From positions 1-53,152 of the forward strand of contig JACSRE010000207.1 of NCBI GenBank assembly GCA_014879945.1: a DNA stretch of 53,152 bases. Direction: 5' to 3'. Positions 1 to 53,152 of the stretch are shown here, piece by piece. Numbering within the stretch: the stretch's first letter is position 1; each line of letters begins with the position of its first letter. The notes beneath the pieces were generated by a model that was not told where the DNA came from, did no database searches, and saw nothing but the letters and a program-made list of their open reading frames with translations. A program made the position numbers and the translations under genes. Origin of the DNA: Myxococcus sp. (GTDB lineage Bacteria; Myxococcota; Myxococcia; Myxococcales; Myxococcaceae).

Positions 1-69
1 AAGTACCAGCGAGACAACGCGAACACCGGCAACGTGCGGAGCGTGTTGACGCCCTGGACGTGTCCATGA
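1..69 (+). CDS. C-terminal end of a gene cut by the window edge
   Basis: Reading frame 1 is open from the first base and gives 22 residues (KYQRDNANTGNVRSVLTPWTCP) before a TGA at 67-69. Seven bases later the convergent gene on the minus strand ends at 76, which is the spacing expected of two genes meeting tail to tail. Third codon positions are mostly G or C, as in the confirmed genes here. The fragment is too short to assign to a family. It could also be a chance open frame, so the call rests on position and codon use only. Confidence 0.45.
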   Translation, partial: KYQRDNANTGNVRSVLTPWTCP

Positions 70-75
70 GCGCTC

Positions 76-1083
76 TCACGGCTCGAAGAGCAGCACCTCG
101 TCGAACCACCGAGTCTGGGCCTGCGAGGCGCCGGCAGAGAGGGTGGACGGGTAGGTGATGGCGCCGAAGGGCGCGGTGCCGCTGAAGACCTTCGCCTGCG
201 CGACGCCCGCGTTGCCGTCGACGTCGAGCACCGCCTCACCGTCAATCCACAGGCGCACCACGCCATCACCCAGGCCGGCCTGCGTCTCCCGCTGCACCAG
301 CAGGCTCAGGCGGTGCCACCGGCCATCGGCCACCGCGGCGGGGCCCAGCCGCGCCACCCGTTGGTGTTGCCGGTACAGCGCGTGCGGTTGGGCCGGCGTC
401 ACCGTGCCGCGCACGTCGCGCACCTGCACCTGCCATCGCAAGCCCGGGCCGTCGGGGAAGAGGGCAGGCGCGGGCTCATCAGCCGCCGCCGAGAGCACCA
501 CGGTGCCCCGCCCGTTCATCACCCGGCCCACGACGAACTCGGTCGAGCCGGCGCCCCGGCCCGCGCAGTACGTCGCCGGCTGCTGAAAGCGGAAGCCCGG
601 CGCGAAGCGGAACCGGTACTGCAACGCCACCGTCAACGGGCTGGTGACGGCGAGCACCTTGCTCAAGAAGACGTCGGCGTCCTGGCAGCTCGTGTTGGGC
701 GTGTAGTCGATGCGCATCGAGCGCGAGCCCACCGCCGCCGTGGCGCCGTCGAGCTCGAAGGTGCCGCCGACCTCGCGTTGGTCGCCGTAGCTCCCCTTGA
801 GCGCCACCGTGTTCGCGTACCGCTCGAAGTCGTCGGTGTAGAGCACCTGGCTCGCGTTGGTCGGCTCACGCGGCCCACCGTCGGGCTCGAAGTCCACCAG
901 GCCGGCGTCGACGGGGCCCGCGTCGAGACCGCCATCGGCTCCCGCTGGACCGGCGTCGCTGACGGCGCCTGCGTCAGGCGTCGGCAGGCCCGCGTCCTCC
1001 ATCGTCATCACCGCAGGGGAGCAGGCCGAAGCCGCCCACGCCACGCCCACCACGACCCATGCTCGCTGCAAGGTGCTCCTCAC
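76..1083 (-). CDS. Secreted lipoprotein with a LamG/concanavalin-like domain
   Basis: The 335-residue product starts at a GTG and has a lipoprotein signal ending in ASAC (Cys21), so it should be lipid-anchored in the envelope. Residues 22-73 form a low-complexity linker rich in Asp-Ala-Gly, typical of exported myxobacterial lipoproteins. From about residue 80 to the end there is a beta-rich domain that opens with YTDDFERYAN and closes with WFDEVLLFE. It also contains DGRWHRLSLLVQ and LWIDGE, the pattern of LamG and polysaccharide-lyase-like jelly-roll domains that bind glycans or cleave polysaccharide. No catalytic residues can be assigned, so binding is as likely as catalysis. It is transcribed divergently from the Cys-rich repeat gene, with about 105 bp between them. 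Confidence 0.8.
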   Translation of the reverse strand: MRSTLQRAWVVVGVAWAASACSPAVMTMEDAGLPTPDAGAVSDAGPAGADGGLDAGPVDAGLVDFEPDGGPREPTNASQVLYTDDFERYANTVALKGSYGDQREVGGTFELDGATAAVGSRSMRIDYTPNTSCQDADVFLSKVLAVTSPLTVALQYRFRFAPGFRFQQPATYCAGRGAGSTEFVVGRVMNGRGTVVLSAAADEPAPALFPDGPGLRWQVQVRDVRGTVTPAQPHALYRQHQRVARLGPAAVADGRWHRLSLLVQRETQAGLGDGVVRLWIDGEAVLDVDGNAGVAQAKVFSGTAPFGAITYPSTLSAGASQAQTRWFDEVLLFEP

Positions 1084-1188
1084 CGTTTGGGGCCCGAGAA
1101 AACCGCGACGTTCCTGTCGCTTCGCCGCCAGATCACCCTACACTGTCCACTCTCAGCCAGGGCCGATTCACCTTCCCGGACAGCCTCC

Positions 1189-4100
1189 ATGACGTCCTCC
1201 ATTCGTTTCGTCGTTCTCGCCGGCGCGCTCGCCGGCCTCTCGTTGTCCGGCTGCTCGCGGACCACCGTCTTCTTCTGCGGCACCCCCGACGACCCGCCGT
1301 GCCCCACCGGGTTCGTGTGCGTGTCGAACCGCTGCATCGTCGACCCCAACCCGCAGCCGTGCGCGACGGGCACCACCCGCTGCAACGGCCAGTGCGTCAC
1401 CACCCAGAGCGACGCCGCCAACTGCGGCGCCTGTGGCGTGGCGTGCCCGAGCGGCCAGGCCTGTCAGGCCGGCGTCTGTCGCGCGGGCTGCACCGGCGGG
1501 CTGACCAACTGCAACGGCTCCTGTGTCAACGCGCAGACCGACAGGAGCAACTGCGGCGCGTGCGGCACCACCTGCAGCGGCCTCGAGCAGTGCACCGCCG
1601 GGCGCTGCCAGTGCAGCGCGCCCCTCACCCAGTGCGCCAACGGCGCGTGCGTCAACACCGAGTCCGACGTCACCAACTGCGGCAGCTGCGGCAACCGCTG
1701 CACCGCGGGCCTCTTCTGTCAGGCAGGCCGCTGCGTCGCCACCTGCACGCCCGGCCTCGCCGAGTGCAGCGGCGCCTGCGTTGACGTGTCGAGAGACCGC
1801 TTCAACTGCGGGGCCTGCGGCAACACCTGCAACTCGGGAGAGTCGTGCACCAACGGCGCCTGCGTCACCGCGTGCGCGGCCGGCGAGGCGGTCTGCAACG
1901 GGGTCTGCACCAAGGTGCTCGAAGACCCGCGCAACTGCGGCGCGTGCGGGACCGACTGCGGCGCCAGCGGCGTCTGCCAGGCCGGCCGCTGCACCATCGC
2001 CTGCCTCCCCAACCAGCAGGTCTGCAACGGCACCTGCACCGACACCACCACCGACCGCACCAACTGCGGCACCTGCGGCAACGCGTGCGGCGCCAACGAG
2101 CTCTGCCGCGCCAGCCGCTGTGTGCCCGGCAGCTGCGGGCGCCCGCTCGTGCTCTGCGGCCCCTCGTGCGTGGACGTGCAGACCGACCAGAACAACTGCG
2201 GCGCCTGCGGCAACTCGTGCGGCGCCAGCGGGGTGTGCGTGGCCGGCGCGTGCCGCACCACCTGTGGGCCCGGCCAGACGAGCTGCAACAACGTCTGCGT
2301 CAGCCTCGACTCCAACCCGCTCCACTGCGGCGCGTGCGGCGTGCAGTGCGGCATCGGCACCGCGTGTGTCGGCGGCATGTGCGGCGGCACCTGCACGCCG
2401 CCCCGGCAGACCTGCGCGAACCTCTGCGTCGACACCTCGAGCGACAACGCCAACTGCGGCGGCTGCGGCGTGCGCTGCGCCTCGAGCGCCCAGTGCCGCG
2501 CGGGCACCTGCGTGCCGATTCCCTGCCCCGTGCCCGGCCAGGTCAGCTGCAACGGCACCTGCACCAACACCTCCATCGACGTGAACAACTGCGGCGCCTG
2601 CAACAACGTCTGCGGCCGCGGCGAGCAGTGCACCAACGGCACCTGCGTGATGCCCAGCTGCCCGAGCCCCAACCAGATTCGCTGCAACGGCGTGTGCGTC
2701 GACCGCACCACCGACACCGCCAACTGCGGCGCCTGCGGCGTTCGCTGCGGCGCCGGCCAGAGCTGCATCAACGCCGTCTGCATCACCCCCGGGTGCCCCA
2801 ACGGCCAGCTGCGCTGCAACGGGGTGTGCGTCGATCAGTTCAACGACCCCTCGAACTGCGGGGCCTGCGGCACGGTGTGCGGCGCGGGGAACCAGTGCGT
2901 CGCCGGCATCTGCCTGCCGAGCCCCTGTCCGCTCGGGCTGATTCGCTGCAACAACGTCTGCGTCAACCCGCTCACCGACGGCACCAACTGCGGCTTCTGC
3001 AACAACGCGTGCGGGGTGGGGCAGCTCTGCGGCATGGGCGTCTGTGCCTGCACGGCCCCGCAGACCGCCTGCGTCGACGCCTCGGGCGTGCGCCGATGCA
3101 CCAACACCGCCACCGACAACAACAACTGCGGCGCCTGTGGCACCGTCTGCGCGGCGGGCACCACCTGCCAGAGCGGCGCCTGCGCGTGCCCCTCGGGCCA
3201 GAGCCTCTGCAACGGCCGCTGCCTCAACCTGCAGAGCGACAACACCAACTGCGGCACCTGCGGCAACGCCTGCGGCGCCGGAGCCACCTGCCAGGCCGGC
3301 GTCTGCCAGTGCGCGCCCGGCACCGTGCGGTGCGGCAACACCTGCGTCAACACCCAGACCGACGTCACCAACTGCGGCATGTGCGGGGTGGGCTGCGCGG
3401 CCGGCGCGTCGTGCGTGTCCGGCGCCTGCGTCTGTCCGCCTGGCGGGCAGGTGTGCAGCGGCGCGTGCGTCAACACCCAGACCGACGCCGCCAACTGCGG
3501 CGCCTGCGGCACCTCGTGCGGCCTCGGCGCCTGCGTCAACGGCATGTGCACCTGCGCCCCCGGCCAGACGATGTGCAACGGCAGCTGCACCACCACCCAG
3601 ACCGACCCCAACAACTGCGGCGCCTGTGGCGTCTCGTGCGGCGCCGGCGGCGTCTGCTCCAACGGCACCTGCCAGTCGGCCTGCCCCATGGGCTTCATCC
3701 GCTGCGGCGCCGTGTGCGTGAACCCGCAGACCGACCCGGGCAACTGCAGCAGCTGCGGCAACTCGTGCGGCGGCGGCCAGTGCGTCGGCGGCGCGTGCAC
3801 CTGCCCCACCGGCTTCACCCGCTGCGGCAACCAGTGCGTGCGCCTGCAGACCGACGTGAACAACTGCGGCCAGTGTGGGCGGACGTGCGGCGCGAACCAG
3901 GCCTGCCAGTTCGGCACCTGCGTCACCATGTGCGCCGGCTTCCTCGTCAACTGCAACGGCACCTGCACCAACACCGGCTTCGACGTGAACAACTGCGGCA
4001 GCTGCGGCAACGCGTGCGGCACTGGCGCCACCGGCTGCGCCAACGGCACCTGCCAGTGCAACGGCGGCCAGGGCTACGTGCGCTGCGGCAACCGGTGCGT

Positions 4101-4719
4101 GCGCACCTCGACCGACGGCGCCAACTGCGGCGGCTGCGGCATCGTCTGCGGGCCCGGCCAGGCCTGCAGCAACGGCGCGTGCGTGATGATGTGCCCCACG
4201 GGCCAGACGGCGTGCCCCTCGACGCCCGGCGGCCCCGCCAACACCTGCGTCAACCTGCAGACCAGCACCTCGAGCTGCGGCGCGTGCGGCCGGGCCTGCG
4301 GCTCGGGCGAGCAGTGCGTCGGCGGCATCTGCTACTGCACCGCGGGCCGGGCCGTCTGCAACGGGGTGTGCATCGACGTGCAGGCCAACCAGCAGAACTG
4401 CGGCAGCTGCGGCAACCAGTGCCAGCCGGGCCGTGTGTGCGCCGCGGGGGTGTGCCAGTGCCCGTTCGGCCAGACCGCGTGCGGCAACCAGTGCGTCAGC
4501 ACCTCGACCGACCCGCGGCACTGCGGCGCCTGCAACAACAGCTGTGGAGGCGGGCCGCTCAGCGGCTGCGTCAACGGCACCTGCATCTGCGCGACCGGCC
4601 TCACCCGGTGCAACAACACCTGCGTCGACACCCGCTTCGACGAGAACAACTGCGGCATGTGCGGCACCGTCTGCGCGGGCAACCAGCAGTGCAACAACAG
4701 CGTCTGCGGCGCGCCGTGA
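1189..4719 (+). CDS. Giant cysteine-rich repeat lipoprotein (26 tandem units)
   Basis: The product is 1176 residues from the ATG at 1189, which directly precedes a good lipoprotein signal (LSGC, Cys22). The frame stays open further upstream, but without a signal. After a short Cys-rich head, residues from about 55 to the end are 26 tandem units of about 40-46 residues. The core of each unit is CNGxCVxxxTDxxNCGxCGxxCxxGxxCxxGxC, with about eight cysteines per unit. This repeat is known from secreted myxobacterial proteins of the MXAN_6577-like type. Each unit probably folds as a disulfide-knotted module, giving a stiff, protease-resistant rod on the cell surface. There is no enzymatic motif. 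The very regular codon use leaves long false open frames on the other strand. Confidence 0.9.
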   Translation: MTSSIRFVVLAGALAGLSLSGCSRTTVFFCGTPDDPPCPTGFVCVSNRCIVDPNPQPCATGTTRCNGQCVTTQSDAANCGACGVACPSGQACQAGVCRAGCTGGLTNCNGSCVNAQTDRSNCGACGTTCSGLEQCTAGRCQCSAPLTQCANGACVNTESDVTNCGSCGNRCTAGLFCQAGRCVATCTPGLAECSGACVDVSRDRFNCGACGNTCNSGESCTNGACVTACAAGEAVCNGVCTKVLEDPRNCGACGTDCGASGVCQAGRCTIACLPNQQVCNGTCTDTTTDRTNCGTCGNACGANELCRASRCVPGSCGRPLVLCGPSCVDVQTDQNNCGACGNSCGASGVCVAGACRTTCGPGQTSCNNVCVSLDSNPLHCGACGVQCGIGTACVGGMCGGTCTPPRQTCANLCVDTSSDNANCGGCGVRCASSAQCRAGTCVPIPCPVPGQVSCNGTCTNTSIDVNNCGACNNVCGRGEQCTNGTCVMPSCPSPNQIRCNGVCVDRTTDTANCGACGVRCGAGQSCINAVCITPGCPNGQLRCNGVCVDQFNDPSNCGACGTVCGAGNQCVAGICLPSPCPLGLIRCNNVCVNPLTDGTNCGFCNNACGVGQLCGMGVCACTAPQTACVDASGVRRCTNTATDNNNCGACGTVCAAGTTCQSGACACPSGQSLCNGRCLNLQSDNTNCGTCGNACGAGATCQAGVCQCAPGTVRCGNTCVNTQTDVTNCGMCGVGCAAGASCVSGACVCPPGGQVCSGACVNTQTDAANCGACGTSCGLGACVNGMCTCAPGQTMCNGSCTTTQTDPNNCGACGVSCGAGGVCSNGTCQSACPMGFIRCGAVCVNPQTDPGNCSSCGNSCGGGQCVGGACTCPTGFTRCGNQCVRLQTDVNNCGQCGRTCGANQACQFGTCVTMCAGFLVNCNGTCTNTGFDVNNCGSCGNACGTGATGCANGTCQCNGGQGYVRCGNRCVRTSTDGANCGGCGIVCGPGQACSNGACVMMCPTGQTACPSTPGGPANTCVNLQTSTSSCGACGRACGSGEQCVGGICYCTAGRAVCNGVCIDVQANQQNCGSCGNQCQPGRVCAAGVCQCPFGQTACGNQCVSTSTDPRHCGACNNSCGGGPLSGCVNGTCICATGLTRCNNTCVDTRFDENNCGMCGTVCAGNQQCNNSVCGAP
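1360..4710 (+). repeat. Coding tandem repeat, about 26 x 120-138 bp
   Basis: The 26 units are imperfect at DNA level but share the core aactgcggcgcctgcggc, encoding NCGACG, about once every 125-130 bp. Unit length varies by a few codons, and most units keep the Cys spacing while the loops differ. This points to old duplication followed by drift rather than recent slippage. Confidence 0.85.
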
Positions 4720-4776
4720 CGTGGTGGTGAAGCCCCGGCGGGCCGCTGCGTCAGCCGGTGACTTGCTCGAGGTTCG

Positions 4777-5280
4777 ATGAAGGCGCTCGTCGCGATGTGC
4801 GCACTGCTGCTGTTGGGCGCGGCCGAGCCGCTCGGTTCAGCGCGCTATCGGGCGGTGACGCTGGAGCCCGGGGAGCGGCGCTTCTTCCGCGTCGAGGCCC
4901 TCGAGAAGGTGACGGCCGCGTCGGGGCGCTGCGTGGAAGAGGGCATGGACGTCGACGAGCCCCAGACGTTCTGGCTCGAGAGCGCCTGCAGCGGCGTGCG
5001 CACCACCTTCGCGTGGAAGAAGGACGGCACCCGCGTGCACGTGCTGGCCTGCGCGGAGGACGGCAAGCGGCTGCCGGCGCAGGTGAAGCTGCGCCAGAAG
5101 GTGCAGGCCGAGCTCAAGGCGTACAAGGCGATGACGGCCTGCGTGCGCAACGGCCGCGTCGAGCTGTGGGGCTGGGCGCTGACGCCGAAGGAGCGCGAGT
5201 TCGCCAGCGGCCTCCAGGCGAAGCACGGCCTCGACGCGGTGGTGAACCACGTCGAGCTGTTGAGCGACGACGAGCGCTGA
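4777..5280 (+). CDS. Small secreted protein with BON-like C-terminus
   Basis: The product is 167 residues with a cleavable signal peptide (MKALVAMCALLLLGAAEP). Residues 24-95 contain four cysteines and resemble no family I recognise. The last 50 residues (ACVRNGRVELWGWALTPKE followed by KHGLDAVVNHVELL) match the BON pattern: a strand-turn-strand, then a helix and a final VVNHVxLL strand. BON domains bind phospholipid or other envelope components. The gene lies 57 bp after the Cys-rich repeat lipoprotein on the same strand and may be co-transcribed with it. The BON call is by eye. Confidence 0.7.
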   Translation: MKALVAMCALLLLGAAEPLGSARYRAVTLEPGERRFFRVEALEKVTAASGRCVEEGMDVDEPQTFWLESACSGVRTTFAWKKDGTRVHVLACAEDGKRLPAQVKLRQKVQAELKAYKAMTACVRNGRVELWGWALTPKEREFASGLQAKHGLDAVVNHVELLSDDER

Positions 5281-5613
5281 GGGCCTGACTGCTCCAGCAG
5301 CGCCGCGGCGGTGGCGGGCCCCGCGCTGGGCGCTCCCTTCGGCTGCGCGGCGACGCGGGCGAAGGCGGCGCGGTCGCACCCGAACGCGCAGCAGGCCGCG
5401 CACGACGCCTGGTGCCGCCGCCCAGGGCCGCGGGCGTCTCGAGCATGAGCGCCTTCCCCGCAGCCGCTGGTGCCGAGCGCAGGCGGCTGCTCCCCCGCGG
5501 CCGCTGGCCTCGTGCAGAGGCGTCTCGAGGAGGAGGACCCATCCCGCGGCCTGGTGGTCCTTTGCGCGGGTCGGGCTCTGCGCTCGCCGCCGCCTTGGCT
5601 ACAGTCGGCCCCC
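5281..5613. other. Gene-free stretch with a possible coding relic on the minus strand
   Basis: No complete gene fits here. On the minus strand one frame between about 5410 and 5283 uses G or C at roughly 95% of third positions over 40 codons. Its translation includes CAACCAFGCDRAAFARVAAQ. Just upstream, a different frame has a similar bias (KALMLETPAALGGG). The open frame has no stop until deep inside the preceding gene, so an intact functional gene is unlikely. A broken or deleted gene is the simplest reading. Confidence 0.3.
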
Positions 5614-6312
5614 ATGGAGGGACTGCTCGAGCTCGTCTACCCGCCGGCCTGCGTGGCCTGCGACGAGGTGCTGCCGGGGGCGGGGTTCTTCTGCGAGGCC
5701 TGCGAGGCGCTGGTGCTCGAGACGCCCTCGCCGCGGTGCCGCAGCTGCTCCGAGCCGGGCGCGTTCCCCTCGGCGCGCTGCCCACGCTGCGAGCACCGCC
5801 CGCCGCCGTTCACCCTCGCGTTCGCGCCGCTCGAGCACGACGGCGCGGTCGCGAAGGCGATTCACCGCTTCAAGTACGAGCAGCGGCCCGACCTCGCGCG
5901 GCCCCTCGCGGCGCTGCTGGCCACCTCGGCGAGGGCCTTCTTCCGTGACGTGACGGCGCCGCTGGTGCCGCTCCCCCTGCACGCCGGGCGCTTTCGCGAG
6001 CGCGGCTACGACCAGGCGACGCTGCTGGCGGTCGAGCTGGGCCAGCTGCTCGAGCGCCCGGTGCGTGACGCCTGGCTCGACCGCGTGCGCGCCACCGCGC
6101 GGCAGGTCGGCCTCTCGGAGGACGCGCGAGACGAGAACGTGCGCGGCGCCTTCGTCGCGTCGCCCGAGGTGAAGGGCTCGGCGGTGGTGCTGATCGACGA
6201 CGTGTACACCACCGGCTCCACGGCGGCCGAGGCCACGCGCGCGCTGCGGGCGGCCGGCGCCACCGAGGTCTTCGTGCTGACGCTCGCCCGCGCCCGCCGC
6301 GAGCTGGCCTGA
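5614..6312 (+). CDS. comF: ComF family protein (phosphoribosyltransferase fold)
   Basis: The 232-residue product starts at the ATG at 5614 (MEGLLELVYPPACVAC). The first 50 residues carry the ComF zinc-ribbon cysteines, in pairs CVAC, CEAC, CRSC and CPRC. The rest is a type I phosphoribosyltransferase domain with the PRPP-binding signature VVLIDDVYTTGST near residues 190-203. ComF proteins are needed for DNA uptake or its processing in competent bacteria, but the reaction is unsettled. The length is normal for the family. The frame is open upstream to 5470, but that extension lacks ComF character. The gene is probably transcribed alone. Confidence 0.9.
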   Translation: MEGLLELVYPPACVACDEVLPGAGFFCEACEALVLETPSPRCRSCSEPGAFPSARCPRCEHRPPPFTLAFAPLEHDGAVAKAIHRFKYEQRPDLARPLAALLATSARAFFRDVTAPLVPLPLHAGRFRERGYDQATLLAVELGQLLERPVRDAWLDRVRATARQVGLSEDARDENVRGAFVASPEVKGSAVVLIDDVYTTGSTAAEATRALRAAGATEVFVLTLARARRELA

Positions 6313-6372
6313 AGCGCCGCTTGCGCGAACGGCCGGGTTGGCATCGGGGCCAGCCGGGCATACGCAGGCTGC

Positions 6373-7023
6373 ATGTCGATGACGGAAGCCCTCACCCCCG
6401 CCGCGCAGCCCTCGGCCAGCCTGGCGCACCTGCTCGAGCGCATCGCCGCGTCGGGCCCCTGGGGGCCGTGGTTGGCCGAGCTCACCTTCCTGGGGGTGGT
6501 GCTGGTGCTGACGGCCATCGGCTGGGCGCTCGCGGGAGGCCCGCTGATGCGCGCGGTGGCCCGGTGGGTGGGCGCCCCGCGCGAGTCGCTGCGCCCCATT
6601 CGCACCGGCGTGCGGCTGCTGCTGAGCCTGGTGGCCACGGCCTCGCTGGTGAGCCACTTCACCGCGTTCGACCTCTTCACCGTCATCGCCGGCACTTTCG
6701 CCCTCATCGCGACCGGCTTCGTGGCGCTGTGGAGCACGCTCTCGAACATCCTCTGCACCGTGCTCATCCTGGTGACGCGGCCCTTCCGGGTGGGCGACGA
6801 CATCTCGTTCCCGCCCGACGCGCTCGAGGGGCGCGTCATCAACCTGTCCTTCTTCTTCACCACCCTGAAGACGGCCGACGGCCGCTACGTGAACGTGCCC
6901 AACACCACCTTCTTCCAGCGCATCATGGTGCGCCGCGCCACCGACGCCGGCCGAGACCTCGGAGAGCAGCTCGCGCAGCCCGACCTCGACGACGTGGAGG
7001 AGCCGCCCACGGGTTCTGCCTGA
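6373..7023 (+). CDS. Minimal MscS-type mechanosensitive channel
   Basis: The 216-residue product has about three hydrophobic segments (near residues 35-55, 72-95 and 98-130), the last being the pore-lining helix. It is followed by the MscS beta-domain signature RPFRVGDDI near residue 137, then VPNTTFF. MscS channels open under membrane tension and release solutes during osmotic downshock. The protein stops soon after the beta domain and has only a short acidic tail. The larger C-terminal alpha/beta cage of E. coli MscS (286 residues) is missing. An ATG six bases downstream could also serve as the start. Confidence 0.85.
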   Translation: MSMTEALTPAAQPSASLAHLLERIAASGPWGPWLAELTFLGVVLVLTAIGWALAGGPLMRAVARWVGAPRESLRPIRTGVRLLLSLVATASLVSHFTAFDLFTVIAGTFALIATGFVALWSTLSNILCTVLILVTRPFRVGDDISFPPDALEGRVINLSFFFTTLKTADGRYVNVPNTTFFQRIMVRRATDAGRDLGEQLAQPDLDDVEEPPTGSA

Positions 7024-7060
7024 CCCCTGGGCGCTGGAGCTGATCCATCGGCCCTCGGGT

Positions 7061-7414
7061 ATGATCCCCCGGGTGAGCAACCGGCGTCGCGACGTGCGCA
7101 TCAAGGCGAGCCTGCGCTTCACCTTCGCCTGGGACGAAGCGTTCGAGCTGTTCCGCACCGTCGACGTCAGCGCGGGCGGCGCGCGCGTCGTTCACCACGC
7201 CAGCGGGAGCCCGCAGCCGCCGCTGGGGGCCGAAGGGGAGTGCGCCTTCGTGCTCGACGGCGTCGAGGTGCGCGCGCTGGCCGTGGTGGTGCGCGAAGCC
7301 GCCGATGGGTTCGCGGTGCGGTTTCGCGCGCTCTCCCCGTCGACGGAGCAGCGCATCGTCGCGTGGATCTTCCGGCAGGAGGCGCTCGCGCTGCTTCGTC
7401 GCATCCCCGCCTGA
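7061..7414 (+). CDS. PilZ domain protein
   Basis: The 117-residue protein is essentially one PilZ domain. The c-di-GMP-binding motifs are visible: RRDVR (RxxxR) near the start and DVSAGG (DxSxxG) about 26 residues later. PilZ proteins respond to the second messenger c-di-GMP, and in myxobacteria many act on motility or exopolysaccharide. A GTG at 7073 (VSNRRR) is an alternative start that would still keep both motifs. The gene is 37 bp downstream of the MscS-like gene on the same strand. Confidence 0.8.
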   Translation: MIPRVSNRRRDVRIKASLRFTFAWDEAFELFRTVDVSAGGARVVHHASGSPQPPLGAEGECAFVLDGVEVRALAVVVREAADGFAVRFRALSPSTEQRIVAWIFRQEALALLRRIPA

Positions 7415-7415
7415 G

Positions 7416-7430
7416 GCCTGGTTGCCAGGC
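7416..7430 (+). terminator. Short hairpin after the PilZ gene
   Basis: GCCTGG-TTG-CCAGGC forms a perfect 6-bp stem with a 3-base loop, starting two bases after the PilZ stop codon. No T-run follows, so it is at best a weak intrinsic terminator or an mRNA 3' stabiliser. Confidence 0.3.
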
Positions 7431-7489
7431 GTCATCAGGCAGGCTCGCGCGCAGACAGGCCGGGCGCTTCTTCGCTAGCGTGCCGCGCC

Positions 7490-8605
7490 GTGGGCCCCAA
7501 CCTCATCGCGCTGGCGATTCCCCTCTTCTTCGTCGGCATGGGCGTGGAGCTGGCGGTGGCGAAGAAGCGCGGCGTGCGCGCCTACCGACTCGGCGGCGCC
7601 GTCGCCGACATCGGCTGCGGGGTGGTGCAGCAGCTGACCTCGAACCTGCTGGGCGGCTGGGTGACGCTGCTGGCCTATGGGTGGGTCTTCGAGCGCCGGC
7701 TCTTCGACGTGCCCACGCCGTGGCTGCCGTGGGTGGCCGCGCTGGTGGGCGTCGAGCTCGCCTACTACTGGTGGCACCGTCTCTCGCACGAGGTGAACCT
7801 GCTGTGGGCGGCGCACGTCGTGCACCACCACTCCGAGGACTACAACCTGGCGGTGGCGCTGCGGCAGTCGGTCACCACCTGGGCCACCAGCCTGCCGTTC
7901 TGGTTGCCCCTGGCCTGGCTCGGCGTTCCGGTGACGCCCTTCGCGGTGGTGCTGGGCCTCACCACGCTCTACCAGTTCTGGATTCACACCGAGCTCATCA
8001 AGCCCCTGGGCGTGCTCGAGAAGTGGCTCAACACGCCGTCGCTCCACCGCGTGCACCACGCCATCAACCCGCCGTACCTCGACAAGAACCACGGCGGCAC
8101 CTTCTGCGTCTTCGACCGCCTCTTCGGCACCTGGGAGCCCGAGACCGAGGCCTGCGTCTACGGCACCACCCAGCCGCTCGAGAGCTTCAACCCGCTCTGG
8201 GCACAGGTGGAGCGCTACCTCGAGCTCGGCCGCCTCGCCCGCCGCGCCCCCTCGCTCCTCGAGGCGGTGAAGGTCTTCTTCGCCTCGCCCGGCTGGCGCC
8301 CGCAGTGGATGGGCGAGGCCCAGAAGCGCGACCCGGCGGTGAAGTACGACGTCGCCGCGACGGGGCCCCTGCGCCGCTACGTCTTCTGGCAGTGGCTGGC
8401 CGTGCTCGCCGGCACCTTCGCCTTCCTGATGTGGGGCCTGGAGCTGCCGCTGCCGTGGAAGCTCGCCGCCGCCGGGTGGATCGCCGTGTCGGCCGCGGCG
8501 CTCCCGGGCCTGCTGGAGGCGCGGGGCTGGGCGCGGCCGCTCGAGGTGCTGCGCTGGGTGGGCGGCGCCGTCGCCGTGGCCGCCTTCGTCGTCAGCGCCG
8601 GGTGA
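7490..8605 (+). CDS. Fatty acid hydroxylase superfamily (AGMO-like) membrane protein
   Basis: The 371-residue product starts at the GTG at 7490 and has several transmembrane segments. It carries the histidine boxes of the fatty acid hydroxylase/sterol desaturase superfamily: HRLSH (about residue 97), HVVHHH (about 110) and HRVHH (about 187). These bind a di-iron centre. The layout, with the final box followed by DRLFGTWEPE and further C-terminal membrane helices, resembles alkylglycerol monooxygenase (AGMO), which cleaves ether lipids, more than plain sterol desaturases. Myxobacteria make ether lipids, so the role would fit, but the substrate cannot be read from sequence. The 3' end overlaps the convergent small gene by 14 bp. 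Confidence 0.85.
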   Translation: MGPNLIALAIPLFFVGMGVELAVAKKRGVRAYRLGGAVADIGCGVVQQLTSNLLGGWVTLLAYGWVFERRLFDVPTPWLPWVAALVGVELAYYWWHRLSHEVNLLWAAHVVHHHSEDYNLAVALRQSVTTWATSLPFWLPLAWLGVPVTPFAVVLGLTTLYQFWIHTELIKPLGVLEKWLNTPSLHRVHHAINPPYLDKNHGGTFCVFDRLFGTWEPETEACVYGTTQPLESFNPLWAQVERYLELGRLARRAPSLLEAVKVFFASPGWRPQWMGEAQKRDPAVKYDVAATGPLRRYVFWQWLAVLAGTFAFLMWGLELPLPWKLAAAGWIAVSAAALPGLLEARGWARPLEVLRWVGGAVAVAAFVVSAG

Positions 8606-8828
8606 GCAGCTCGAGCAGGTCGTTCGACATCTGGTCGGCCGACTGAATCGTCTTCAGGTTCGCGCGAAACGCCGCCGACGCCGAGAGGCGCTCGACCGTC
8701 GCGTCCACGAAGTCATCGCGCCCCGACAGGCTCACCTTCTCGGACGAGGCGAACGCCGCCGCCGTCTTCACCGCCGCGCGGTCCAGGCGCGCCTCGGCGG
8801 CCTTGAGGCCGCTGACTCCGCTCGACAT
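8592..8828 (-). CDS. Tiny flagellar rod/hook-like protein
   Basis: The product is 78 residues from the ATG at 8828 (MSSGVSGLKAAEARLDRAAV). The first 20 residues resemble the N-terminal helix of flagellar rod and hook proteins such as FlgC and FlgG. The last 35 (FVDATVERLSASAAFRANLK, then QSADQMSNDLLELL) match the flagellar rod C-terminal helix that pairs with it. The whole middle domain of a true rod protein (FlgC is about 135 residues) is absent. No other flagellar gene is in the window. It may assemble into an unrelated filament or be a remnant. The frame is open 17 codons further upstream, but the family match begins at this Met. Confidence 0.65.
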   Translation of the reverse strand: MSSGVSGLKAAEARLDRAAVKTAAAFASSEKVSLSGRDDFVDATVERLSASAAFRANLKTIQSADQMSNDLLELLTRR

Positions 8829-8915
8829 GGCTGAGACGTTCACAATCTGGAGGATGCGGCCGGCGCGCTCCCGGCGCAATGAGCCAACGGTGACCCCCGG
8901 CGGGTGCGGGCCGAC

Positions 8916-10115
8916 TCACATCAACGCGGCGTGGGGGTTGGCGCCGAACGGCACCTTCTGCGCGCGCGCCACCGCGGCCAGGTACGCCCAGAACCCCGGC
9001 GTCTTCGGCGTGCCCATCGGCAGGCGGTAGCTGGCCGAGCCCGCGCCCACCGGCAGCACCGTCGGCCGCCCCGTGGTGCCCGGCCTCACGTACTTGCCGA
9101 AGACCGACGCGCTGGTGCCGTTGGCGTGGCCCGAGTCTCCGGTGGGCTTGCCGCCGGTGCGCGCGAACTCGCCGAAGAGCACCGTCACCACATTGCGCCC
9201 CTGCATCGCCAGGGTGCGGTCGAGGAAGGTGCGCAGGCCCGGCAGCATCTCGGCCGCGAAGCGCGCGCGCGAGTCGACGCCGTCACCGTCGCCGTGGGTG
9301 TCCCACCCGTTGATGCGCACGCACACCACGTCGGCGCCGGCCCGCACCATCAGCTCCGCGCCCGCCAGGTGAGAGGTGAAGGTGCGCGCCGAGGTGTCGG
9401 CGGTCGCGATGCCGTACGCGGCGCTCAGCTCGCTCCAGTCCACCGGCTCGGCCGGGGGGCGCTCGAGGGTGTTGATGAGCGTGTGCGTGCCCGCCCACGG
9501 CGTCGAGAGCGAGCTCGGGTTCTGCGCGAAGCGCTGCTTCGACATCTCGAGCGAGGTGCGCAGCGCGCGGGCCATCAAGTCCGGGCGCGGCCCCGTCGCG
9601 GCGCCTCCGGCGAGGGCCACCGCCGCGGCGAGGTCGGGCACCGAGGTCATGCTGACGCCCGCGTACGCCTCGTGGGTGCCCGGCAGCGGCGTGCCGAAGC
9701 GCACGCACCGCAGCGCGCCGGGCCCGTTGATGGCGTCGGCCAGCATCAGCGGGTAGCTGGCCGAGTCCTTCATGAAGAACTGCCGCGGCCCGCTGATGTG
9801 GTCGGAGTACCCGTGCGCCACGCCCACCGTCGCCAGCTTCGAGAGCGCGAGGTCCGACAGGCTGCCGAGGGTGGAGCGGTCGACGACCAGGCCGTTGCCG
9901 AGGTCGCGCACGTTGCTCGAGGTGCAGCCGAAGAAGCCGTTGGGCACGTAGGCGTCGGCGGCCGAGAAGAGCGCGTTGTAGCTGCCCGCCATCCACACCA
10001 GCACCACCGAGGCCTTCTCGAGGGTGGGGGCGGGCTGGGCGAGCGAGAGGCGCGGCGCCACCGCGAGACCTGCAGAGGCGGCCAGGAGCGAGCGTCGGGA
10101 GAGCATCGGGTTCAT
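8916..10115 (-). CDS. Tat-exported DUF1501 family protein
   Basis: The 399-residue product opens with a twin-arginine signal (SRRSLLAAS, Arg7-Arg8), so it is exported folded. The mature part matches DUF1501, a branch of the alkaline phosphatase/sulfatase fold. Visible family motifs include VLVWMAGSYN after the signal, INGWDTHGD near residue 268 and LFGEFARTGG near residue 310. The function is unknown. DUF1501 genes usually sit beside genes for exported haem proteins of the DUF1800 or PSD1 type, and that holds here. It is the last gene of a three-gene minus-strand operon, three bases after the stop of the lipoprotein gene. Confidence 0.85.
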   Translation of the reverse strand: MNPMLSRRSLLAASAGLAVAPRLSLAQPAPTLEKASVVLVWMAGSYNALFSAADAYVPNGFFGCTSSNVRDLGNGLVVDRSTLGSLSDLALSKLATVGVAHGYSDHISGPRQFFMKDSASYPLMLADAINGPGALRCVRFGTPLPGTHEAYAGVSMTSVPDLAAAVALAGGAATGPRPDLMARALRTSLEMSKQRFAQNPSSLSTPWAGTHTLINTLERPPAEPVDWSELSAAYGIATADTSARTFTSHLAGAELMVRAGADVVCVRINGWDTHGDGDGVDSRARFAAEMLPGLRTFLDRTLAMQGRNVVTVLFGEFARTGGKPTGDSGHANGTSASVFGKYVRPGTTGRPTVLPVGAGSASYRLPMGTPKTPGFWAYLAAVARAQKVPFGANPHAALM

Positions 10116-10118
10116 TCC

Positions 10119-10838
10119 TCAGTACGACAGCCAGTTCATCGAGGTGACGACGGACGCGCAGACGTAGGCCCAGCGCTTGCCCACGTCGGGCTCCTCTTCG
10201 AGGTTGAGCGCCAGCGCGGTGCAGGCGGCCAGCTCCTCTTCGCTCGGCGCCCGCAGCCAGGCGCTCCGCTGCGTCTTGTCGCAGAACTGCCGCGCGCGCT
10301 CCGGCGTCGGGGCGAACTTCACGTGCTCGTACCAGCCGGCCGTGTTGCGGAAGGTGGGCCTGGCGAACGAGGCCAGGCACGCCTTGAAGGCGAAGGCGTA
10401 CGAGACGTAGACGGCGAACGGCCCGACGATGCTCTCGTCGTACCAGCGGTCGGGCACCACGCCGAACGCGCCGCCGGTGCCGGGGTCGCGGCTCTCGGGC
10501 GCGGTGAAGGCGTCGCCCCCGATGGACGCGGTGATGTCGCCCGTCACCGTCCAGTCGTTGCCGGACTTGAGGTTGCGGTACGGGCGCGCGACGTCGACGA
10601 AGGCGGCGCGGTCGAGGCGGCCAAGCTCGAGGTGCTCGCCAGACAGCCCCAGCCAGGCCCGTCCCGACGAGGCGTCACCACACCGCGCCGCCGACGGGAG
10701 CGCGGGGATGGAGGGCGCCGGGCCGCTCTGCGGGTCGATGGAGACGCCGCCCTCGCCGGCGAGCCCCGGCTGGCCGCCGACGAACTGGCCCTCGACGCAG
10801 GCCGCCAACGTCAGCGCGCTCAGCAGCAGAGCCCTCAT
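10119..10838 (-). CDS. Exported lipoprotein of the DUF1501 operon
   Basis: The 239-residue product has a short lipoprotein signal (LAAC, Cys14) and a Gly/Pro-rich linker to about residue 50. The C-terminal part, CDKTQRSAWLRAPSEEELAA followed by RRWAYVCASVVTSMNWLSY-like text (here KRWAY), resembles the end of planctomycete/myxobacterial proteins that accompany DUF1501. It has no CxxCH haem motif. Its ATG overlaps the stop of the upstream haem protein gene (ATGA), so translation is probably coupled. No enzymatic function can be assigned. Confidence 0.75.
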   Translation of the reverse strand: MRALLLSALTLAACVEGQFVGGQPGLAGEGGVSIDPQSGPAPSIPALPSAARCGDASSGRAWLGLSGEHLELGRLDRAAFVDVARPYRNLKSGNDWTVTGDITASIGGDAFTAPESRDPGTGGAFGVVPDRWYDESIVGPFAVYVSYAFAFKACLASFARPTFRNTAGWYEHVKFAPTPERARQFCDKTQRSAWLRAPSEEELAACTALALNLEEEPDVGKRWAYVCASVVTSMNWLSY

Positions 10839-11758
10839 GGCGTGCCTCCGCAGAACGCCGGGCTCTCGAGCAGCGTGGCCAGCGCGTCCTGCATGCGGCC
10901 GGTGCGCTCGAGCGTGTCGGCGCAGGCGTCGAACAGCGGCGCTTCACAGCTGCTCTCGGGCCGCCCGAAGGTGAACTCGAAGGCGAGGCGGCAGCTCCAG
11001 AAGGTGAAGGCCTGGCTGGTCACCAGCGCCTGCACCAGCTGCTCGTGGTCGGTGATGGTGGCGCCGCCGAAGAGCACCTGCGGGGTGACGGGCTTCTGGG
11101 TGATGACGGCGCGGTTGCCCAGGCCCACCCGCACCGGCAGGAGGCGCGCGACCTTGTCCAGCGCCCACGCGGTGTCGTAGTGGCAGCTGCGGCACTCGGC
11201 GCGCTCCCGGCCCGTGGCGGTGGCGTCGCCCTGGCCGTTGACGGGCGAGGGCTCGAGCGCGAGGCCGGTGGTGTTCTGCAGCGTGCGGTAGGCGGCCTGC
11301 AACATCCACCCCGCCTCTTCGTTGCCGGCGTAGCGCTTCTGCCAGGGCAGCGACGCGAAGTAGCCGAGCGCCGGCGCCGTCGGGTCGGCCTCGATGCGCG
11401 GGTAGCCGCCGGCGCCCACGAACTTCACCCGGCCCACGAAGACGTCACGCCACGGCAGGTCGTTGGAGAAGACGTACCGGATCATCGGAATCACCGGGTC
11501 GTCTTCGGGCCGGTCGCCGGGCAGGTCGTTGAAGCGGGAGTTGACGAAGTGCGCGAACGTCGTCACCACCTCGGGCTTCTTGAGCAGCTCGCGCACCTGC
11601 GCCTGGGGGGGCTCGCCCAGGCGTTGCGCGCGCCACGGCAGCCCCAGGGTGAGCGCCACCCGGCGGCCGCACTGGGCGGGGTTGAGGGGCGCCTGCGCCA
11701 GCGCCGGCGTCGCGGCGAGCGTCGAGAGGAGCAGCCAGAGGGTCGTTCGGGTCGTCAT
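10835..11758 (-). CDS. Exported monohaem c-type cytochrome-like protein
   Basis: The 307-residue product starts at the ATG at 11758 (MTTRTTLWLLL) and has a Sec signal cleaved near ALAQA. A single CRSCH motif at residues 189-193 would bind one haem c covalently. The C-terminal part (FTFWSCRLAFEFTFGRPESS, then DALATLLESPAFC) resembles the helical domains of DUF1585/DUF1592-type exported proteins that pair with DUF1501. It is the first gene of the operon. An electron-transfer or redox role in the periplasm is likely. The frame remains open upstream, but that stretch lacks a signal peptide. Confidence 0.8.
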   Translation of the reverse strand: MTTRTTLWLLLSTLAATPALAQAPLNPAQCGRRVALTLGLPWRAQRLGEPPQAQVRELLKKPEVVTTFAHFVNSRFNDLPGDRPEDDPVIPMIRYVFSNDLPWRDVFVGRVKFVGAGGYPRIEADPTAPALGYFASLPWQKRYAGNEEAGWMLQAAYRTLQNTTGLALEPSPVNGQGDATATGRERAECRSCHYDTAWALDKVARLLPVRVGLGNRAVITQKPVTPQVLFGGATITDHEQLVQALVTSQAFTFWSCRLAFEFTFGRPESSCEAPLFDACADTLERTGRMQDALATLLESPAFCGGTP

Positions 11759-11865
11759 CGGGGGCTCAACCCGTCCATTCCCCGGGCCGCCCGGACCCTT
11801 CCGGGCTTTCTGGCCTTGTCGGTCTTTGCAGGCGTGGCGCTCGAGTTCGGGCACACTGCGCGCCC

Positions 11866-13227
11866 GTGCGGGCCTTGCTGCCACTCTTGCTGGCGTTGTT
11901 CTCTTCGACGGCCCTGGCCCAGGTGCAGCAGCTCGGCGATGGGCGCGACGGGCCGCTCGAGGTGTCGTCACCCAACACCGTCGTCACCCTCGCCACGCCG
12001 CTGGCCGCCGACGCCGCCGCCGGAGACCCGCTCATCACCGTCGTCGACTCCACGGGCTTCACGGCGGGCGCGCTGGTGCTGGTGGTGCAGACCCAGTGGC
12101 GCTCCGACGGCGAGCGCTACCGCATCGGCGAGTACTCGCTCCACTTCGTCGAGCGGGTGGCCGGCGGGCGCCTCGAGCTGGCCAGCCCGCTCAACCGGCC
12201 GTTCCGCGTGGGCGAGACCCAGGCCGTGCTGGTGCGGCAGTACACCGACGTCACCATTCGTGAGGGCGCCTCGCTGCGCGCGCCGCCGTGGAACGGGAGC
12301 AGCGGGGGCGTGTTGGCGCTGGCGGCCACTGGCGTGGTGAGGAACGACGGCGTGGTGTCGGCGTCGGGCCTGGGCTTTCGTGGCGGCACCCCTCACGAGC
12401 TGTCCGAGCGCGAGACCGCCTGCAGCGGCGACGACGAGCCGGCGCCCCGGGGCGCGGAGCGGGGTGAAGGCGCGCTGCTCGGCGGCTTCGGGCCCACCTT
12501 CACCGGCCGGCGCAACCAGGACTCGGGCGGCGGGGGCGGCGTCTGCGCCTACTCCGGCGGCGGCGGCGGCGCGTCGCTCGGCGAGGGCGGCCAGGGCGGC
12601 TTCAGCGCCGATGGGCGGCGCGACGTCGGCGGCGTGGGCGGCGAGTCGTTGACCTTCGCGGGGCTGGTGTTGGGCGGCGGCGGCGGCGCGACCAACGGCA
12701 CCTTCGGGCGCGGTCGCGCGGGCGGGCGCGGCGGCGGCGCCATCTTCCTTCGCGCGCGCAGCCTCGACGGCGCGGGCACCTTCGTCGCCAACGGCGAAGA
12801 GGGCGGCTCCACCGACAACCGCTTCGGCGGCGGCGGCGGGGCCGGGGCCGCGGGCTCCATCGTCATCGAGCTCGTCGACGACGCCCGCTGCACCCTCATC
12901 GCGGTCGGCGGCGCAGGCGGCGCCGGCACCGACCACGGCCCTGGCGGCGGCGGCGGTGGGGGCCACGTCTCGCTGCGCGCGCGCAAGGTGCTCGAGTGCC
13001 CGATGGCCGTCGGCGGCGGCGCCAGCGGCAAGGTGATGTCGTTGGACTTCGGCGCGCAGCCCGGCGCCCCGGGGAAGGCGCAGGTGCTCGAGCTGGGGCC
13101 GTCGGTGATGCCGTTCGCCAGCGGCCCGGGCGTCACCCTGACGCGGCTGGGCTGTGGCTGCTCGGGCGCCGAGGGCTCGGCGCTGCTGGGCCTGCTGCTC
13201 GTCGTCGCGCGTCGTCGCCGGCGCTGA
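11866..13227 (+). CDS. Glycine-rich surface protein with MYXO-CTERM-like tail
   Basis: The 453-residue product starts at a GTG and has a Sec signal (LLALFSSTALAQ). Residues 20-150 are beta-rich, with runs of alternating hydrophobic residues. Residues 190-400 are extremely Gly-rich with regular GGGGG blocks, a layout seen in bacterial surface and adhesin-like proteins. The last 24 residues run from CGCSGAEG through a hydrophobic stretch (LLGLLLVVA) to RRRRR. This is the tripartite MYXO-CTERM sorting tail, which directs processing and surface display in myxobacteria. The gene is divergent from the haem operon. The ligand is unknown. Confidence 0.85.
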   Translation: MRALLPLLLALFSSTALAQVQQLGDGRDGPLEVSSPNTVVTLATPLAADAAAGDPLITVVDSTGFTAGALVLVVQTQWRSDGERYRIGEYSLHFVERVAGGRLELASPLNRPFRVGETQAVLVRQYTDVTIREGASLRAPPWNGSSGGVLALAATGVVRNDGVVSASGLGFRGGTPHELSERETACSGDDEPAPRGAERGEGALLGGFGPTFTGRRNQDSGGGGGVCAYSGGGGGASLGEGGQGGFSADGRRDVGGVGGESLTFAGLVLGGGGGATNGTFGRGRAGGRGGGAIFLRARSLDGAGTFVANGEEGGSTDNRFGGGGGAGAAGSIVIELVDDARCTLIAVGGAGGAGTDHGPGGGGGGGHVSLRARKVLECPMAVGGGASGKVMSLDFGAQPGAPGKAQVLELGPSVMPFASGPGVTLTRLGCGCSGAEGSALLGLLLVVARRRRR

Positions 13228-13292
13228 CGAACGCGGCCGGGTGCTTTGCGCGTGTGAATCACCGCTGGCGAAGGCACACTCGCGCCTCGTCG

Positions 13293-14378
13293 ATGATTGC
13301 GCTCGCGCTCACGCTCGTGTTGGCCGCGCCCAAGGTCTCCATCGGGCCCACGCCTCCGCTCATCGTGATGATCCGCACCGACGGCCCCTCGTCGTTCGTC
13401 AAGACGCAGGCGCGGCTGCACGAGGAGCTGACGCTGCTGCTCGACTCGTTCATCGTGCTCAACACGCCCATCAGCGTGCCCGACTTCCCGAGGAAGCCGC
13501 TGGCCGACCAGCTGGCCGCGGTGCTGCCGGTGGCCAAGTCGAACGACGCCGCCGCGGTGGTGTGGCTGTCAGAGCCCTTCCCCGGCCAGCTGATGCTCCA
13601 CCTCGTCGCGCAGGGCACCGGCCGAACGCTCGTGCGCACCCTCGAGTTCGACAAGAAGAGCCGCAACGAGAGCGCGCTGGCGCTGATGATGCGCGAGCTG
13701 CTCGGCACCGCGTTCCTCTACGAGGCGCCCGCCACCGTGCCGCCCCAGCTGCGCGCGGTGGTGAAGCAGACGCGCGCCACCATGTCGAACGCCGCCGACG
13801 TCGCCCCGCCGCCCATCGTCGACACGCCCATCGCGCCGCCCGCGCCCATGCCGCCGCCAAGGCCGAAGCGCCTGCGGGTGATGGCGCTGGGGCTGGTGGA
13901 CTCGGGCGTGGTCGACCACGTCGGCGGCGCCACCCGCTACGGAGGCTCGTTCACCGCGCTGTGGAAGTACGACGAGCGAATGGGGCTCGGTTTCGACGTC
14001 GGCCTCACCGGCCACCGCGCGGTGCCCGACCTCAACACCGCCGTGTCGTCGGTGTCGCTCCCGCTCCTCGCCGTCGCCACCCGCAGCTACGCTCTGGGCG
14101 ACTTCGGCTTCTGGCCCCGCGTCGGCCTCGGGCCCGAGCTGACGTGGACCACCTCCCGCCAGGCCGTGCCGGGACAACTCACCACACTCACGGGGGCTGG
14201 ACTCCTCGGGGTCGATGTAAGTGCGGGTGTGCCGCCCCTCTCGATCGTCTTCCGCCTCGACCTCATGGGGCGCCTCGGTCGCTCGCAACTCGCTGAATTG
14301 CCTGGCGACCAGGTGCTGTGGCGGCAGCCTGCGCTCTCGCTGCACGCAGGCATCGGTCTCGCATGGGAAGGGCTTTGA
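13293..14378 (+). CDS. Secreted/outer-membrane protein linked to an ECF sigma factor
   Basis: The 361-residue product starts at the ATG at 13293 with a signal peptide (MIALALTLVLAAPKVS). Residues 20-170 form an alpha/beta region I do not recognise. Residues 180-200 are a Pro-rich linker (PPAPMPPPRPKR). Residues 200-361 contain alternating-residue strands (FTALWKYDERMGLGFDVGLT and similar) that suggest a small beta-barrel in the outer membrane. The end overlaps the sigma factor gene by 16 bp, so the two are translated as a unit. A role as sensor or target of the sigma/FecR pair is plausible but unproven. Confidence 0.7.
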   Translation: MIALALTLVLAAPKVSIGPTPPLIVMIRTDGPSSFVKTQARLHEELTLLLDSFIVLNTPISVPDFPRKPLADQLAAVLPVAKSNDAAAVVWLSEPFPGQLMLHLVAQGTGRTLVRTLEFDKKSRNESALALMMRELLGTAFLYEAPATVPPQLRAVVKQTRATMSNAADVAPPPIVDTPIAPPAPMPPPRPKRLRVMALGLVDSGVVDHVGGATRYGGSFTALWKYDERMGLGFDVGLTGHRAVPDLNTAVSSVSLPLLAVATRSYALGDFGFWPRVGLGPELTWTTSRQAVPGQLTTLTGAGLLGVDVSAGVPPLSIVFRLDLMGRLGRSQLAELPGDQVLWRQPALSLHAGIGLAWEGL

Positions 14379-14938
14379 GTCGTCAGGGCATTGCAGATGA
14401 ATTGACGGCGGGTGACGACGACGACGCATGCGTCAGACGGCTGGTGTCTGGTGACCTGCGTGCGCTCGGGCCTCTCTACACCCGCTACCGAGGAGTGGTG
14501 ATGAACGTGCTTCGACATCAGGTGCGCGAGAGCGAGCTCGACGACCTCTGTCAGGAGGTGTTCCTCACGTTCGCCCAGGTCGCCAACCGCCTCCGCCCCG
14601 GCGTGACGGTGCGCGCCTTCCTCGTCGGCATCGCCGCCAAGAAGGGCAAGAAGTCGGGCGTGATGGAGTGGATGCGGGCGCGCCTCATCGACCGCAACGT
14701 CTCGAAGGAAGAGCCCACCACCAGCCCGCAGCTGCGCGTCGACGCCGGCCGTGACGCCGAGAAGCTGCTCTCGAAGCTGCCCGAGGAGTGGCGCACCATC
14801 GTGGTGCTCAACGTCGTCGAGGGCTGGACCGCCGAAGAGATCGCCGCCTCGCTGGGCGTCAGCCCCAACACCGTCTTCACCCGCCTGCATCGCGCCCGTC
14901 AGAAGATCCGCGAGCTGAGCGAGGGAGCCCCGTCATGA
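14363..14938 (+). CDS. ECF sigma factor (RpoE-like)
   Basis: The 191-residue product starts at the ATG at 14363. Region 2 is seen as LGPLYTRYRGVVMNVL and ELDDLCQEVFLTFAQV, the helix that contacts the -10 element and core polymerase. Region 4 is seen as LPEEWRTIVVLNVVEGWTAE, with its HTH in EEIAASLGVSPNTVFTRLHR, which reads the -35 element. It lacks regions 1 and 3, as expected for ECF factors. The stop overlaps the start of the FecR/TPR gene (ATGA), and the start lies inside the upstream envelope gene. The three therefore form one operon, and the partner gene probably controls the factor. Confidence 0.9.
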   Translation: MGRALSRQGIADELTAGDDDDACVRRLVSGDLRALGPLYTRYRGVVMNVLRHQVRESELDDLCQEVFLTFAQVANRLRPGVTVRAFLVGIAAKKGKKSGVMEWMRARLIDRNVSKEEPTTSPQLRVDAGRDAEKLLSKLPEEWRTIVVLNVVEGWTAEEIAASLGVSPNTVFTRLHRARQKIRELSEGAPS

Positions 14939-16215
14939 CCGAGCAGGCTCCCCAGACCGCGCCCGACCCGGCGTGGGACCAGTTCGCCGCCGAGCTGAAG
15001 GCCGAGCGCGCGCCGCTCTCGGAGCCGCCGTCTCGCCACGAGGTGGCGCGGCTGCTCCAACGCGCCGAAGAGGCCGACACGCAGGCGCCGGCGTGGGCGC
15101 GGTGGATGATGCCGGCCGGGGTGCTGGCGGTGCTGGTGGCGGGCGTCATCGGCTTCGTCGCCCTGCGCGGCGAGCCCGAGGTGCCGTGGACGGCGAAGAC
15201 GGTGCTGGCCTCGGCGGCCACCACCACCGGCGCGGTGACCGAGACGCTCCCCGAGGGCCGCGCGCTGTTGAGCCTGGGGGACGACACCGTCGGCCTCGGC
15301 CCGGACTCGCGCCTCGAGATCGCCTCGGCCAGCTCGAAGGCCACCCGGCTGGTGCTGTCGCGGGGCTCGGTGGCCGCGCACGTCGACCCGTCGCGGGGCG
15401 CGCGCAACTTCGACGTCGATACGCCGCTGGGCCGCGTGCACGTGGTGGGCACCATCTTCCGGGTGCGGGCCATGGGCGACGAGTTGGTTGTTGAAGTGCA
15501 GAAGGGCACCGTCGAGGTGACGCACGGGAGCGCCAGCTCACGCGTGACAGGCGGCCAGCGCCTGGTGGTGAAGGCGGGCGAAGCCACCCTGGGCGCGCGT
15601 GACTCCGACGCCGCCTTCGACGAGCTCTCCGACCAGCCAGTGGTGGTCGTCGCTCCGGTGCCTGAGCCGGTGGTGGAGCAGCCGGTCATCGAGCCGACGC
15701 CCGAGCCGGTCGCCATGAAGGAAGAGCCCCGGAAGAAGGGCGCGGCGCCGGCCTCGAAGCTGGCGGAGTGGCGCACCCGCGCGGCGCGCGGCGAGTGCGG
15801 CCTGGTGATGGCCGAGGTGAAGAAGTCGCTGGGCCAGGCGCCCGACGACATCCTCGCGCGCATGACGCTCGCCGACTGCCAGCGCCGCAGCAACGACATG
15901 AAGGGCGCCCTCGAGAGCTACCTCAAGGCCTCGGCGGGCAAGGGCGCCGACGCGAACCGCGCGACGTTGATGGCGGCCGCGGTGCTGCAAGACGAGCTCG
16001 CCCAACCGGCGAAGGCCCTCAAGCAGCTCGACAGGTACCTGGCCCGCGGCGCCGAGTCGCGCGACCTCGAGGCGAGCGTGCTGGTGCGCAAGGCCCGGGC
16101 GCTCCAGGCGACGGGCAAGAAGCCCCAGGCCCGCGCCATCGTGGAGCAGGTGCTGACGAAGTTCGCCGACACCTCTGCCGCGCCCGAGGCGCTGCGGTTG
16201 CGCGACGCGCTCTGA
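14935..16215 (+). CDS. FecR-domain transmembrane protein with C-terminal TPR-like repeats
   Basis: The 426-residue product has a cytoplasmic N-terminus (1-57), one membrane helix (about 58-77), a periplasmic FecR domain (about 95-225) and a Pro/Glu-rich linker near 240-270. It ends in TPR-like helices (about 290-420). The FecR core is visible as LSLGDDTVGLGPDSRLEIAS, FDVDTPLGRVHVVGTIFRV and VEVQKGTVEVT. FecR proteins pass envelope signals to an ECF sigma factor and often act as its anti-sigma. Here the short N-terminus would hold the sigma encoded directly upstream. The periplasmic TPRs are an addition to the classical FecR layout and may bind envelope proteins. Confidence 0.85.
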   Translation: MTEQAPQTAPDPAWDQFAAELKAERAPLSEPPSRHEVARLLQRAEEADTQAPAWARWMMPAGVLAVLVAGVIGFVALRGEPEVPWTAKTVLASAATTTGAVTETLPEGRALLSLGDDTVGLGPDSRLEIASASSKATRLVLSRGSVAAHVDPSRGARNFDVDTPLGRVHVVGTIFRVRAMGDELVVEVQKGTVEVTHGSASSRVTGGQRLVVKAGEATLGARDSDAAFDELSDQPVVVVAPVPEPVVEQPVIEPTPEPVAMKEEPRKKGAAPASKLAEWRTRAARGECGLVMAEVKKSLGQAPDDILARMTLADCQRRSNDMKGALESYLKASAGKGADANRATLMAAAVLQDELAQPAKALKQLDRYLARGAESRDLEASVLVRKARALQATGKKPQARAIVEQVLTKFADTSAAPEALRLRDAL

Positions 16216-16468
16216 GGGTTTGGCGCCGCAGCCCCGCGCTGGCTCGAGCTCGTGAGCCTCAGACCAAGGAACGCTCCGAGCTCGCCGCCCTGTCGGCCCA
16301 GGCTGAAGCCAACCTTCAGCGAGCGCAGGTACGCCGAGGTCGGGCCGAACTCACTCGAGCAAGAGCGGACCTCGAGCACTGGGCCGCGTCACCACGTCCC
16401 GGTCGGCCTCGCCCGCTCGGCCTTCGGTGAGCGCGCCTCGGCGCGCACCGTGTGGTGTCCTCCACTCC
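16216..16468. other. Intergenic stretch, no supported gene
   Basis: Several short frames are open on both strands, but none has a convincing start, codon bias or family match. One plus-strand frame would give a charged, coiled-coil-like peptide (KERSELAALSAQAEANL), but its third positions are only moderately G/C. The stretch separates the FecR operon from the IS66-type remnant and may include debris of past insertions. Confidence 0.4.
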
Positions 16469-16494
16469 GTGAGCCATCAGCGACACCGGGATGA
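16469..16494 (+). repeat. Direct repeat, copy 1
   Basis: gtgagccatcagcgacaccg and six further bases. It matches 16921-16946 at 24 of 26 positions (differences at repeat positions 7 and 17). It probably marks the left terminus of the IS66-type element. Confidence 0.7.
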
Positions 16495-16545
16495 TCGCGG
16501 ACAGCCGTTCGCGCAGCCTCCGCGTTGTGGGGAGGTCGCGCACGC

Positions 16546-16866
16546 ATGGCAGGCCGGAAGGTGTTCAACGAGCAGGATGCGCGGAGGTGTCTCGCCGCGG
16601 TGAAGACGTCACGGCGCGAGCTGGCACGAGAGCACGGGGTCGATGGGCGTTCGCTCAACCTGTGGCGGCTGAATCTCGAGCGGCGAGGCGCGGTGCGCGT
16701 GCGAGCGCCCGCACCACGGATGGTCGAGGTGGTGGTCGCGCCGTCGGCCGCGGTGCCGGCCCGGCTACCGTTCGTGCTGCGCGTCGGCAGCGTCGAGCTC
16801 GAGGTCGGCGCGTCCTTCGATGAGAGCGCGCTGCGACGCCTCATCGGGGTGCTCAAGTCGTGCTGA
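16546..16866 (+). CDS. tnpA: IS66 family accessory protein TnpA
   Basis: The 106-residue product starts at the ATG at 16546, behind a purine-rich ribosome-binding site (GGGGAGG at 16529-16535). The N-terminal half is a helix-turn-helix (FNEQDARRCLAAVKTSRREL and HGVDGRSLNLWRL). The C-terminal half has the IS66 Orf1 pattern VLRVGSVELEVGASFDESAL followed by RRLIGVLKS. TnpA is the small DNA-binding accessory protein of IS66 elements and has no catalytic activity. Its stop overlaps the start of the truncated TnpB by seven bases, the coupling normal in IS66. Confidence 0.8.
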   Translation: MAGRKVFNEQDARRCLAAVKTSRRELAREHGVDGRSLNLWRLNLERRGAVRVRAPAPRMVEVVVAPSAAVPARLPFVLRVGSVELEVGASFDESALRRLIGVLKSC

Positions 16867-16946
16867 GCTTCTCTCCAGCCGTCCGCGTCTTCATCGCGAC
16901 CGAGCCGTGCGACATGCGAGGTGAGCGATCAGCGACGCCGGGATGA
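16860..16946 (+). pseudogene. tnpB: Truncated IS66 TnpB
   Basis: From the GTG at 16860 the frame reads LSFSPAVRVFIATEPCDMR, the conserved start of IS66 Orf2/TnpB, whose usual continuation after CDMR is KGFDGL. Here the match stops after CDMR, where the second 26-bp repeat begins, and a TGA follows nine codons later. About 28 of the usual 110-120 residues remain, so it is non-functional. Confidence 0.75.
16921..16946 (+). repeat. Direct repeat, copy 2
   Basis: gtgagcgatcagcgacgccg and six further bases, the second copy of the 26-bp repeat at 16469. After a short gap the similarity may resume (gcctccgcgt at 16514-16523 and again just after this copy), as if it were the start of another, further eroded element end. 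Confidence 0.65.
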
Positions 16947-16986
16947 AGGCTGTGCCTCCGCGTGATTGGTTGGCCGCGACGACGTG

Positions 16987-17156
16987 TCAGCCGAGGGTCT
17001 TCTTGAAGGCCGCGGGCGTCATCGCCTCGCGTGAGACCGACGCGGCGCTCGACGAGCTCAGCGCCTGCTCCACGATGGGCTTCTCGGCATCGGCGTGCCT
17101 CCCGACTCGGCAGCTCGGGTCGGAGCGTCACGACGCCGACGGCCTCCCCGTCACCA
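16987..17156 (-). pseudogene. Out-of-frame 3' continuation of the 17157-17663 gene
   Basis: Directly after the stop of the upstream frame, two other minus-strand frames show typical coding bias in turn. The first gives QAEPTPEGALSW and GEAVGVVTLRPELPSR, beginning upstream of 17157. The second gives HADAEKPIVEQALSSSSAAS and ends in AMTPAAFKKTLG with a TGA at 16987-16989. Each change of frame equals one extra base, near 17205 and near 17097. The simplest explanation is a longer original gene broken by two frameshifts. Two assembly errors in GC-rich sequence would look the same. Confidence 0.55.
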
Positions 17157-17663
17157 TCACCGCTCCAGCTCAGCGCCCCCTCGGGCGTCGGCTCGGCCTG
17201 GCGCCGGTTCGACGCTGGCCGCGAAGTCCTGCCAGGCCGCGGCCATCTGACGGGCCGGCAGCGACGGCGGGCGGGAGCGCTCCTCCAGCGTCGTCTCGCG
17301 CCACGAAGCGCCGGCTGCCCCATCGACCCACGCTTCGTACGACGCCAGCCACCGCATCAGCGACGCGAGGGCGTGCGGGTGGGCCCCTCGCAGCACCCGC
17401 GCCATCGGGGCGCGGTCGAGGAAGACGGTGTTCGCCTCGACCGTCGCGCGGACGCCGAGCGAGCTGAGCTCGAGGTCGAGGGCGCCCTCGCGGAGCCGGT
17501 AGGTGCCCGAGGTCTTCGCGCCGGGGGCGGGCGGCGCTCTGCTGAAGCCGCGGCGCAGCAGCAGGTTGCCCGTACTGCGGGCGGCGTCACGCCCCAGCGC
17601 CCACATCTGCTGGTCGAAGAGGCGCTCGAGCGCCTGCACCTCACGAGCTTTGAGCTGGTTCAC
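17157..17663 (-). CDS. Conserved hypothetical protein, probably truncated by frameshift
   Basis: The 168-residue frame starts best at the GTG at 17663, six bases after a strong ribosome-binding site (AAAGGAG). A TTG at 17669 would leave no room for it. The N-terminal helix (NQLKAREVQALERLFDQQMW) is followed by a beta-rich middle (YRLREGALDLELSSLGVRAT) and helices. I do not recognise the family. There is no signal peptide or membrane segment. The last 15 or so residues (PGRADARGGAELER) look like out-of-frame sequence, because coding bias switches to another frame there. It lies 96 bp downstream of the receptor operon on the same strand. Confidence 0.6.
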   Translation of the reverse strand: MNQLKAREVQALERLFDQQMWALGRDAARSTGNLLLRRGFSRAPPAPGAKTSGTYRLREGALDLELSSLGVRATVEANTVFLDRAPMARVLRGAHPHALASLMRWLASYEAWVDGAAGASWRETTLEERSRPPSLPARQMAAAWQDFAASVEPAPGRADARGGAELER

Positions 17664-17725
17664 GGTCAACTCCTTTCAAGGCGCGGGTGAGGCGCTGGCG
17701 CGAGCCCGGGGCACCCACTGCGCGA

Positions 17726-17742
17726 GGCCCCGCCTCGGGGCC
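17726..17742 (-). terminator. GC-rich hairpin downstream of the receptor operon
   Basis: GGCCCCG-CCT-CGGGGCC forms a perfect 7-bp GC stem with a 3-base loop, 18 bases past the stop of the last lipoprotein gene. There is no T-run. It may reduce read-through into the next gene. Confidence 0.35.
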
Positions 17743-17759
17743 CCGCGCTCCCGCAGCCG

Positions 17760-19001
17760 TCACTGCGGCGAGGGGTACTTTCGGGCGATGACGCAGAGCC
17801 CCTCGCCGGCGTTGGCGTGGCCGAACGTCGAGAGGTTGTAGGCCATGTAGTCCGCCAGGTCCTTGAGGCCCGCCGCGCCGCCCGCGGGGTTGACCGGCAC
17901 GCCCTTGGGGTCGAGCGCGAGGCTGCCCATGGTGCGCTCCCCGGCCTGCACGGCGCCGCAGGTGCGAAACGGCACCCGCGTGCCCTGGGCGTCGGTGACG
18001 GCCTCGAGGTCGACGCCCGCGAGGTCGGCGATGGTGACGCTCGCCTCAGGCGCGGGGCCCATCGCCACCGACTTGCGCGCGGCGATGGCGTCGAAGCGCA
18101 GCGGCGCGTCCTCCTCCAGCGCGTCCCAGAAGGGGTGGTCGTTGTGCAGCGTCATCTGCACGGTGGCCTCGGCGCCGTTCGCGCCCAGCTGAACGCCCCG
18201 GCTGTCAGCGGGCATCAGCTCCTGGTTGAGGCAGTTCTTGTACGAGGTGGGCACCCGCCACCCGAACGAGAAGCGCACCACCTTCGGCACGCGGTTGAAG
18301 TCGTAGCCCGGGTTGGTGCTGCGGCAGGCCGGGGTGCTCAGGTCGCCGCGCCACGTCGCCGTGCCCTTCACCCAGTACGACCAGCCGTTCGCGCGCATCA
18401 CCTGGTAGGCCGCCTTCGCGTCGTCGTCGAGGTTGACGTCGAAGGGGCTGGGCGCCGCCGCCACCAGCTCGTACCCGAAGGCGTACTTCGTCGAGGTCGA
18501 GAACGCCGGCGCGCCCGCCTTGAGGTTCTGGTTCGACAGCCGCGCGAGCGCGAAGGCCTTGCCTTCCATGCCCTTCGCCGGGAGCGGCCCTTCCTTCGCC
18601 AGGTCAACCGCCCACGGCCCGGTGGCCCGCGCGACGGGCTCGCCGGTGACGCCCGGGTTGGCGGGAGACAGGTCGGGGTTCTCCGACAGCGTGATGGCGT
18701 CGACGGTGACGAGCAGGTGCTCGTACTGGACCTGCCAGCCATCGATGAAGAACGGCTCCATCGCGCCGGCCGGCGGGGGAAAGGCGAAGCCCTCGGTGGC
18801 CGAGGCCTCAGCGGTGAGGGTGAAGAGGAACGCGCCGTTGGCCGCCGTCGTCGGCGGCGCGGTGAAGGCCCGGAACGTCGCCGGCCCGCCGTCGTCAGGG
18901 GGCTCGACGACGCCCGCGTCAGGCTTCGGGGCCACCGGCCCACAGGCGGTGAACGCTGCTGCCAGGGCCATCAGGCTCGACCAACTCCATACGTGCTTCA
19001 T
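17760..19001 (-). CDS. Lipoprotein of the TonB-receptor operon
   Basis: The 413-residue product starts at an ATG behind AAGGAG and has a lipoprotein signal (FTAC, Cys20), then a short Asp/Pro linker. The mature part is beta-rich, with segments such as FFIDGWQVQYEHLLVTVDAI and YWVKGTATWRGDL. It has five further cysteines and a C-terminal helix-like end (LKDLADYMAYNLSTFGHANA). I do not recognise a named family. It is the third of three overlapping or close genes behind the receptor, 37 bp after the previous one. A role as surface or periplasmic binding partner of the receptor is inferred from position only. Confidence 0.75.
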   Translation of the reverse strand: MKHVWSWSSLMALAAAFTACGPVAPKPDAGVVEPPDDGGPATFRAFTAPPTTAANGAFLFTLTAEASATEGFAFPPPAGAMEPFFIDGWQVQYEHLLVTVDAITLSENPDLSPANPGVTGEPVARATGPWAVDLAKEGPLPAKGMEGKAFALARLSNQNLKAGAPAFSTSTKYAFGYELVAAAPSPFDVNLDDDAKAAYQVMRANGWSYWVKGTATWRGDLSTPACRSTNPGYDFNRVPKVVRFSFGWRVPTSYKNCLNQELMPADSRGVQLGANGAEATVQMTLHNDHPFWDALEEDAPLRFDAIAARKSVAMGPAPEASVTIADLAGVDLEAVTDAQGTRVPFRTCGAVQAGERTMGSLALDPKGVPVNPAGGAAGLKDLADYMAYNLSTFGHANAGEGLCVIARKYPSPQ

Positions 19002-19038
19002 GTGATTGTGCTCCTTGGGGTTGCGGGGGTGAGACAGG

Positions 19039-19836
19039 TCAGGGCGTCAGCTCGAGCCGGTAGGGGCCCTGGTTGGCGCGCAGCGCGTTGAAGAGGGCGG
19101 TGTCGGCCTGCGCGGCCGAGGCGGTCTCGTCGCGAAACCGGTAGGTCGCCGGCGCCTGGGACACCGGCTCGAGCGTCGCGAAGTCCACCGAGGCGAAGTA
19201 CGCGCGCGGGTCGACGAAGAGCTGAACCGTCGCGCCCGGTGAGAGCGTCGCGTCGAAGGCGATGGGCGTGACGATGCGCTGCTCGCAGATGGGGTTGCTC
19301 GACGGGAGCGCCGGGTTCCGCGGCGGCGTCACGCGGTTGCTGCCGATGCGCACGCTCCCCACGAAGGGGTAGACGTCGGCGCCGCGGCTGGCGGTGCCTT
19401 CGACGCGCAGCACGACGGTCCGCTCGTCGGGAGCGTTGACGTCGCCGTTGGTGAGCCACAGCGAGGCCGAGCGGGTCGGCAGGTCGCTCCCCAGCCCCTC
19501 GGCCGGGAAGGGCTGCGGCGTCGGGTCGAGCGCGTCGACCTCGAGCCCGCCGCGCACCTCGCCGGTGGTGATGCCCGGTGAGACGCACGGCGCCTCGAGC
19601 GCGCCCGAGGCCGTCGTCGGCTCCACGGTGCTCAGGTACAGCGCGCCCACGAAGACGCGCGCGGTGGTGAGGGTGACGTCGAAGCCCCGCGCCGAGGTGA
19701 AGCGCAGCGGCTGCCCCGTCACCGCGCCCACCTCGGGCGCCGCGCCGGCGGTCGCTCGAAAGCTGACGAGCGCGTTCCCGGTCGAGCTGCCGCAGCCGGC
19801 GAGCGCGACGCCGAGCGCCAGGCCGAGCCGTCTCAT
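19039..19836 (-). CDS. Second lipoprotein of the TonB-receptor operon
   Basis: The 265-residue product starts at the ATG at 19836, which overlaps the receptor stop codon (ATGA), so translation is coupled. The signal is short and typical (MRRLGLALGVALAGC, Cys15). The mature protein is beta-rich (FDVTLTTARVFVGALYLSTV, VVLRVEGTA, ATVQLFVDPRAYFASVDFAT) and looks like an immunoglobulin- or transthyretin-like sandwich. I considered the MbnP copper-binding family but could not match its motifs. The long open frame reaching back to 20790 is only the shadow of the receptor gene. Confidence 0.75.
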   Translation of the reverse strand: MRRLGLALGVALAGCGSSTGNALVSFRATAGAAPEVGAVTGQPLRFTSARGFDVTLTTARVFVGALYLSTVEPTTASGALEAPCVSPGITTGEVRGGLEVDALDPTPQPFPAEGLGSDLPTRSASLWLTNGDVNAPDERTVVLRVEGTASRGADVYPFVGSVRIGSNRVTPPRNPALPSSNPICEQRIVTPIAFDATLSPGATVQLFVDPRAYFASVDFATLEPVSQAPATYRFRDETASAAQADTALFNALRANQGPYRLELTP

Positions 19837-22370
19837 GACGCACCTCCCACGTTGAAGGCCAGCGTCAGCATCAGCGCGCGCGGCGCCCCGGCGGTGAAGT
19901 GGCGCACCGGCACCAGGGTGGGGAAGGGCGGCGTCGTCTGGAAGTCGGACGCGAAGTTGAACTCCGAGAGCCGGTAGCGGTTGTCGAAGAGGTTGGTGGC
20001 CGAGAGCCCCACCGTCACCCAGCGCCAGGCGAGCTCGGCGTTGGCGTCTGTGACGAAGATGACGTCGCTGCGCTGGCCGAAGGGCAGGGCCCGGCGCCCG
20101 ACGTACGTCACGCCCACGCCCGCGCTGGCCTTCACCGGCGCGCCGAGCAGCTTCCACGGCAGGTCGTGAAACACCGCGCCGTCGAAGCGCACCACCAGGT
20201 CGGGCACGTAGGGCACCAACAGGCCGGTGTCGTCGAACTGCGAGCGCACGAAGGTGGCGTGAGCCTGCACGTCGAAGAGCGAGCTGCGCGCGCGGGCCTG
20301 GAGCAGGCCGCCCAGCCGCGAGGTGCTCCCGCCGATGACGTTGCGGCCCTCTTGCTCGCTGAAGACCAGGTCCTTGTCGACGCGCGTGCCGAACACCACC
20401 CCGCGCGCGCTGAAGTCGAGCCGCTCGTCGAAGAGCTTGTCGGCGAACACCACCCCGCCCTCCCACGCGCGGATGGCGGCGAACGGCGTCTCTTTGTTCT
20501 CGCTGACGAACTGCGGGTCGATGCTGCGCACCCCGTCGCCGAAGCTGCCCGTCACCGTCACGCCCTTGAAGGGGCCGACCAGCAGGCTCACGCGGGGCAT
20601 CACCGCGGTGCCGAAGGCCGACACGCGCTCGGTGGGCTCGCGGTACTGGCCGAAGTCGCGCTGCGACAGACAGCTCGCGTCGCCCGGAGCGTTGGAAGGC
20701 GAGGGCCGGCGCACGTCGTTCACCGCGCAGGCGTTGTTCACCAGGTACGTCAGCAGGTCGGCGCGCACGCCCCCGCGCAGCGACAGCCACGAGGTGAAGT
20801 TGAGGTTGGCGTCGGCGTAGAGCCCCACGTCAGACAGCCGCGAGCTGAGGTCGTAGTCCTTCGCGTAGGGCGTGTTCGAGTCGCCGCCGAGCAGCCGCTG
20901 CTGCTGGCCCTGCACCACGTCGTAGCGGGCGAAGTAGCCGAGCTCGAGCTCCTGGCTCTGCTCGAAGAGGCGCTTGCGCAGCTTGCCGTAGCCGCGCGCC
21001 GAGACGGTGACGGCCTCGGAGTCGCGGTCGATGAGGTCGCCGCGCTGCCCGTGCGGTGACTGCCGCGGCAGCTGCACGTCGGACAAGAAGCCCGTGAAGT
21101 TCTCGCGCACCCGGCTGGAGCGGAAGACGAGCGCGGCCTGCTGGTGCGCGGTGAAGCTTCCGAGGTGGTAGTGCACGTCGCCCGAGACGCTGGCGCGCGT
21201 CGCGTCGCCTCCCTGGCGCGCGTCGTAGGTGTCGAAGAAGCCGAGGCGCCCCGCGCGGAAGTCGTCGTCGCGCACCACGCCCGCCGAGCGGAAGCCTGCG
21301 GTGTAGCCGATGGCGCGCACCCTGAAGCTCGTCGTCTCTGACAGCCGGCCCTCGTAGCCGGCCGCCGCGCGCGCGCTCTGCGAGCCGCGGTTCTGCCCGA
21401 AGCCGTCGGCGCGCTGGAGTGAGACGCCGCCGTAGGTGCGCGACGAGGCCGACTCGGGGCTCCACAGCAGTACCAGGCGCTGCGCGTTGAAGGAGCCCGC
21501 GCTGGCCTTCACCGTCAACCCCTTCTTCGCCAGCCCCAGCTCGTACTCGGCGCTGCCGGCCACCGCGTAGTTCCCCTGGCGCGGGTCGAAGGGGCCCTCG
21601 ATGACGCGCAGGTTCTCGACCAGCTCGGGGATGATGAAGTTGAGGTCGGCGTAGCCGTTGCCGTGCAGGTTGCCCGAGTCGTTGACGGGCACGCCGTCCA
21701 CCGAGAGCTCGATGTCCTGGCCCTCTCGGGCGTCGAAGCCGCGCATGAAGATGCGCTCGGGGTGCCCGTCGCCGCCCTCGTTGGTGAGCAGCACGCCCGG
21801 CGCGAGCTTGAGCCGCTCGCCGGCGGTCTGCACCGGCACCAGGCTCAGCTTGCCGACCTCGATGTTGAGGTCGGAGGCGCCGCGCGACTTCGGCAGCAGC
21901 CGGCCGGTGATGACCGTCGACATCGCGTGGTCGGCGTGGGCGCCGTCGGCGCCGTCTTCGATGACCTCGGAGGAGTGGGGCGGGTGGGCCGCCGACCCGG
22001 CGTCGGCGTCGTCAGGCTGACCCCCATCGCGCGCGAGCAGCACCGCCGGCATGGCGAAGGACAGACGGGTGCGGCTCGCGACGATGGTGCCCTCGTGCAC
22101 CGCGGGCTTGAAGACCCACCTCGAGAGCGCCTCGCGCGCTGCCGCGTCCCACGCCGGGCCAGCCGACTCGAGCACCACGACGTCGCCGGCGCGGCCCTCG
22201 ACGGTGACGGTGAACTCGAGCAGCACGTGGTCCTGTGACGGCGGCGGGGCCGTGGCGGGGGCGACGGCCTCGACGCGCGTCACCACCTCGGGGGGCACCA
22301 CCTCGCCAGCGCGCGCGCGCGGCGCCAGCAGCGCGAAGAGGACGACGAGCGGGAGCGGTAGAGAACGCAT
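19833..22370 (-). CDS. TonB-dependent receptor with N-terminal TonB-C-like domain
   Basis: The 845-residue product starts at the ATG at 22370 with a signal peptide (LVVLFALLAPRARA). Residues about 45-105 (VLLEFTVTVEGRAGDVVVLE, then AAREALSRWVFKPAVHEG) match the C-terminal domain of TonB energy transducers. Next comes a linker rich in Asp and His (HADHAMSTVITG at its end), then a plug domain (about 150-270, with VQTAGERLKLAPGVLLTNEG and IFMRGFDAREGQDIELSVDG). The rest is a 22-strand type barrel to the C-terminus. TonB-dependent receptors import metal chelates, cobalamin or glycans across the outer membrane. The substrate is not evident; the His/Asp linker hints at a metal. Confidence 0.88.
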   Translation of the reverse strand: MRSLPLPLVVLFALLAPRARAGEVVPPEVVTRVEAVAPATAPPPSQDHVLLEFTVTVEGRAGDVVVLESAGPAWDAAAREALSRWVFKPAVHEGTIVASRTRLSFAMPAVLLARDGGQPDDADAGSAAHPPHSSEVIEDGADGAHADHAMSTVITGRLLPKSRGASDLNIEVGKLSLVPVQTAGERLKLAPGVLLTNEGGDGHPERIFMRGFDAREGQDIELSVDGVPVNDSGNLHGNGYADLNFIIPELVENLRVIEGPFDPRQGNYAVAGSAEYELGLAKKGLTVKASAGSFNAQRLVLLWSPESASSRTYGGVSLQRADGFGQNRGSQSARAAAGYEGRLSETTSFRVRAIGYTAGFRSAGVVRDDDFRAGRLGFFDTYDARQGGDATRASVSGDVHYHLGSFTAHQQAALVFRSSRVRENFTGFLSDVQLPRQSPHGQRGDLIDRDSEAVTVSARGYGKLRKRLFEQSQELELGYFARYDVVQGQQQRLLGGDSNTPYAKDYDLSSRLSDVGLYADANLNFTSWLSLRGGVRADLLTYLVNNACAVNDVRRPSPSNAPGDASCLSQRDFGQYREPTERVSAFGTAVMPRVSLLVGPFKGVTVTGSFGDGVRSIDPQFVSENKETPFAAIRAWEGGVVFADKLFDERLDFSARGVVFGTRVDKDLVFSEQEGRNVIGGSTSRLGGLLQARARSSLFDVQAHATFVRSQFDDTGLLVPYVPDLVVRFDGAVFHDLPWKLLGAPVKASAGVGVTYVGRRALPFGQRSDVIFVTDANAELAWRWVTVGLSATNLFDNRYRLSEFNFASDFQTTPPFPTLVPVRHFTAGAPRALMLTLAFNVGGAS

Positions 22371-22507
22371 GGGGGCCCTGGGCGGAACGCGGGGAACGGT
22401 CGCGCGCCTTCGAGGCCGCGGGACCTGACGAGTCAGTGGGGGGGGAAGCACGCACCACGCCGCGCGGCCACGGCGCGCCGAAGATGGCGCGCGGGCTGCG
22501 AGCGGGG
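22371..22507 (-). other. Spacer between the small exported protein and the receptor gene
   Basis: These 137 bp carry no supported gene, no strong ribosome-binding site before the receptor start and no clear hairpin. A second promoter for the receptor could lie here, but I see no good -35/-10 pair. Confidence 0.4.
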
Positions 22508-22894
22508 TCAGGCCTGGGCGCGCGGCGGTGAGGCCTTGGGCGCCAACAGCCACACGGGCGGCCCGGGGCGCCGGGAGGACGAGGTCGCCACCAGCGTCGA
22601 GCCCAGCGACCGCACCGCGCTGACCGGCGCGCGTGACGCGTCGAGCTGCAGCGACTCGGGCGTGGCCTGACAGGCGTCGTCGGGCCAGGCGCCGTCGTCC
22701 GCCGCGGCGCGCTCACAGAGGCTCCGGTCTTCGTGCGCGTGCAGGTCGAGCGAGGCGTGCAGCTCGACCACCGCGCCCGTGGTGCTGACGGTGTGCCGCT
22801 CGAGCGCCATGTGCCCGACGACGAACAGCTGCAGGGCGATCAGCCCCAGCGCCGCCACGGCGCGCCTGATCAGCCGCTGGGGAGCCGGGAGCAC
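22508..22894 (-). CDS. Small membrane/exported protein ahead of the TonB receptor
   Basis: The frame gives 128 residues from a GTG at 22894. Residues 3-27 contain one hydrophobic segment (RRAVAALGLIALQLFVVGHM) that can be a signal anchor. The following region holds several His, Cys and acidic residues (HASLDLHAHEDRSLCERAAA). The end VWLLAPKASPPRA resembles the C-terminus of small proteins encoded beside metal-uptake receptors in myxobacteria. The putative promoter leaves only seven bases before this GTG, so the mRNA may be leaderless or the true start may lie slightly downstream. The frame is open upstream to 22972. Confidence 0.6.
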   Translation of the reverse strand: MLPAPQRLIRRAVAALGLIALQLFVVGHMALERHTVSTTGAVVELHASLDLHAHEDRSLCERAAADDGAWPDDACQATPESLQLDASRAPVSAVRSLGSTLVATSSSRRPGPPVWLLAPKASPPRAQA

Positions 22895-22901
22895 GGCGCC
22901 T

Positions 22902-22930
22902 CTGATAGGGCCGCCCCCCGCCGCTGTCAA
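22902..22930 (-). promoter_or_regulatory. Near-consensus housekeeping promoter for the receptor operon
   Basis: On the minus strand TTGACA (22930-22925) is followed by exactly 17 bases and TATCAG (22907-22902). The -35 is perfect and the -10 matches TATAAT at four of six positions. Transcription would start about at the GTG of the downstream gene. Confidence 0.6.
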
Positions 22931-22944
22931 GCTACTCGCAGCTG

Positions 22945-22954
22945 TGTTGCAACA
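22945..22954. promoter_or_regulatory. 10-bp perfect palindrome upstream of the receptor promoter
   Basis: TGTTGCAACA, centred about 20 bp upstream of the -35 hexamer. Its size and place fit a binding site for a dimeric regulator, but no specific regulator can be named. It could be chance. Confidence 0.3.
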
Positions 22955-23093
22955 ACAACGAAGCAGCGACACGGGTCGGGCGGCGCGCGCAACACTTCTT
23001 CACGCGCCGAGGCCCCGGCAACCGTTCGAGAACACTGCTCTCCGAACCCCCCGCGGGCGCTCGCGCCGCTCATTGACGCAAGTTTCGTTGAGC

Positions 23094-23121
23094 GTTCGTT
23101 AGTCATTCGATACTAACCAAC
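23094..23121. promoter_or_regulatory. TetR-type operator in front of the efflux operon
   Basis: GTTCGTTAGT-cattcgat-ACTAACCAAC is an inverted repeat of two 10-bp arms (9 of 10 pairs match) around 8 bases. It ends 43 bp before the TetR gene start. A TTGACG at 23073-23078 could be the -35 of a promoter that this site would overlap. TetR-family repressors commonly bind such sites to control their own operon. Confidence 0.65.
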
Positions 23122-23164
23122 GCGCGTTTTCTTGAATCGTCGACTCCCCACTCGAGCGTGGCGC

Positions 23165-23782
23165 ATGGCACGTCCCAGGCTGATCACAGACGAGCAGATC
23201 CTCCAGACGATGCGGGCGTCGGTGCTCGAGCAGGGGCCGGCGGTGTCGCTCGACCTGGTGGCCGGCAAGCTCGGGGTGACCGGCCCGGCCCTGCTGAAGC
23301 GCTTCGGCACCCGGCAGGCGTTGATGATCGAGGCGCTCAAGCCGCCCGACGAGCCGACCTGGGTGCAGGCGCACCGCGAGGTCGACGCCCGCCCGCTCGA
23401 GCAGCAGCTCGAGGCGCTCTTCACCGACATCTGGGTGTTCTTCGCCGAGGCGGTGCCGTGCGTGATGGCGCTGCGCGCGAGCGGCATCGACGACCAGCTC
23501 TGGCAGAGCGCGCTCCGCCCCGGCCCGATTCGGGGCCTGGGCGCGCTGGTGAAGTGGCTCGAGCTGGCGAAGGCCCACGCGCTCGTCGAGAGCGACGACG
23601 TCGAGACCGCCGCCTCGGCGATGCTGGGCGCGCTCCACATGCGCATCATCACCGCGCACCTCAACCGCCAGTCCACGGCCACCCGCCACCACCGCAAGCC
23701 GCTGCGCGCGCTCGCGGTCTTCTTCGCCTCGGCGCTCGCGCCCCGCCGAGCCGCCCCAAACCCCCGCCTGCGTCGCGCCTGA
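23165..23782 (+). CDS. TetR/AcrR family transcriptional regulator
   Basis: The 205-residue product starts at the ATG at 23165 (MARPRLITDEQIL). Residues 8-53 are the TetR DNA-binding domain: the helix-turn-helix lies in VSLDLVAGKLGVTGPALLKR followed by FGTRQALM. The C-terminal 140 residues are helical and form the ligand and dimer domain. The gene directly precedes a complete RND efflux operon on the same strand, with 19 bp between them, and follows a TetR-like operator. It is therefore likely to repress itself and the pump and to release on binding a toxic compound. The ligand is unknown. Confidence 0.88.
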   Translation: MARPRLITDEQILQTMRASVLEQGPAVSLDLVAGKLGVTGPALLKRFGTRQALMIEALKPPDEPTWVQAHREVDARPLEQQLEALFTDIWVFFAEAVPCVMALRASGIDDQLWQSALRPGPIRGLGALVKWLELAKAHALVESDDVETAASAMLGALHMRIITAHLNRQSTATRHHRKPLRALAVFFASALAPRRAAPNPRLRRA

Positions 23783-23801
23783 AGCGCTGGAGCCATCACC
23801 C

Positions 23802-24866
23802 ATGAGAGCCCTGTTGCCCCTCGTCGTCCTCACCGCCCTCGTCGGCTGCAAGAAGCCCGAGGCCGCCGCGCCCGAGAAGGCGAAGGCGACCGAGCTGCCG
23901 CCCGTCAAGGTGACGCTCGGCGCCGTCACCGTCGAGAAGATGCCGCGGCTGTTGACGCTGACCGGCAGCGTGATCGCCGATCGGCAGAGCGAGGTCGCGG
24001 CCAACGTCTCGGGCCGCGTCACCGCCACCTACGTCGAGCGCGGCATGCCGGTGAAGGCCGGGCAGCCCCTCGCGGTGGTCGACGCGCGCGCGGCGGGCTT
24101 TCAGGCGGCGGCGGCGACGGCGCAGAGCCAGGCCGCGCAGACCCAGGTCACGCTCGCCAAGCAGGAGTGCGACCGCGCCGACACCTTGTTCTCGCAGGGC
24201 GCCATTCCCAAGGCCGAGTACGAGCGCCTCAAGACGCAGTGCACGGCGCAGCTCTACAACGCGAACGCCGCGCAGGCGAACGCCGACCTCGCGGGCAAGC
24301 TGGCCGGCGACACCGTCATTCGCGCGCCCATCGACGGCGTCATCGGCGAGCGCTACGTCAGCGTGGGCGAGTACGTGCAGCCGCCGACCCGGGTGGCGAG
24401 CGTGTTCTCGGTGAACCCCGCGCGCCTGACCATCAGCGTGCCCGAGCCCGCCATCGGCCGGGTGCAAGAAGGGCAGACGCTCGAGCTCGAGGTGTCGAGC
24501 TGGCCGGAGCGCACCTTCGCGGCGACGGTGCGCTTCGTCAGCCCCGCGCTGCGCCCCCAGACCCGCGACCTCATCATCGAGGCCAGCGCGAAGAACGACG
24601 ACGGGGCGCTCAAGCCGGGCATGTTCGCGACGGTGCAGCTGATGGTCGGGGAAGAGGAGCTGCCGACGGTGCCCGTCGACGCCATCAAGAAGGACGGCAT
24701 GGTGCGGCGCCTCTTCGTCGCGCGAGAAGGGCACGCCGTCGAGATGGTGGTGAAGACCGGCCTGGTGAAGGACGGCCGCATCGCGGTCTACGAGGCGCTC
24801 CCGGTGGGCACGCCCGTCATCGTCAAACCACCGCCCGGGCTGTCCGACGGCGCCGCCATTCAGTGA
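23802..24866 (+). CDS. RND efflux periplasmic adaptor (membrane fusion protein)
   Basis: The 354-residue lipoprotein (LVGC, Cys16) follows the usual adaptor layout: a first beta-barrel and lipoyl strand (LTGSVIADRQSEVAANVSGR), a coiled-coil hairpin (about residues 95-165), and the second lipoyl half (IRAPIDGVIGERYVSVGEYV). It ends with a beta-barrel and membrane-proximal domain (LKPGMFATVQLMV). It bridges the inner-membrane pump and the outer-membrane channel encoded downstream. The hairpin is short, as in adaptors that dock on TolC-type channels tip to tip. It is the second gene of the operon, 12 bp before the pump gene. Confidence 0.9.
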   Translation: MRALLPLVVLTALVGCKKPEAAAPEKAKATELPPVKVTLGAVTVEKMPRLLTLTGSVIADRQSEVAANVSGRVTATYVERGMPVKAGQPLAVVDARAAGFQAAAATAQSQAAQTQVTLAKQECDRADTLFSQGAIPKAEYERLKTQCTAQLYNANAAQANADLAGKLAGDTVIRAPIDGVIGERYVSVGEYVQPPTRVASVFSVNPARLTISVPEPAIGRVQEGQTLELEVSSWPERTFAATVRFVSPALRPQTRDLIIEASAKNDDGALKPGMFATVQLMVGEEELPTVPVDAIKKDGMVRRLFVAREGHAVEMVVKTGLVKDGRIAVYEALPVGTPVIVKPPPGLSDGAAIQ

Positions 24867-24878
24867 GAGGGCACCACC

Positions 24879-27800
24879 ATGCAATGGCTCGCTGAACTCT
24901 GTGTGAAGCGCCCCGTCTTCGCGACGGTGCTGTCGCTCGTCATCCTCGTCGTCGGTGGCGTCTTCTACCGGCAGCTCGGCGTCGACCAGTTCCCGAAGAT
25001 CGACTTCCCCGCGGTCGTCATCGTCACCGTGCTCCCCGGCGCCGCCCCCGAGGACATGGAGACGGACATCTCGGACAAGATCGAGGGCGCGGTCAACACC
25101 ATCAGCGGCATCGACGAGCTGCGCTCCACCTCGTCAGAGGGCATCTCGACGGTCGTGGTGCAGTTCCTCCTCGAGAAGGACATCAACGTCGCCGCGGCCG
25201 AGGTGCAGCAGAAGATCAACTCGGTGCTCCCCGAGCTGCCCAGGGGCATCGACCCCCCCATCGTGCAGAAGTTCGACCCCGACGCGCAGCCGGTGCTCTA
25301 CATCGCCCTGCGCGCCGAGGGGCAGGACGTCAAGGACGTCACCGACATCGCCGACCGCGTGGTGCGCCGCCGCCTCGAGTCGCTCAGCGGCGTGGGGCAG
25401 GTGACGCTCATCGGCGCCCGCAAGCGGCAGATCAACGTGCTGGTGGACCCGGTGAAGCTCAAGGCCCTGGCCATCACCCCGGCCGAGGTCGGCGCCGCGG
25501 TGAACGCGCAGAACATCACGCTCCCGGGTGGCCGGCTGGACACCAGCCGCGACTACCTGACGCTGCGGGTGAACGGGCGCGTGAAGTCGCTCGACGAGAT
25601 GCGGGCCATCGTCGTGCGCAACAGCCAGGGCCGAGAGGTGCGGCTCGACGAGGTGGCGACCGTCGAAGACGGCGTGGAGGACGTGTCGACCGCTGCCCGG
25701 TGGAACGGCGACCCCACGGTGCTGCTGGCCCTGCGCAAGCAGTCGGGCACCAACACGGTGGCGGTCGTCGACACGGTCCGCGCCCGCCTCGCCGACGTCA
25801 AGAAGGAGCTCCCGAAGGGCTACTCGCTCGAGGTGCAGCGCGACGGGTCGGCCGTCATTCGCACCGGCACCGAGGCGGTGACCGAGCACCTCATCCTCGG
25901 CGCGCTCTTCGCCGCCATCATCGTGCTCATCTTCCTCGGCAACGTGCGCAGCACGGTCATCGCCGCGCTCGCCATTCCGACGTCGATCATCGGCACCTTC
26001 GCGTTGATGAAGTTGATGGACTTCACGCTCAACACCATCACGCTGCTGGCGCTGGCGTTAGCCGTCGGCATCGTCATCGACGACGCCATCGTCGTGCTCG
26101 AGAACATCTTCAAGTACGTCGAAGAGAAGGGCTACGACCCGAAGCAGGCCGCCGTCGCCGGCACGCGCGAGATCGGCCTGGCGGTGCTCGCCACCACGCT
26201 CTCGCTCATCGCCGTCTTCCTGCCCATCGCCTTCATCTCGGGCATTCCCGGCCGCTTCTTGCGCAGCTTCGGCGTCACCATGTCGTTCAGCATCGCGGTG
26301 TCGCTGTTCGTCAGCTTCACGCTCACCCCGATGCTGGCGGCCTATTGGCTGAAGAAGAAGCAGCAGGGCGACCACCGCAAGTCGATGCTCGAGCGCCTGG
26401 TGGACGTCGGCTACCGGCCGGTCGAGCGCGGCTACGGCAGGGTGCTGGCCTTCGTGCTGCGGCACCGGTGGATCGTGCTCATCGCGTCGATCGCCTCGCT
26501 GGCCTCGATGGGGCCGCTGGGCAAGGCCGCGCGCAAGGGCTTCCTGCCCATCGACGACCGCGCCCAGTTCGAGGTGGTGGTGCGGCTGCCCGAGGGCCGC
26601 AGCGTCGCCTCGTCGGAGCTCGTCGGGGAGCGCGTGGCCCGTCAGATTCGAGCGCTGCCCGAGGTGACCGCGACCCTGGTGACGGTGGGCGACGACGCCT
26701 CACGCACCCCCAACCTCGCGCGCATCTACGTGAAGCTGGTGCCCCCCGACCAGCGCGTCATCACCCAGAACGAGCTCAAGGGCGTGGTGCGAGAGACCAT
26801 CATCTCGAAGCTGCCGAAGGACCTGCGGGTGACGGTGGCCGACGTGAACGAGTTCGGCGGAGGCCAGGCGACCGCGCGCATTCAGTACCTGCTCGCCGGG
26901 CCCGACCTGAAGCTCCTCACCGAGGCCAACGAGCGGGTGCTGGAGAAGCTGCGGAAGATCCCCGACGCGGTCGACGTGGATTCATCGCTCATCGTCGGCA
27001 AGCCCGAGCTGGGCGTGAGCATCGACCGGCAGCGGGCCGCCGATCTCGGGGTGCAGGTCAGCGACGTCGCGCAGGCGCTCCAGCTGCTGGTCGCGGGCCA
27101 GAAGGTCTCTTCCTACGCAGAGGGCGGCGAGCAGTACGACGTGCGGCTGCGCGCCCTGCCGGTGTACCGGTCGAACGAAGACATGCTGCAGTTGTTGACG
27201 GTGCCCAGCCGCAAGGTGGGGCTCGTCTCGCTCTCTGACGTGGTGCGCTTCGAGCCCGGCACCAGCCCCGCGTCGATCTTGCGGTTCCAACGAGAGCGGC
27301 AGGTGACCTTCCTGGTCAACGGCAAGCCGGGCGCGAACGAGGGAGCCATCGGCGACGCGGTGCTGTCGATCCTCGAAGACGAGGTGCGCGCGCTCCCGCG
27401 GGGCTTCTCGGCGCGGCCTCAGGGCCAGACGAAGATCATGAAGGAGGTCGCCCAGAGCTTCCTCTTCGGCCTGCTGGCGTCGATGCTCTTCATGTACCTG
27501 ATCCTCGCGGCGCAGTTCGAGTCGTGGCTGCACCCGGTCACCATCCTCATCTCGCTGCCGCTGACCCTGCCGTACGCCATCCTCTCCATCATCCTCTTCG
27601 ACCAGGCGCTCGACCTCTACTCGGGGCTCGGCATCTTCGTGCTGTTCGGCGTGGTGAAGAAGAACGCGATTCTGCAGATCGACCACACCAACCAGCTGCG
27701 TGAGGCTGGCAAAGGGCTGCTGGCGGCGGCCGGGCGCATCGTCGAGCGCGGCCAGGCGTGGAGCGCCACCCGGGGCGAGCTGCACGAGCTGCTCGACGCC

Positions 27801-28220
27801 GAGCTCGGCGCGCACGAGCTCGACCGCGCGCTCGCGAAGGCCCGGCCCGATGACCCGGCCAGCGTCAAGCGGCAGCTCGAGAAGGCGTGGCGCTTCAAGG
27901 CCATCTTGAAGGGCAACAAAGACCGCCTGCGCCCCATCTTGATGACCACCCTCGCCTTCGTGGCCGGCATGATCCCGCTCGTCACCTCGAAGGGCATCGG
28001 GGCCGGCTACAACCGGGCGACCGCCGGCGTGGTGGTGGGAGGCCAGACCCTGTCGCTGGTGCTGACGCTGCTCGCGGTGCCGGTGGCGTACTCGTACTTC
28101 GACGACATCGTGTTGTTCTTCAAGAAGTACCGCGCGGGCGACAGTGAGGTCGAGCTGTCGTCGGCCGACACTGGCGAGCACGACGCGCACGCGCCGCTCG
28201 CGGGGGAGGTCTCGAAATGA
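24879..28220 (+). CDS. RND efflux pump, AcrB/HAE1 family
   Basis: The 1113-residue inner-membrane pump exports hydrophobic compounds using the proton gradient. It shows the family start (MQWLAELCVKRPVFATVLSL), the porter-domain segments FPKIDFPAVVIVTVLPGAAP and GVGQVTLIGARKRQINV, and the proton-relay aspartate pair in VGIVIDDAIVVLENI. It also has the second-half repeat LRPILMTTLAFVAGMIPL. Length is slightly above the usual 1030-1050. The excess is a charged helical insert of about 65 residues near 945-1010, in the cytoplasmic loop before that last motif. Its stop overlaps the TolC-like gene start by four bases (ATGA). Confidence 0.92.
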   Translation: MQWLAELCVKRPVFATVLSLVILVVGGVFYRQLGVDQFPKIDFPAVVIVTVLPGAAPEDMETDISDKIEGAVNTISGIDELRSTSSEGISTVVVQFLLEKDINVAAAEVQQKINSVLPELPRGIDPPIVQKFDPDAQPVLYIALRAEGQDVKDVTDIADRVVRRRLESLSGVGQVTLIGARKRQINVLVDPVKLKALAITPAEVGAAVNAQNITLPGGRLDTSRDYLTLRVNGRVKSLDEMRAIVVRNSQGREVRLDEVATVEDGVEDVSTAARWNGDPTVLLALRKQSGTNTVAVVDTVRARLADVKKELPKGYSLEVQRDGSAVIRTGTEAVTEHLILGALFAAIIVLIFLGNVRSTVIAALAIPTSIIGTFALMKLMDFTLNTITLLALALAVGIVIDDAIVVLENIFKYVEEKGYDPKQAAVAGTREIGLAVLATTLSLIAVFLPIAFISGIPGRFLRSFGVTMSFSIAVSLFVSFTLTPMLAAYWLKKKQQGDHRKSMLERLVDVGYRPVERGYGRVLAFVLRHRWIVLIASIASLASMGPLGKAARKGFLPIDDRAQFEVVVRLPEGRSVASSELVGERVARQIRALPEVTATLVTVGDDASRTPNLARIYVKLVPPDQRVITQNELKGVVRETIISKLPKDLRVTVADVNEFGGGQATARIQYLLAGPDLKLLTEANERVLEKLRKIPDAVDVDSSLIVGKPELGVSIDRQRAADLGVQVSDVAQALQLLVAGQKVSSYAEGGEQYDVRLRALPVYRSNEDMLQLLTVPSRKVGLVSLSDVVRFEPGTSPASILRFQRERQVTFLVNGKPGANEGAIGDAVLSILEDEVRALPRGFSARPQGQTKIMKEVAQSFLFGLLASMLFMYLILAAQFESWLHPVTILISLPLTLPYAILSIILFDQALDLYSGLGIFVLFGVVKKNAILQIDHTNQLREAGKGLLAAAGRIVERGQAWSATRGELHELLDAELGAHELDRALAKARPDDPASVKRQLEKAWRFKAILKGNKDRLRPILMTTLAFVAGMIPLVTSKGIGAGYNRATAGVVVGGQTLSLVLTLLAVPVAYSYFDDIVLFFKKYRAGDSEVELSSADTGEHDAHAPLAGEVSK

Positions 28221-29503
28221 GGACGATGACGTGGGTGGTGCTGGTGGCGGCCTCGCAGGCCGTCGCGCAGCCGAAGACGCTGAAGGACTTCCTGGCGAGC
28301 GCCGACGAGCAGAACCTCGAGCGGCGCATCTCACTCGAGCAGCGCCAGCGTGCCGAGGCCGAGTTCCGCGCCGCGTGGTCGGGCCTGCTGCCGTCGCTGT
28401 CGGCGAGCGCCACGTGGACGCACAACCAGTTCGAGGCGGTGGCCAACTTCCCCAACCCGGCCACCGGCGCGGTGACGAAGCTCATCATCCTGCCGGCCGA
28501 TCAGTTCGACGCCGTGGTGCGCCTCGACGTGCCGCTCATCGACACCACCCGCTGGTTCCGCGCGCTCGCGGCCGACACCGCGCAGACCTCTGCGGCCGAG
28601 CGTGAGCAGCTGACGCGCGACCTCGTGCGGCGGCAGGTGGTGGGCGCCTACTACGGCTACGCCGCGGCGCTGGCGGTGCGCGCCTCGGCGAAGAAGTCGG
28701 TGGGCGTCGCCGAGGCGCAGCTGAAGTTCATCGACGTGCGGGTGGGCGCCGGTTCGGCCACCGAGCTCGAGCAGCTGCGGGCGAGGGCCGAGGTGGCCCG
28801 CAACCGGCAGACCCTGGCCGACGTCGAGAGCCTCGTGGCGACCACGCGCCGCACCCTGCGCACGGTCTCGTTCCTCGAGCCGCCCGTCGAGGTCGCGATG
28901 CCGACCGATGACCTGCACGCCGAGGGCACCGCCGAGTCGTTCGAGGCGCGGGTCGCCGAGCTGCCCACGGTGAAGGCCGCCGACCTCGACGCGGCGGCCG
29001 CCGACAAGCTCGCCACCGCCTCGCGCCTGGCCCTGGTGCCCATCGTCAGCGGCCAGTTCACCCAGCGCTTCACCAACGCCACCGGCTTTCAGAACCAGTC
29101 GGCCGTCTACAACGCCGGCATCGGGCTCCAGTGGCGCCTCGACGTGCCCACCTTTCAGAACATGAGCGTGCAGGCCTCGGCGGCGTCGACGGCGAAGCTG
29201 GCGGCCGAGCGCTCGCGGCTGCAGGTCAGAGATCAGATCTTCCAGGACTGGAACCGCCTCGAGGCCGCGCGTCAGAAGGCCGAGCTGGTGCAGGCGCAGG
29301 TGGCGGCGGCGGAGCGCGCGGCGCAGGTGGCGAGAGACCGCTACGCCGTCGGCGCGGCCACGCAGGTCGACGTGATTCAGTCGGAGCGCGACCTCTTCGG
29401 CGCCGAGGTGGCGCAGATTCAGGCGCGCACCGAGCTGGGCACCGCGCGCGCGTCGTTGCGGCTGAGCGCGGGGCTGCCGCTCTTCCCCGAGGAGCCGCGG
29501 TAG
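28217..29503 (+). CDS. TolC-type outer-membrane efflux channel
   Basis: The 428-residue product has a Sec signal (VVLVAASQAVAQ) and two outer-membrane efflux protein repeats (about 25-215 and 235-425) with long helices. Examples are AEAQLKFIDVRVGAGSATEL in the first and AAQVARDRYAVGAATQVDVI in the second, the second matching the conserved RYxxGxxxxxDVL pattern. Three copies would form the channel-tunnel for the adaptor and pump encoded just upstream. The signal ends in AVAQ without a lipobox cysteine, so it is not a lipoprotein, unlike many OprM-type channels. The ATGA overlap with the pump gene implies coupled translation. Confidence 0.9.
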   Translation: MRTMTWVVLVAASQAVAQPKTLKDFLASADEQNLERRISLEQRQRAEAEFRAAWSGLLPSLSASATWTHNQFEAVANFPNPATGAVTKLIILPADQFDAVVRLDVPLIDTTRWFRALAADTAQTSAAEREQLTRDLVRRQVVGAYYGYAAALAVRASAKKSVGVAEAQLKFIDVRVGAGSATELEQLRARAEVARNRQTLADVESLVATTRRTLRTVSFLEPPVEVAMPTDDLHAEGTAESFEARVAELPTVKAADLDAAAADKLATASRLALVPIVSGQFTQRFTNATGFQNQSAVYNAGIGLQWRLDVPTFQNMSVQASAASTAKLAAERSRLQVRDQIFQDWNRLEAARQKAELVQAQVAAAERAAQVARDRYAVGAATQVDVIQSERDLFGAEVAQIQARTELGTARASLRLSAGLPLFPEEPR

Positions 29504-29521
29504 GCGCTCGGCAGGCGGGCC

Positions 29522-29543
29522 ACGTCAGCACGGCCGGTGACGT
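29522..29543. terminator. Inverted repeat between convergent genes
   Basis: ACGTCA-(10 bases)-TGACGT lies between the end of the TolC-like gene and the end of the DUF6882-like gene. The stem is short and the loop long, so a terminator role is only possible. Confidence 0.2.
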
Positions 29544-29968
29544 CAGCTCGGCGGCTCCCGCAACGCGAAGAAGATGAAGCCGGCGTCGGTGCGGTCCACC
29601 AGCACCGCGTTGGCCCCCAGCAGGCGACCGGCGACGGCCAGGCACTCGTTGCCGCTGGCCAGGCCGCCGGTGTTCGACGGCTCGGTGAGGAGCGGAATGC
29701 CGTTGGCTTCTCCGAAGGCCCGCACCTGCTCGAGGCCCGTCTTCCCTTCGGAGGGAATCGACTCGTCGTCCCACGCCCAGCGAAAGGTGTCGCCCGACAT
29801 GGTGCCCACCGTCACCAGGGGAAACCGCGTGCCCTTGATGACCAGCTGGCTCTGCGTCAGGTCCCAGTCGAAGCGGTCACCGGGGCCGAGGCCGTAGCGC
29901 GTTCGCAGGGCGCGCGTGCGCGACGCCATCAATGTTGCCGCCTCGCGGCTCCAGCCCGCCCAGTCCAT
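29543..29968 (-). CDS. DUF6882-like protein
   Basis: The 141-residue soluble protein has no signal peptide. The segment FDWDLTQSQLVIKG, followed by VTVGTMSGDTFRWAWDDESI, matches the DUF6882 pattern (a strand pair, then G-x-x-x-x-x-x-W-x-W-A-W-like text and a helix). Proteins with this domain are scattered across bacteria and are often found alone. Their function is unknown, though some resemble immunity proteins. The neighbours are convergent with the TolC-like gene and do not suggest a partner toxin. There is no clear ribosome-binding site before the ATG. Confidence 0.7.
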   Translation of the reverse strand: MDWAGWSREAATLMASRTRALRTRYGLGPGDRFDWDLTQSQLVIKGTRFPLVTVGTMSGDTFRWAWDDESIPSEGKTGLEQVRAFGEANGIPLLTEPSNTGGLASGNECLAVAGRLLGANAVLVDRTDAGFIFFALREPPS

Positions 29969-30106
29969 CGGGCAAGTGTAACCCGCGACCTGCGGCGGCG
30001 ACCTACATTCGGTCCCGCTGGAACGGGCGAGTCGCGAAAAAGGCGACGGCCGGAGCAGGTCTCCCCCGCGCCGGCCGCCGCTCGCTTCAGGTCGCTGACG
30101 CCCGCC

Positions 30107-30514
30107 TCAGCGTCGAGCAGGGGGCGCGCGCCCCTGCGCTTCCTGGGCGCCCGGCCCGCCCGTCGCCGGCAGCTCGGCGCCGCCGTTCGCCACGCGCGTC
30201 ACCGACAGCGTGGTGGGGCCCGAGACCGTCAGGTGCCCCTTGAGCTTCTCGAACTTCTTCTTCCCGAAGCCCTTCACCTTCATCAGGTCTTCGGTCTTCG
30301 CGAAGGGCGTCTTCGCGCGGTGCTCCATGATGCGCGTCGCCGCCTTCTCGCCGACGCCGGGCAGCTGATCGAGCTGCGCCTTCGTCGCGCTGTTGAGGTT
30401 GAGCTGCCCCGACATCTGCAGCTTCGTCTTCGACTTCTTCGCGGCGAGCGCCTCGCCCGACATGGCCAGGAACGCCACCGCCACCACCGCCACCACCTTC
30501 GTCGCCGTCTTCAT
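30107..30514 (-). CDS. ComEA-like secreted helix-hairpin-helix protein
   Basis: The 135-residue product has a signal peptide (VVAVVAVAFLAMSGEALA) and one ComEA-type HhH domain (about 38-95). The domain reads LNLNSATKAQLDQLPGVGEK, then AATRIMEH and the second hairpin VKGFGKKKFEKLK. ComEA binds incoming double-stranded DNA during natural transformation. Here the domain follows the signal almost directly, and the last 30 residues are low-complexity Gly/Ala/Arg. DNA binding in the periplasm is likely. A competence role would fit the presence of ComF at 5614 but is not shown. An SD-like GGAG lies about nine bases before the ATG. Confidence 0.85.
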   Translation of the reverse strand: MKTATKVVAVVAVAFLAMSGEALAAKKSKTKLQMSGQLNLNSATKAQLDQLPGVGEKAATRIMEHRAKTPFAKTEDLMKVKGFGKKKFEKLKGHLTVSGPTTLSVTRVANGGAELPATGGPGAQEAQGRAPPARR

Positions 30515-30589
30515 GTCTCTCTCTCCGTCGTGCTGCGTTGTGTTGGTTCGACTTCGTTCACTTCGTCTCGCTGCGACTGCTGCGCTTCG

Positions 30590-30823
30590 TCAGGCCGCGA
30601 CGCCTTCGGACGCCTGCGACGGCCGCCCCTCGGCGTCGCGCTTGTCCACCGCCTCGCGGACGTGGAGCTTCCCGTCGAGCGGCAGCACGTCGAGGTACAC
30701 GTTGAAGCTGCCGTCGCGGTTCACCCACGCCGACCCCGCGCGCACCCAGACCGACGTCACCTTGCCGTCGCCCGCCTTCGTCTCCTTGATGCTGAACACC
30801 TGGTACCGCTTGCCCGTCACCAT
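30590..30823 (-). CDS. Small conserved hypothetical protein
   Basis: The 77-residue soluble protein reads WVRAGSAWVNRDGSFNVYLD then VLPLDGKLHVRE. This pattern occurs in many short proteins of myxobacteria and other Deltaproteobacteria (three to four strands, no signal, no known function). A G-rich site (GGGGGGCGGGG) lies just before the ATG. The preceding 179 bp up to the next gene carry nothing I can support. Confidence 0.7.
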   Translation of the reverse strand: MVTGKRYQVFSIKETKAGDGKVTSVWVRAGSAWVNRDGSFNVYLDVLPLDGKLHVREAVDKRDAEGRPSQASEGVAA

Positions 30824-31002
30824 CCCCGCCCCCCGTCTTCGCCGGCCTCATTGCCGACGCGGGTGTCCAGAGCAGCGCGCGTGCCACGGGTGGATCAGCC
30901 GTTGACGACAGCGATTGAGCGACGTTGGGCTGGGGCCCCGGCATCTGCTCGAAGAGACGAGCGTGGACGCTCCAGGGGGCTCTCGGTGCGTGAGAAGCGG
31001 CC

Positions 31003-34000
31003 TCAGGGCACGCGCGTCGTCTGGTTCGGCAGGGCGTCGATGACGGTGGGCTCGACCGCGCCCTCGTCATCGGCGTCGCTGATGGGCAGCACGAAGACCG
31101 ACCACTTCCCCGGCGGCAGGCCCTCGACGCGGGTGGCGCCGGTGGCGATGAGGGTGATGACGTTGGTGTGCCGCGCGCGGCAGAAGGACGCCGCCGAGTC
31201 GCCGCCGAGGGCTGCGCGCGCAAGCGGCGGCTGGGCGCCCTGCAACAGCACCACCCGGCCCGGGAGCAGCGAGCGGGTCTCGAGGGTGGCGCCGCCGACG
31301 ACGGGGCCGAGCACGACGGGGCCCGGGTTCGCCGTCGCCTGCGCGGTGACGGCCCACTCGGTGCCGATGAGGCCCGAGAGCTCGACCGACACGCAGTACG
31401 CGCCGTCCGGGACGCCCGCCTTCGAGAACTGCCCGCGCTCGTCGGTCAGCACGAACTCGTTCACCGTGTCGGACGACACGAAGACGCTGCGGGCGCCCGC
31501 GGGCCGGCCCGGCGCTCCGAAGACCTGGCCCTGAAGCCGGCCGCCCGCCGGCTTCAGGGTGAGCTGGAGCGCCTCGCCGAACCGGCCGCGGGCGACCTTC
31601 GCCTCGATGGGCACGAAGCCGTCTCGGCGGGCCTTCACCACCGTCTCTTCGTCGAGGAAGGGCTGGAGCGAGCAGCGGCCCTCGGCGTCGGTGCTGCAGG
31701 TGCCGCCGCCCTCACCCGGCTGCGCCGCCGCCACCTTCGCGCCCTCGAGGGGCTTGCCGTCGTCGCTCACCACCACCACGCGCAGCGCGAGGCCCTTCGC
31801 GAGCACCACGTCGCCCAGCTCGACGACCGCCTGGTCGACCTTCACCACCTTCGTCGTCGGCACGTAGCCCTCGGCGGCCACGCGCACCGAGTCACTCGCG
31901 CCGTAGGCCGCCACCTCGAAGCGGCCGTCGTCCGCGGTGAAGTCGGAGCCGTCGACGCGGAACCGTCGCACCGGGCGCCCCGCCTCGTCGACGACGCGGC
32001 CCTTCACCACGCCGCCCTGGCGCTCGAGCGTCACCTCGAGGCGGTCGCCCCGGCTCGCCAGTTGCTCCAACTCGGCGAAGCCCGGGGCCGAGATGTCGAG
32101 CTTCACCTTCGAGAGCGGGAGCCCGCGCACCTCGAAGCGGCCGTCGGCGTCGCTGAAGACCTCAGAGGGGAAGAAGCGCAGCGCCTGGTCCATCCGGCCT
32201 TGAACGGCGTCGAGCAAGACGGCCTTGAGCGCCGCCTTCTCGTCGGCCGGGTCCCACCGGACGCTCGCGCCCGCCACCGGCTGCCGCTTCTGGTCGCGAA
32301 TGACGCCCGAGAGGTCGACCTTCGCGTCGACGGTGATGACGAGGCCAGCGTGGTGCGCGCCCGGCTGGAGCACCACCGGCTCCGACGGCGTCGAGGGCAG
32401 CGACGCGCCGTTGACCACCAGCACCCAGCGGCCGGCGAGCAGGCCCGTCACCTCGAAGGCGCCGTCGAGGTCGGTGGTGCTGGACGCCGCCCCGCCGCCT
32501 TCGAGCTCGCGCAGCAGGTCGTCGAGCACGCCCGGCACCGCCTTCACCCGGGCGCCGGGCACCGGCTTGCCGGCCCCGTCGACGACCCGGCCCGAGATGG
32601 TGCCGCCTGCGTCGAGCACCACCGTCACCGCCTTCGCCGGCAGCGTCAACGGCCGCTCGCTCTGGCGGTAGCGCGGGTGTGACACCACCAGGGCGTAGGT
32701 GCCCGCGGGCTGGTGCAGGGTGAAGCGCCCCGCGGCGTCGGTCGCGGCCGTCTCGCTGGCGCCGCCTGACTGGAGCGACACAAGGGCGTTCGCGACGGGC
32801 GCGCCGTCGGCGTCGAGCACCGTGCCCTCGGCCGTCACCTCGCAGCGCACCTTGAGCATCACCGTGGCGTCAGCCGCGGCGAGCTGGAGCGCGGTGGAGC
32901 GCTCGGCTTCACACCCCTCGACCAGCGGCCGCGGGGTGACCGAGGCGCCCGGCTCGAGCAGCTCGGACTCGAAGCGGCCCTGCGCGTCGGTCTCGACCGG
33001 GGGCGGCGGCCCCAGGCCCGTCACGCGGCCGATGCGCGGCTGCCCCTTCTCGTCGATGACGACGCCGCGCACGCGCACCCCGGGCCGCAGGCGCACGTCG
33101 AGGCGCTGCTGGCCTCCCGCTCTCGCGATGACCGAGGCCGTGCCCACGGCCGCGCCGGCGGTGACGCGCACCCGCACCGACTCCCGAGGCGTGAGCCCGC
33201 CTCGACGGAGCTCTCCCTTCTCGTCGGTGGCGCCGGCGAGCTCGCCGTTGAGGTGCACCTCGGCGTTGGGCACCGGCGCGTCGTTCAGCACGGCGCGCAC
33301 CACCAGCGCGAAGGGGTCCTCCACGGTGAGCACGACGGGGGCGCCGAACTCGACGCCGCGCACCAGCGCCGTCGGCTCCCGGCCCGGGGCCGCGATGACG
33401 AAGGTGGCCGAGCCCGCCGGGAGCGAGGTGGAGAACCTGCCGGCTTCGTCGGTCTGCACGTCGCGCACCTGCAGGGCGGGGGTGGAGTAGGCCAGCACGC
33501 GCGCGTTGGGGAGCGGCCCGCTGGCGGTGCGCACCACGCCGGTGAAGGCCAGGGGCGCGACGACCTCGAGCGCGGTGGCTCCGCCGGCCTGCAGCAGCAG
33601 CACCTCACGCTGGGGGCGCGCGAGCCGGCCGTCCGCGTGCTCGGCCCAGACGAAGGGCGGCAGCGGCAGCGTCAGCCCGCAGACCGCGAAGGTGCCGTCG
33701 GCCGCCGTCGGCGCGCTCTTCTCGGCGAGCAGCAGGCCCGCGCGCGGGTTGGCCAGCAGGGCGGCGAGGCCCTCGGGGCAGCGGCAGCCGCGACAGGCAC
33801 ACGGGCCGGTGACCGAGAGGGTCGCGTTGGGGAGCGAGACTGACATTCCCGCGACGGGCTCGCCGCGGTCGAGCACCTGGCCGCGGAGGCACAGCGAGGG
33901 GGCGGCGGCGGCGGGCGTCACCGGCACCTTCGTCTTCGCGCGCTTCGGCGCGGCCACGGGCGCGCGGCTGGCCTCGGCCTCACGCAGCCGCTGGTGCTCG

Positions 34001-34104
34001 GCCCGCTGCCACCACAGGCGCCCGATCAGTCCGCCCACGGCGAGCGCCAGGCAGAGCAGCGCGACGCCGAACCGAAAGAGCCACCGACGCTTCCCACCGG
34101 TCAT
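31003..34104 (-). CDS. Large membrane-anchored protein of carboxypeptidase-regulatory-like modules
   Basis: The 1033-residue product has a basic start and one N-terminal membrane helix (LFRFGVALLCLALAVGGLIG), so most of it should lie in the periplasm or on the surface. Residues 70-1000 are about ten modules of the carboxypeptidase regulatory-like (transthyretin-fold) type, each built as VxGxVxDxxGxPVxxAxV followed by TDxxGRFxxxxLxxGxxxL. Examples are ISGRVVDGAGKPVPGARV, VKGRVVDEAGRPVRRFRV and LVVKARRDGFVPIEAK-like text. A small cysteine cluster (CACRGCRC) lies near residue 103. There is no protease domain, so a binding or structural role is likely. An AGGA site precedes the ATG. Confidence 0.85.
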   Translation of the reverse strand: MTGGKRRWLFRFGVALLCLALAVGGLIGRLWWQRAEHQRLREAEASRAPVAAPKRAKTKVPVTPAAAAPSLCLRGQVLDRGEPVAGMSVSLPNATLSVTGPCACRGCRCPEGLAALLANPRAGLLLAEKSAPTAADGTFAVCGLTLPLPPFVWAEHADGRLARPQREVLLLQAGGATALEVVAPLAFTGVVRTASGPLPNARVLAYSTPALQVRDVQTDEAGRFSTSLPAGSATFVIAAPGREPTALVRGVEFGAPVVLTVEDPFALVVRAVLNDAPVPNAEVHLNGELAGATDEKGELRRGGLTPRESVRVRVTAGAAVGTASVIARAGGQQRLDVRLRPGVRVRGVVIDEKGQPRIGRVTGLGPPPPVETDAQGRFESELLEPGASVTPRPLVEGCEAERSTALQLAAADATVMLKVRCEVTAEGTVLDADGAPVANALVSLQSGGASETAATDAAGRFTLHQPAGTYALVVSHPRYRQSERPLTLPAKAVTVVLDAGGTISGRVVDGAGKPVPGARVKAVPGVLDDLLRELEGGGAASSTTDLDGAFEVTGLLAGRWVLVVNGASLPSTPSEPVVLQPGAHHAGLVITVDAKVDLSGVIRDQKRQPVAGASVRWDPADEKAALKAVLLDAVQGRMDQALRFFPSEVFSDADGRFEVRGLPLSKVKLDISAPGFAELEQLASRGDRLEVTLERQGGVVKGRVVDEAGRPVRRFRVDGSDFTADDGRFEVAAYGASDSVRVAAEGYVPTTKVVKVDQAVVELGDVVLAKGLALRVVVVSDDGKPLEGAKVAAAQPGEGGGTCSTDAEGRCSLQPFLDEETVVKARRDGFVPIEAKVARGRFGEALQLTLKPAGGRLQGQVFGAPGRPAGARSVFVSSDTVNEFVLTDERGQFSKAGVPDGAYCVSVELSGLIGTEWAVTAQATANPGPVVLGPVVGGATLETRSLLPGRVVLLQGAQPPLARAALGGDSAASFCRARHTNVITLIATGATRVEGLPPGKWSVFVLPISDADDEGAVEPTVIDALPNQTTRVP

Positions 34105-34182
34105 GGCGTCATCCTGACAGGTTCACCCGCGCCGTCGGCGCCCTTGTGCAACGCCGAGCCGCTGTTCTACGTCGCTGGGGCG

Positions 34183-34845
34183 ATGGGTGCCCTGCAGCAG
34201 AGCGACGAAGCGCGACGAACGTGGAACACCGTCATCGGGCTCTCGGGCGTGGCGCTGCTGGCCTGCGCGGCGTCGACCATCGAGGGCCGCGGCGGCGGGG
34301 CGTATGCGCCGGCGAACGAGGGGCGCGGCGGCTCGCTGCGCTACTACGAGGGCACCAAGTCGCGTGATGACGCCTACCGCGAGATGTTCACCTACTGCGG
34401 CGGGGCCTACGAGATCACCCAGGAGCGCGACCTCAACCGCGGCGTCAACACCTCGTACAACCGCTACTCGTACAGCACGACCACGACGGCGATGATCGAG
34501 CACGTCATCGACTTTCGCTGTGTCGAGCAGGCGCGGGCGCCCTCGAGCGCGGTGCGGTTGACCGGTGACGAGTGGCGGCTGGCGCGCGACTACGTGGCGC
34601 AGAACGGGAACTGCCCGTCGGCCGCGGTGCAGCACGAGGTGGCCTCACCGACGCCGGGGGCCAAGGGCTACGCGGTCGCGGGGTGCGGGCAGCGCTGGTT
34701 GTGCAGCGCCGGCAACGGCATGGCCGTCTGCGGGCTCGACGGCGCTCCGCCGCCGACCGTCAACCCGTACGCCCCGCCGCCAGGGCAGCCGCTGCCGCCG
34801 CCGAGCGGGAACCCGGCCGAGCTGGCGCCGGTGCCCGCGCTGTAG
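34183..34845 (+). CDS. Putative lipoprotein, conserved hypothetical
   Basis: From the ATG at 34183 the product is 220 residues with a plausible lipoprotein signal (VIGLSGVALLAC, Cys28). The mature region has FTYCGGAYEITQERDLNRG and several Tyr/Thr-rich stretches (YNRYSYSTTTTAM), then four more cysteines and a Pro-rich tail. The motif around YCGGAYEI recurs in small exported myxobacterial proteins of unknown role. The frame is open upstream to 33994, overlapping the divergent gene, and that extension has no signal. The start is therefore inferred. Confidence 0.65.
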   Translation: MGALQQSDEARRTWNTVIGLSGVALLACAASTIEGRGGGAYAPANEGRGGSLRYYEGTKSRDDAYREMFTYCGGAYEITQERDLNRGVNTSYNRYSYSTTTTAMIEHVIDFRCVEQARAPSSAVRLTGDEWRLARDYVAQNGNCPSAAVQHEVASPTPGAKGYAVAGCGQRWLCSAGNGMAVCGLDGAPPPTVNPYAPPPGQPLPPPSGNPAELAPVPAL

Positions 34846-35064
34846 CCGGCGTCAGCCGTCCAGCCGCTTCTCGTTCGAGCGCTGCGAGCGACGTCGTGTT
34901 CTGACCGCGACTCCCACGTCTGCCGCACAGGCGTTCGCCTGCGAAGGTCCGCGCTTCGAAAAGTGGGTGACACCGTCCGGGCGGAGCGCACCATGCAGTC
35001 GCCGCCGCCACCTGGGAGGCGCGGACCACCAAAGGCCCGCGCCCTGACGTGGCCCGGCTGCCCG

Positions 35065-37626
35065 CTACGGCATGCAGGCGACGGCGTAGTCGACGCCGAC
35101 CGTCTGGCCGGGCGCCGGCAGCGCGCGGGGCTCGAACACCACCGCGTTCCGCGCCGCGTCGTAGCTCCAGTTGCGCAGCCCGCTCACCTCGGGAATGGGC
35201 AGGCCGTTGAGGGTCACCGTGAGCGCCGAGGCGCTCGCCGGGTTGGGCGTGGCGTTGAGGAACCACGTCGCGCGGCCGCCGAAGAGCGCCTGGCCGATGC
35301 GGGTCGCCTCGGTGCGCCACGCCTGGGTGTTGCCGACGTAGCAGATCTCGGAGGTGATGCCGCCGGTGCTCGCGATCATCTCGATCTGCCGCGGGTCGGG
35401 CACCGGCGAGCCGTCGTAGGTGCAGCTCATCGGCCGCCCCGTCGCGAGCGTGGGGCCCACGAAGCTGAACGAGAAGTCGTTGCGGCGGTTCATGCCCTTC
35501 ACCGATTGGAGCTGGCGCACGTAGTCGAGGGTCGGCCCTGGCGACTGCTCCACCGCGTCGGTGAACGCGAGCACCGACAGCGCTGCGTCGGCGCGCAGGA
35601 AGCCCGCGTTGGTGGTCGTCAGCAGCGCCGGCGAGAGCGAGGCCACCGCGGGGCGGAACATCTCCTCGGTCGGAGAGCCGCTCACGCCGACGTTCACGCG
35701 CTGGTTGAAGGTCTGGAGCAGGTTGGGCGTGGTGCTGCGCAGCACCCGGGTGCCCGGCATGCCCTGGAAGCGGCCAGACTCGAGGGAGTTCATCATGTCG
35801 GTGGTGGTGACGCCGAGGTTGAAGTCGACGTTGGCGCTGAACGCGTACGCGAGGAAGGCGTTGGCGCTGCTGCCGAGCGCCATCTGGCGCTCCGACATCG
35901 AGCAGGAGTTGTCGACGATGAGCACCACGTCGGTCTTCGTCGGAATCCTGAAGCGGTCCTGGTTCAGCCCGGTGGCGGCGCCGGTGCCGGTGACGGCGGT
36001 CTGGTAGGCGAAGGTGCCGCTCGAGTGGTTGGCGCCCGCGACGATGACGCCGTTGACCGGGCCCGCCGAGGTGGGCGCGAAGGTCACCGTGAAGTTGACC
36101 GACGCGGTGGGGTTGATGACCGCCGGGAGCGAGCCGGGCGAGCTGTTGGAGAAGCCAGCGCCGGTGACGCCGAGGACCGAGAGGGTGACCGGGAACGGGC
36201 AGACGTTGCGCAGGCTGAAGGTGCGCGCCACCGACCGGCAGCCGGTCTGCACGGTGCCGAACTCCACGTCGCTCGGAGAAAAGACCAGGCAGGTTGGGTT
36301 CTGCTGCGGCACGCAGACGCCGGCGGTGCAGGTCTGGCCAGGGCCGCAGGCCGCGCAGACGTTGCCCGAGTGGCCGCAGGCCGTCGCCGAGGTGGAGGTG
36401 GCTCCGACGCAGGTGGTGCCGTTGCAGCAGCCGTTGCAGTTGGTGGTGTTGCAGGTCGCCCCGCCGGTGCAGACGCCGCCGTTGCAGGTCGCGCCGTTGC
36501 CGCAGCCCGTACAGGTCGCGCCGTTGATGCCGCACGAGGCGGTGCTCTGCGAGGTGGTCGGCTGGCAGACGCCGTTGGCGCAGCAGCCGGCGCAGCTGAA
36601 GAAGTCACAGGCGACCGTCGGCGTGCAGGCCCCCATGGCGCACGAGTTGTTCGCCGGGCACACGGTGCACGACTGCCCGCCCTGGCCGCACTGGGTGGAG
36701 GTCTGGCCTCCGAAGGGAACGCACAGGTTCCCCTGGCAGCAGCCGTTGGCGCAGGTGGAGGGGTTGCACATCGCCACCACGGTGCACTGGCCCGCGTTGC
36801 AGGTGCCGTTGGGGCACGGCGTGCAGGCCGCGGCGCCCAAGCCGCACGCCGAGTTGTTCTGGTTCATGGTGTCGACGCAGAGTCCGGCGACGCAGCAGCC
36901 CGCGCAGGGCGTCAACGTTCCCGGGCACACCCCCGTCGCAGAGCCGCCGCCAGCCGAGCCGCCGGCTGCCGAGCCGCCCGCCGCCGAACCACCGGCTGCC
37001 GAGCCACCCGCCGCGGAGCCACCGGCTGCCGAGCCACCCGCCGCCGAGCCACCCGCCGCCGAGCCACCCGCCGCGGAGCCACCGGCCGCGGAGCCGCCCG
37101 CCGCCGAGCCACCCGCTGCCGAGCCACCCGCTGCCGAGCCACCCGCTGCCGAGCCGCCGGCCGCCGAGCCGCCGGCTGCAGAACCGCCCGCCGCCGAGCC
37201 ACCCGCCGCCGCGCCGCCGGCATCACCACCGGCCGCGGAGCCGCCCGCTGCCGAACCGCCCGCCGCCGCGCCGCCCGCATCACCGCCAGCCGCGGAGCCT
37301 CCGGCCGTGGAGCCGCCCGCGTCACCACCCGCCGCCGAGCCGCCCGCCGCCGAACCACCGCCTGCGGAGCCGCCCGCCGCCGAACCGCCTCCGGTGCCCG
37401 CGAAGGTGCAGGCGCCGAGCGCGCAGACCGACCCTCCGGTGCACGCCGCGCAGAGGCCGCCGGTTCGCCCACACGCCGCGTCGATGATGCCTGCCTGGCA
37501 GGTGTCGTTCGAGTCGCAGCAGCCGCTGCAGTTGCTGGGCCCGCACGCGACGGCTTGAACCGGCGGGCTGCACGCGGCCGTGAGGCTCAGTGCGAAGGCG
37601 ACGGCGAGGTACGAAGTGCGGGTCAT
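35065..37626 (-). CDS. vWA-domain lipoprotein with Cys-rich repeats and a long Gly-Ser-Ala linker
   Basis: The 853-residue product starts at the ATG at 37626 behind AGGAG and has a lipoprotein signal (LTAAC, Cys19). Domains in order: a Cys-rich head (20-75), about 30 Gly-Gly-Ser-Ala-Ala pentapeptides (79-228), and four or five Cys-rich units with CxxC pairs (230-425). An immunoglobulin-like choice-of-anchor-D domain (about 430-545) and a von Willebrand A domain (about 560-760) follow. The vWA domain has the metal-site motif DNSCSMS (DxSxS). It is likely a surface protein that holds a ligand through the vWA domain, with the repeat acting as a long flexible spacer. No gene is co-directional nearby. 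Confidence 0.88.
36940..37392 (-). repeat. Tandem 15-bp repeat encoding GGSAA pentapeptides
   Basis: About 30 tandem 15-bp units (sense GGCGGCTCGGCGG and close variants) cover 453 bp inside the vWA lipoprotein gene. All changes are in multiples of 15 bp or at third positions, so the frame is kept. A central block is nearly pure GGSAA, while the 5' part is interrupted by GGDAGG and AAAGG units. Length differences between strains are expected here. Confidence 0.85.
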
Positions 37627-37716
37627 GTGGGCTCCTGAAGAGACTGCGGACCCCTCATCGAGCGGGCGGTCGTCAAACGCAAGGACCCCCGACCGGGCCC
37701 GTGCGTGCAAGGAAAT

Positions 37717-37731
37717 GTGCATGCTATGCAC
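37717..37731. promoter_or_regulatory. Palindrome in the divergent vWA/yebC promoter region
   Basis: GTGCAT-GCT-ATGCAC is a perfect inverted repeat that ends nine bases before the yebC start codon. It lies in the 113-bp gap between the divergent genes, so a bound regulator could affect both. No specific factor is identified. Confidence 0.35.
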
Positions 37732-37739
37732 GCGCCGTC

Positions 37740-38465
37740 ATGGGACGAATCTTCGAGACGCGCAAGGCGGGCATGTTCGCCCGCTGGAACAAGATGGCGA
37801 AGGCCTTCACGCGCATCAGCAAGGACATCACCATCGCGGTGAAGGCAGGGGGCACCAACCCCGACAGCAACCCGGCGCTGCGCCGGTGCATCTTGAACGC
37901 GCGCGCCGCCAACATGCCGAAGGACAAGGTCGAGGCCGCCATCAAGCGGGCCTCGGGAGTCGACGCGGCCACCTACGAGACGGTGATGTACGAGGGCTAC
38001 GCGCCCCACGGCGTGCCGCTGCTCATCGAGACCGCCACCGACAACATCGTGCGCACCGTCGGCAACGTGCGGGCGTACTTCAACAAGTTCGAGGGCAACC
38101 TCGCCTCGAACGGGTCGGTCAGCTTCATGTTCACCCGCATGGGGGTGTTCCGCCTCGCCCCCGAAGGCCTGCCCGACCTCGAGACGCTCGAGCTCGAGCT
38201 GATCGACCACGGGCTCCAGGAGCTCGGCGAGGGCACCGGAGAGAAGGGCGAGCCGCAGGTCATCTTGCGCTGCAACTTCGCCGACTTCGGGCAGCTCCAG
38301 GCGGCGCTCGAGGCGCGGGGCCTTCACGCGCTCTCGTCTGAGTCCGAGTACATTCCCTCGACGACGGTGACGCTCGACGAAGAGAAGGCCAAGGCCGTGC
38401 TCGAGCTGGTCGACCGCCTCGAGCAGGACGACGACGTGCAGCGCGTCTTTCACAACCTCGTCTGA
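37740..38465 (+). CDS. yebC: YebC/PmpR family protein
   Basis: The 241-residue product matches the YebC family over its whole length: [20 protein letters not shown] near the start, [20 protein letters not shown], then [20 protein letters not shown]. The family is annotated as DNA-binding regulators, but members such as TACO1/YebC2 also act on the ribosome and relieve stalling at proline-rich stretches. The start at the ATG at 37740 gives the canonical [10 protein letters not shown]. It is divergent from the vWA lipoprotein gene and convergent with pyrC. Confidence 0.92.
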
Positions 38466-38487
38466 GGGCTCTTCCCAGGGCCGACCT

Positions 38488-39540
38488 TCAGCCCAGCGAC
38501 CAGCCCAGGCGCTCGCCCGCCGCGAGCGGCACGACTGTCTTCGCTCCGAAGGGCAGCTCCCGAGGCACCTCGAACGCCCGCTGCACCAGCGTGACCCGGC
38601 CCTCGTTGCGCGGCAGGCGATAGAAGTCCGGGCCGAAGAAGCTGGCGAAGCCCTCGAGCTTGTCGAGGGCGCCCGCCTGCTCGAAGGCCGTCGCGTAGAG
38701 CTCGAGCGCGTGGAGGCCGGTGTAGCAGCCGGCGCACCCGCAGTCGGCCTCCTTGTCGCCCTTGGCGTGCGGCGCGCTGTCGGTGCCGAGGAAGAAGCGC
38801 GGCTGGCCCGAGGTGGCGGCGGCCAGGAGCGCGGCGCGGTGGCGCTCCCGCTTCAGCACCGGCAGGCAGTACCAATGCGGCCGCACCCCTCCCTGGAAGA
38901 GCGCGTTGCGGCTGTAGAGGAGGTGGTGCGCGGTGATGGTGGCCGCCACCTCGCCGGCCGCGCCGCGCACGTAGTCCACCGCGTCCGAGGTGGTGATGTG
39001 CTCGAACACCACCCTGAGCGCCGGGAAGGCGGCTCGGAGTGGAATCAGCTGGCGCTCGATGAAGACGGCCTCGCGGTCGAAGACGTCAACCTCGCGGTCC
39101 GTCACCTCGCCGTGCACGCACAGGGGCAGCCCCAGGCGCTCCATCGCCGCCAACGCCGGGCCCGCCTTCCTCCAGTCGGTGACGCCCGAGTCCGAGTTCG
39201 TCGTCGCGCCGGCGGGGTAGAGCTTCACCGCGTGCACCACCCCGCTGGCCTTCGCGCGCGCCACCTCGTCGGCCGGGGTGTTGTCGGTGAGGTACAGCGT
39301 CATCAGCGGCTCGAAGTCGGAGCCGGCCGGCCGCGCCGCGAGAATCCGCTCCCGGTACGCGAGCGCCTGCGCCGTCGTCGTCACCGGCGGGCGGAGGTTC
39401 GGCATCACGATGGCGCGATGGAACTGCGCCGCGGTGTGGGGGAGCACGGCGGCGAGCGCCGCGCCGTCGCGCAGGTGCAGGTGCCAGTCGTCCGGCCGGG
39501 TGAGGGTGAGCGACGTCGTCACGGCGCGGGTGCATGCCAC
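38488..39540 (-). CDS. pyrC: Dihydroorotase, class II (PyrC)
   Basis: The 350-residue enzyme closes carbamoyl-aspartate to dihydroorotate in pyrimidine synthesis. It is the short E. coli-type class. Visible motifs are HLHLRD (residues 20-25, zinc), the carboxylated lysine in [39 protein letters not shown] and the aspartate in GTDSAPH. All metal and catalytic residues are present. The start is a GTG; a second GTG six codons later (VTTSLTL) is equally possible. No other pyrimidine genes are nearby. The gene lies 43 bp downstream of atpH on the same strand. Confidence 0.93.
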
Positions 39541-39583
39541 GGCAGCCGCGGTTCCGGCCAGCCCGGAGCCCTGGCCGGCCGCT

Positions 39584-40123
39584 TCAGCTCGCCATCAGCT
39601 GGCGGCCCAGCTCGACCAGCTGGCTCTTGAGCGAGCCGTCGTAGGTGCGGTTGCCGACGGTGGCGACGGCGCCGCCGAGCAGGGCCTGGTCGACCTTCGC
39701 CTCGAGCACCACCTTGCGCTGGGTGAGGGCCTCGAGCTGCACCTTCAGCGCGGTGAGCTGCGCGTCGCCCAGCAGCGCGGCCGAGGTGACGGTGCCGCGC
39801 ACCCGGCCCATGCGCACGTCCACCAGCGCGCGGTACTGGAGCGCCAGCGCGGCGATGATGGTGAACCGGTTGCGGTCGGTGAGGAGCCGCAGCAGGTTGG
39901 CGAGCATCGGCTGCATGCCGTCGGCGGCCTTGATGAGGCCCTCGGTCACCGCCGTGCGCTGGGCGATGGTGAGCGCCGGGTTGGTCAGCGCCTCGAGCAG
40001 CGACGGGCTCGAGTTGAGGGAGCGGACGAGCTCTTCGAGCTGGGTCAGCACCTGATCGGCCTGGGCTCCCGAGGCTTCGAGGAGCGCGCGGGCGTAACGA
40101 CGGGCGACGGAGGCGTTCTGCAT
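39584..40123 (-). CDS. atpH: ATP synthase F1 delta subunit
   Basis: The 179-residue product starts at the ATG at 40123 and shows the OSCP/delta pattern: [13 protein letters not shown] at the start, [20 protein letters not shown] in the middle and a C-terminal [15 protein letters not shown]. Delta sits on top of F1 and joins it to the peripheral stalk of F0. The length is typical (about 177-180). Unusually, neither atpF upstream nor atpA downstream is present. The neighbours are an Hsp70 gene (divergent) and pyrC. The other ATP synthase genes must be elsewhere. Confidence 0.9.
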
Positions 40124-40277
40124 GTCCGCGCGCCTAGCACACGCGTTCGGGGCGGCAAGCGCCAGCAGCACCGCGAAGGTCAGCCCGCCTGATGTGAGCC
40201 AGCGGCGCGCCTCGGCGGGCCGCGCGACCGGCAGAGGTGGATCACCCCCCCGCGCGGAGTAAGGTGCCGCTCTCCCG

Positions 40278-42089
<1,812 letters not shown>

Positions 42090-42090
42090 C

Positions 42091-42717
42091 GTGGTGGGGC
42101 TCCTGGTCGGCGCGCTGGTGCTCTCGCAGTTTCCCGTCGACGAGAACCCCGCGGCCTTCGAGCTCATCGAGCGCCGCGACGGCCAGACGCTGTGGGGGCG
42201 CCCGGTGCCGGGCAGCGTGTTTCGGGAGTACCGGGTGCAGACCACCAGCCCCGACGCGACGGCCGACCTCTGCGAGGCCATCTACGAGTGGGCCACCCGC
42301 GACGCCGACGCGCCGGGCGTGGTGTCGAGCCGGGTGCTGGTCGACGGCGCCGACGAGCGCGTCATCTACGCGCAGGTCGCGTTCCCCATCGTGTCGAGGC
42401 GCGACTACGTGTTGGTGGTGACGCGCGAAGCGCTCGAGGGCGGGCGGTGCCGAATCAGGTTTCGCACCACCACGAAGGGGGCGCCGCCCAGGCCCGACGG
42501 CTTCGTGCGCATGGAGAAGCTGTGGGGAGAGTGGCTGATCGACCCCAGGCCCGACGGCGGCGCCGCGCTCACCCACACCCTGTACTCCGACCCGGCGGGC
42601 TCGGTGCCGTCGTTCCTGGTGCACGGCGACCAGCGCGCCGCGACGCTCGCGGCCGTCGCCCGGGGGCTGGCGAAGACGCGCGCGTTCGTCGCGCAGAAGC
42701 GGTCACTGAAGCGCTGA
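42091..42717 (+). CDS. START-domain-like lipid-binding protein
   Basis: The 208-residue product starts at a GTG one base after the Hsp70 stop and has a short hydrophobic N-terminus (MVGLLVGALVLSQF) that could be a signal. Residues 25-200 match the START/SRPBCC pattern: FELIERRDGQTLWGRPVPGS, RVIYAQVAFPIVSRRDYVLV, then LWGEWLIDPRPDGG and a long C-terminal helix (RAATLAAVARGLAKTRAFVA). START domains hold a lipid in a closed cavity. The immediate coupling to a chaperone gene is noteworthy. Its last 15 bp overlap the end of the convergent sigma factor gene. Confidence 0.8.
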   Translation: MVGLLVGALVLSQFPVDENPAAFELIERRDGQTLWGRPVPGSVFREYRVQTTSPDATADLCEAIYEWATRDADAPGVVSSRVLVDGADERVIYAQVAFPIVSRRDYVLVVTREALEGGRCRIRFRTTTKGAPPRPDGFVRMEKLWGEWLIDPRPDGGAALTHTLYSDPAGSVPSFLVHGDQRAATLAAVARGLAKTRAFVAQKRSLKR

Positions 42718-43560
42718 GGGGCCCGCGGCGGTGTCGAGGGCGCGGCGCACCCGGTCCTTCACGCGGAGCTCGATCTGCCGCAGCCGCTCGCGTGAGAGCT
42801 GAAAGCGGTCACCCAGCTGGGCGAGGGTGACGTCGTCATCGTCGGCCAGGAGCCGGTGCTTGAGCACCGCGCGCTCGCGGTCGTCGAAGGCCCTCTCGAG
42901 GCGGCGCACGGTGGTGTGGATGAGGTCGTCGCGCTCGACGCGGCCCAGCGACTCCTCGGGGTCGTCGCACTCGTCTGGCAGCAGGTCGAGGGCGGTGGTC
43001 TCGGAGTCGTCGCCCAGCTTCACGTCGAGCGACCGGTCACCCGCGCCGAGCCTGGCGGTGTGCTGACGAATCACGTCTTCCGAGACGCCGAACTGGCGCG
43101 CGAGCAGGGCGTCGATGCCCTCGTGATCGGGGCCCAGCTGCGCCTCGGCCTTCGCCCGCGCCGAGCGCAGCTTGAAGAAGAACTTCGCGCCCAGCGCGCC
43201 GGTGGCGGCGGTCACGATGCTGTTGGCGCGCATCGCCGCGGCCAACATGTGGGCCCGAATCCAGTACGTCGCGTAGGTCTTGAAGCGCACCCCGCGCAGG
43301 TCGTACTTCTCCACCGCGCGGAGCAGCCCGACGTTGCCCTCGGCGATCAGCTCGTCGCGCGCCACGCCGTACCCCCGCAGGCGCCGCGCCACGTGCAGCA
43401 CCAGCGGCAGGTGCGCCTCGACCAGCGCCTCGGCCGCCTTGCGGTCTCGCTCGAGCACCCACCGCTTCGCCAGCGCGCGCTCTTCGGCTTCCGAGAGCTG
43501 GGGCCGCCGCCCGATCAGCGCGCACCGCTTCTCGTACCAGCTCGACTCGGTCATACCCAT
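42703..43560 (-). CDS. RpoH-like alternative sigma factor
   Basis: The 285-residue product starts at the ATG at 43560, six bases after GAGG (an ATG at 43572 or 43554 is possible). Region 2 has LVEAHLPLVLHVARRLRGYG and DELIAEGNVGLLRAVEKYD, with FKTYATYWIRAHM for -10 recognition. The segment GALGAKFFFKLRSARAKAEA resembles the RpoH box. Region 4 has TLAQLGDRFQLSRERLRQIE for -35 recognition. It therefore belongs to the heat-shock sigma-32 group. Myxobacteria carry several such paralogues, some used in development. The gene beside an Hsp70 homologue supports a stress role. The long open frame reaching upstream to 46371 is not coding. Confidence 0.9.
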   Translation of the reverse strand: MGMTESSWYEKRCALIGRRPQLSEAEERALAKRWVLERDRKAAEALVEAHLPLVLHVARRLRGYGVARDELIAEGNVGLLRAVEKYDLRGVRFKTYATYWIRAHMLAAAMRANSIVTAATGALGAKFFFKLRSARAKAEAQLGPDHEGIDALLARQFGVSEDVIRQHTARLGAGDRSLDVKLGDDSETTALDLLPDECDDPEESLGRVERDDLIHTTVRRLERAFDDRERAVLKHRLLADDDDVTLAQLGDRFQLSRERLRQIELRVKDRVRRALDTAAGPSALQ

Positions 43561-43764
43561 GCGGCACCTCATCGTTGGGGGTGACGGCACCCTACCGATG
43601 GGAGGGAGTGAGAAATAGTCGATTAAAGAGCTCAATTGAGTCCGAAAAATGAATGTCAGTGCCGGCCCCCTCGCGGCAGCGTGGGCCCCGCGCCCGCGGC
43701 CGGGGTTCTCGTGGGAGCGGACGGGCCTCGCCAGTCGAGAACCTGCGATAGAAGGGCCCCCGTC
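43561..43764. promoter_or_regulatory. AT-rich divergent promoter region
   Basis: The 204 bp between the RpoH-like gene and the TPR gene include the most AT-rich stretch of the area (about 43605-43660). It contains a perfect 10-bp palindrome CTCAATTGAG at 43631-43640. Promoters for both genes probably lie here. I cannot assign hexamers with confidence. Confidence 0.4.
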
Positions 43765-44784
43765 GTGAGCGTTCGGCACGTGAAAGAGAAGGCCGCGCAG
43801 TTGATCGCGTCGGGCCACTTCGAGCGGGCCGAGGTGCTCTTGCGCCAGGCGCTCACCCAGTCGCCGCGAGACGTGCAGAGCTGGCTCAAGCACGCCGAGG
43901 TGCTCAAGCGCCTGGGGAGGAACCTCGACGCCATCTCGAACTACCGGCTCGCGGCGAGAATCCTCGATGATGACGGGCATCACCAGCGGGCGGTCGCGGC
44001 GCTCAAGCTCGCGCTGAGCCTGGTGCCCGACGACATCGACCTCATCACCGACATCATCCGCCTCGAGATGCGGGCGCGCCGCACCACCACCGGCGTGCGC
44101 TCGGTGTTTCCGCTCTCGTCGCCCTCGCAGCTGCTCAGCGGGGTGCCGGCCTCGAGCGAGTCGAGCCTGTACGAGGCGTCGTCCGCCTCGATGCTCTCGG
44201 GCGCCGAGGGGCCTGCGCAGCTGGCGCTGCCGATGATCAGCAGCGCCTCGCCCGTGCCCCGCCGGCTCGACACCTGGGTGCCCGAAGGCGACCTCGTCGC
44301 GCCCACGGCCGCGGCCGGGCCGAGCGCGGGCCCGCCCGAAGGCCCCCAGCCCTCGCCTGACGCGCCCGCGCGCGGCTCGGCGCCGACGGCGGAGCGTCAC
44401 TTCAAGAGCGTCGACGCGCGCCTGGAGTGGGCCCGCCCGGGGCTCCCGCTCACGCCCATCGCCATCGAAGACGTCGCGGCCTCCGGCGAGCGCGTCGCGT
44501 TCTTGAGCGCCGACGAGCCAACGCCACGCGCCGCCGCGCCGGCCGACGCCGCCCTCGAGGGCGCGGCGCCGCTGCGGGTCGCCCAGGCGCCCGACGCCCC
44601 GGTGCTCGAGGTCGAGGTCGAGCGCACCGCTTCGTGGCCCCAGGTGCGCCGGCTCTCGGAGCGGCGGGTCGGCGTGCGGGCCGCCCCCGGCGCGCCCTGG
44701 GTCGTCGTCGAGTCGGCCGGGGCGCTCGAGGTCCGCTTCGAGGCCGAGCTCGTCGTCCCCGACGACGCCGAGTGGTTGGAATAG
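43765..44784 (+). CDS. TPR protein with a long disordered Pro/Ala-rich half
   Basis: The product is 339 residues from the GTG at 43765 (VSVRHVKEKAAQLIA). The first 110 residues are three tetratricopeptide-like repeats (GHFERAEVLLRQALTQSPRD, AEVLKRLGRNLDAISNYRLA and HHQRAVAALKLALSLVPDD). The remaining 230 residues are rich in Ala, Pro, Ser and Glu, with no clear fold apart from a short C-terminal strand pair (APWVVVESAGALEVRFEAEL). TPRs mediate protein contacts, and the partner is unknown. The frame extends to 43636, but the extension lacks coding bias. Confidence 0.75.
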   Translation: MSVRHVKEKAAQLIASGHFERAEVLLRQALTQSPRDVQSWLKHAEVLKRLGRNLDAISNYRLAARILDDDGHHQRAVAALKLALSLVPDDIDLITDIIRLEMRARRTTTGVRSVFPLSSPSQLLSGVPASSESSLYEASSASMLSGAEGPAQLALPMISSASPVPRRLDTWVPEGDLVAPTAAAGPSAGPPEGPQPSPDAPARGSAPTAERHFKSVDARLEWARPGLPLTPIAIEDVAASGERVAFLSADEPTPRAAAPADAALEGAAPLRVAQAPDAPVLEVEVERTASWPQVRRLSERRVGVRAAPGAPWVVVESAGALEVRFEAELVVPDDAEWLE

Positions 44785-44817
44785 CGGCCGTCGCGCGGCG
44801 GGTATAAGCCGGCGTGC

Positions 44818-45591
44818 GTGCGGCTGAGGCGCTTCGGGTTGCTGGTGATGGTGGTGGCGACGGCGGCGAGCGCCGAGCGCGCGTTCCCCTACACCTGGAC
44901 CTCGGCCACGCGGGCCGCGAAGACGAGCGACGCCGAGCTGTGGCTGAGCGTGCGCTCCGGCAGGCCCGCCCCCTTCGACCTCCTCGAGCTGCGTGGCTGG
45001 GCCAGCGCCGGCGTCGGCAAGCGCGTGGACCTGCACTTCGGCCTCGAGACCGAGGTGGCGCTGCGCCGCTTCGAGCAGAAGGACCTCGACGGGCGGGTCT
45101 CGGCGCTCGCCCGGTACCGGCTGTTCGACGCCGACGACGTCATCGGCGTGGCCCTGTTGGCGCGGGCTGGCTTCGGCGTCGCCAGCGCGGTGCTCGAGGC
45201 GCGCCTGGTGCTCGACCGCCAGGCCGGCGACGTGCTGGTGGCGCTCAACTCGTCGTTCGAGCGCACCGTGTATTGGGACCGGCGTGACGCCATCGACTCG
45301 AGGCTCGAGCACAGCGTTGCGCTCCGCCTCGCGGTGACCCCCGAGGTCTCTGCCGGCGTCGAGGTGCGCGCGCGCCAGGCCTTCGCCAGCGGCGTGTACC
45401 AGGGCACCGCCATCTACGGCGGCCCCGCGCTGACCGTCTCGACGAAGTGGGCGTGGCTCTCGATCGGCTTCGTCGCGCAGGTGGCCTCGGACAAGGCCGA
45501 GGGCGACCGCGGCGACGGCCAGCGCATCATCTTCCGCGACGACGAGCGCTTCGGGGTGCGGCTGGTGGTCGGCGCGCCGACCGCGAGGTAG
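44818..45591 (+). CDS. Putative outer-membrane beta-barrel protein
   Basis: The 257-residue product has a signal peptide (FGLLVMVVATAASA) starting at a GTG. The mature part consists of alternating-residue strands suggestive of an 8-12-strand barrel, for example RVDLHFGLETEVALRRFEQK, ALLARAGFGVASAVLEARLV and WLSIGFVAQVASD, and ends in FGVRLVVGAP. I cannot match a named family. It is followed after seven bases by the sigma-like gene and may belong to that operon. Confidence 0.65.
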   Translation: MRLRRFGLLVMVVATAASAERAFPYTWTSATRAAKTSDAELWLSVRSGRPAPFDLLELRGWASAGVGKRVDLHFGLETEVALRRFEQKDLDGRVSALARYRLFDADDVIGVALLARAGFGVASAVLEARLVLDRQAGDVLVALNSSFERTVYWDRRDAIDSRLEHSVALRLAVTPEVSAGVEVRARQAFASGVYQGTAIYGGPALTVSTKWAWLSIGFVAQVASDKAEGDRGDGQRIIFRDDERFGVRLVVGAPTAR

Positions 45592-45598
45592 CGACGCC

Positions 45599-46438
45599 AT
45601 GGCCAACTGGTCGCTCCACGCGCTGACGCGCGCCCTCGGAGGCGACAGCCGGCTCGCCGAGCAGTTGCTGCGTCGCCTTCCGGCCGACGACTGGGGCTGC
45701 GACGAGGCGGCGCTCATCGCGACGCTCGAGCGCCAGGGCCTGCCCAGGGAGACGTGGCCGCAGGTGGACGTCGAGGGGCTGGTCTTCGCGCGCGCCTGCC
45801 TCGCCCACCACCCCGGGGCGCTGCAGCGGCTCGACCGTGAGTTGCTGCCTCCGGTGGCGTCGGCGCTCCGGAAACGGGCGTCACCCGACGACGTCGACGA
45901 GGCCATGCAGGTGCTGCGCGCGCGGCTGCTGTTGGCCACGCCGCCCGAGCAGCCCAAGCTGGCGAAGTACTCGGGCCGGGGCGCGCTCGGGGCGTTCCTC
46001 CGCATCGCGGCCGCGAACGTGCTGTCGAACCTCCGCCCCGGCGTGGCGACGGTGCAGGCCGACGAAGAGCTCGCCGCGATGCCTGACGCCGCCGACGTCG
46101 AGGCGCGCCTTTCCCGCGGAGACCAGCAGCGGCGGTTTCGCGAGGTCTTTCGTGACGCCGTGCAGAGCCTCTCGTCGCGGGAGCGCGCGCTGCTGCGGCT
46201 GAGCCTGCTCGACGGGCTCTCCATCGACGAGGTGGCGCCCATGTACGGGGCGCACCGGGCCACCGTGGCGCGGTGGCTGTCGGCGGCGAAGGAGCGGCTG
46301 GCCACCGTCACCCGGGCCAGGCTGGCGGTCGTGCTGCAGCTCCCCGACGACGAGGTGGAGCGCCTGCTCACCTCGGTGCAGCACGGCTTCGAGCTCTCGT
46401 TGAGCCGAGCGCTGCGAGAGACCCAGACGCCCCGCTGA
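45599..46438 (+). CDS. Divergent sigma-70-like factor of the kinase cluster
   Basis: The 279-residue protein has an unusual N-terminal region (1-95) rich in Leu/Arg helices, then a sigma region 2-like segment (ASPDDVDEAMQVLRARLLLA, GRGALGAFLRIAAANVLSNL). A clear region 4 follows: LSSRERALLRLSLLDGLSID, with the recognition helix in VAPMYGAHRATVARWLSAAK. Compared with ECF factors the region-2 core is degenerate, and the protein is longer by a third. Similar sigma-like proteins occur in myxobacteria beside Ser/Thr kinase genes, as here (a zinc-finger kinase starts 1.1 kb downstream). It probably directs or modulates transcription under control of that kinase. Confidence 0.75.
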   Translation: MANWSLHALTRALGGDSRLAEQLLRRLPADDWGCDEAALIATLERQGLPRETWPQVDVEGLVFARACLAHHPGALQRLDRELLPPVASALRKRASPDDVDEAMQVLRARLLLATPPEQPKLAKYSGRGALGAFLRIAAANVLSNLRPGVATVQADEELAAMPDAADVEARLSRGDQQRRFREVFRDAVQSLSSRERALLRLSLLDGLSIDEVAPMYGAHRATVARWLSAAKERLATVTRARLAVVLQLPDDEVERLLTSVQHGFELSLSRALRETQTPR

Positions 46439-46545
46439 AGGCCCCCGAAAATTCCCGTGCGACTCGTGACCGGGTGGGCCTGTCAGGGCTGGTGACGGGC
46501 GACGCCGTACCTCCTCCACTCTTTCCTCGCCCGCGTTGGAGCGTC

Positions 46546-47505
46546 ATGCCTCGCACCTCTTCGTCGTCCCTGGTGGCCTTCGCGGCCGCCGCGGTGTCGT
46601 CCTTCCTCGTCGTCGCGTGCGGTCCCTCTTCGAGTTGCTCGGCGGCGACCTGCGCGGGCTGCTGTGATGCGTCGGGCCTGTGCCAGACGGGGGCCTCGGT
46701 CAGCGCGTGTGGCGAGCGCGGCGGGCAGTGCGCGTCGTGCTCGGTCGGCAGCGCCTGCGCCGCGGGCCGGTGCTCGCTCGGAGGCGTCGGCGGCGGCGGC
46801 TCCAGCACGGGCGGTGGCGGCTCCGGCACGGGCGGTGGCGGCTCAGGCACGGGCGGTGGCGGGTCCAGCACGGGCGGCGGCGCCCCGGGAAGCGCGTGCG
46901 ACCGCGCGACGTCGCTCATCCAGTCGCGGTGTGGAGGCGCCGCGTCCACCGTGCTGGGGCAGTGCAACCAACTGCTCGGCACCGCGTGCGCCAGCCAGGC
47001 CTCGACGTGGTTCGACTGCCTGGTCTCGACGCCGGCGCAGGTGACGTGCGCCGCCGGCGACTTCGGCTCGAGCACCGCCTGCGTGGCGTCGTACCAGGCC
47101 TTGACCGCGTGCTTGAACGGCGGCACCGGAGGCGGGCGCGCCGGCGGTGGCAGCGCAGGTGGTGGCAACGGCCAGCTCAACCAGCCGTGCCCCAACACCT
47201 CGCCCACCTGCGCCGGCACCACGCTCTATTGCGCGCTCAACGTCACGGCCGACGGCACCTCGGACGGCGTGTTCGCTTCGACCGGCGCCTGTCGCAAGAC
47301 GTGCTCGTCCGAAGCCGACTGCGGGGCGCTCGAGGACTGCTGCGCGCTGCGCAACGCTTCGGCCTCGGTGTGCGTGCCGTCGTCGAGCGGCATCTGCAAC
47401 CAGCCGGTGAGCGTGTGCAAAGCCAACGGGCAGAGCTGCGTGAACGACAGCAACTGCTGCTCCAGGCGGTGCAGCGCCCTCTTCAGCCAGTGTGAGGCGC
47501 CGTAA
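46546..47505 (+). CDS. Cys-rich lipoprotein with Gly-Ser-Thr repeat linker
   Basis: The 319-residue product starts at the ATG at 46546 with a clear lipoprotein signal (FLVVAC, Cys25). Three Cys-rich parts (30-75, 115-200 and 210-319) are joined by low-complexity linkers. The first linker is four copies of a GGGGSGT-like heptapeptide (DNA about 46793-46890) and the second is GGGRAGGGSAGGG. The cysteines (about 30) should be disulfide-bonded outside the cell. The layout matches other exported myxobacterial lipoproteins such as the one at 35065. It lies between the sigma-like gene and the zinc-finger kinase and may be co-expressed with them. Confidence 0.8.
   Translation: MPRTSSSSLVAFAAAAVSSFLVVACGPSSSCSAATCAGCCDASGLCQTGASVSACGERGGQCASCSVGSACAAGRCSLGGVGGGGSSTGGGGSGTGGGGSGTGGGGSSTGGGAPGSACDRATSLIQSRCGGAASTVLGQCNQLLGTACASQASTWFDCLVSTPAQVTCAAGDFGSSTACVASYQALTACLNGGTGGGRAGGGSAGGGNGQLNQPCPNTSPTCAGTTLYCALNVTADGTSDGVFASTGACRKTCSSEADCGALEDCCALRNASASVCVPSSSGICNQPVSVCKANGQSCVNDSNCCSRRCSALFSQCEAP
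46793..46890 (+). repeat. Tandem 21-bp repeat (Gly-rich heptapeptide)
   Basis: Four to five imperfect copies of ggcggtggcggctccggca plus two bases, encoding GGGGSGT and GGGGSST. It is an in-frame flexible linker within the Cys-rich lipoprotein gene. Confidence 0.75.
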
Positions 47506-47548
47506 GCCGTTTGACCTCGACGGCCCGGTGGTTCACAGAGCGCCGCGC

Positions 47549-50209
47549 ATGGCCTGCCTCGACGACGACACCCTGTTGGCCCTCGGCTCGGGGCACCTGA
47601 GCGGCCCGTCGCTCGAGCTCGCCGAGGCCCACGTCGATGGTTGCCAGCGGTGTCGGCGCGCGCTCGCGTTGGGGCTCCAGTCATCGGCCGGCGAGGCCCA
47701 GCGCGCGCCGGCGCTGTCGGTCGGCAACACCATCGGCCGCTTCGTGGTGCTCGAGCGCGTCGGCGCGGGCGCGATGGGGCAGGTGTTCGCCGCGTGGGAC
47801 CCGCAGCTCGACCGGAAGGTGGCGCTCAAGCTGCTCAAGAGCGCCGCTTCGTCCGATGAGCACCAGGCCAGGCTCTTGCGCGAGGCCCAGACGCTGGCGC
47901 GGCTGTCTCACCCCAACGTGGTGGCGGTGTTCGATGTCGGCCGGTGGGAAGGGCAACGCTTCATCGCGTTGGAGTTCGTCGGGGGCGGCTCGGTGCGCGA
48001 CTGGCTCGAAGCGCAGAGCCGCGGCGCAGCCGACGTGCTCGACGTCTTCGTGCAGGCCGGGCGCGGGCTGGCGGCGGCGCACCAGGCCGGCGTCGTGCAC
48101 CGTGACTTCAAGCCCGACAACGTGCTGGTGCGCGCCGACGGCCGCGCCCAGGTGACGGACTTCGGGCTCGCGTCCGAGGCCCTGGCGCGCCTCGGCGACG
48201 GGCCCGTGCTGGAGCACGGCGTCTCGTTGACGGGCACCGGCGCGCTGCTGGGGACGCCGGCGTACATGGCCCCGGCGCAGCTCGACGGTGAGCCCGCGAC
48301 GCCCGCGTCCGACCAGTTCGCGTTCTGCGTCGCGCTCTTCGAGGCCCTCACCGGGCAGCGCCCCTGGCGCGGCTCCACCGTCGAGGCCCAGCGGCGCGCG
48401 ATGCGTGACGGGCCGCCGCCGTCGTTCCCCTCGTCGAGCGAGGTGCCCGCCCCGGTTCGCAAGGCGGTGCTGCGAGGGCTCTCGGTGCAGGAGGCGTCGC
48501 GCTGGCCCTCGATGGTGGCGCTGCTCGAGGCGCTCGAGTCAGGCGCCCGCCCGCCGCGCTCATCGAGGGTGGTGGTGGCGGGCCTGGCGCTGGCCGTCAT
48601 CGCCGGGCTGGTGTCGTTCTCTGGCAGGGGCCGGTTGCCGCAGGCCTGTGCGCTCGGCCAGGCGCGCCTGTCGGGGGTGTGGAGCGCGCCGCGCCGGGCG
48701 CAGCTGGAGCAGGCCTTCCTGGCGACGAAGCTGGCCTGGGCGGCCACGGCCGCCGCCGACGTCGCGCGCGTCTTCGACGAGCGCATGGCCGCGTGGCAGC
48801 AGCAGCACCTCGAGGCGTGCCTGGCGTCTGATGACGCCCGCGGCGACGCCGAGCTGTGGCGAGCGCGGCTGGGCTGCCTCGAAGAGCGCGTCGCCGAGCT
48901 CGACGCCACCGTCGGCGTGCTCCTGGCCGGTGGTGCGCCGGCGGTGAACAAGGCCGCGCGCATCGTCGACCGGCTCCCGGCCGCGACGGCGTGCCTCTCG
49001 CCTGGCGTGCTCGAGCGGGTGCCCCTCGACGAGCCCTCGCAGCGGGTCGCGCGCGAGGCGCGGCAGCTCGCGGCGCAGGTGGGCGCGCTCTACGAGGCCG
49101 GCGCCTTCGACGAGGCCGAGCGGCGGTCGAACCCCCGAGACGCCGGCGTGCCGCCCATCGTCCAGTCGGTGGTGCACTACGAGCGTGGCCGGGTGCTGCA
49201 CAAGCTCGGCCGCCTCGACGACGCGAAGGCCACGCTGAAGGCGAGCGCGCTGGCCTCGACGGGGCTGCGTGATGACGGACTCGCCGGAGAGGCCTGGGCC
49301 GAGCTGGGCTTCCTCGTCGGCTTCCTCCAGGTGAAACCCGAAGAGGCGCTCGGCTACGTCGAGCTGGCCCGCGCCCACCTGCCCGCCGCGAAGGACTCAC
49401 GCCTCGAGGAGCACGTCGAGGGGGCCATCGGGAACATCGAGACCCGCCGTGGCCGGCTCGACGTCGCCGAGGCCCACTTCCAGCGCGTGCTGCAGTTGGT
49501 GGAGGCGCGCACCGGCCCCGACAGCTTCTTCACCGCGCGCTCGCTCATCAACCTCGGCAACGCGAAGCTGCGGCGAGGCCACCTCGCCGACGCCCTGCCG
49601 CTGCTGGAGCGCGCGCGGGCCAGCTTCGAGCGCACGCTCGGCGCCCACCACCCCGACACCTTCCAGGCCCTCAATTCGTTGGGGGTCGCGCTGGGTGAGG
49701 CCGGGCGGCTCGACGAGTCGCTGGTCGTCTTCGCCCGGGTGCTCGAGGGGTACCAGGCCACGCTGGGGCCGACGCACCCGAACGTGGGCACGGCCCTCTT
49801 CAACGTCGCCGACGCCCACCTCCGCCTCGGACACTTCGGGTTGGCGCTCCCGTTCTTCGAGCGCGCGCTCGAGGTGTGGACGAAGGGGCTGGGCGTGCAG
49901 TCGGTGCAGCGGGTCGGCGCCCTGGTTGGCATCGCGAAGGCCGCGGCGGGGGGGCGCGACGGCGCGCGCGCGCAGGGCGCCCTCGAAGCGGCGCTGGGCC
50001 TGTGCGACGCGGCCGAGTGCGAGCCCGGAGACGAAGGCGAGGCGGCGTGGCTGTTGGCCGTGGCGTTGAGCGAGGCGAAGCGGCCCTGGGGCGCCGTCGA
50101 GCCCCTCGCCAGGCGCGCGCGCAGGGCCCTCGGCTCGCTCGGAGAAGCCAGGGCGCGCGAGGTGGCGCAGGTCGACCGGTTCCTCGCGTCGAAGGGCGCC
50201 GCGCGCTGA
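47549..50209 (+). CDS. Ser/Thr protein kinase with N-terminal anti-sigma-type zinc finger, TM helix and TPRs
   Basis: The 886-residue product starts at the ATG at 47549. Residues 1-45 form a zf-HC2 zinc finger: Cys3, then HVDGCQRC (residues 28-35, the HxxxCxxC signature of zinc anti-sigma factors). Kinase domain: about 61-320, with VGAGAMGQVF (P-loop), VALKLLK (Lys), HRDFKPDNV (catalytic loop near 184) and DFGLAS. The APE motif reads APA (YMAPAQLDG), so its Glu is lost by one base change. A membrane helix lies near 342-360. The remainder (about 500-880) carries TPRs of the GAxHPDTxxxLxxLGxxLxxxG type. The TPRs lie outside the membrane. It may both hold a sigma factor and phosphorylate it. Confidence 0.9.
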   Translation: MACLDDDTLLALGSGHLSGPSLELAEAHVDGCQRCRRALALGLQSSAGEAQRAPALSVGNTIGRFVVLERVGAGAMGQVFAAWDPQLDRKVALKLLKSAASSDEHQARLLREAQTLARLSHPNVVAVFDVGRWEGQRFIALEFVGGGSVRDWLEAQSRGAADVLDVFVQAGRGLAAAHQAGVVHRDFKPDNVLVRADGRAQVTDFGLASEALARLGDGPVLEHGVSLTGTGALLGTPAYMAPAQLDGEPATPASDQFAFCVALFEALTGQRPWRGSTVEAQRRAMRDGPPPSFPSSSEVPAPVRKAVLRGLSVQEASRWPSMVALLEALESGARPPRSSRVVVAGLALAVIAGLVSFSGRGRLPQACALGQARLSGVWSAPRRAQLEQAFLATKLAWAATAAADVARVFDERMAAWQQQHLEACLASDDARGDAELWRARLGCLEERVAELDATVGVLLAGGAPAVNKAARIVDRLPAATACLSPGVLERVPLDEPSQRVAREARQLAAQVGALYEAGAFDEAERRSNPRDAGVPPIVQSVVHYERGRVLHKLGRLDDAKATLKASALASTGLRDDGLAGEAWAELGFLVGFLQVKPEEALGYVELARAHLPAAKDSRLEEHVEGAIGNIETRRGRLDVAEAHFQRVLQLVEARTGPDSFFTARSLINLGNAKLRRGHLADALPLLERARASFERTLGAHHPDTFQALNSLGVALGEAGRLDESLVVFARVLEGYQATLGPTHPNVGTALFNVADAHLRLGHFGLALPFFERALEVWTKGLGVQSVQRVGALVGIAKAAAGGRDGARAQGALEAALGLCDAAECEPGDEGEAAWLLAVALSEAKRPWGAVEPLARRARRALGSLGEARAREVAQVDRFLASKGAAR

Positions 50210-50228
50210 CGGCCCAGCTGAGGGGCCG
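50210..50228. terminator. Hairpin between two convergent kinase genes
   Basis: CGGCCC-(7 bases)-GGGCCG starts directly after the TGA of the first kinase gene, 28 bp before the end of the second. It could serve both genes. There is no T-run. Confidence 0.35.
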
Positions 50229-50255
50229 ACGCCGCGCCACCGCCCGTCGGGCTCG

Positions 50256-51938
<1,683 letters not shown>

Positions 51939-52027
51939 GGCGTGGGCTGTATCTACCGGCCTGTCACGGGGCGAGTGCAGGAAAAGAAGCGCGGGCCGAG
52001 CTTTTGGGCGACGGCGCTTCAGGCATC

Positions 52028-53116
52028 ATGGCGGGCGTGGCCTTGACCCTCGCCCACCTGCGCCGCGACGCCTTCGCCCGCACCTTCTTCGCGCCCACCA
52101 CGCTCGGCCGTGCGCTCGCGCGACTGGGCTTCGTGCAGGCCGACCCCATCCGGGCGCCGGCCCGCGCGCAGGACCTCACCCTCCGTCACCGCGTCGAGGG
52201 CTACCGCGCCGGAGACCTCGAGCGCTGCTACCCCGAGCTGCCCATCGAGGAGGACTTCTTCGTCAACGCCGGGTTCGTCACCCGCGACGTCCACCAGCTG
52301 ATGCACCCGCGGACGCCGCGGGCGGGGTGGACGAAGGCGCGGCAGCGGCAGGCCGACCGCGTGCTCGAGGTGGTGCGCGCGCGCGGCGTGGCGCACCCGC
52401 GTGACGTCGAGGCCGCGCTCGGGCTGGGCACGGTGACGAACTGGTTCGGAGGCAGGAGCAACCTCACCACCCAGCTGCTCGACGGGCTGCACTACCGCGG
52501 CCTGCTGCGCGTCGCCCGGCGAGAGGGCGGCGTGCGGCTGTATGCGGTGCGCGCGCAGACCCCCGCGCCAGGCGACCCCCTCGCTGCGCACGACGCCCTC
52601 ATCGACGTGGTGCTGGAGAAGTACGCGCCGCTCCCGGCCCCGACGCTCGGGCGGCTCTTGAGCCACCTCAGGGGCGGCGTGCCCCAGTGGAGCCACCAGC
52701 GCGCCGCCGCCCTCGCGCGGGCCCGCGCGCGGCTCCCCCGGCACACCGTCGACGGCGTGGCGTGGTACTGGCCCCAGGCCGGCCCGCTGCGCGCCCCCGC
52801 CGTCGAGGACCGGGTGCGGCTGCTGGCGCCCTTCGATCCGCTGGTGTGGGACCGCTGGCGCTTCGAGCGCCTGTTTGGCTGGGCCTACCGCTTCGAGGCG
52901 TACACGCCGGCCCCGAAGCGCAAGCTCGGGTACTACGCGCTGCCGCTGTCGTGGCGCGACCAGGTCGTCGGCTGGGCCAACGTGTCGCTCGAGGCAGGCG
53001 GCGTCGTGGTGCGGCCCGGCTTCGTGTCGGGGCGCGCCCCCCGCGAGCCGGCCTTCCGCCGGGCGTTCGACGAAGAGGTCGAGCGGCTCGCGCGCTTCCT
53101 CGAGGCCCGCGGCTGA
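52028..53116 (+). CDS. YcaQ/AlkX-type DNA glycosylase
   Basis: The 362-residue product starts at the ATG at 52028 (MAGVALTLAHLRRDAF). It matches the HTH_42/YcaQ family: an N-terminal winged helix with LGFVQADPIRAPARAQDLTL, then RGLLRVARREGGVRLYAV. The C-terminal signature is LLAPFDPLVWDRWRFERLF and YTPAPKRKLGYYALPLSWRD. The family removes bulky or crosslinked alkylated bases. The QAD triad fits the Q-x-D active-site form of the YcaQ/AlkX branch, rather than the QxQ form of AlkZ. No resistance or biosynthetic genes adjoin it, so a general repair role is likely. Confidence 0.85.
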   Translation: MAGVALTLAHLRRDAFARTFFAPTTLGRALARLGFVQADPIRAPARAQDLTLRHRVEGYRAGDLERCYPELPIEEDFFVNAGFVTRDVHQLMHPRTPRAGWTKARQRQADRVLEVVRARGVAHPRDVEAALGLGTVTNWFGGRSNLTTQLLDGLHYRGLLRVARREGGVRLYAVRAQTPAPGDPLAAHDALIDVVLEKYAPLPAPTLGRLLSHLRGGVPQWSHQRAAALARARARLPRHTVDGVAWYWPQAGPLRAPAVEDRVRLLAPFDPLVWDRWRFERLFGWAYRFEAYTPAPKRKLGYYALPLSWRDQVVGWANVSLEAGGVVVRPGFVSGRAPREPAFRRAFDEEVERLARFLEARG

Positions 53117-53152
53117 GGGGCTCCGCGGCGCGGGCTGACTACGGCGCGGGCG

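Follow-up and report, generated by a model that had tools for sequence, protein, structure and literature searches.

A TonB-dependent receptor encoded by Myxococcus sp. carries a TonB C-terminal-like domain ahead of its plug, an arrangement that is genuine, ancient, and frequent among Myxococcota. The gene lies in a window of 53,152 nucleotides, by which we mean the whole stretch of DNA that was analysed, which is contig C274 in a genome of 7.7 Mb. From the N- to the C-terminus, the protein comprises a signal-peptide-like start, the TonB_C fold, a linker of 41 residues, a putative TonB box, a plug, and a barrel, which are encoded as follows:

19833..22370, (-) strand: TonB-dependent receptor of 845 aa, stop not counted, with a TonB C-terminal domain at its N-terminus; ATG at 22370 and the stop at 19833-19835
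22308..22370, (-) strand: probable Sec signal peptide, residues 1-21; assigned by eye and poorly conserved
22047..22301, (-) strand: TonB C-terminal-domain fold, residues 24-108; the Pfam match to residues 46-105 corresponds to 22056-22235
21924..22046, (-) strand: low-complexity linker containing Asp, Pro, and His, residues 109-149; pLDDT <50 over residues 109-150 of the full-length model
21897..21923, (-) strand: residues 150-158, MSTVITGRL, taken by eye from the alignment as a putative TonB box
21555..21836, (-) strand: plug domain, residues 179-272; PF07715, 46.2 bits
19836..21530, (-) strand: outer-membrane beta-barrel, residues 281-845; assigned from the fold matches of the model to BtuB, PqqU, and FecA

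The sequence-only reading had placed a TonB C-terminal-like domain at residues 45-105, in front of the plug, and had suggested a profile search and a structure prediction as checks. Both were run and, together with the recurrence of the domain in relatives, they confirm it, with an actual extent that is slightly larger, from residue 24 to about 106-108. In Pfam, TonB_C (PF03544) matched residues 46-105 (E 3.7e-7, 31.0 bits, cut-off 24.6), and neither STN (PF07660) nor CarboxypepD_reg was found in the receptor at E <= 10. The TIGR01352 profile (tonB_Cterm, cut-off 27.1) gave 29.7 bits for residues 20-138 alone and 25.5 bits for the whole protein, and a phmmer search against the PDB matched residues 47-103 to Pseudomonas aeruginosa TonB (6i97 and 6fip, E 4e-6 to 5e-6). 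An AlphaFold model of residues 22-165, built with 66 relatives, reached a pLDDT of about 91-98 across the N-terminal domain and had a TonB C-terminal-domain fold. With this fragment model, all Foldseek matches ranked 1-17 were TonB, FusB, or HasB, with TonB C-terminal domains at the top, and the best VIA-align match was P. aeruginosa TonB in its complex with FoxA (6i97_D, Z 12.1, 86 residues, 1.9 Å), followed by Neisseria TonB (Z 10.3) and TonB in complex with BtuB (Z 9.9). A chance origin of the TonB_C match is excluded by the scores of the curated profiles, by the fold, by the presence of the domain in 77 of 97 relatives of known status, and by the lack of any TonB_C match in a related receptor of the same genome (L058). 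The possibility that an STN or carboxypeptidase-like domain had been mistaken for TonB_C is likewise ruled out by the Pfam result and the structural match.

The remainder of the protein is that of a barrel receptor, and the only N-terminal membrane-type segment, judged by eye, is the signal-peptide-like stretch shortly ahead of TonB_C. The protein was classed as a TonB-dependent receptor through a profile for the plug (PF07715, residues 179-272, 46.2 bits against a cut-off of 23.9) and through a fold match, rather than a strand-by-strand count, for the barrel. PF00593 had no Pfam match in the window receptor and does match the relatives L111, L116, and L127. Built with 29 sequences, the AlphaFold model of the whole protein (mean pLDDT 79.7) is a plug-and-barrel whose closest structures are BtuB (Z 35.7), PqqU (Z 35.4 over 601 residues), and FecA. 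Several PDB alignments of this model start at residues 84-96, within TonB_C, and the model gives no score for where the domain sits with respect to the barrel. A PHROGs search returned only an unnamed family covering the plug. A plasmid search returned 49 matching records, none spanning 80% of the query, and the best 20 of the 49 begin at residue 152 or later and are therefore without TonB_C among the matches listed.

The layout is not confined to this gene. TonB_C occurs in 4 of the 15 plug frames of the window genome, and of the other three receptors, those on C77 and C113 have CarboxypepD_reg between TonB_C and the plug and the one on C46 does not. Across 11 related genomes, each with at least one such receptor, no fewer than 36 of 147 plug frames have TonB_C. 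This is a lower bound, for which TonB_C matches were counted in long frames and in one split gene, along with the plug frames on the same contigs; the domain lies ahead of the plug in 36 of 36 cases. By comparison of the lists by eye, the 20 STN matches in these same genomes all fall outside the plug frames (0/147). The family of the window receptor has matches in 116 of the 145 genomes of the order and 80 named loci, with hosts that include Myxococcus xanthus, Corallococcus, Polyangium, Sorangium, Sandaracinus, Labilithrix, and one Bdellovibrionales MAG. M. xanthus strain AM003 is the source of L111, and laboratory strains of this species would be expected to have a family member of the same layout and an MxcH match (L161). 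Orthologues elsewhere, on this scale, rule out a single odd gene or a chimeric assembly. Within the family, the domain is present in 77 of the 97 tree rows of known status, with about 13 changes of state on a quick tree that has some long branches (L076, L124, and L073) and whose change counts do not separate gain from loss. These rows leave out L077 and L078, whose genes run off the contig; L069 and L071 are complete. The domain is missing from a clade formed by L056-L058, L071, and L156-L158, as well as from L054, L069, L105, L106, L114, L119, and others. In L050/L092, a complete gene in a genome of 2.7 Mb, a low-complexity stretch stands where TonB_C would be.

Where present, the domain is under purifying selection at a rate near that of the barrel. 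In four orthologues, the dN/dS of the domain and the barrel was 0.146 v 0.129, 0.305 v 0.253, 0.335 v 0.321, and 0.431 v 0.382, respectively. The linker gave, in the same order, 0.416, 0.482, 0.622, and 0.431, so that the domain was lower in three of the four and equal in the fourth, and the signal peptide ranged from 0.59 to 0.73. The divergence of the domain correlates with that of the receptor body (Pearson 0.65 over 77 rows and 2926 pairs, a value reached in 0 of 2000 Mantel permutations), with a rank correlation of just 0.19. Given this joint divergence and the dN/dS values, the domain is mostly inherited with the receptor and maintained by selection. The window domain is nearest to copies in its own receptor clade, with up to 91% identity; against four TonB-type domains of the genome, the class-2 receptors, and MxcH, identity is 26-34%. 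A Tyr-Pro at the start of the domain, found in the four compared TonBs of the genome and in many relatives, including other family members such as L049, L099, and L103, has been lost in the clade of the window receptor.

Several neighbouring genes bear on what the domain might do:

19039..19836, (-) strand: DN1, a putative lipoprotein whose start codon overlaps the stop codon of the receptor gene (ATGA)
17760..19001, (-) strand: DN2, putative lipoprotein, 37 bases after DN1
22508..22972, (-) strand: small His-containing protein, encoded upstream of the receptor gene; uncertain start, homologues in 7/40 regions
14366-16215, opposite strand to the receptor: ECF sigma factor and FecR-domain protein, with the DN2 gene about 1.5 kb away

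Owing to the ATGA overlap, DN1 and the receptor are probably in one operon. Of the 40 regions searched, 14 have a DN1 homologue that is 42-81% identical and 2 more have a weak match; homologues of DN2 lie near 29 of 32 receptors. DN2 has no relative in Pfam or the PDB; its invariant residues are the cysteine at the lipobox position, H286, H289, C257, and C403, and a metal-related role would be only a guess. Since DN2 is also kept beside receptors that have no TonB_C (L056, L057, L058, and L071), it does not explain the domain. The FecR gene was matched, among the 40 regions (32 with a receptor, and some of them short), only in L039, the closest relative of the window, and the FecR/ECF pair was dropped as a cognate partner because it is not conserved across these regions.

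Using a loose pattern, we found a stretch resembling a TonB box in 43 of the 77 receptors that have the domain and in 13 of the 22 that do not, 4 of these 22 having no N-terminus to search. Its occurrence in both groups indicates that the box-like stretch is independent of the domain. Where a box was found, the linker ranges from 14 to 129 residues across relatives, and in some of them it is His-rich.

The domain is best read as a periplasmic module that would serve in regulation or docking, in the place that STN holds elsewhere, as in FecA and FpvA. TonB C-terminal domains attach to TonB boxes by adding a strand, and a free periplasmic TonB domain reportedly inhibits uptake in E. coli. A tethered copy would compete strongly at its site unless its affinity had dropped, and the loss of Tyr-Pro may have reduced affinity and weakened box binding. 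The best explanation that we can offer, with a probability of roughly 0.4, is that a genuine TonB domain on a tether competes in cis. The domain would be held by a flexible linker just ahead of the TonB-box-like stretch of its own receptor, at a high local concentration, and could reversibly cover that box, or the TonB bound there, by beta-strand addition; a loaded receptor would be energised and an empty one would not, with the energy presumably still coming from a separate TonB-ExbB-ExbD. In favour of such competition, the fold matches receptor-bound TonB best, and a box-like stretch is retained 41 residues past the domain.

That the domain might occupy the TonB box of its own receptor had already been suggested in the sequence-only reading. 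Such occupancy is feasible on steric grounds, and FpvA offers a precedent, since its signalling domain takes the TonB-box strand into its sheet according to the available part of PMC11658791. In the fragment model of residues 22-165, however, the putative box (150-158) is not a strand, has low confidence, and does not pair with the domain, and the full-length model shows a short strand at residues 151-154, among low-confidence residues, that is absent from the fragment model. The missing pairing is weak evidence against capping, given that AlphaFold can miss transient strand exchange and that the model came without PAE. Also against competition in cis, the Tyr-Pro has been lost in the clade of the window receptor, a linker that varies from 14 to 129 residues would be odd for a precise switch, and domain-less receptors retain comparable TonB-box stretches. 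A further suggestion, that the domain is a self-coupling device, is unlikely on topology: the protein has a signal peptide and forms a barrel in the outer membrane, keeps a separate box-like stretch, and shows no tie to ExbB/ExbD.

Other roles rank below competition in cis in the order of docking to TonB, signalling, hand-off of a substrate, and a relic. TonB-type domains are versatile: in the abstract of PMC13253070, the C-terminal domain of FusB dimerises, in a monomer-dimer equilibrium, and binds both the box of its receptor and a substrate. The equilibrium is consistent with a domain that docks to TonB itself, as is the constitutive TonB binding attributed to a segment of FoxA upstream of the TonB box in the accessible portions of PMC11637429 and PMC11658791, and we consider docking rather unlikely. 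Similarly doubtful is a signalling module in which a TonB-type domain has replaced STN in Myxococcota and makes contact with an anti-sigma factor or some other partner in the inner membrane. A signalling domain was among the suggestions of the sequence-only reading, and the position fits, being the same as that of STN; STN is in 0 of the 147 plug frames of the 11 genomes, where TonB_C is in at least 36. In FoxA, the signalling domain protects the anti-sigma factor in the part of PMC11637429 available to us. The window also encodes an ECF sigma factor and a FecR-domain protein, but their genes are on the other strand and the pair is nearby only here and in the closest relative, although not all of the 40 regions reach far enough to include it. 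Less probable again is that the domain catches a substrate or the lipoproteins DN1 or DN2 in the periplasm, as the C-terminal domain of FusB does with ferredoxin in the same abstract (PMC13253070). The two lipoprotein genes travel with the receptor and some linkers are rich in histidine, and yet DN2 is not tied to the domain, staying beside the four domain-less receptors named above. We regard as very improbable a dispensable remnant of an ancient fusion with no present role: the 13 state changes and the low-complexity stretch that replaces the domain in L050 would suit one, but purifying selection matching that of the barrel and retention in 77 of 97 members argue against it.

How few TonB molecules are allocated among many receptors is an open question, and a receptor that holds the gripping domain of TonB beside its own box is a natural experiment on this allocation, whether the extra domain proves to compete on its tether, to aid docking, or to signal in a new way. 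In its boldest form, which we think unlikely as a whole, the proposal would be that Myxococcota swapped STN for a TonB C-terminal domain as their common extension, and that around a quarter of their receptors have a built-in TonB competitor or partner that gates energy by strand exchange at its own box. The layout is widespread and conserved, and surveys of architectures based on fixed lists have missed it even though it accounts for at least 36 of the 147 plug frames in 11 genomes. For instance, a survey of 34,893 receptors named five N-terminal architectures, none of them with TonB_C in the portion of the text available (PMC6434023). Likewise, the consulted parts of a study on siderophore transport in M. 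xanthus mention the TonB-dependent receptor MXAN_6911 and no domain (PMC9738627), and the fusion is not described in the excerpts of PMC12204202. No description of it was found in the literature searched, which mostly excluded subscription journals; the layout is, nonetheless, already implicit in databases through matches to MxcH.

TonB is defined by an inner-membrane anchor and a long periplasm-spanning segment. The window receptor shares with this energy transducer the same C-terminal domain fold (Z 12.1 to receptor-bound TonB), but here the domain is N-terminal and on a barrel protein. Like the STN transducers FecA, FpvA, and FoxA, it has a plug and barrel fold and an extra periplasmic domain between the signal peptide and the TonB box, which is putative in its own case; unlike them, it has no conserved FecR/ECF neighbour, and its extra domain is, by sequence and fold, a TonB C-terminal domain rather than STN. 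Oar-type receptors also have an N-terminal extension ahead of the plug, but in those the extension is CarboxypepD_reg, which the window receptor does not have. The same layout is seen in MxcH, the myxochelin receptor (NCBIfam NF038079), represented above the cut-off by L159-L161 in three genomes, with TonB_C ahead of the plug at 53-63 bits. Residues 20-138 of the window receptor align to positions 1-84 of the MxcH profile (E 3e-10), but the window receptor scores only 53.2 bits against a cut-off of 925, over profile positions 1-264, which rules out an MxcH orthologue and makes it a distant relative.

The genes surrounding the 845-residue TonB-dependent receptor are as follows.

14366-16215, plus strand: genes for an ECF sigma factor and, after it, a FecR-domain protein
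16525-16866, plus strand: small ORF resembling, by eye, an IS66-type accessory protein
17760-19001, minus strand: DN2, putative lipoprotein
19039-19836, minus strand: DN1, putative lipoprotein
23132-29503, plus strand: genes for a TetR-like regulator, a membrane-fusion protein and an RND pump, plus one more ORF

The DN1 and DN2 genes, directly downstream of the receptor gene, are conserved neighbours of its family across Myxococcota. Among the homologues compared, the H-x-x-H motif and the cysteines of the DN2 protein are invariant, and a search for relatives in Pfam and the PDB placed it in no known family. The cluster with the RND pump is divergent from the receptor operon, and its TetR-like regulator and membrane-fusion protein also adjoin the receptor in the closest relative (L039) and in L040. 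Across the 40 regions compared, some of them short, the ECF/FecR pair, whose FecR-domain protein additionally gives a weak TPR match, is retained in L039 only. The small ORF is possibly a transposon remnant.

Three receptors on other contigs of the same genome (L059, L060 and L061, on C77, C113 and C46, respectively) form a second class with TonB_C ahead of the plug, and in two of them a CarboxypepD_reg domain lies between the two.

The receptor N-terminus also varies among relatives. In L050, which is closely related and comes from a genome of 2.7 Mb, a repetitive low-complexity stretch takes the place of the TonB_C domain; L050 and L092 occupy the same genome place. In L151, the TonB-box-like stretch follows TonB_C almost directly, with hardly any linker, which makes this receptor well suited for testing the proposed cis pairing of the domain with the box-like stretch of the same protein.

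Follow-up and report, generated by a model that had tools for sequence, protein, structure and literature searches.

What a domain of the anti-sigma type does at the N-terminus of a transmembrane Ser/Thr kinase, and whether the sigma factor encoded beside that kinase is its target, are the questions raised by a locus of Myxococcus sp. found in the window considered here, i.e. the whole stretch of 53,152 nucleotides of contig JACSRE010000207.1 (assembly GCA_014879945.1). Among the groups of ECF sigma factors that are linked to kinases, a tested mechanism is available for ECF43 only (PMC8999054): these sigmas are inactive until a Thr, which replaces the acidic motif of region 2.2, is phosphorylated (PMC8103513, PMC13147305). 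The groups ECF59, ECF61, ECF62, ECF217 and ECF283 have been linked to kinases by gene context, with their mechanism left unexplained, and an acidic DAED-like motif is said to be retained in the kinase-linked groups apart from ECF43 (PMC8999054). For the present locus, a first-pass annotation had proposed that a zinc finger on the kinase binds a sigma-like factor, which the kinase releases or modifies when external TPRs detect a signal.

The sigma, lipoprotein and kinase genes (table 1) are open frames, all on the forward strand and separated by gaps of 107 bp and 43 bp, and their starts and order agree with those originally described. The gene of a predicted exported protein, just upstream, is a possible member of the same operon as the sigma gene.

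Table 1. Features of the sigma–kinase locus (positions in the window).
Feature	Position	Strand	Basis or remark
Predicted exported protein	44818..45591	+	Ends 7 bp before the sigma gene; position kept in two close relatives
ECF-type sigma factor, TIGR03001 (Sig-70_gmx1)	45599..46438	+	NCBIfam, AlphaFold, PDB profile match
Cys-rich, Gly-linker lipoprotein, accessory	46546..47505	+	Translation; homologues beside the kinase in L165, L118, L160
Membrane-spanning Ser/Thr kinase: zinc domain of the anti-sigma type at the N-terminus, TPR domain at the C-terminus	47549..50209	+	Paired with the sigma across Myxococcota
Anti-sigma-type zinc domain, kinase residues 1–50	47549..47698	+	Three helices (predicted); ligands Cys3, His28, Cys32, Cys35
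Protein kinase domain, Pfam PF00069 (Pkinase), residues 66–287	47744..48409	+	Catalytic motifs intact
Single transmembrane helix, kinase residues 341–357	48569..48619	+	Hydropathy maximum 2.3
TPR region, residues about 541–816	49169..49996	+	Pfam TPR_12, TPR_10; predicted outside the inner membrane

The sigma factor and the receptor kinase

The sigma factor (279 residues) scores 179.9 bits against TIGR03001, for which the curated cut-off is 154.6; the model, matched by 59 of the 59 aligned members of the family, bears the curated NCBIfam name ‘RNA polymerase sigma-70 factor, Myxococcales family 1’ (Sig-70_gmx1, in the following gmx1), which says nothing further. Residues 77–235 match TIGR02937 above cut-off (45.2 bits), and the protein also matches Pfam Sigma70_r4_2, so that regions 2 and 4 are present without region 3, as in ECF sigmas; this core is flanked by a helical N-terminal extension (residues 1–57) and by a C-terminal one (237–279). 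A profile of the sigma matches ECF sigmas in the PDB with E about 1e-13 and the AlphaFold model is confident (pLDDT 87); both support a real ECF-type sigma where the earlier term was sigma-like. When the full model was submitted to Foldseek no strong match was returned, and superposition was good for region-4 matches only (3hug), as the model leaves the mutual placement of the two sigma domains free. A related-locus search with the single sigma protein as the query led to two MAG loci.

Region 2.2 of the window sigma reads DDVDEAMQ, with the acidic E101 kept. The same position is acidic in 107 of 108 gmx1 sigmas, acidic residues are kept in the linker as well, and the exchange of the region 2.2 acidic motif for neutral residues and a phosphorylatable Thr/Ser, by which ECF43 is recognized, is absent from the window sigma. 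Family-specific serines are found in the C-terminal extension at positions 255, 262 and 267 (S/T in 89, 70 and 84% of gmx1 sigmas, respectively); they could be phosphosites, S267 being the only one of the three retained in the window. The equivalent of sigmaE-R178, a residue of the region-4 contact, is basic in the family (K231 in the window; R in 114 of 150).

The kinase (886 residues) possesses a glycine loop at residue 72, VALK at 91, HRD at 184 and DFG at 204, and thus the catalytic Lys, HRD and DFG of Hanks-type kinases, which are also found in nearly all of 150 partner kinases (Lys in 150, HRD in 145 and DFG in 149). The APE motif of the window kinase reads APA (MAPAQ). Exactly one membrane helix follows the kinase domain in 122 of the 150 partners, mostly directly behind the domain, and the hydrophobic helix of the window kinase is its single clear one. 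A single helix after a cytoplasmic kinase domain makes it likely that the variable C-terminal part and, in the window, the TPR domain lie outside the inner membrane. The kinase domain, membrane helix and TPRs of the first-pass annotation are, therefore, upheld by Pfam, motifs and hydropathy, while the word ‘external’, applied to the TPRs, is a deduction from the single helix.

The lipoprotein is indeed Cys-rich, with a lipobox-like VVAC, and lies on the same strand as the other two genes. Homologues of its Cys-rich C-terminal part were found only at the three loci named in table 1, each time directly before the kinase, and its candidacy as a general component of the system was rejected, as it is limited to four related loci including the window. 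It is a lineage-specific addition to the locus that may belong to the sensor.

The zinc domain

The tip of the kinase carries Cys3 followed by H28-V-D-G-C32-Q-R-C35, and the pattern [CH]-x24-H-x3-C-x2-C arises in 7 of 200,000 shuffles of the first 60 residues of the kinase. The Pfam zf-HC2 model gives 17.4 bits for this domain (E 0.005), below the cut-off of 22.2, and at E <= 0.01 it picks up 69 of 76 domains of the same family. Among 95 partner kinases chosen by HxxxCxxC alone, 87 have a Cys (mostly) or a His exactly 25 residues before the motif His; since the fourth ligand played no part in the selection, its fixed spacing points independently to a zinc site with four ligands. A profile of the domain retrieves RslA (7.8e-8), ChrR (8e-6), DdvA (2.7e-5) and RsiW (0.002) from the PDB. 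A CHAT-domain protein (8rot) is also among the matches.

AlphaFold predicts a three-helix bundle (helices 6–13, 20–31 and 33–50) with pLDDT over 90 up to residue 40, and the model superposes on ChrR (Z 8.2), RslA (6.5) and RsiW (6.3). Its Foldseek matches are almost all ChrR, RslA, RsiW and DdvA, with E-values that are weak (0.9–1.6) because the domain is small. Both marks of class I anti-sigma domains, i.e. Hx3Cx2C with an upstream fourth ligand and the alpha1–alpha3 bundle, are present. The earlier assignment of the tip to the anti-sigma type is, thus, borne out by profile, predicted fold and fourth-ligand spacing, and the anti-sigma fold of the kinase tip is shown in the predicted structure. 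The model lacks the canonical helix 4, the binder of sigma region 2: coil is predicted from residue 51, and about 8–14 unstructured residues lead from helix 3 to the kinase domain, which begins near residues 59–64. In three partner kinases (L029, which is C398 of the window's own genome, L110 and L164) the zinc ligands are lost and the helices kept, a situation that has its parallel in known anti-sigma domains of class I, which include zinc and zinc-less forms alike (PMC7406223).

Pairing and co-divergence across Myxococcota

Sigmas of the gmx1 family were found in 75 of the 146 Myxococcota genomes drawn, with up to 14 copies each, and the neighbourhoods examined include nine families besides that of the window. 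The full zinc motif is present in a kinase encoded within 5 kb at 150 of 168 sigma sites; at five more the zinc tip of the kinase shows a slight change of spacing or the loss of one ligand, and at three more the partner has a zinc-less tip, which brings the paired sites to 158 of 168, three sites being at contig ends. In seven complete genomes, from which the zinc-tip profile was partly built, a zinc-tip open frame of at least 400 residues lies within 5 kb of 48 of 50 sigmas and, reciprocally, a sigma is near 48 of 53 such frames (E <= 1e-10), about 0.4 pairings being expected by chance. Eighteen of the complete-genome sigma sites are in neighbourhoods that added nothing to the profile, and the later-found sigma sites are all paired except one (G078:283243). 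The gene order in the complete genomes varies (kinase–sigma 21, sigma–kinase 17, divergent 10), which indicates that the link survives rearrangement, and the pairing holds through four gene arrangements overall.

The genome to which the window belongs has six TIGR03001 sigmas and about 120 kinase domains. Six kinases are zinc-tipped at E <= 1e-8 (C247, C383, C274, C144, C377 and C19); five of them stand beside five of the six sigmas, and the sixth sigma adjoins a kinase with a zinc-less tip. Zinc-tipped kinases without a gmx1 sigma nearby are few. The pairing of sigma and kinase is the rule, reciprocal and nearly universal, and the absence of a conserved pairing in myxobacteria, on which the original proposal could mainly have foundered, is contradicted by these counts.

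The paired proteins also diverge together. Over 95 pairs, the distance matrix of the sigma correlates with that of the zinc domain (0.66) and of the kinase domain (0.65); when partners were shuffled within genomes the values fell to 0.26 and 0.31, respectively (s.d. 0.03), and none of 1000 such shuffles reached those observed, so that co-divergence extends to the paralogues of one genome. The 46-residue tip tracks the sigma better than it tracks the kinase domain of the same protein (difference 0.12, bootstrap 0.07–0.18), and the divergence of the kinase domain tracks the sigma also when the zinc domain is held constant (partial r 0.47). Such co-divergence suggests a contact between sigma and zinc domain. 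At the level of single residues, the mutual information of sigma columns with zinc-domain columns does not stand out clearly from shuffles (top-20 mean 0.1239 against 0.1189 ± 0.0033; 150 pairs, Neff about 90), and the columns equivalent to the published RseA-D11/sigmaE-R178 contact pair give no signal in the same 150 pairs. Residues 26 and 29 of the zinc domain seemed to cluster with region 4 of the sigma, but this was noticed post hoc and does not rise above shuffles.

How the kinase may control its sigma

The reading that we favour, and hold to be moderately probable, is that the two proteins are a cognate pair, in which the anti-sigma-type tip of a receptor kinase holds an ECF-type sigma and the kinase frees it or switches it on. 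Without a stimulus, the sigma would be kept near the kinase domain at the membrane by the three helices of the zinc domain, most likely through sigma region 4. A signal reaching the outer TPR domain, with the help of the Cys-rich lipoprotein in the lineage of the window, would activate the kinase, which would phosphorylate either the sigma that it holds or its tip, and the sigma would thereby be freed or switched on. Binding of the sigma, its tethering at the membrane and its release by phosphorylation are inferred, as are the outer location and the sensing role of the TPRs and the part of the lipoprotein. Kinase-driven release or modification upon an external signal is consistent with the intact kinases and with their one membrane helix. 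Against the favoured reading count the residue-level mutual information, which hardly departs from shuffles, the canonical fourth helix missing from the model, the few zinc-tipped kinases that have no gmx1 sigma in their vicinity, and the weak Foldseek E-values of the tip. In known complexes helix 1 binds sigma region 4 and helix 4 binds, or covers, region 2 (PMC7406223). As helix 4 is missing from the model and the kinase domain starts in its place, it may be the kinase domain that covers region 2 or the linker. A tentative and rather doubtful extension is that the kinase domain replaces helix 4 and sits on region 2, so that activation would directly eject or activate the sigma, and that these proteins form a large myxobacterial class of one-protein sensors, anti-sigma factors and kinases working in insulated pairs, up to 14 per genome.

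The predicted absence of helix 4 has another possible consequence, namely that the tip binds half of the sigma only, or docks it rather than inhibiting it. The zinc domain might present to the kinase a sigma that is inactive until phosphorylated, as in the ECF43 pairs EcfP/PknT and EcfK/PknS (PMC13147305, PMC8103513), an explanation that draws on the conserved gene pairs, the intact kinases, the ECF43 precedent, the weakened case for inhibition and the C-terminal serines as candidate phosphosites, of which the window sigma has just one. We regard it as unlikely, though as a serious contender: in ECF43 sigmas the acidic motif of region 2.2 has given way to neutral residues or Thr, but gmx1 sigmas have almost invariably kept an acidic residue at its key position, and acidic residues in the linker as well, and so do not look built for inactivity until phosphorylation. 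For the same reason activation of the ECF43 type appears unlikely for gmx1 sigmas.

That the tip sequesters the sigma constitutively and lets go without sigma phosphorylation, upon loss of zinc, a redox change or proteolysis, while the kinase serves other targets, is improbable. The zinc ligands do match those of the redox-type anti-sigma factors ChrR and RslA, and zinc can sense in soluble anti-sigma factors (PMC7406223, PMC8999054), but nearly all partner kinases keep their catalytic residues, the divergence of the kinase domain follows that of the sigma independently of the zinc domain, and the zinc ligands are gone from some pairs, so that zinc cannot be the general sensor. Least credible of all, indeed very improbable, is a joint inheritance without contact, the zinc domain serving kinase dimerization or another partner. 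Domains of the zf-HC2 type occur also in proteins other than anti-sigma factors and a few zinc-tipped kinases have no sigma nearby; however, reciprocal pairing lies far above chance through four gene arrangements, the divergence of the tip follows the sigma more closely than it follows the adjoining kinase domain, and its predicted structure matches almost only anti-sigma domains.

Relation to known systems

If the cognate-pair reading holds, two main modes of bacterial signalling are joined in one receptor, with sensing, restraint and phosphorylation in a single protein, and a function would be found for a number of the kinases and sigmas of genomes that are rich in both, together with naturally insulated sigma/receptor pairs, of which a genome may hold up to 14. 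An anti-sigma-type domain on the kinase would, for myxobacteria, be a concrete answer to how a kinase-linked sigma is controlled, in that the kinase would itself contain the missing anti-sigma factor. A literature search, the coverage of which was partial so that an earlier report is possible, returned none on the TIGR03001 accession or family name or on a fusion of an anti-sigma domain with a kinase.

Among kinase-linked systems, the ECF43 pairs (EcfP–PknT of Vibrio parahaemolyticus and EcfK–PknS of Xanthomonas citri) likewise combine an ECF sigma with an adjacent transmembrane Ser/Thr kinase taken as its controller. The gmx1 sigmas differ from them in keeping the region 2.2 acidic residue and in bearing N- and C-terminal extensions, and their partner in its anti-sigma-type zinc tip, none being described for ECF43 kinases in PMC8103513, PMC13147305 and PMC8999054. 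ECF59, ECF61, ECF62, ECF217 and ECF283 resemble the gmx1 system in their link to kinases by gene context and in the acidic motif that they are said to keep; the representatives listed for them come from Planctomycetes and Actinobacteria (PMC8999054). With the class I zinc anti-sigma factors ChrR, RslA, RsiW and RsrA the locus shares the three-helix C/H-x24-H-x3-C-x2-C domain and a gene adjoining that of an ECF sigma. The domain of the window differs from theirs in the fourth, region 2-binding helix, which is missing from its model, and in its fusion partner, a Ser/Thr kinase domain where theirs is a cupin or a simple membrane anchor.

Neighbours of the window pair

About 2 kb from the gmx1 sigma/zinc-tip kinase pair of the window, on the opposite strand, lies the gene of a second, RpoH/RpoD-like sigma factor, which is likely to be the real gene within the long minus-strand frame 42703-46371. 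A second Ser/Thr kinase gene stands tail-to-tail with that of the zinc-tip kinase (47549-50209), and its counterpart, 82% identical, is kept at the same place in L165, a close relative of the window locus.

Features near the window pair and at other loci
Feature	Source	Position	Strand	Remark
Sigma-70-type factor, RpoH/RpoD-like, longer	window	42703-43554	minus	start = MTESSWYEKRCALIGRR
Second Ser/Thr kinase, without zinc tip	window	50256-51938	minus	
gmx1 sigma + zinc-tip kinase, overlapping	L028 (own-genome contig C383)	8248-9567	opposite strands	
Extra in-frame copy of the sigma's last 26 residues	L165	6934-7011		81% identical to first copy
Zinc-tip kinase	own genome, C19	73728-74777		orphan
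Zinc-tip kinase	G109	1935883		orphan
Zinc-tip kinase	G109	7272460		orphan
Zinc-tip kinase	G078	7239557		orphan
Zinc-tip kinase	G112	12178294		orphan

Irregular pairs and orphan kinases

In L028 the kinase domain ends abruptly past its DFG motif, and the overlap of the two genes suggests either an inversion introduced in assembly or a broken gene. In L165 the second sigma C-terminal copy, a duplicated C-terminal helix, follows the first at a distance of about 100 bp. No gmx1 sigma match was found on contig C19; its zinc-tip kinase forms, with those of the other Myxococcota genomes tabulated, a small orphan set, the sigma partners of which may be encoded elsewhere.

The zinc domain in other fusions

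A single 314-aa frame (L015; own genome C58:71563-72069) matches ECF sigma factors as well as zf-HC2 and is probably a sigma/anti-sigma fusion from another ECF group; L150 has a similar single frame at 1410-2102. The anti-sigma-type zinc tip is also N-terminal in a CHAT-domain protein of 991 residues (profile match to PDB 8rot chain B, residues 8-42) and, therefore, the zinc domain may be fused to proteases as well.
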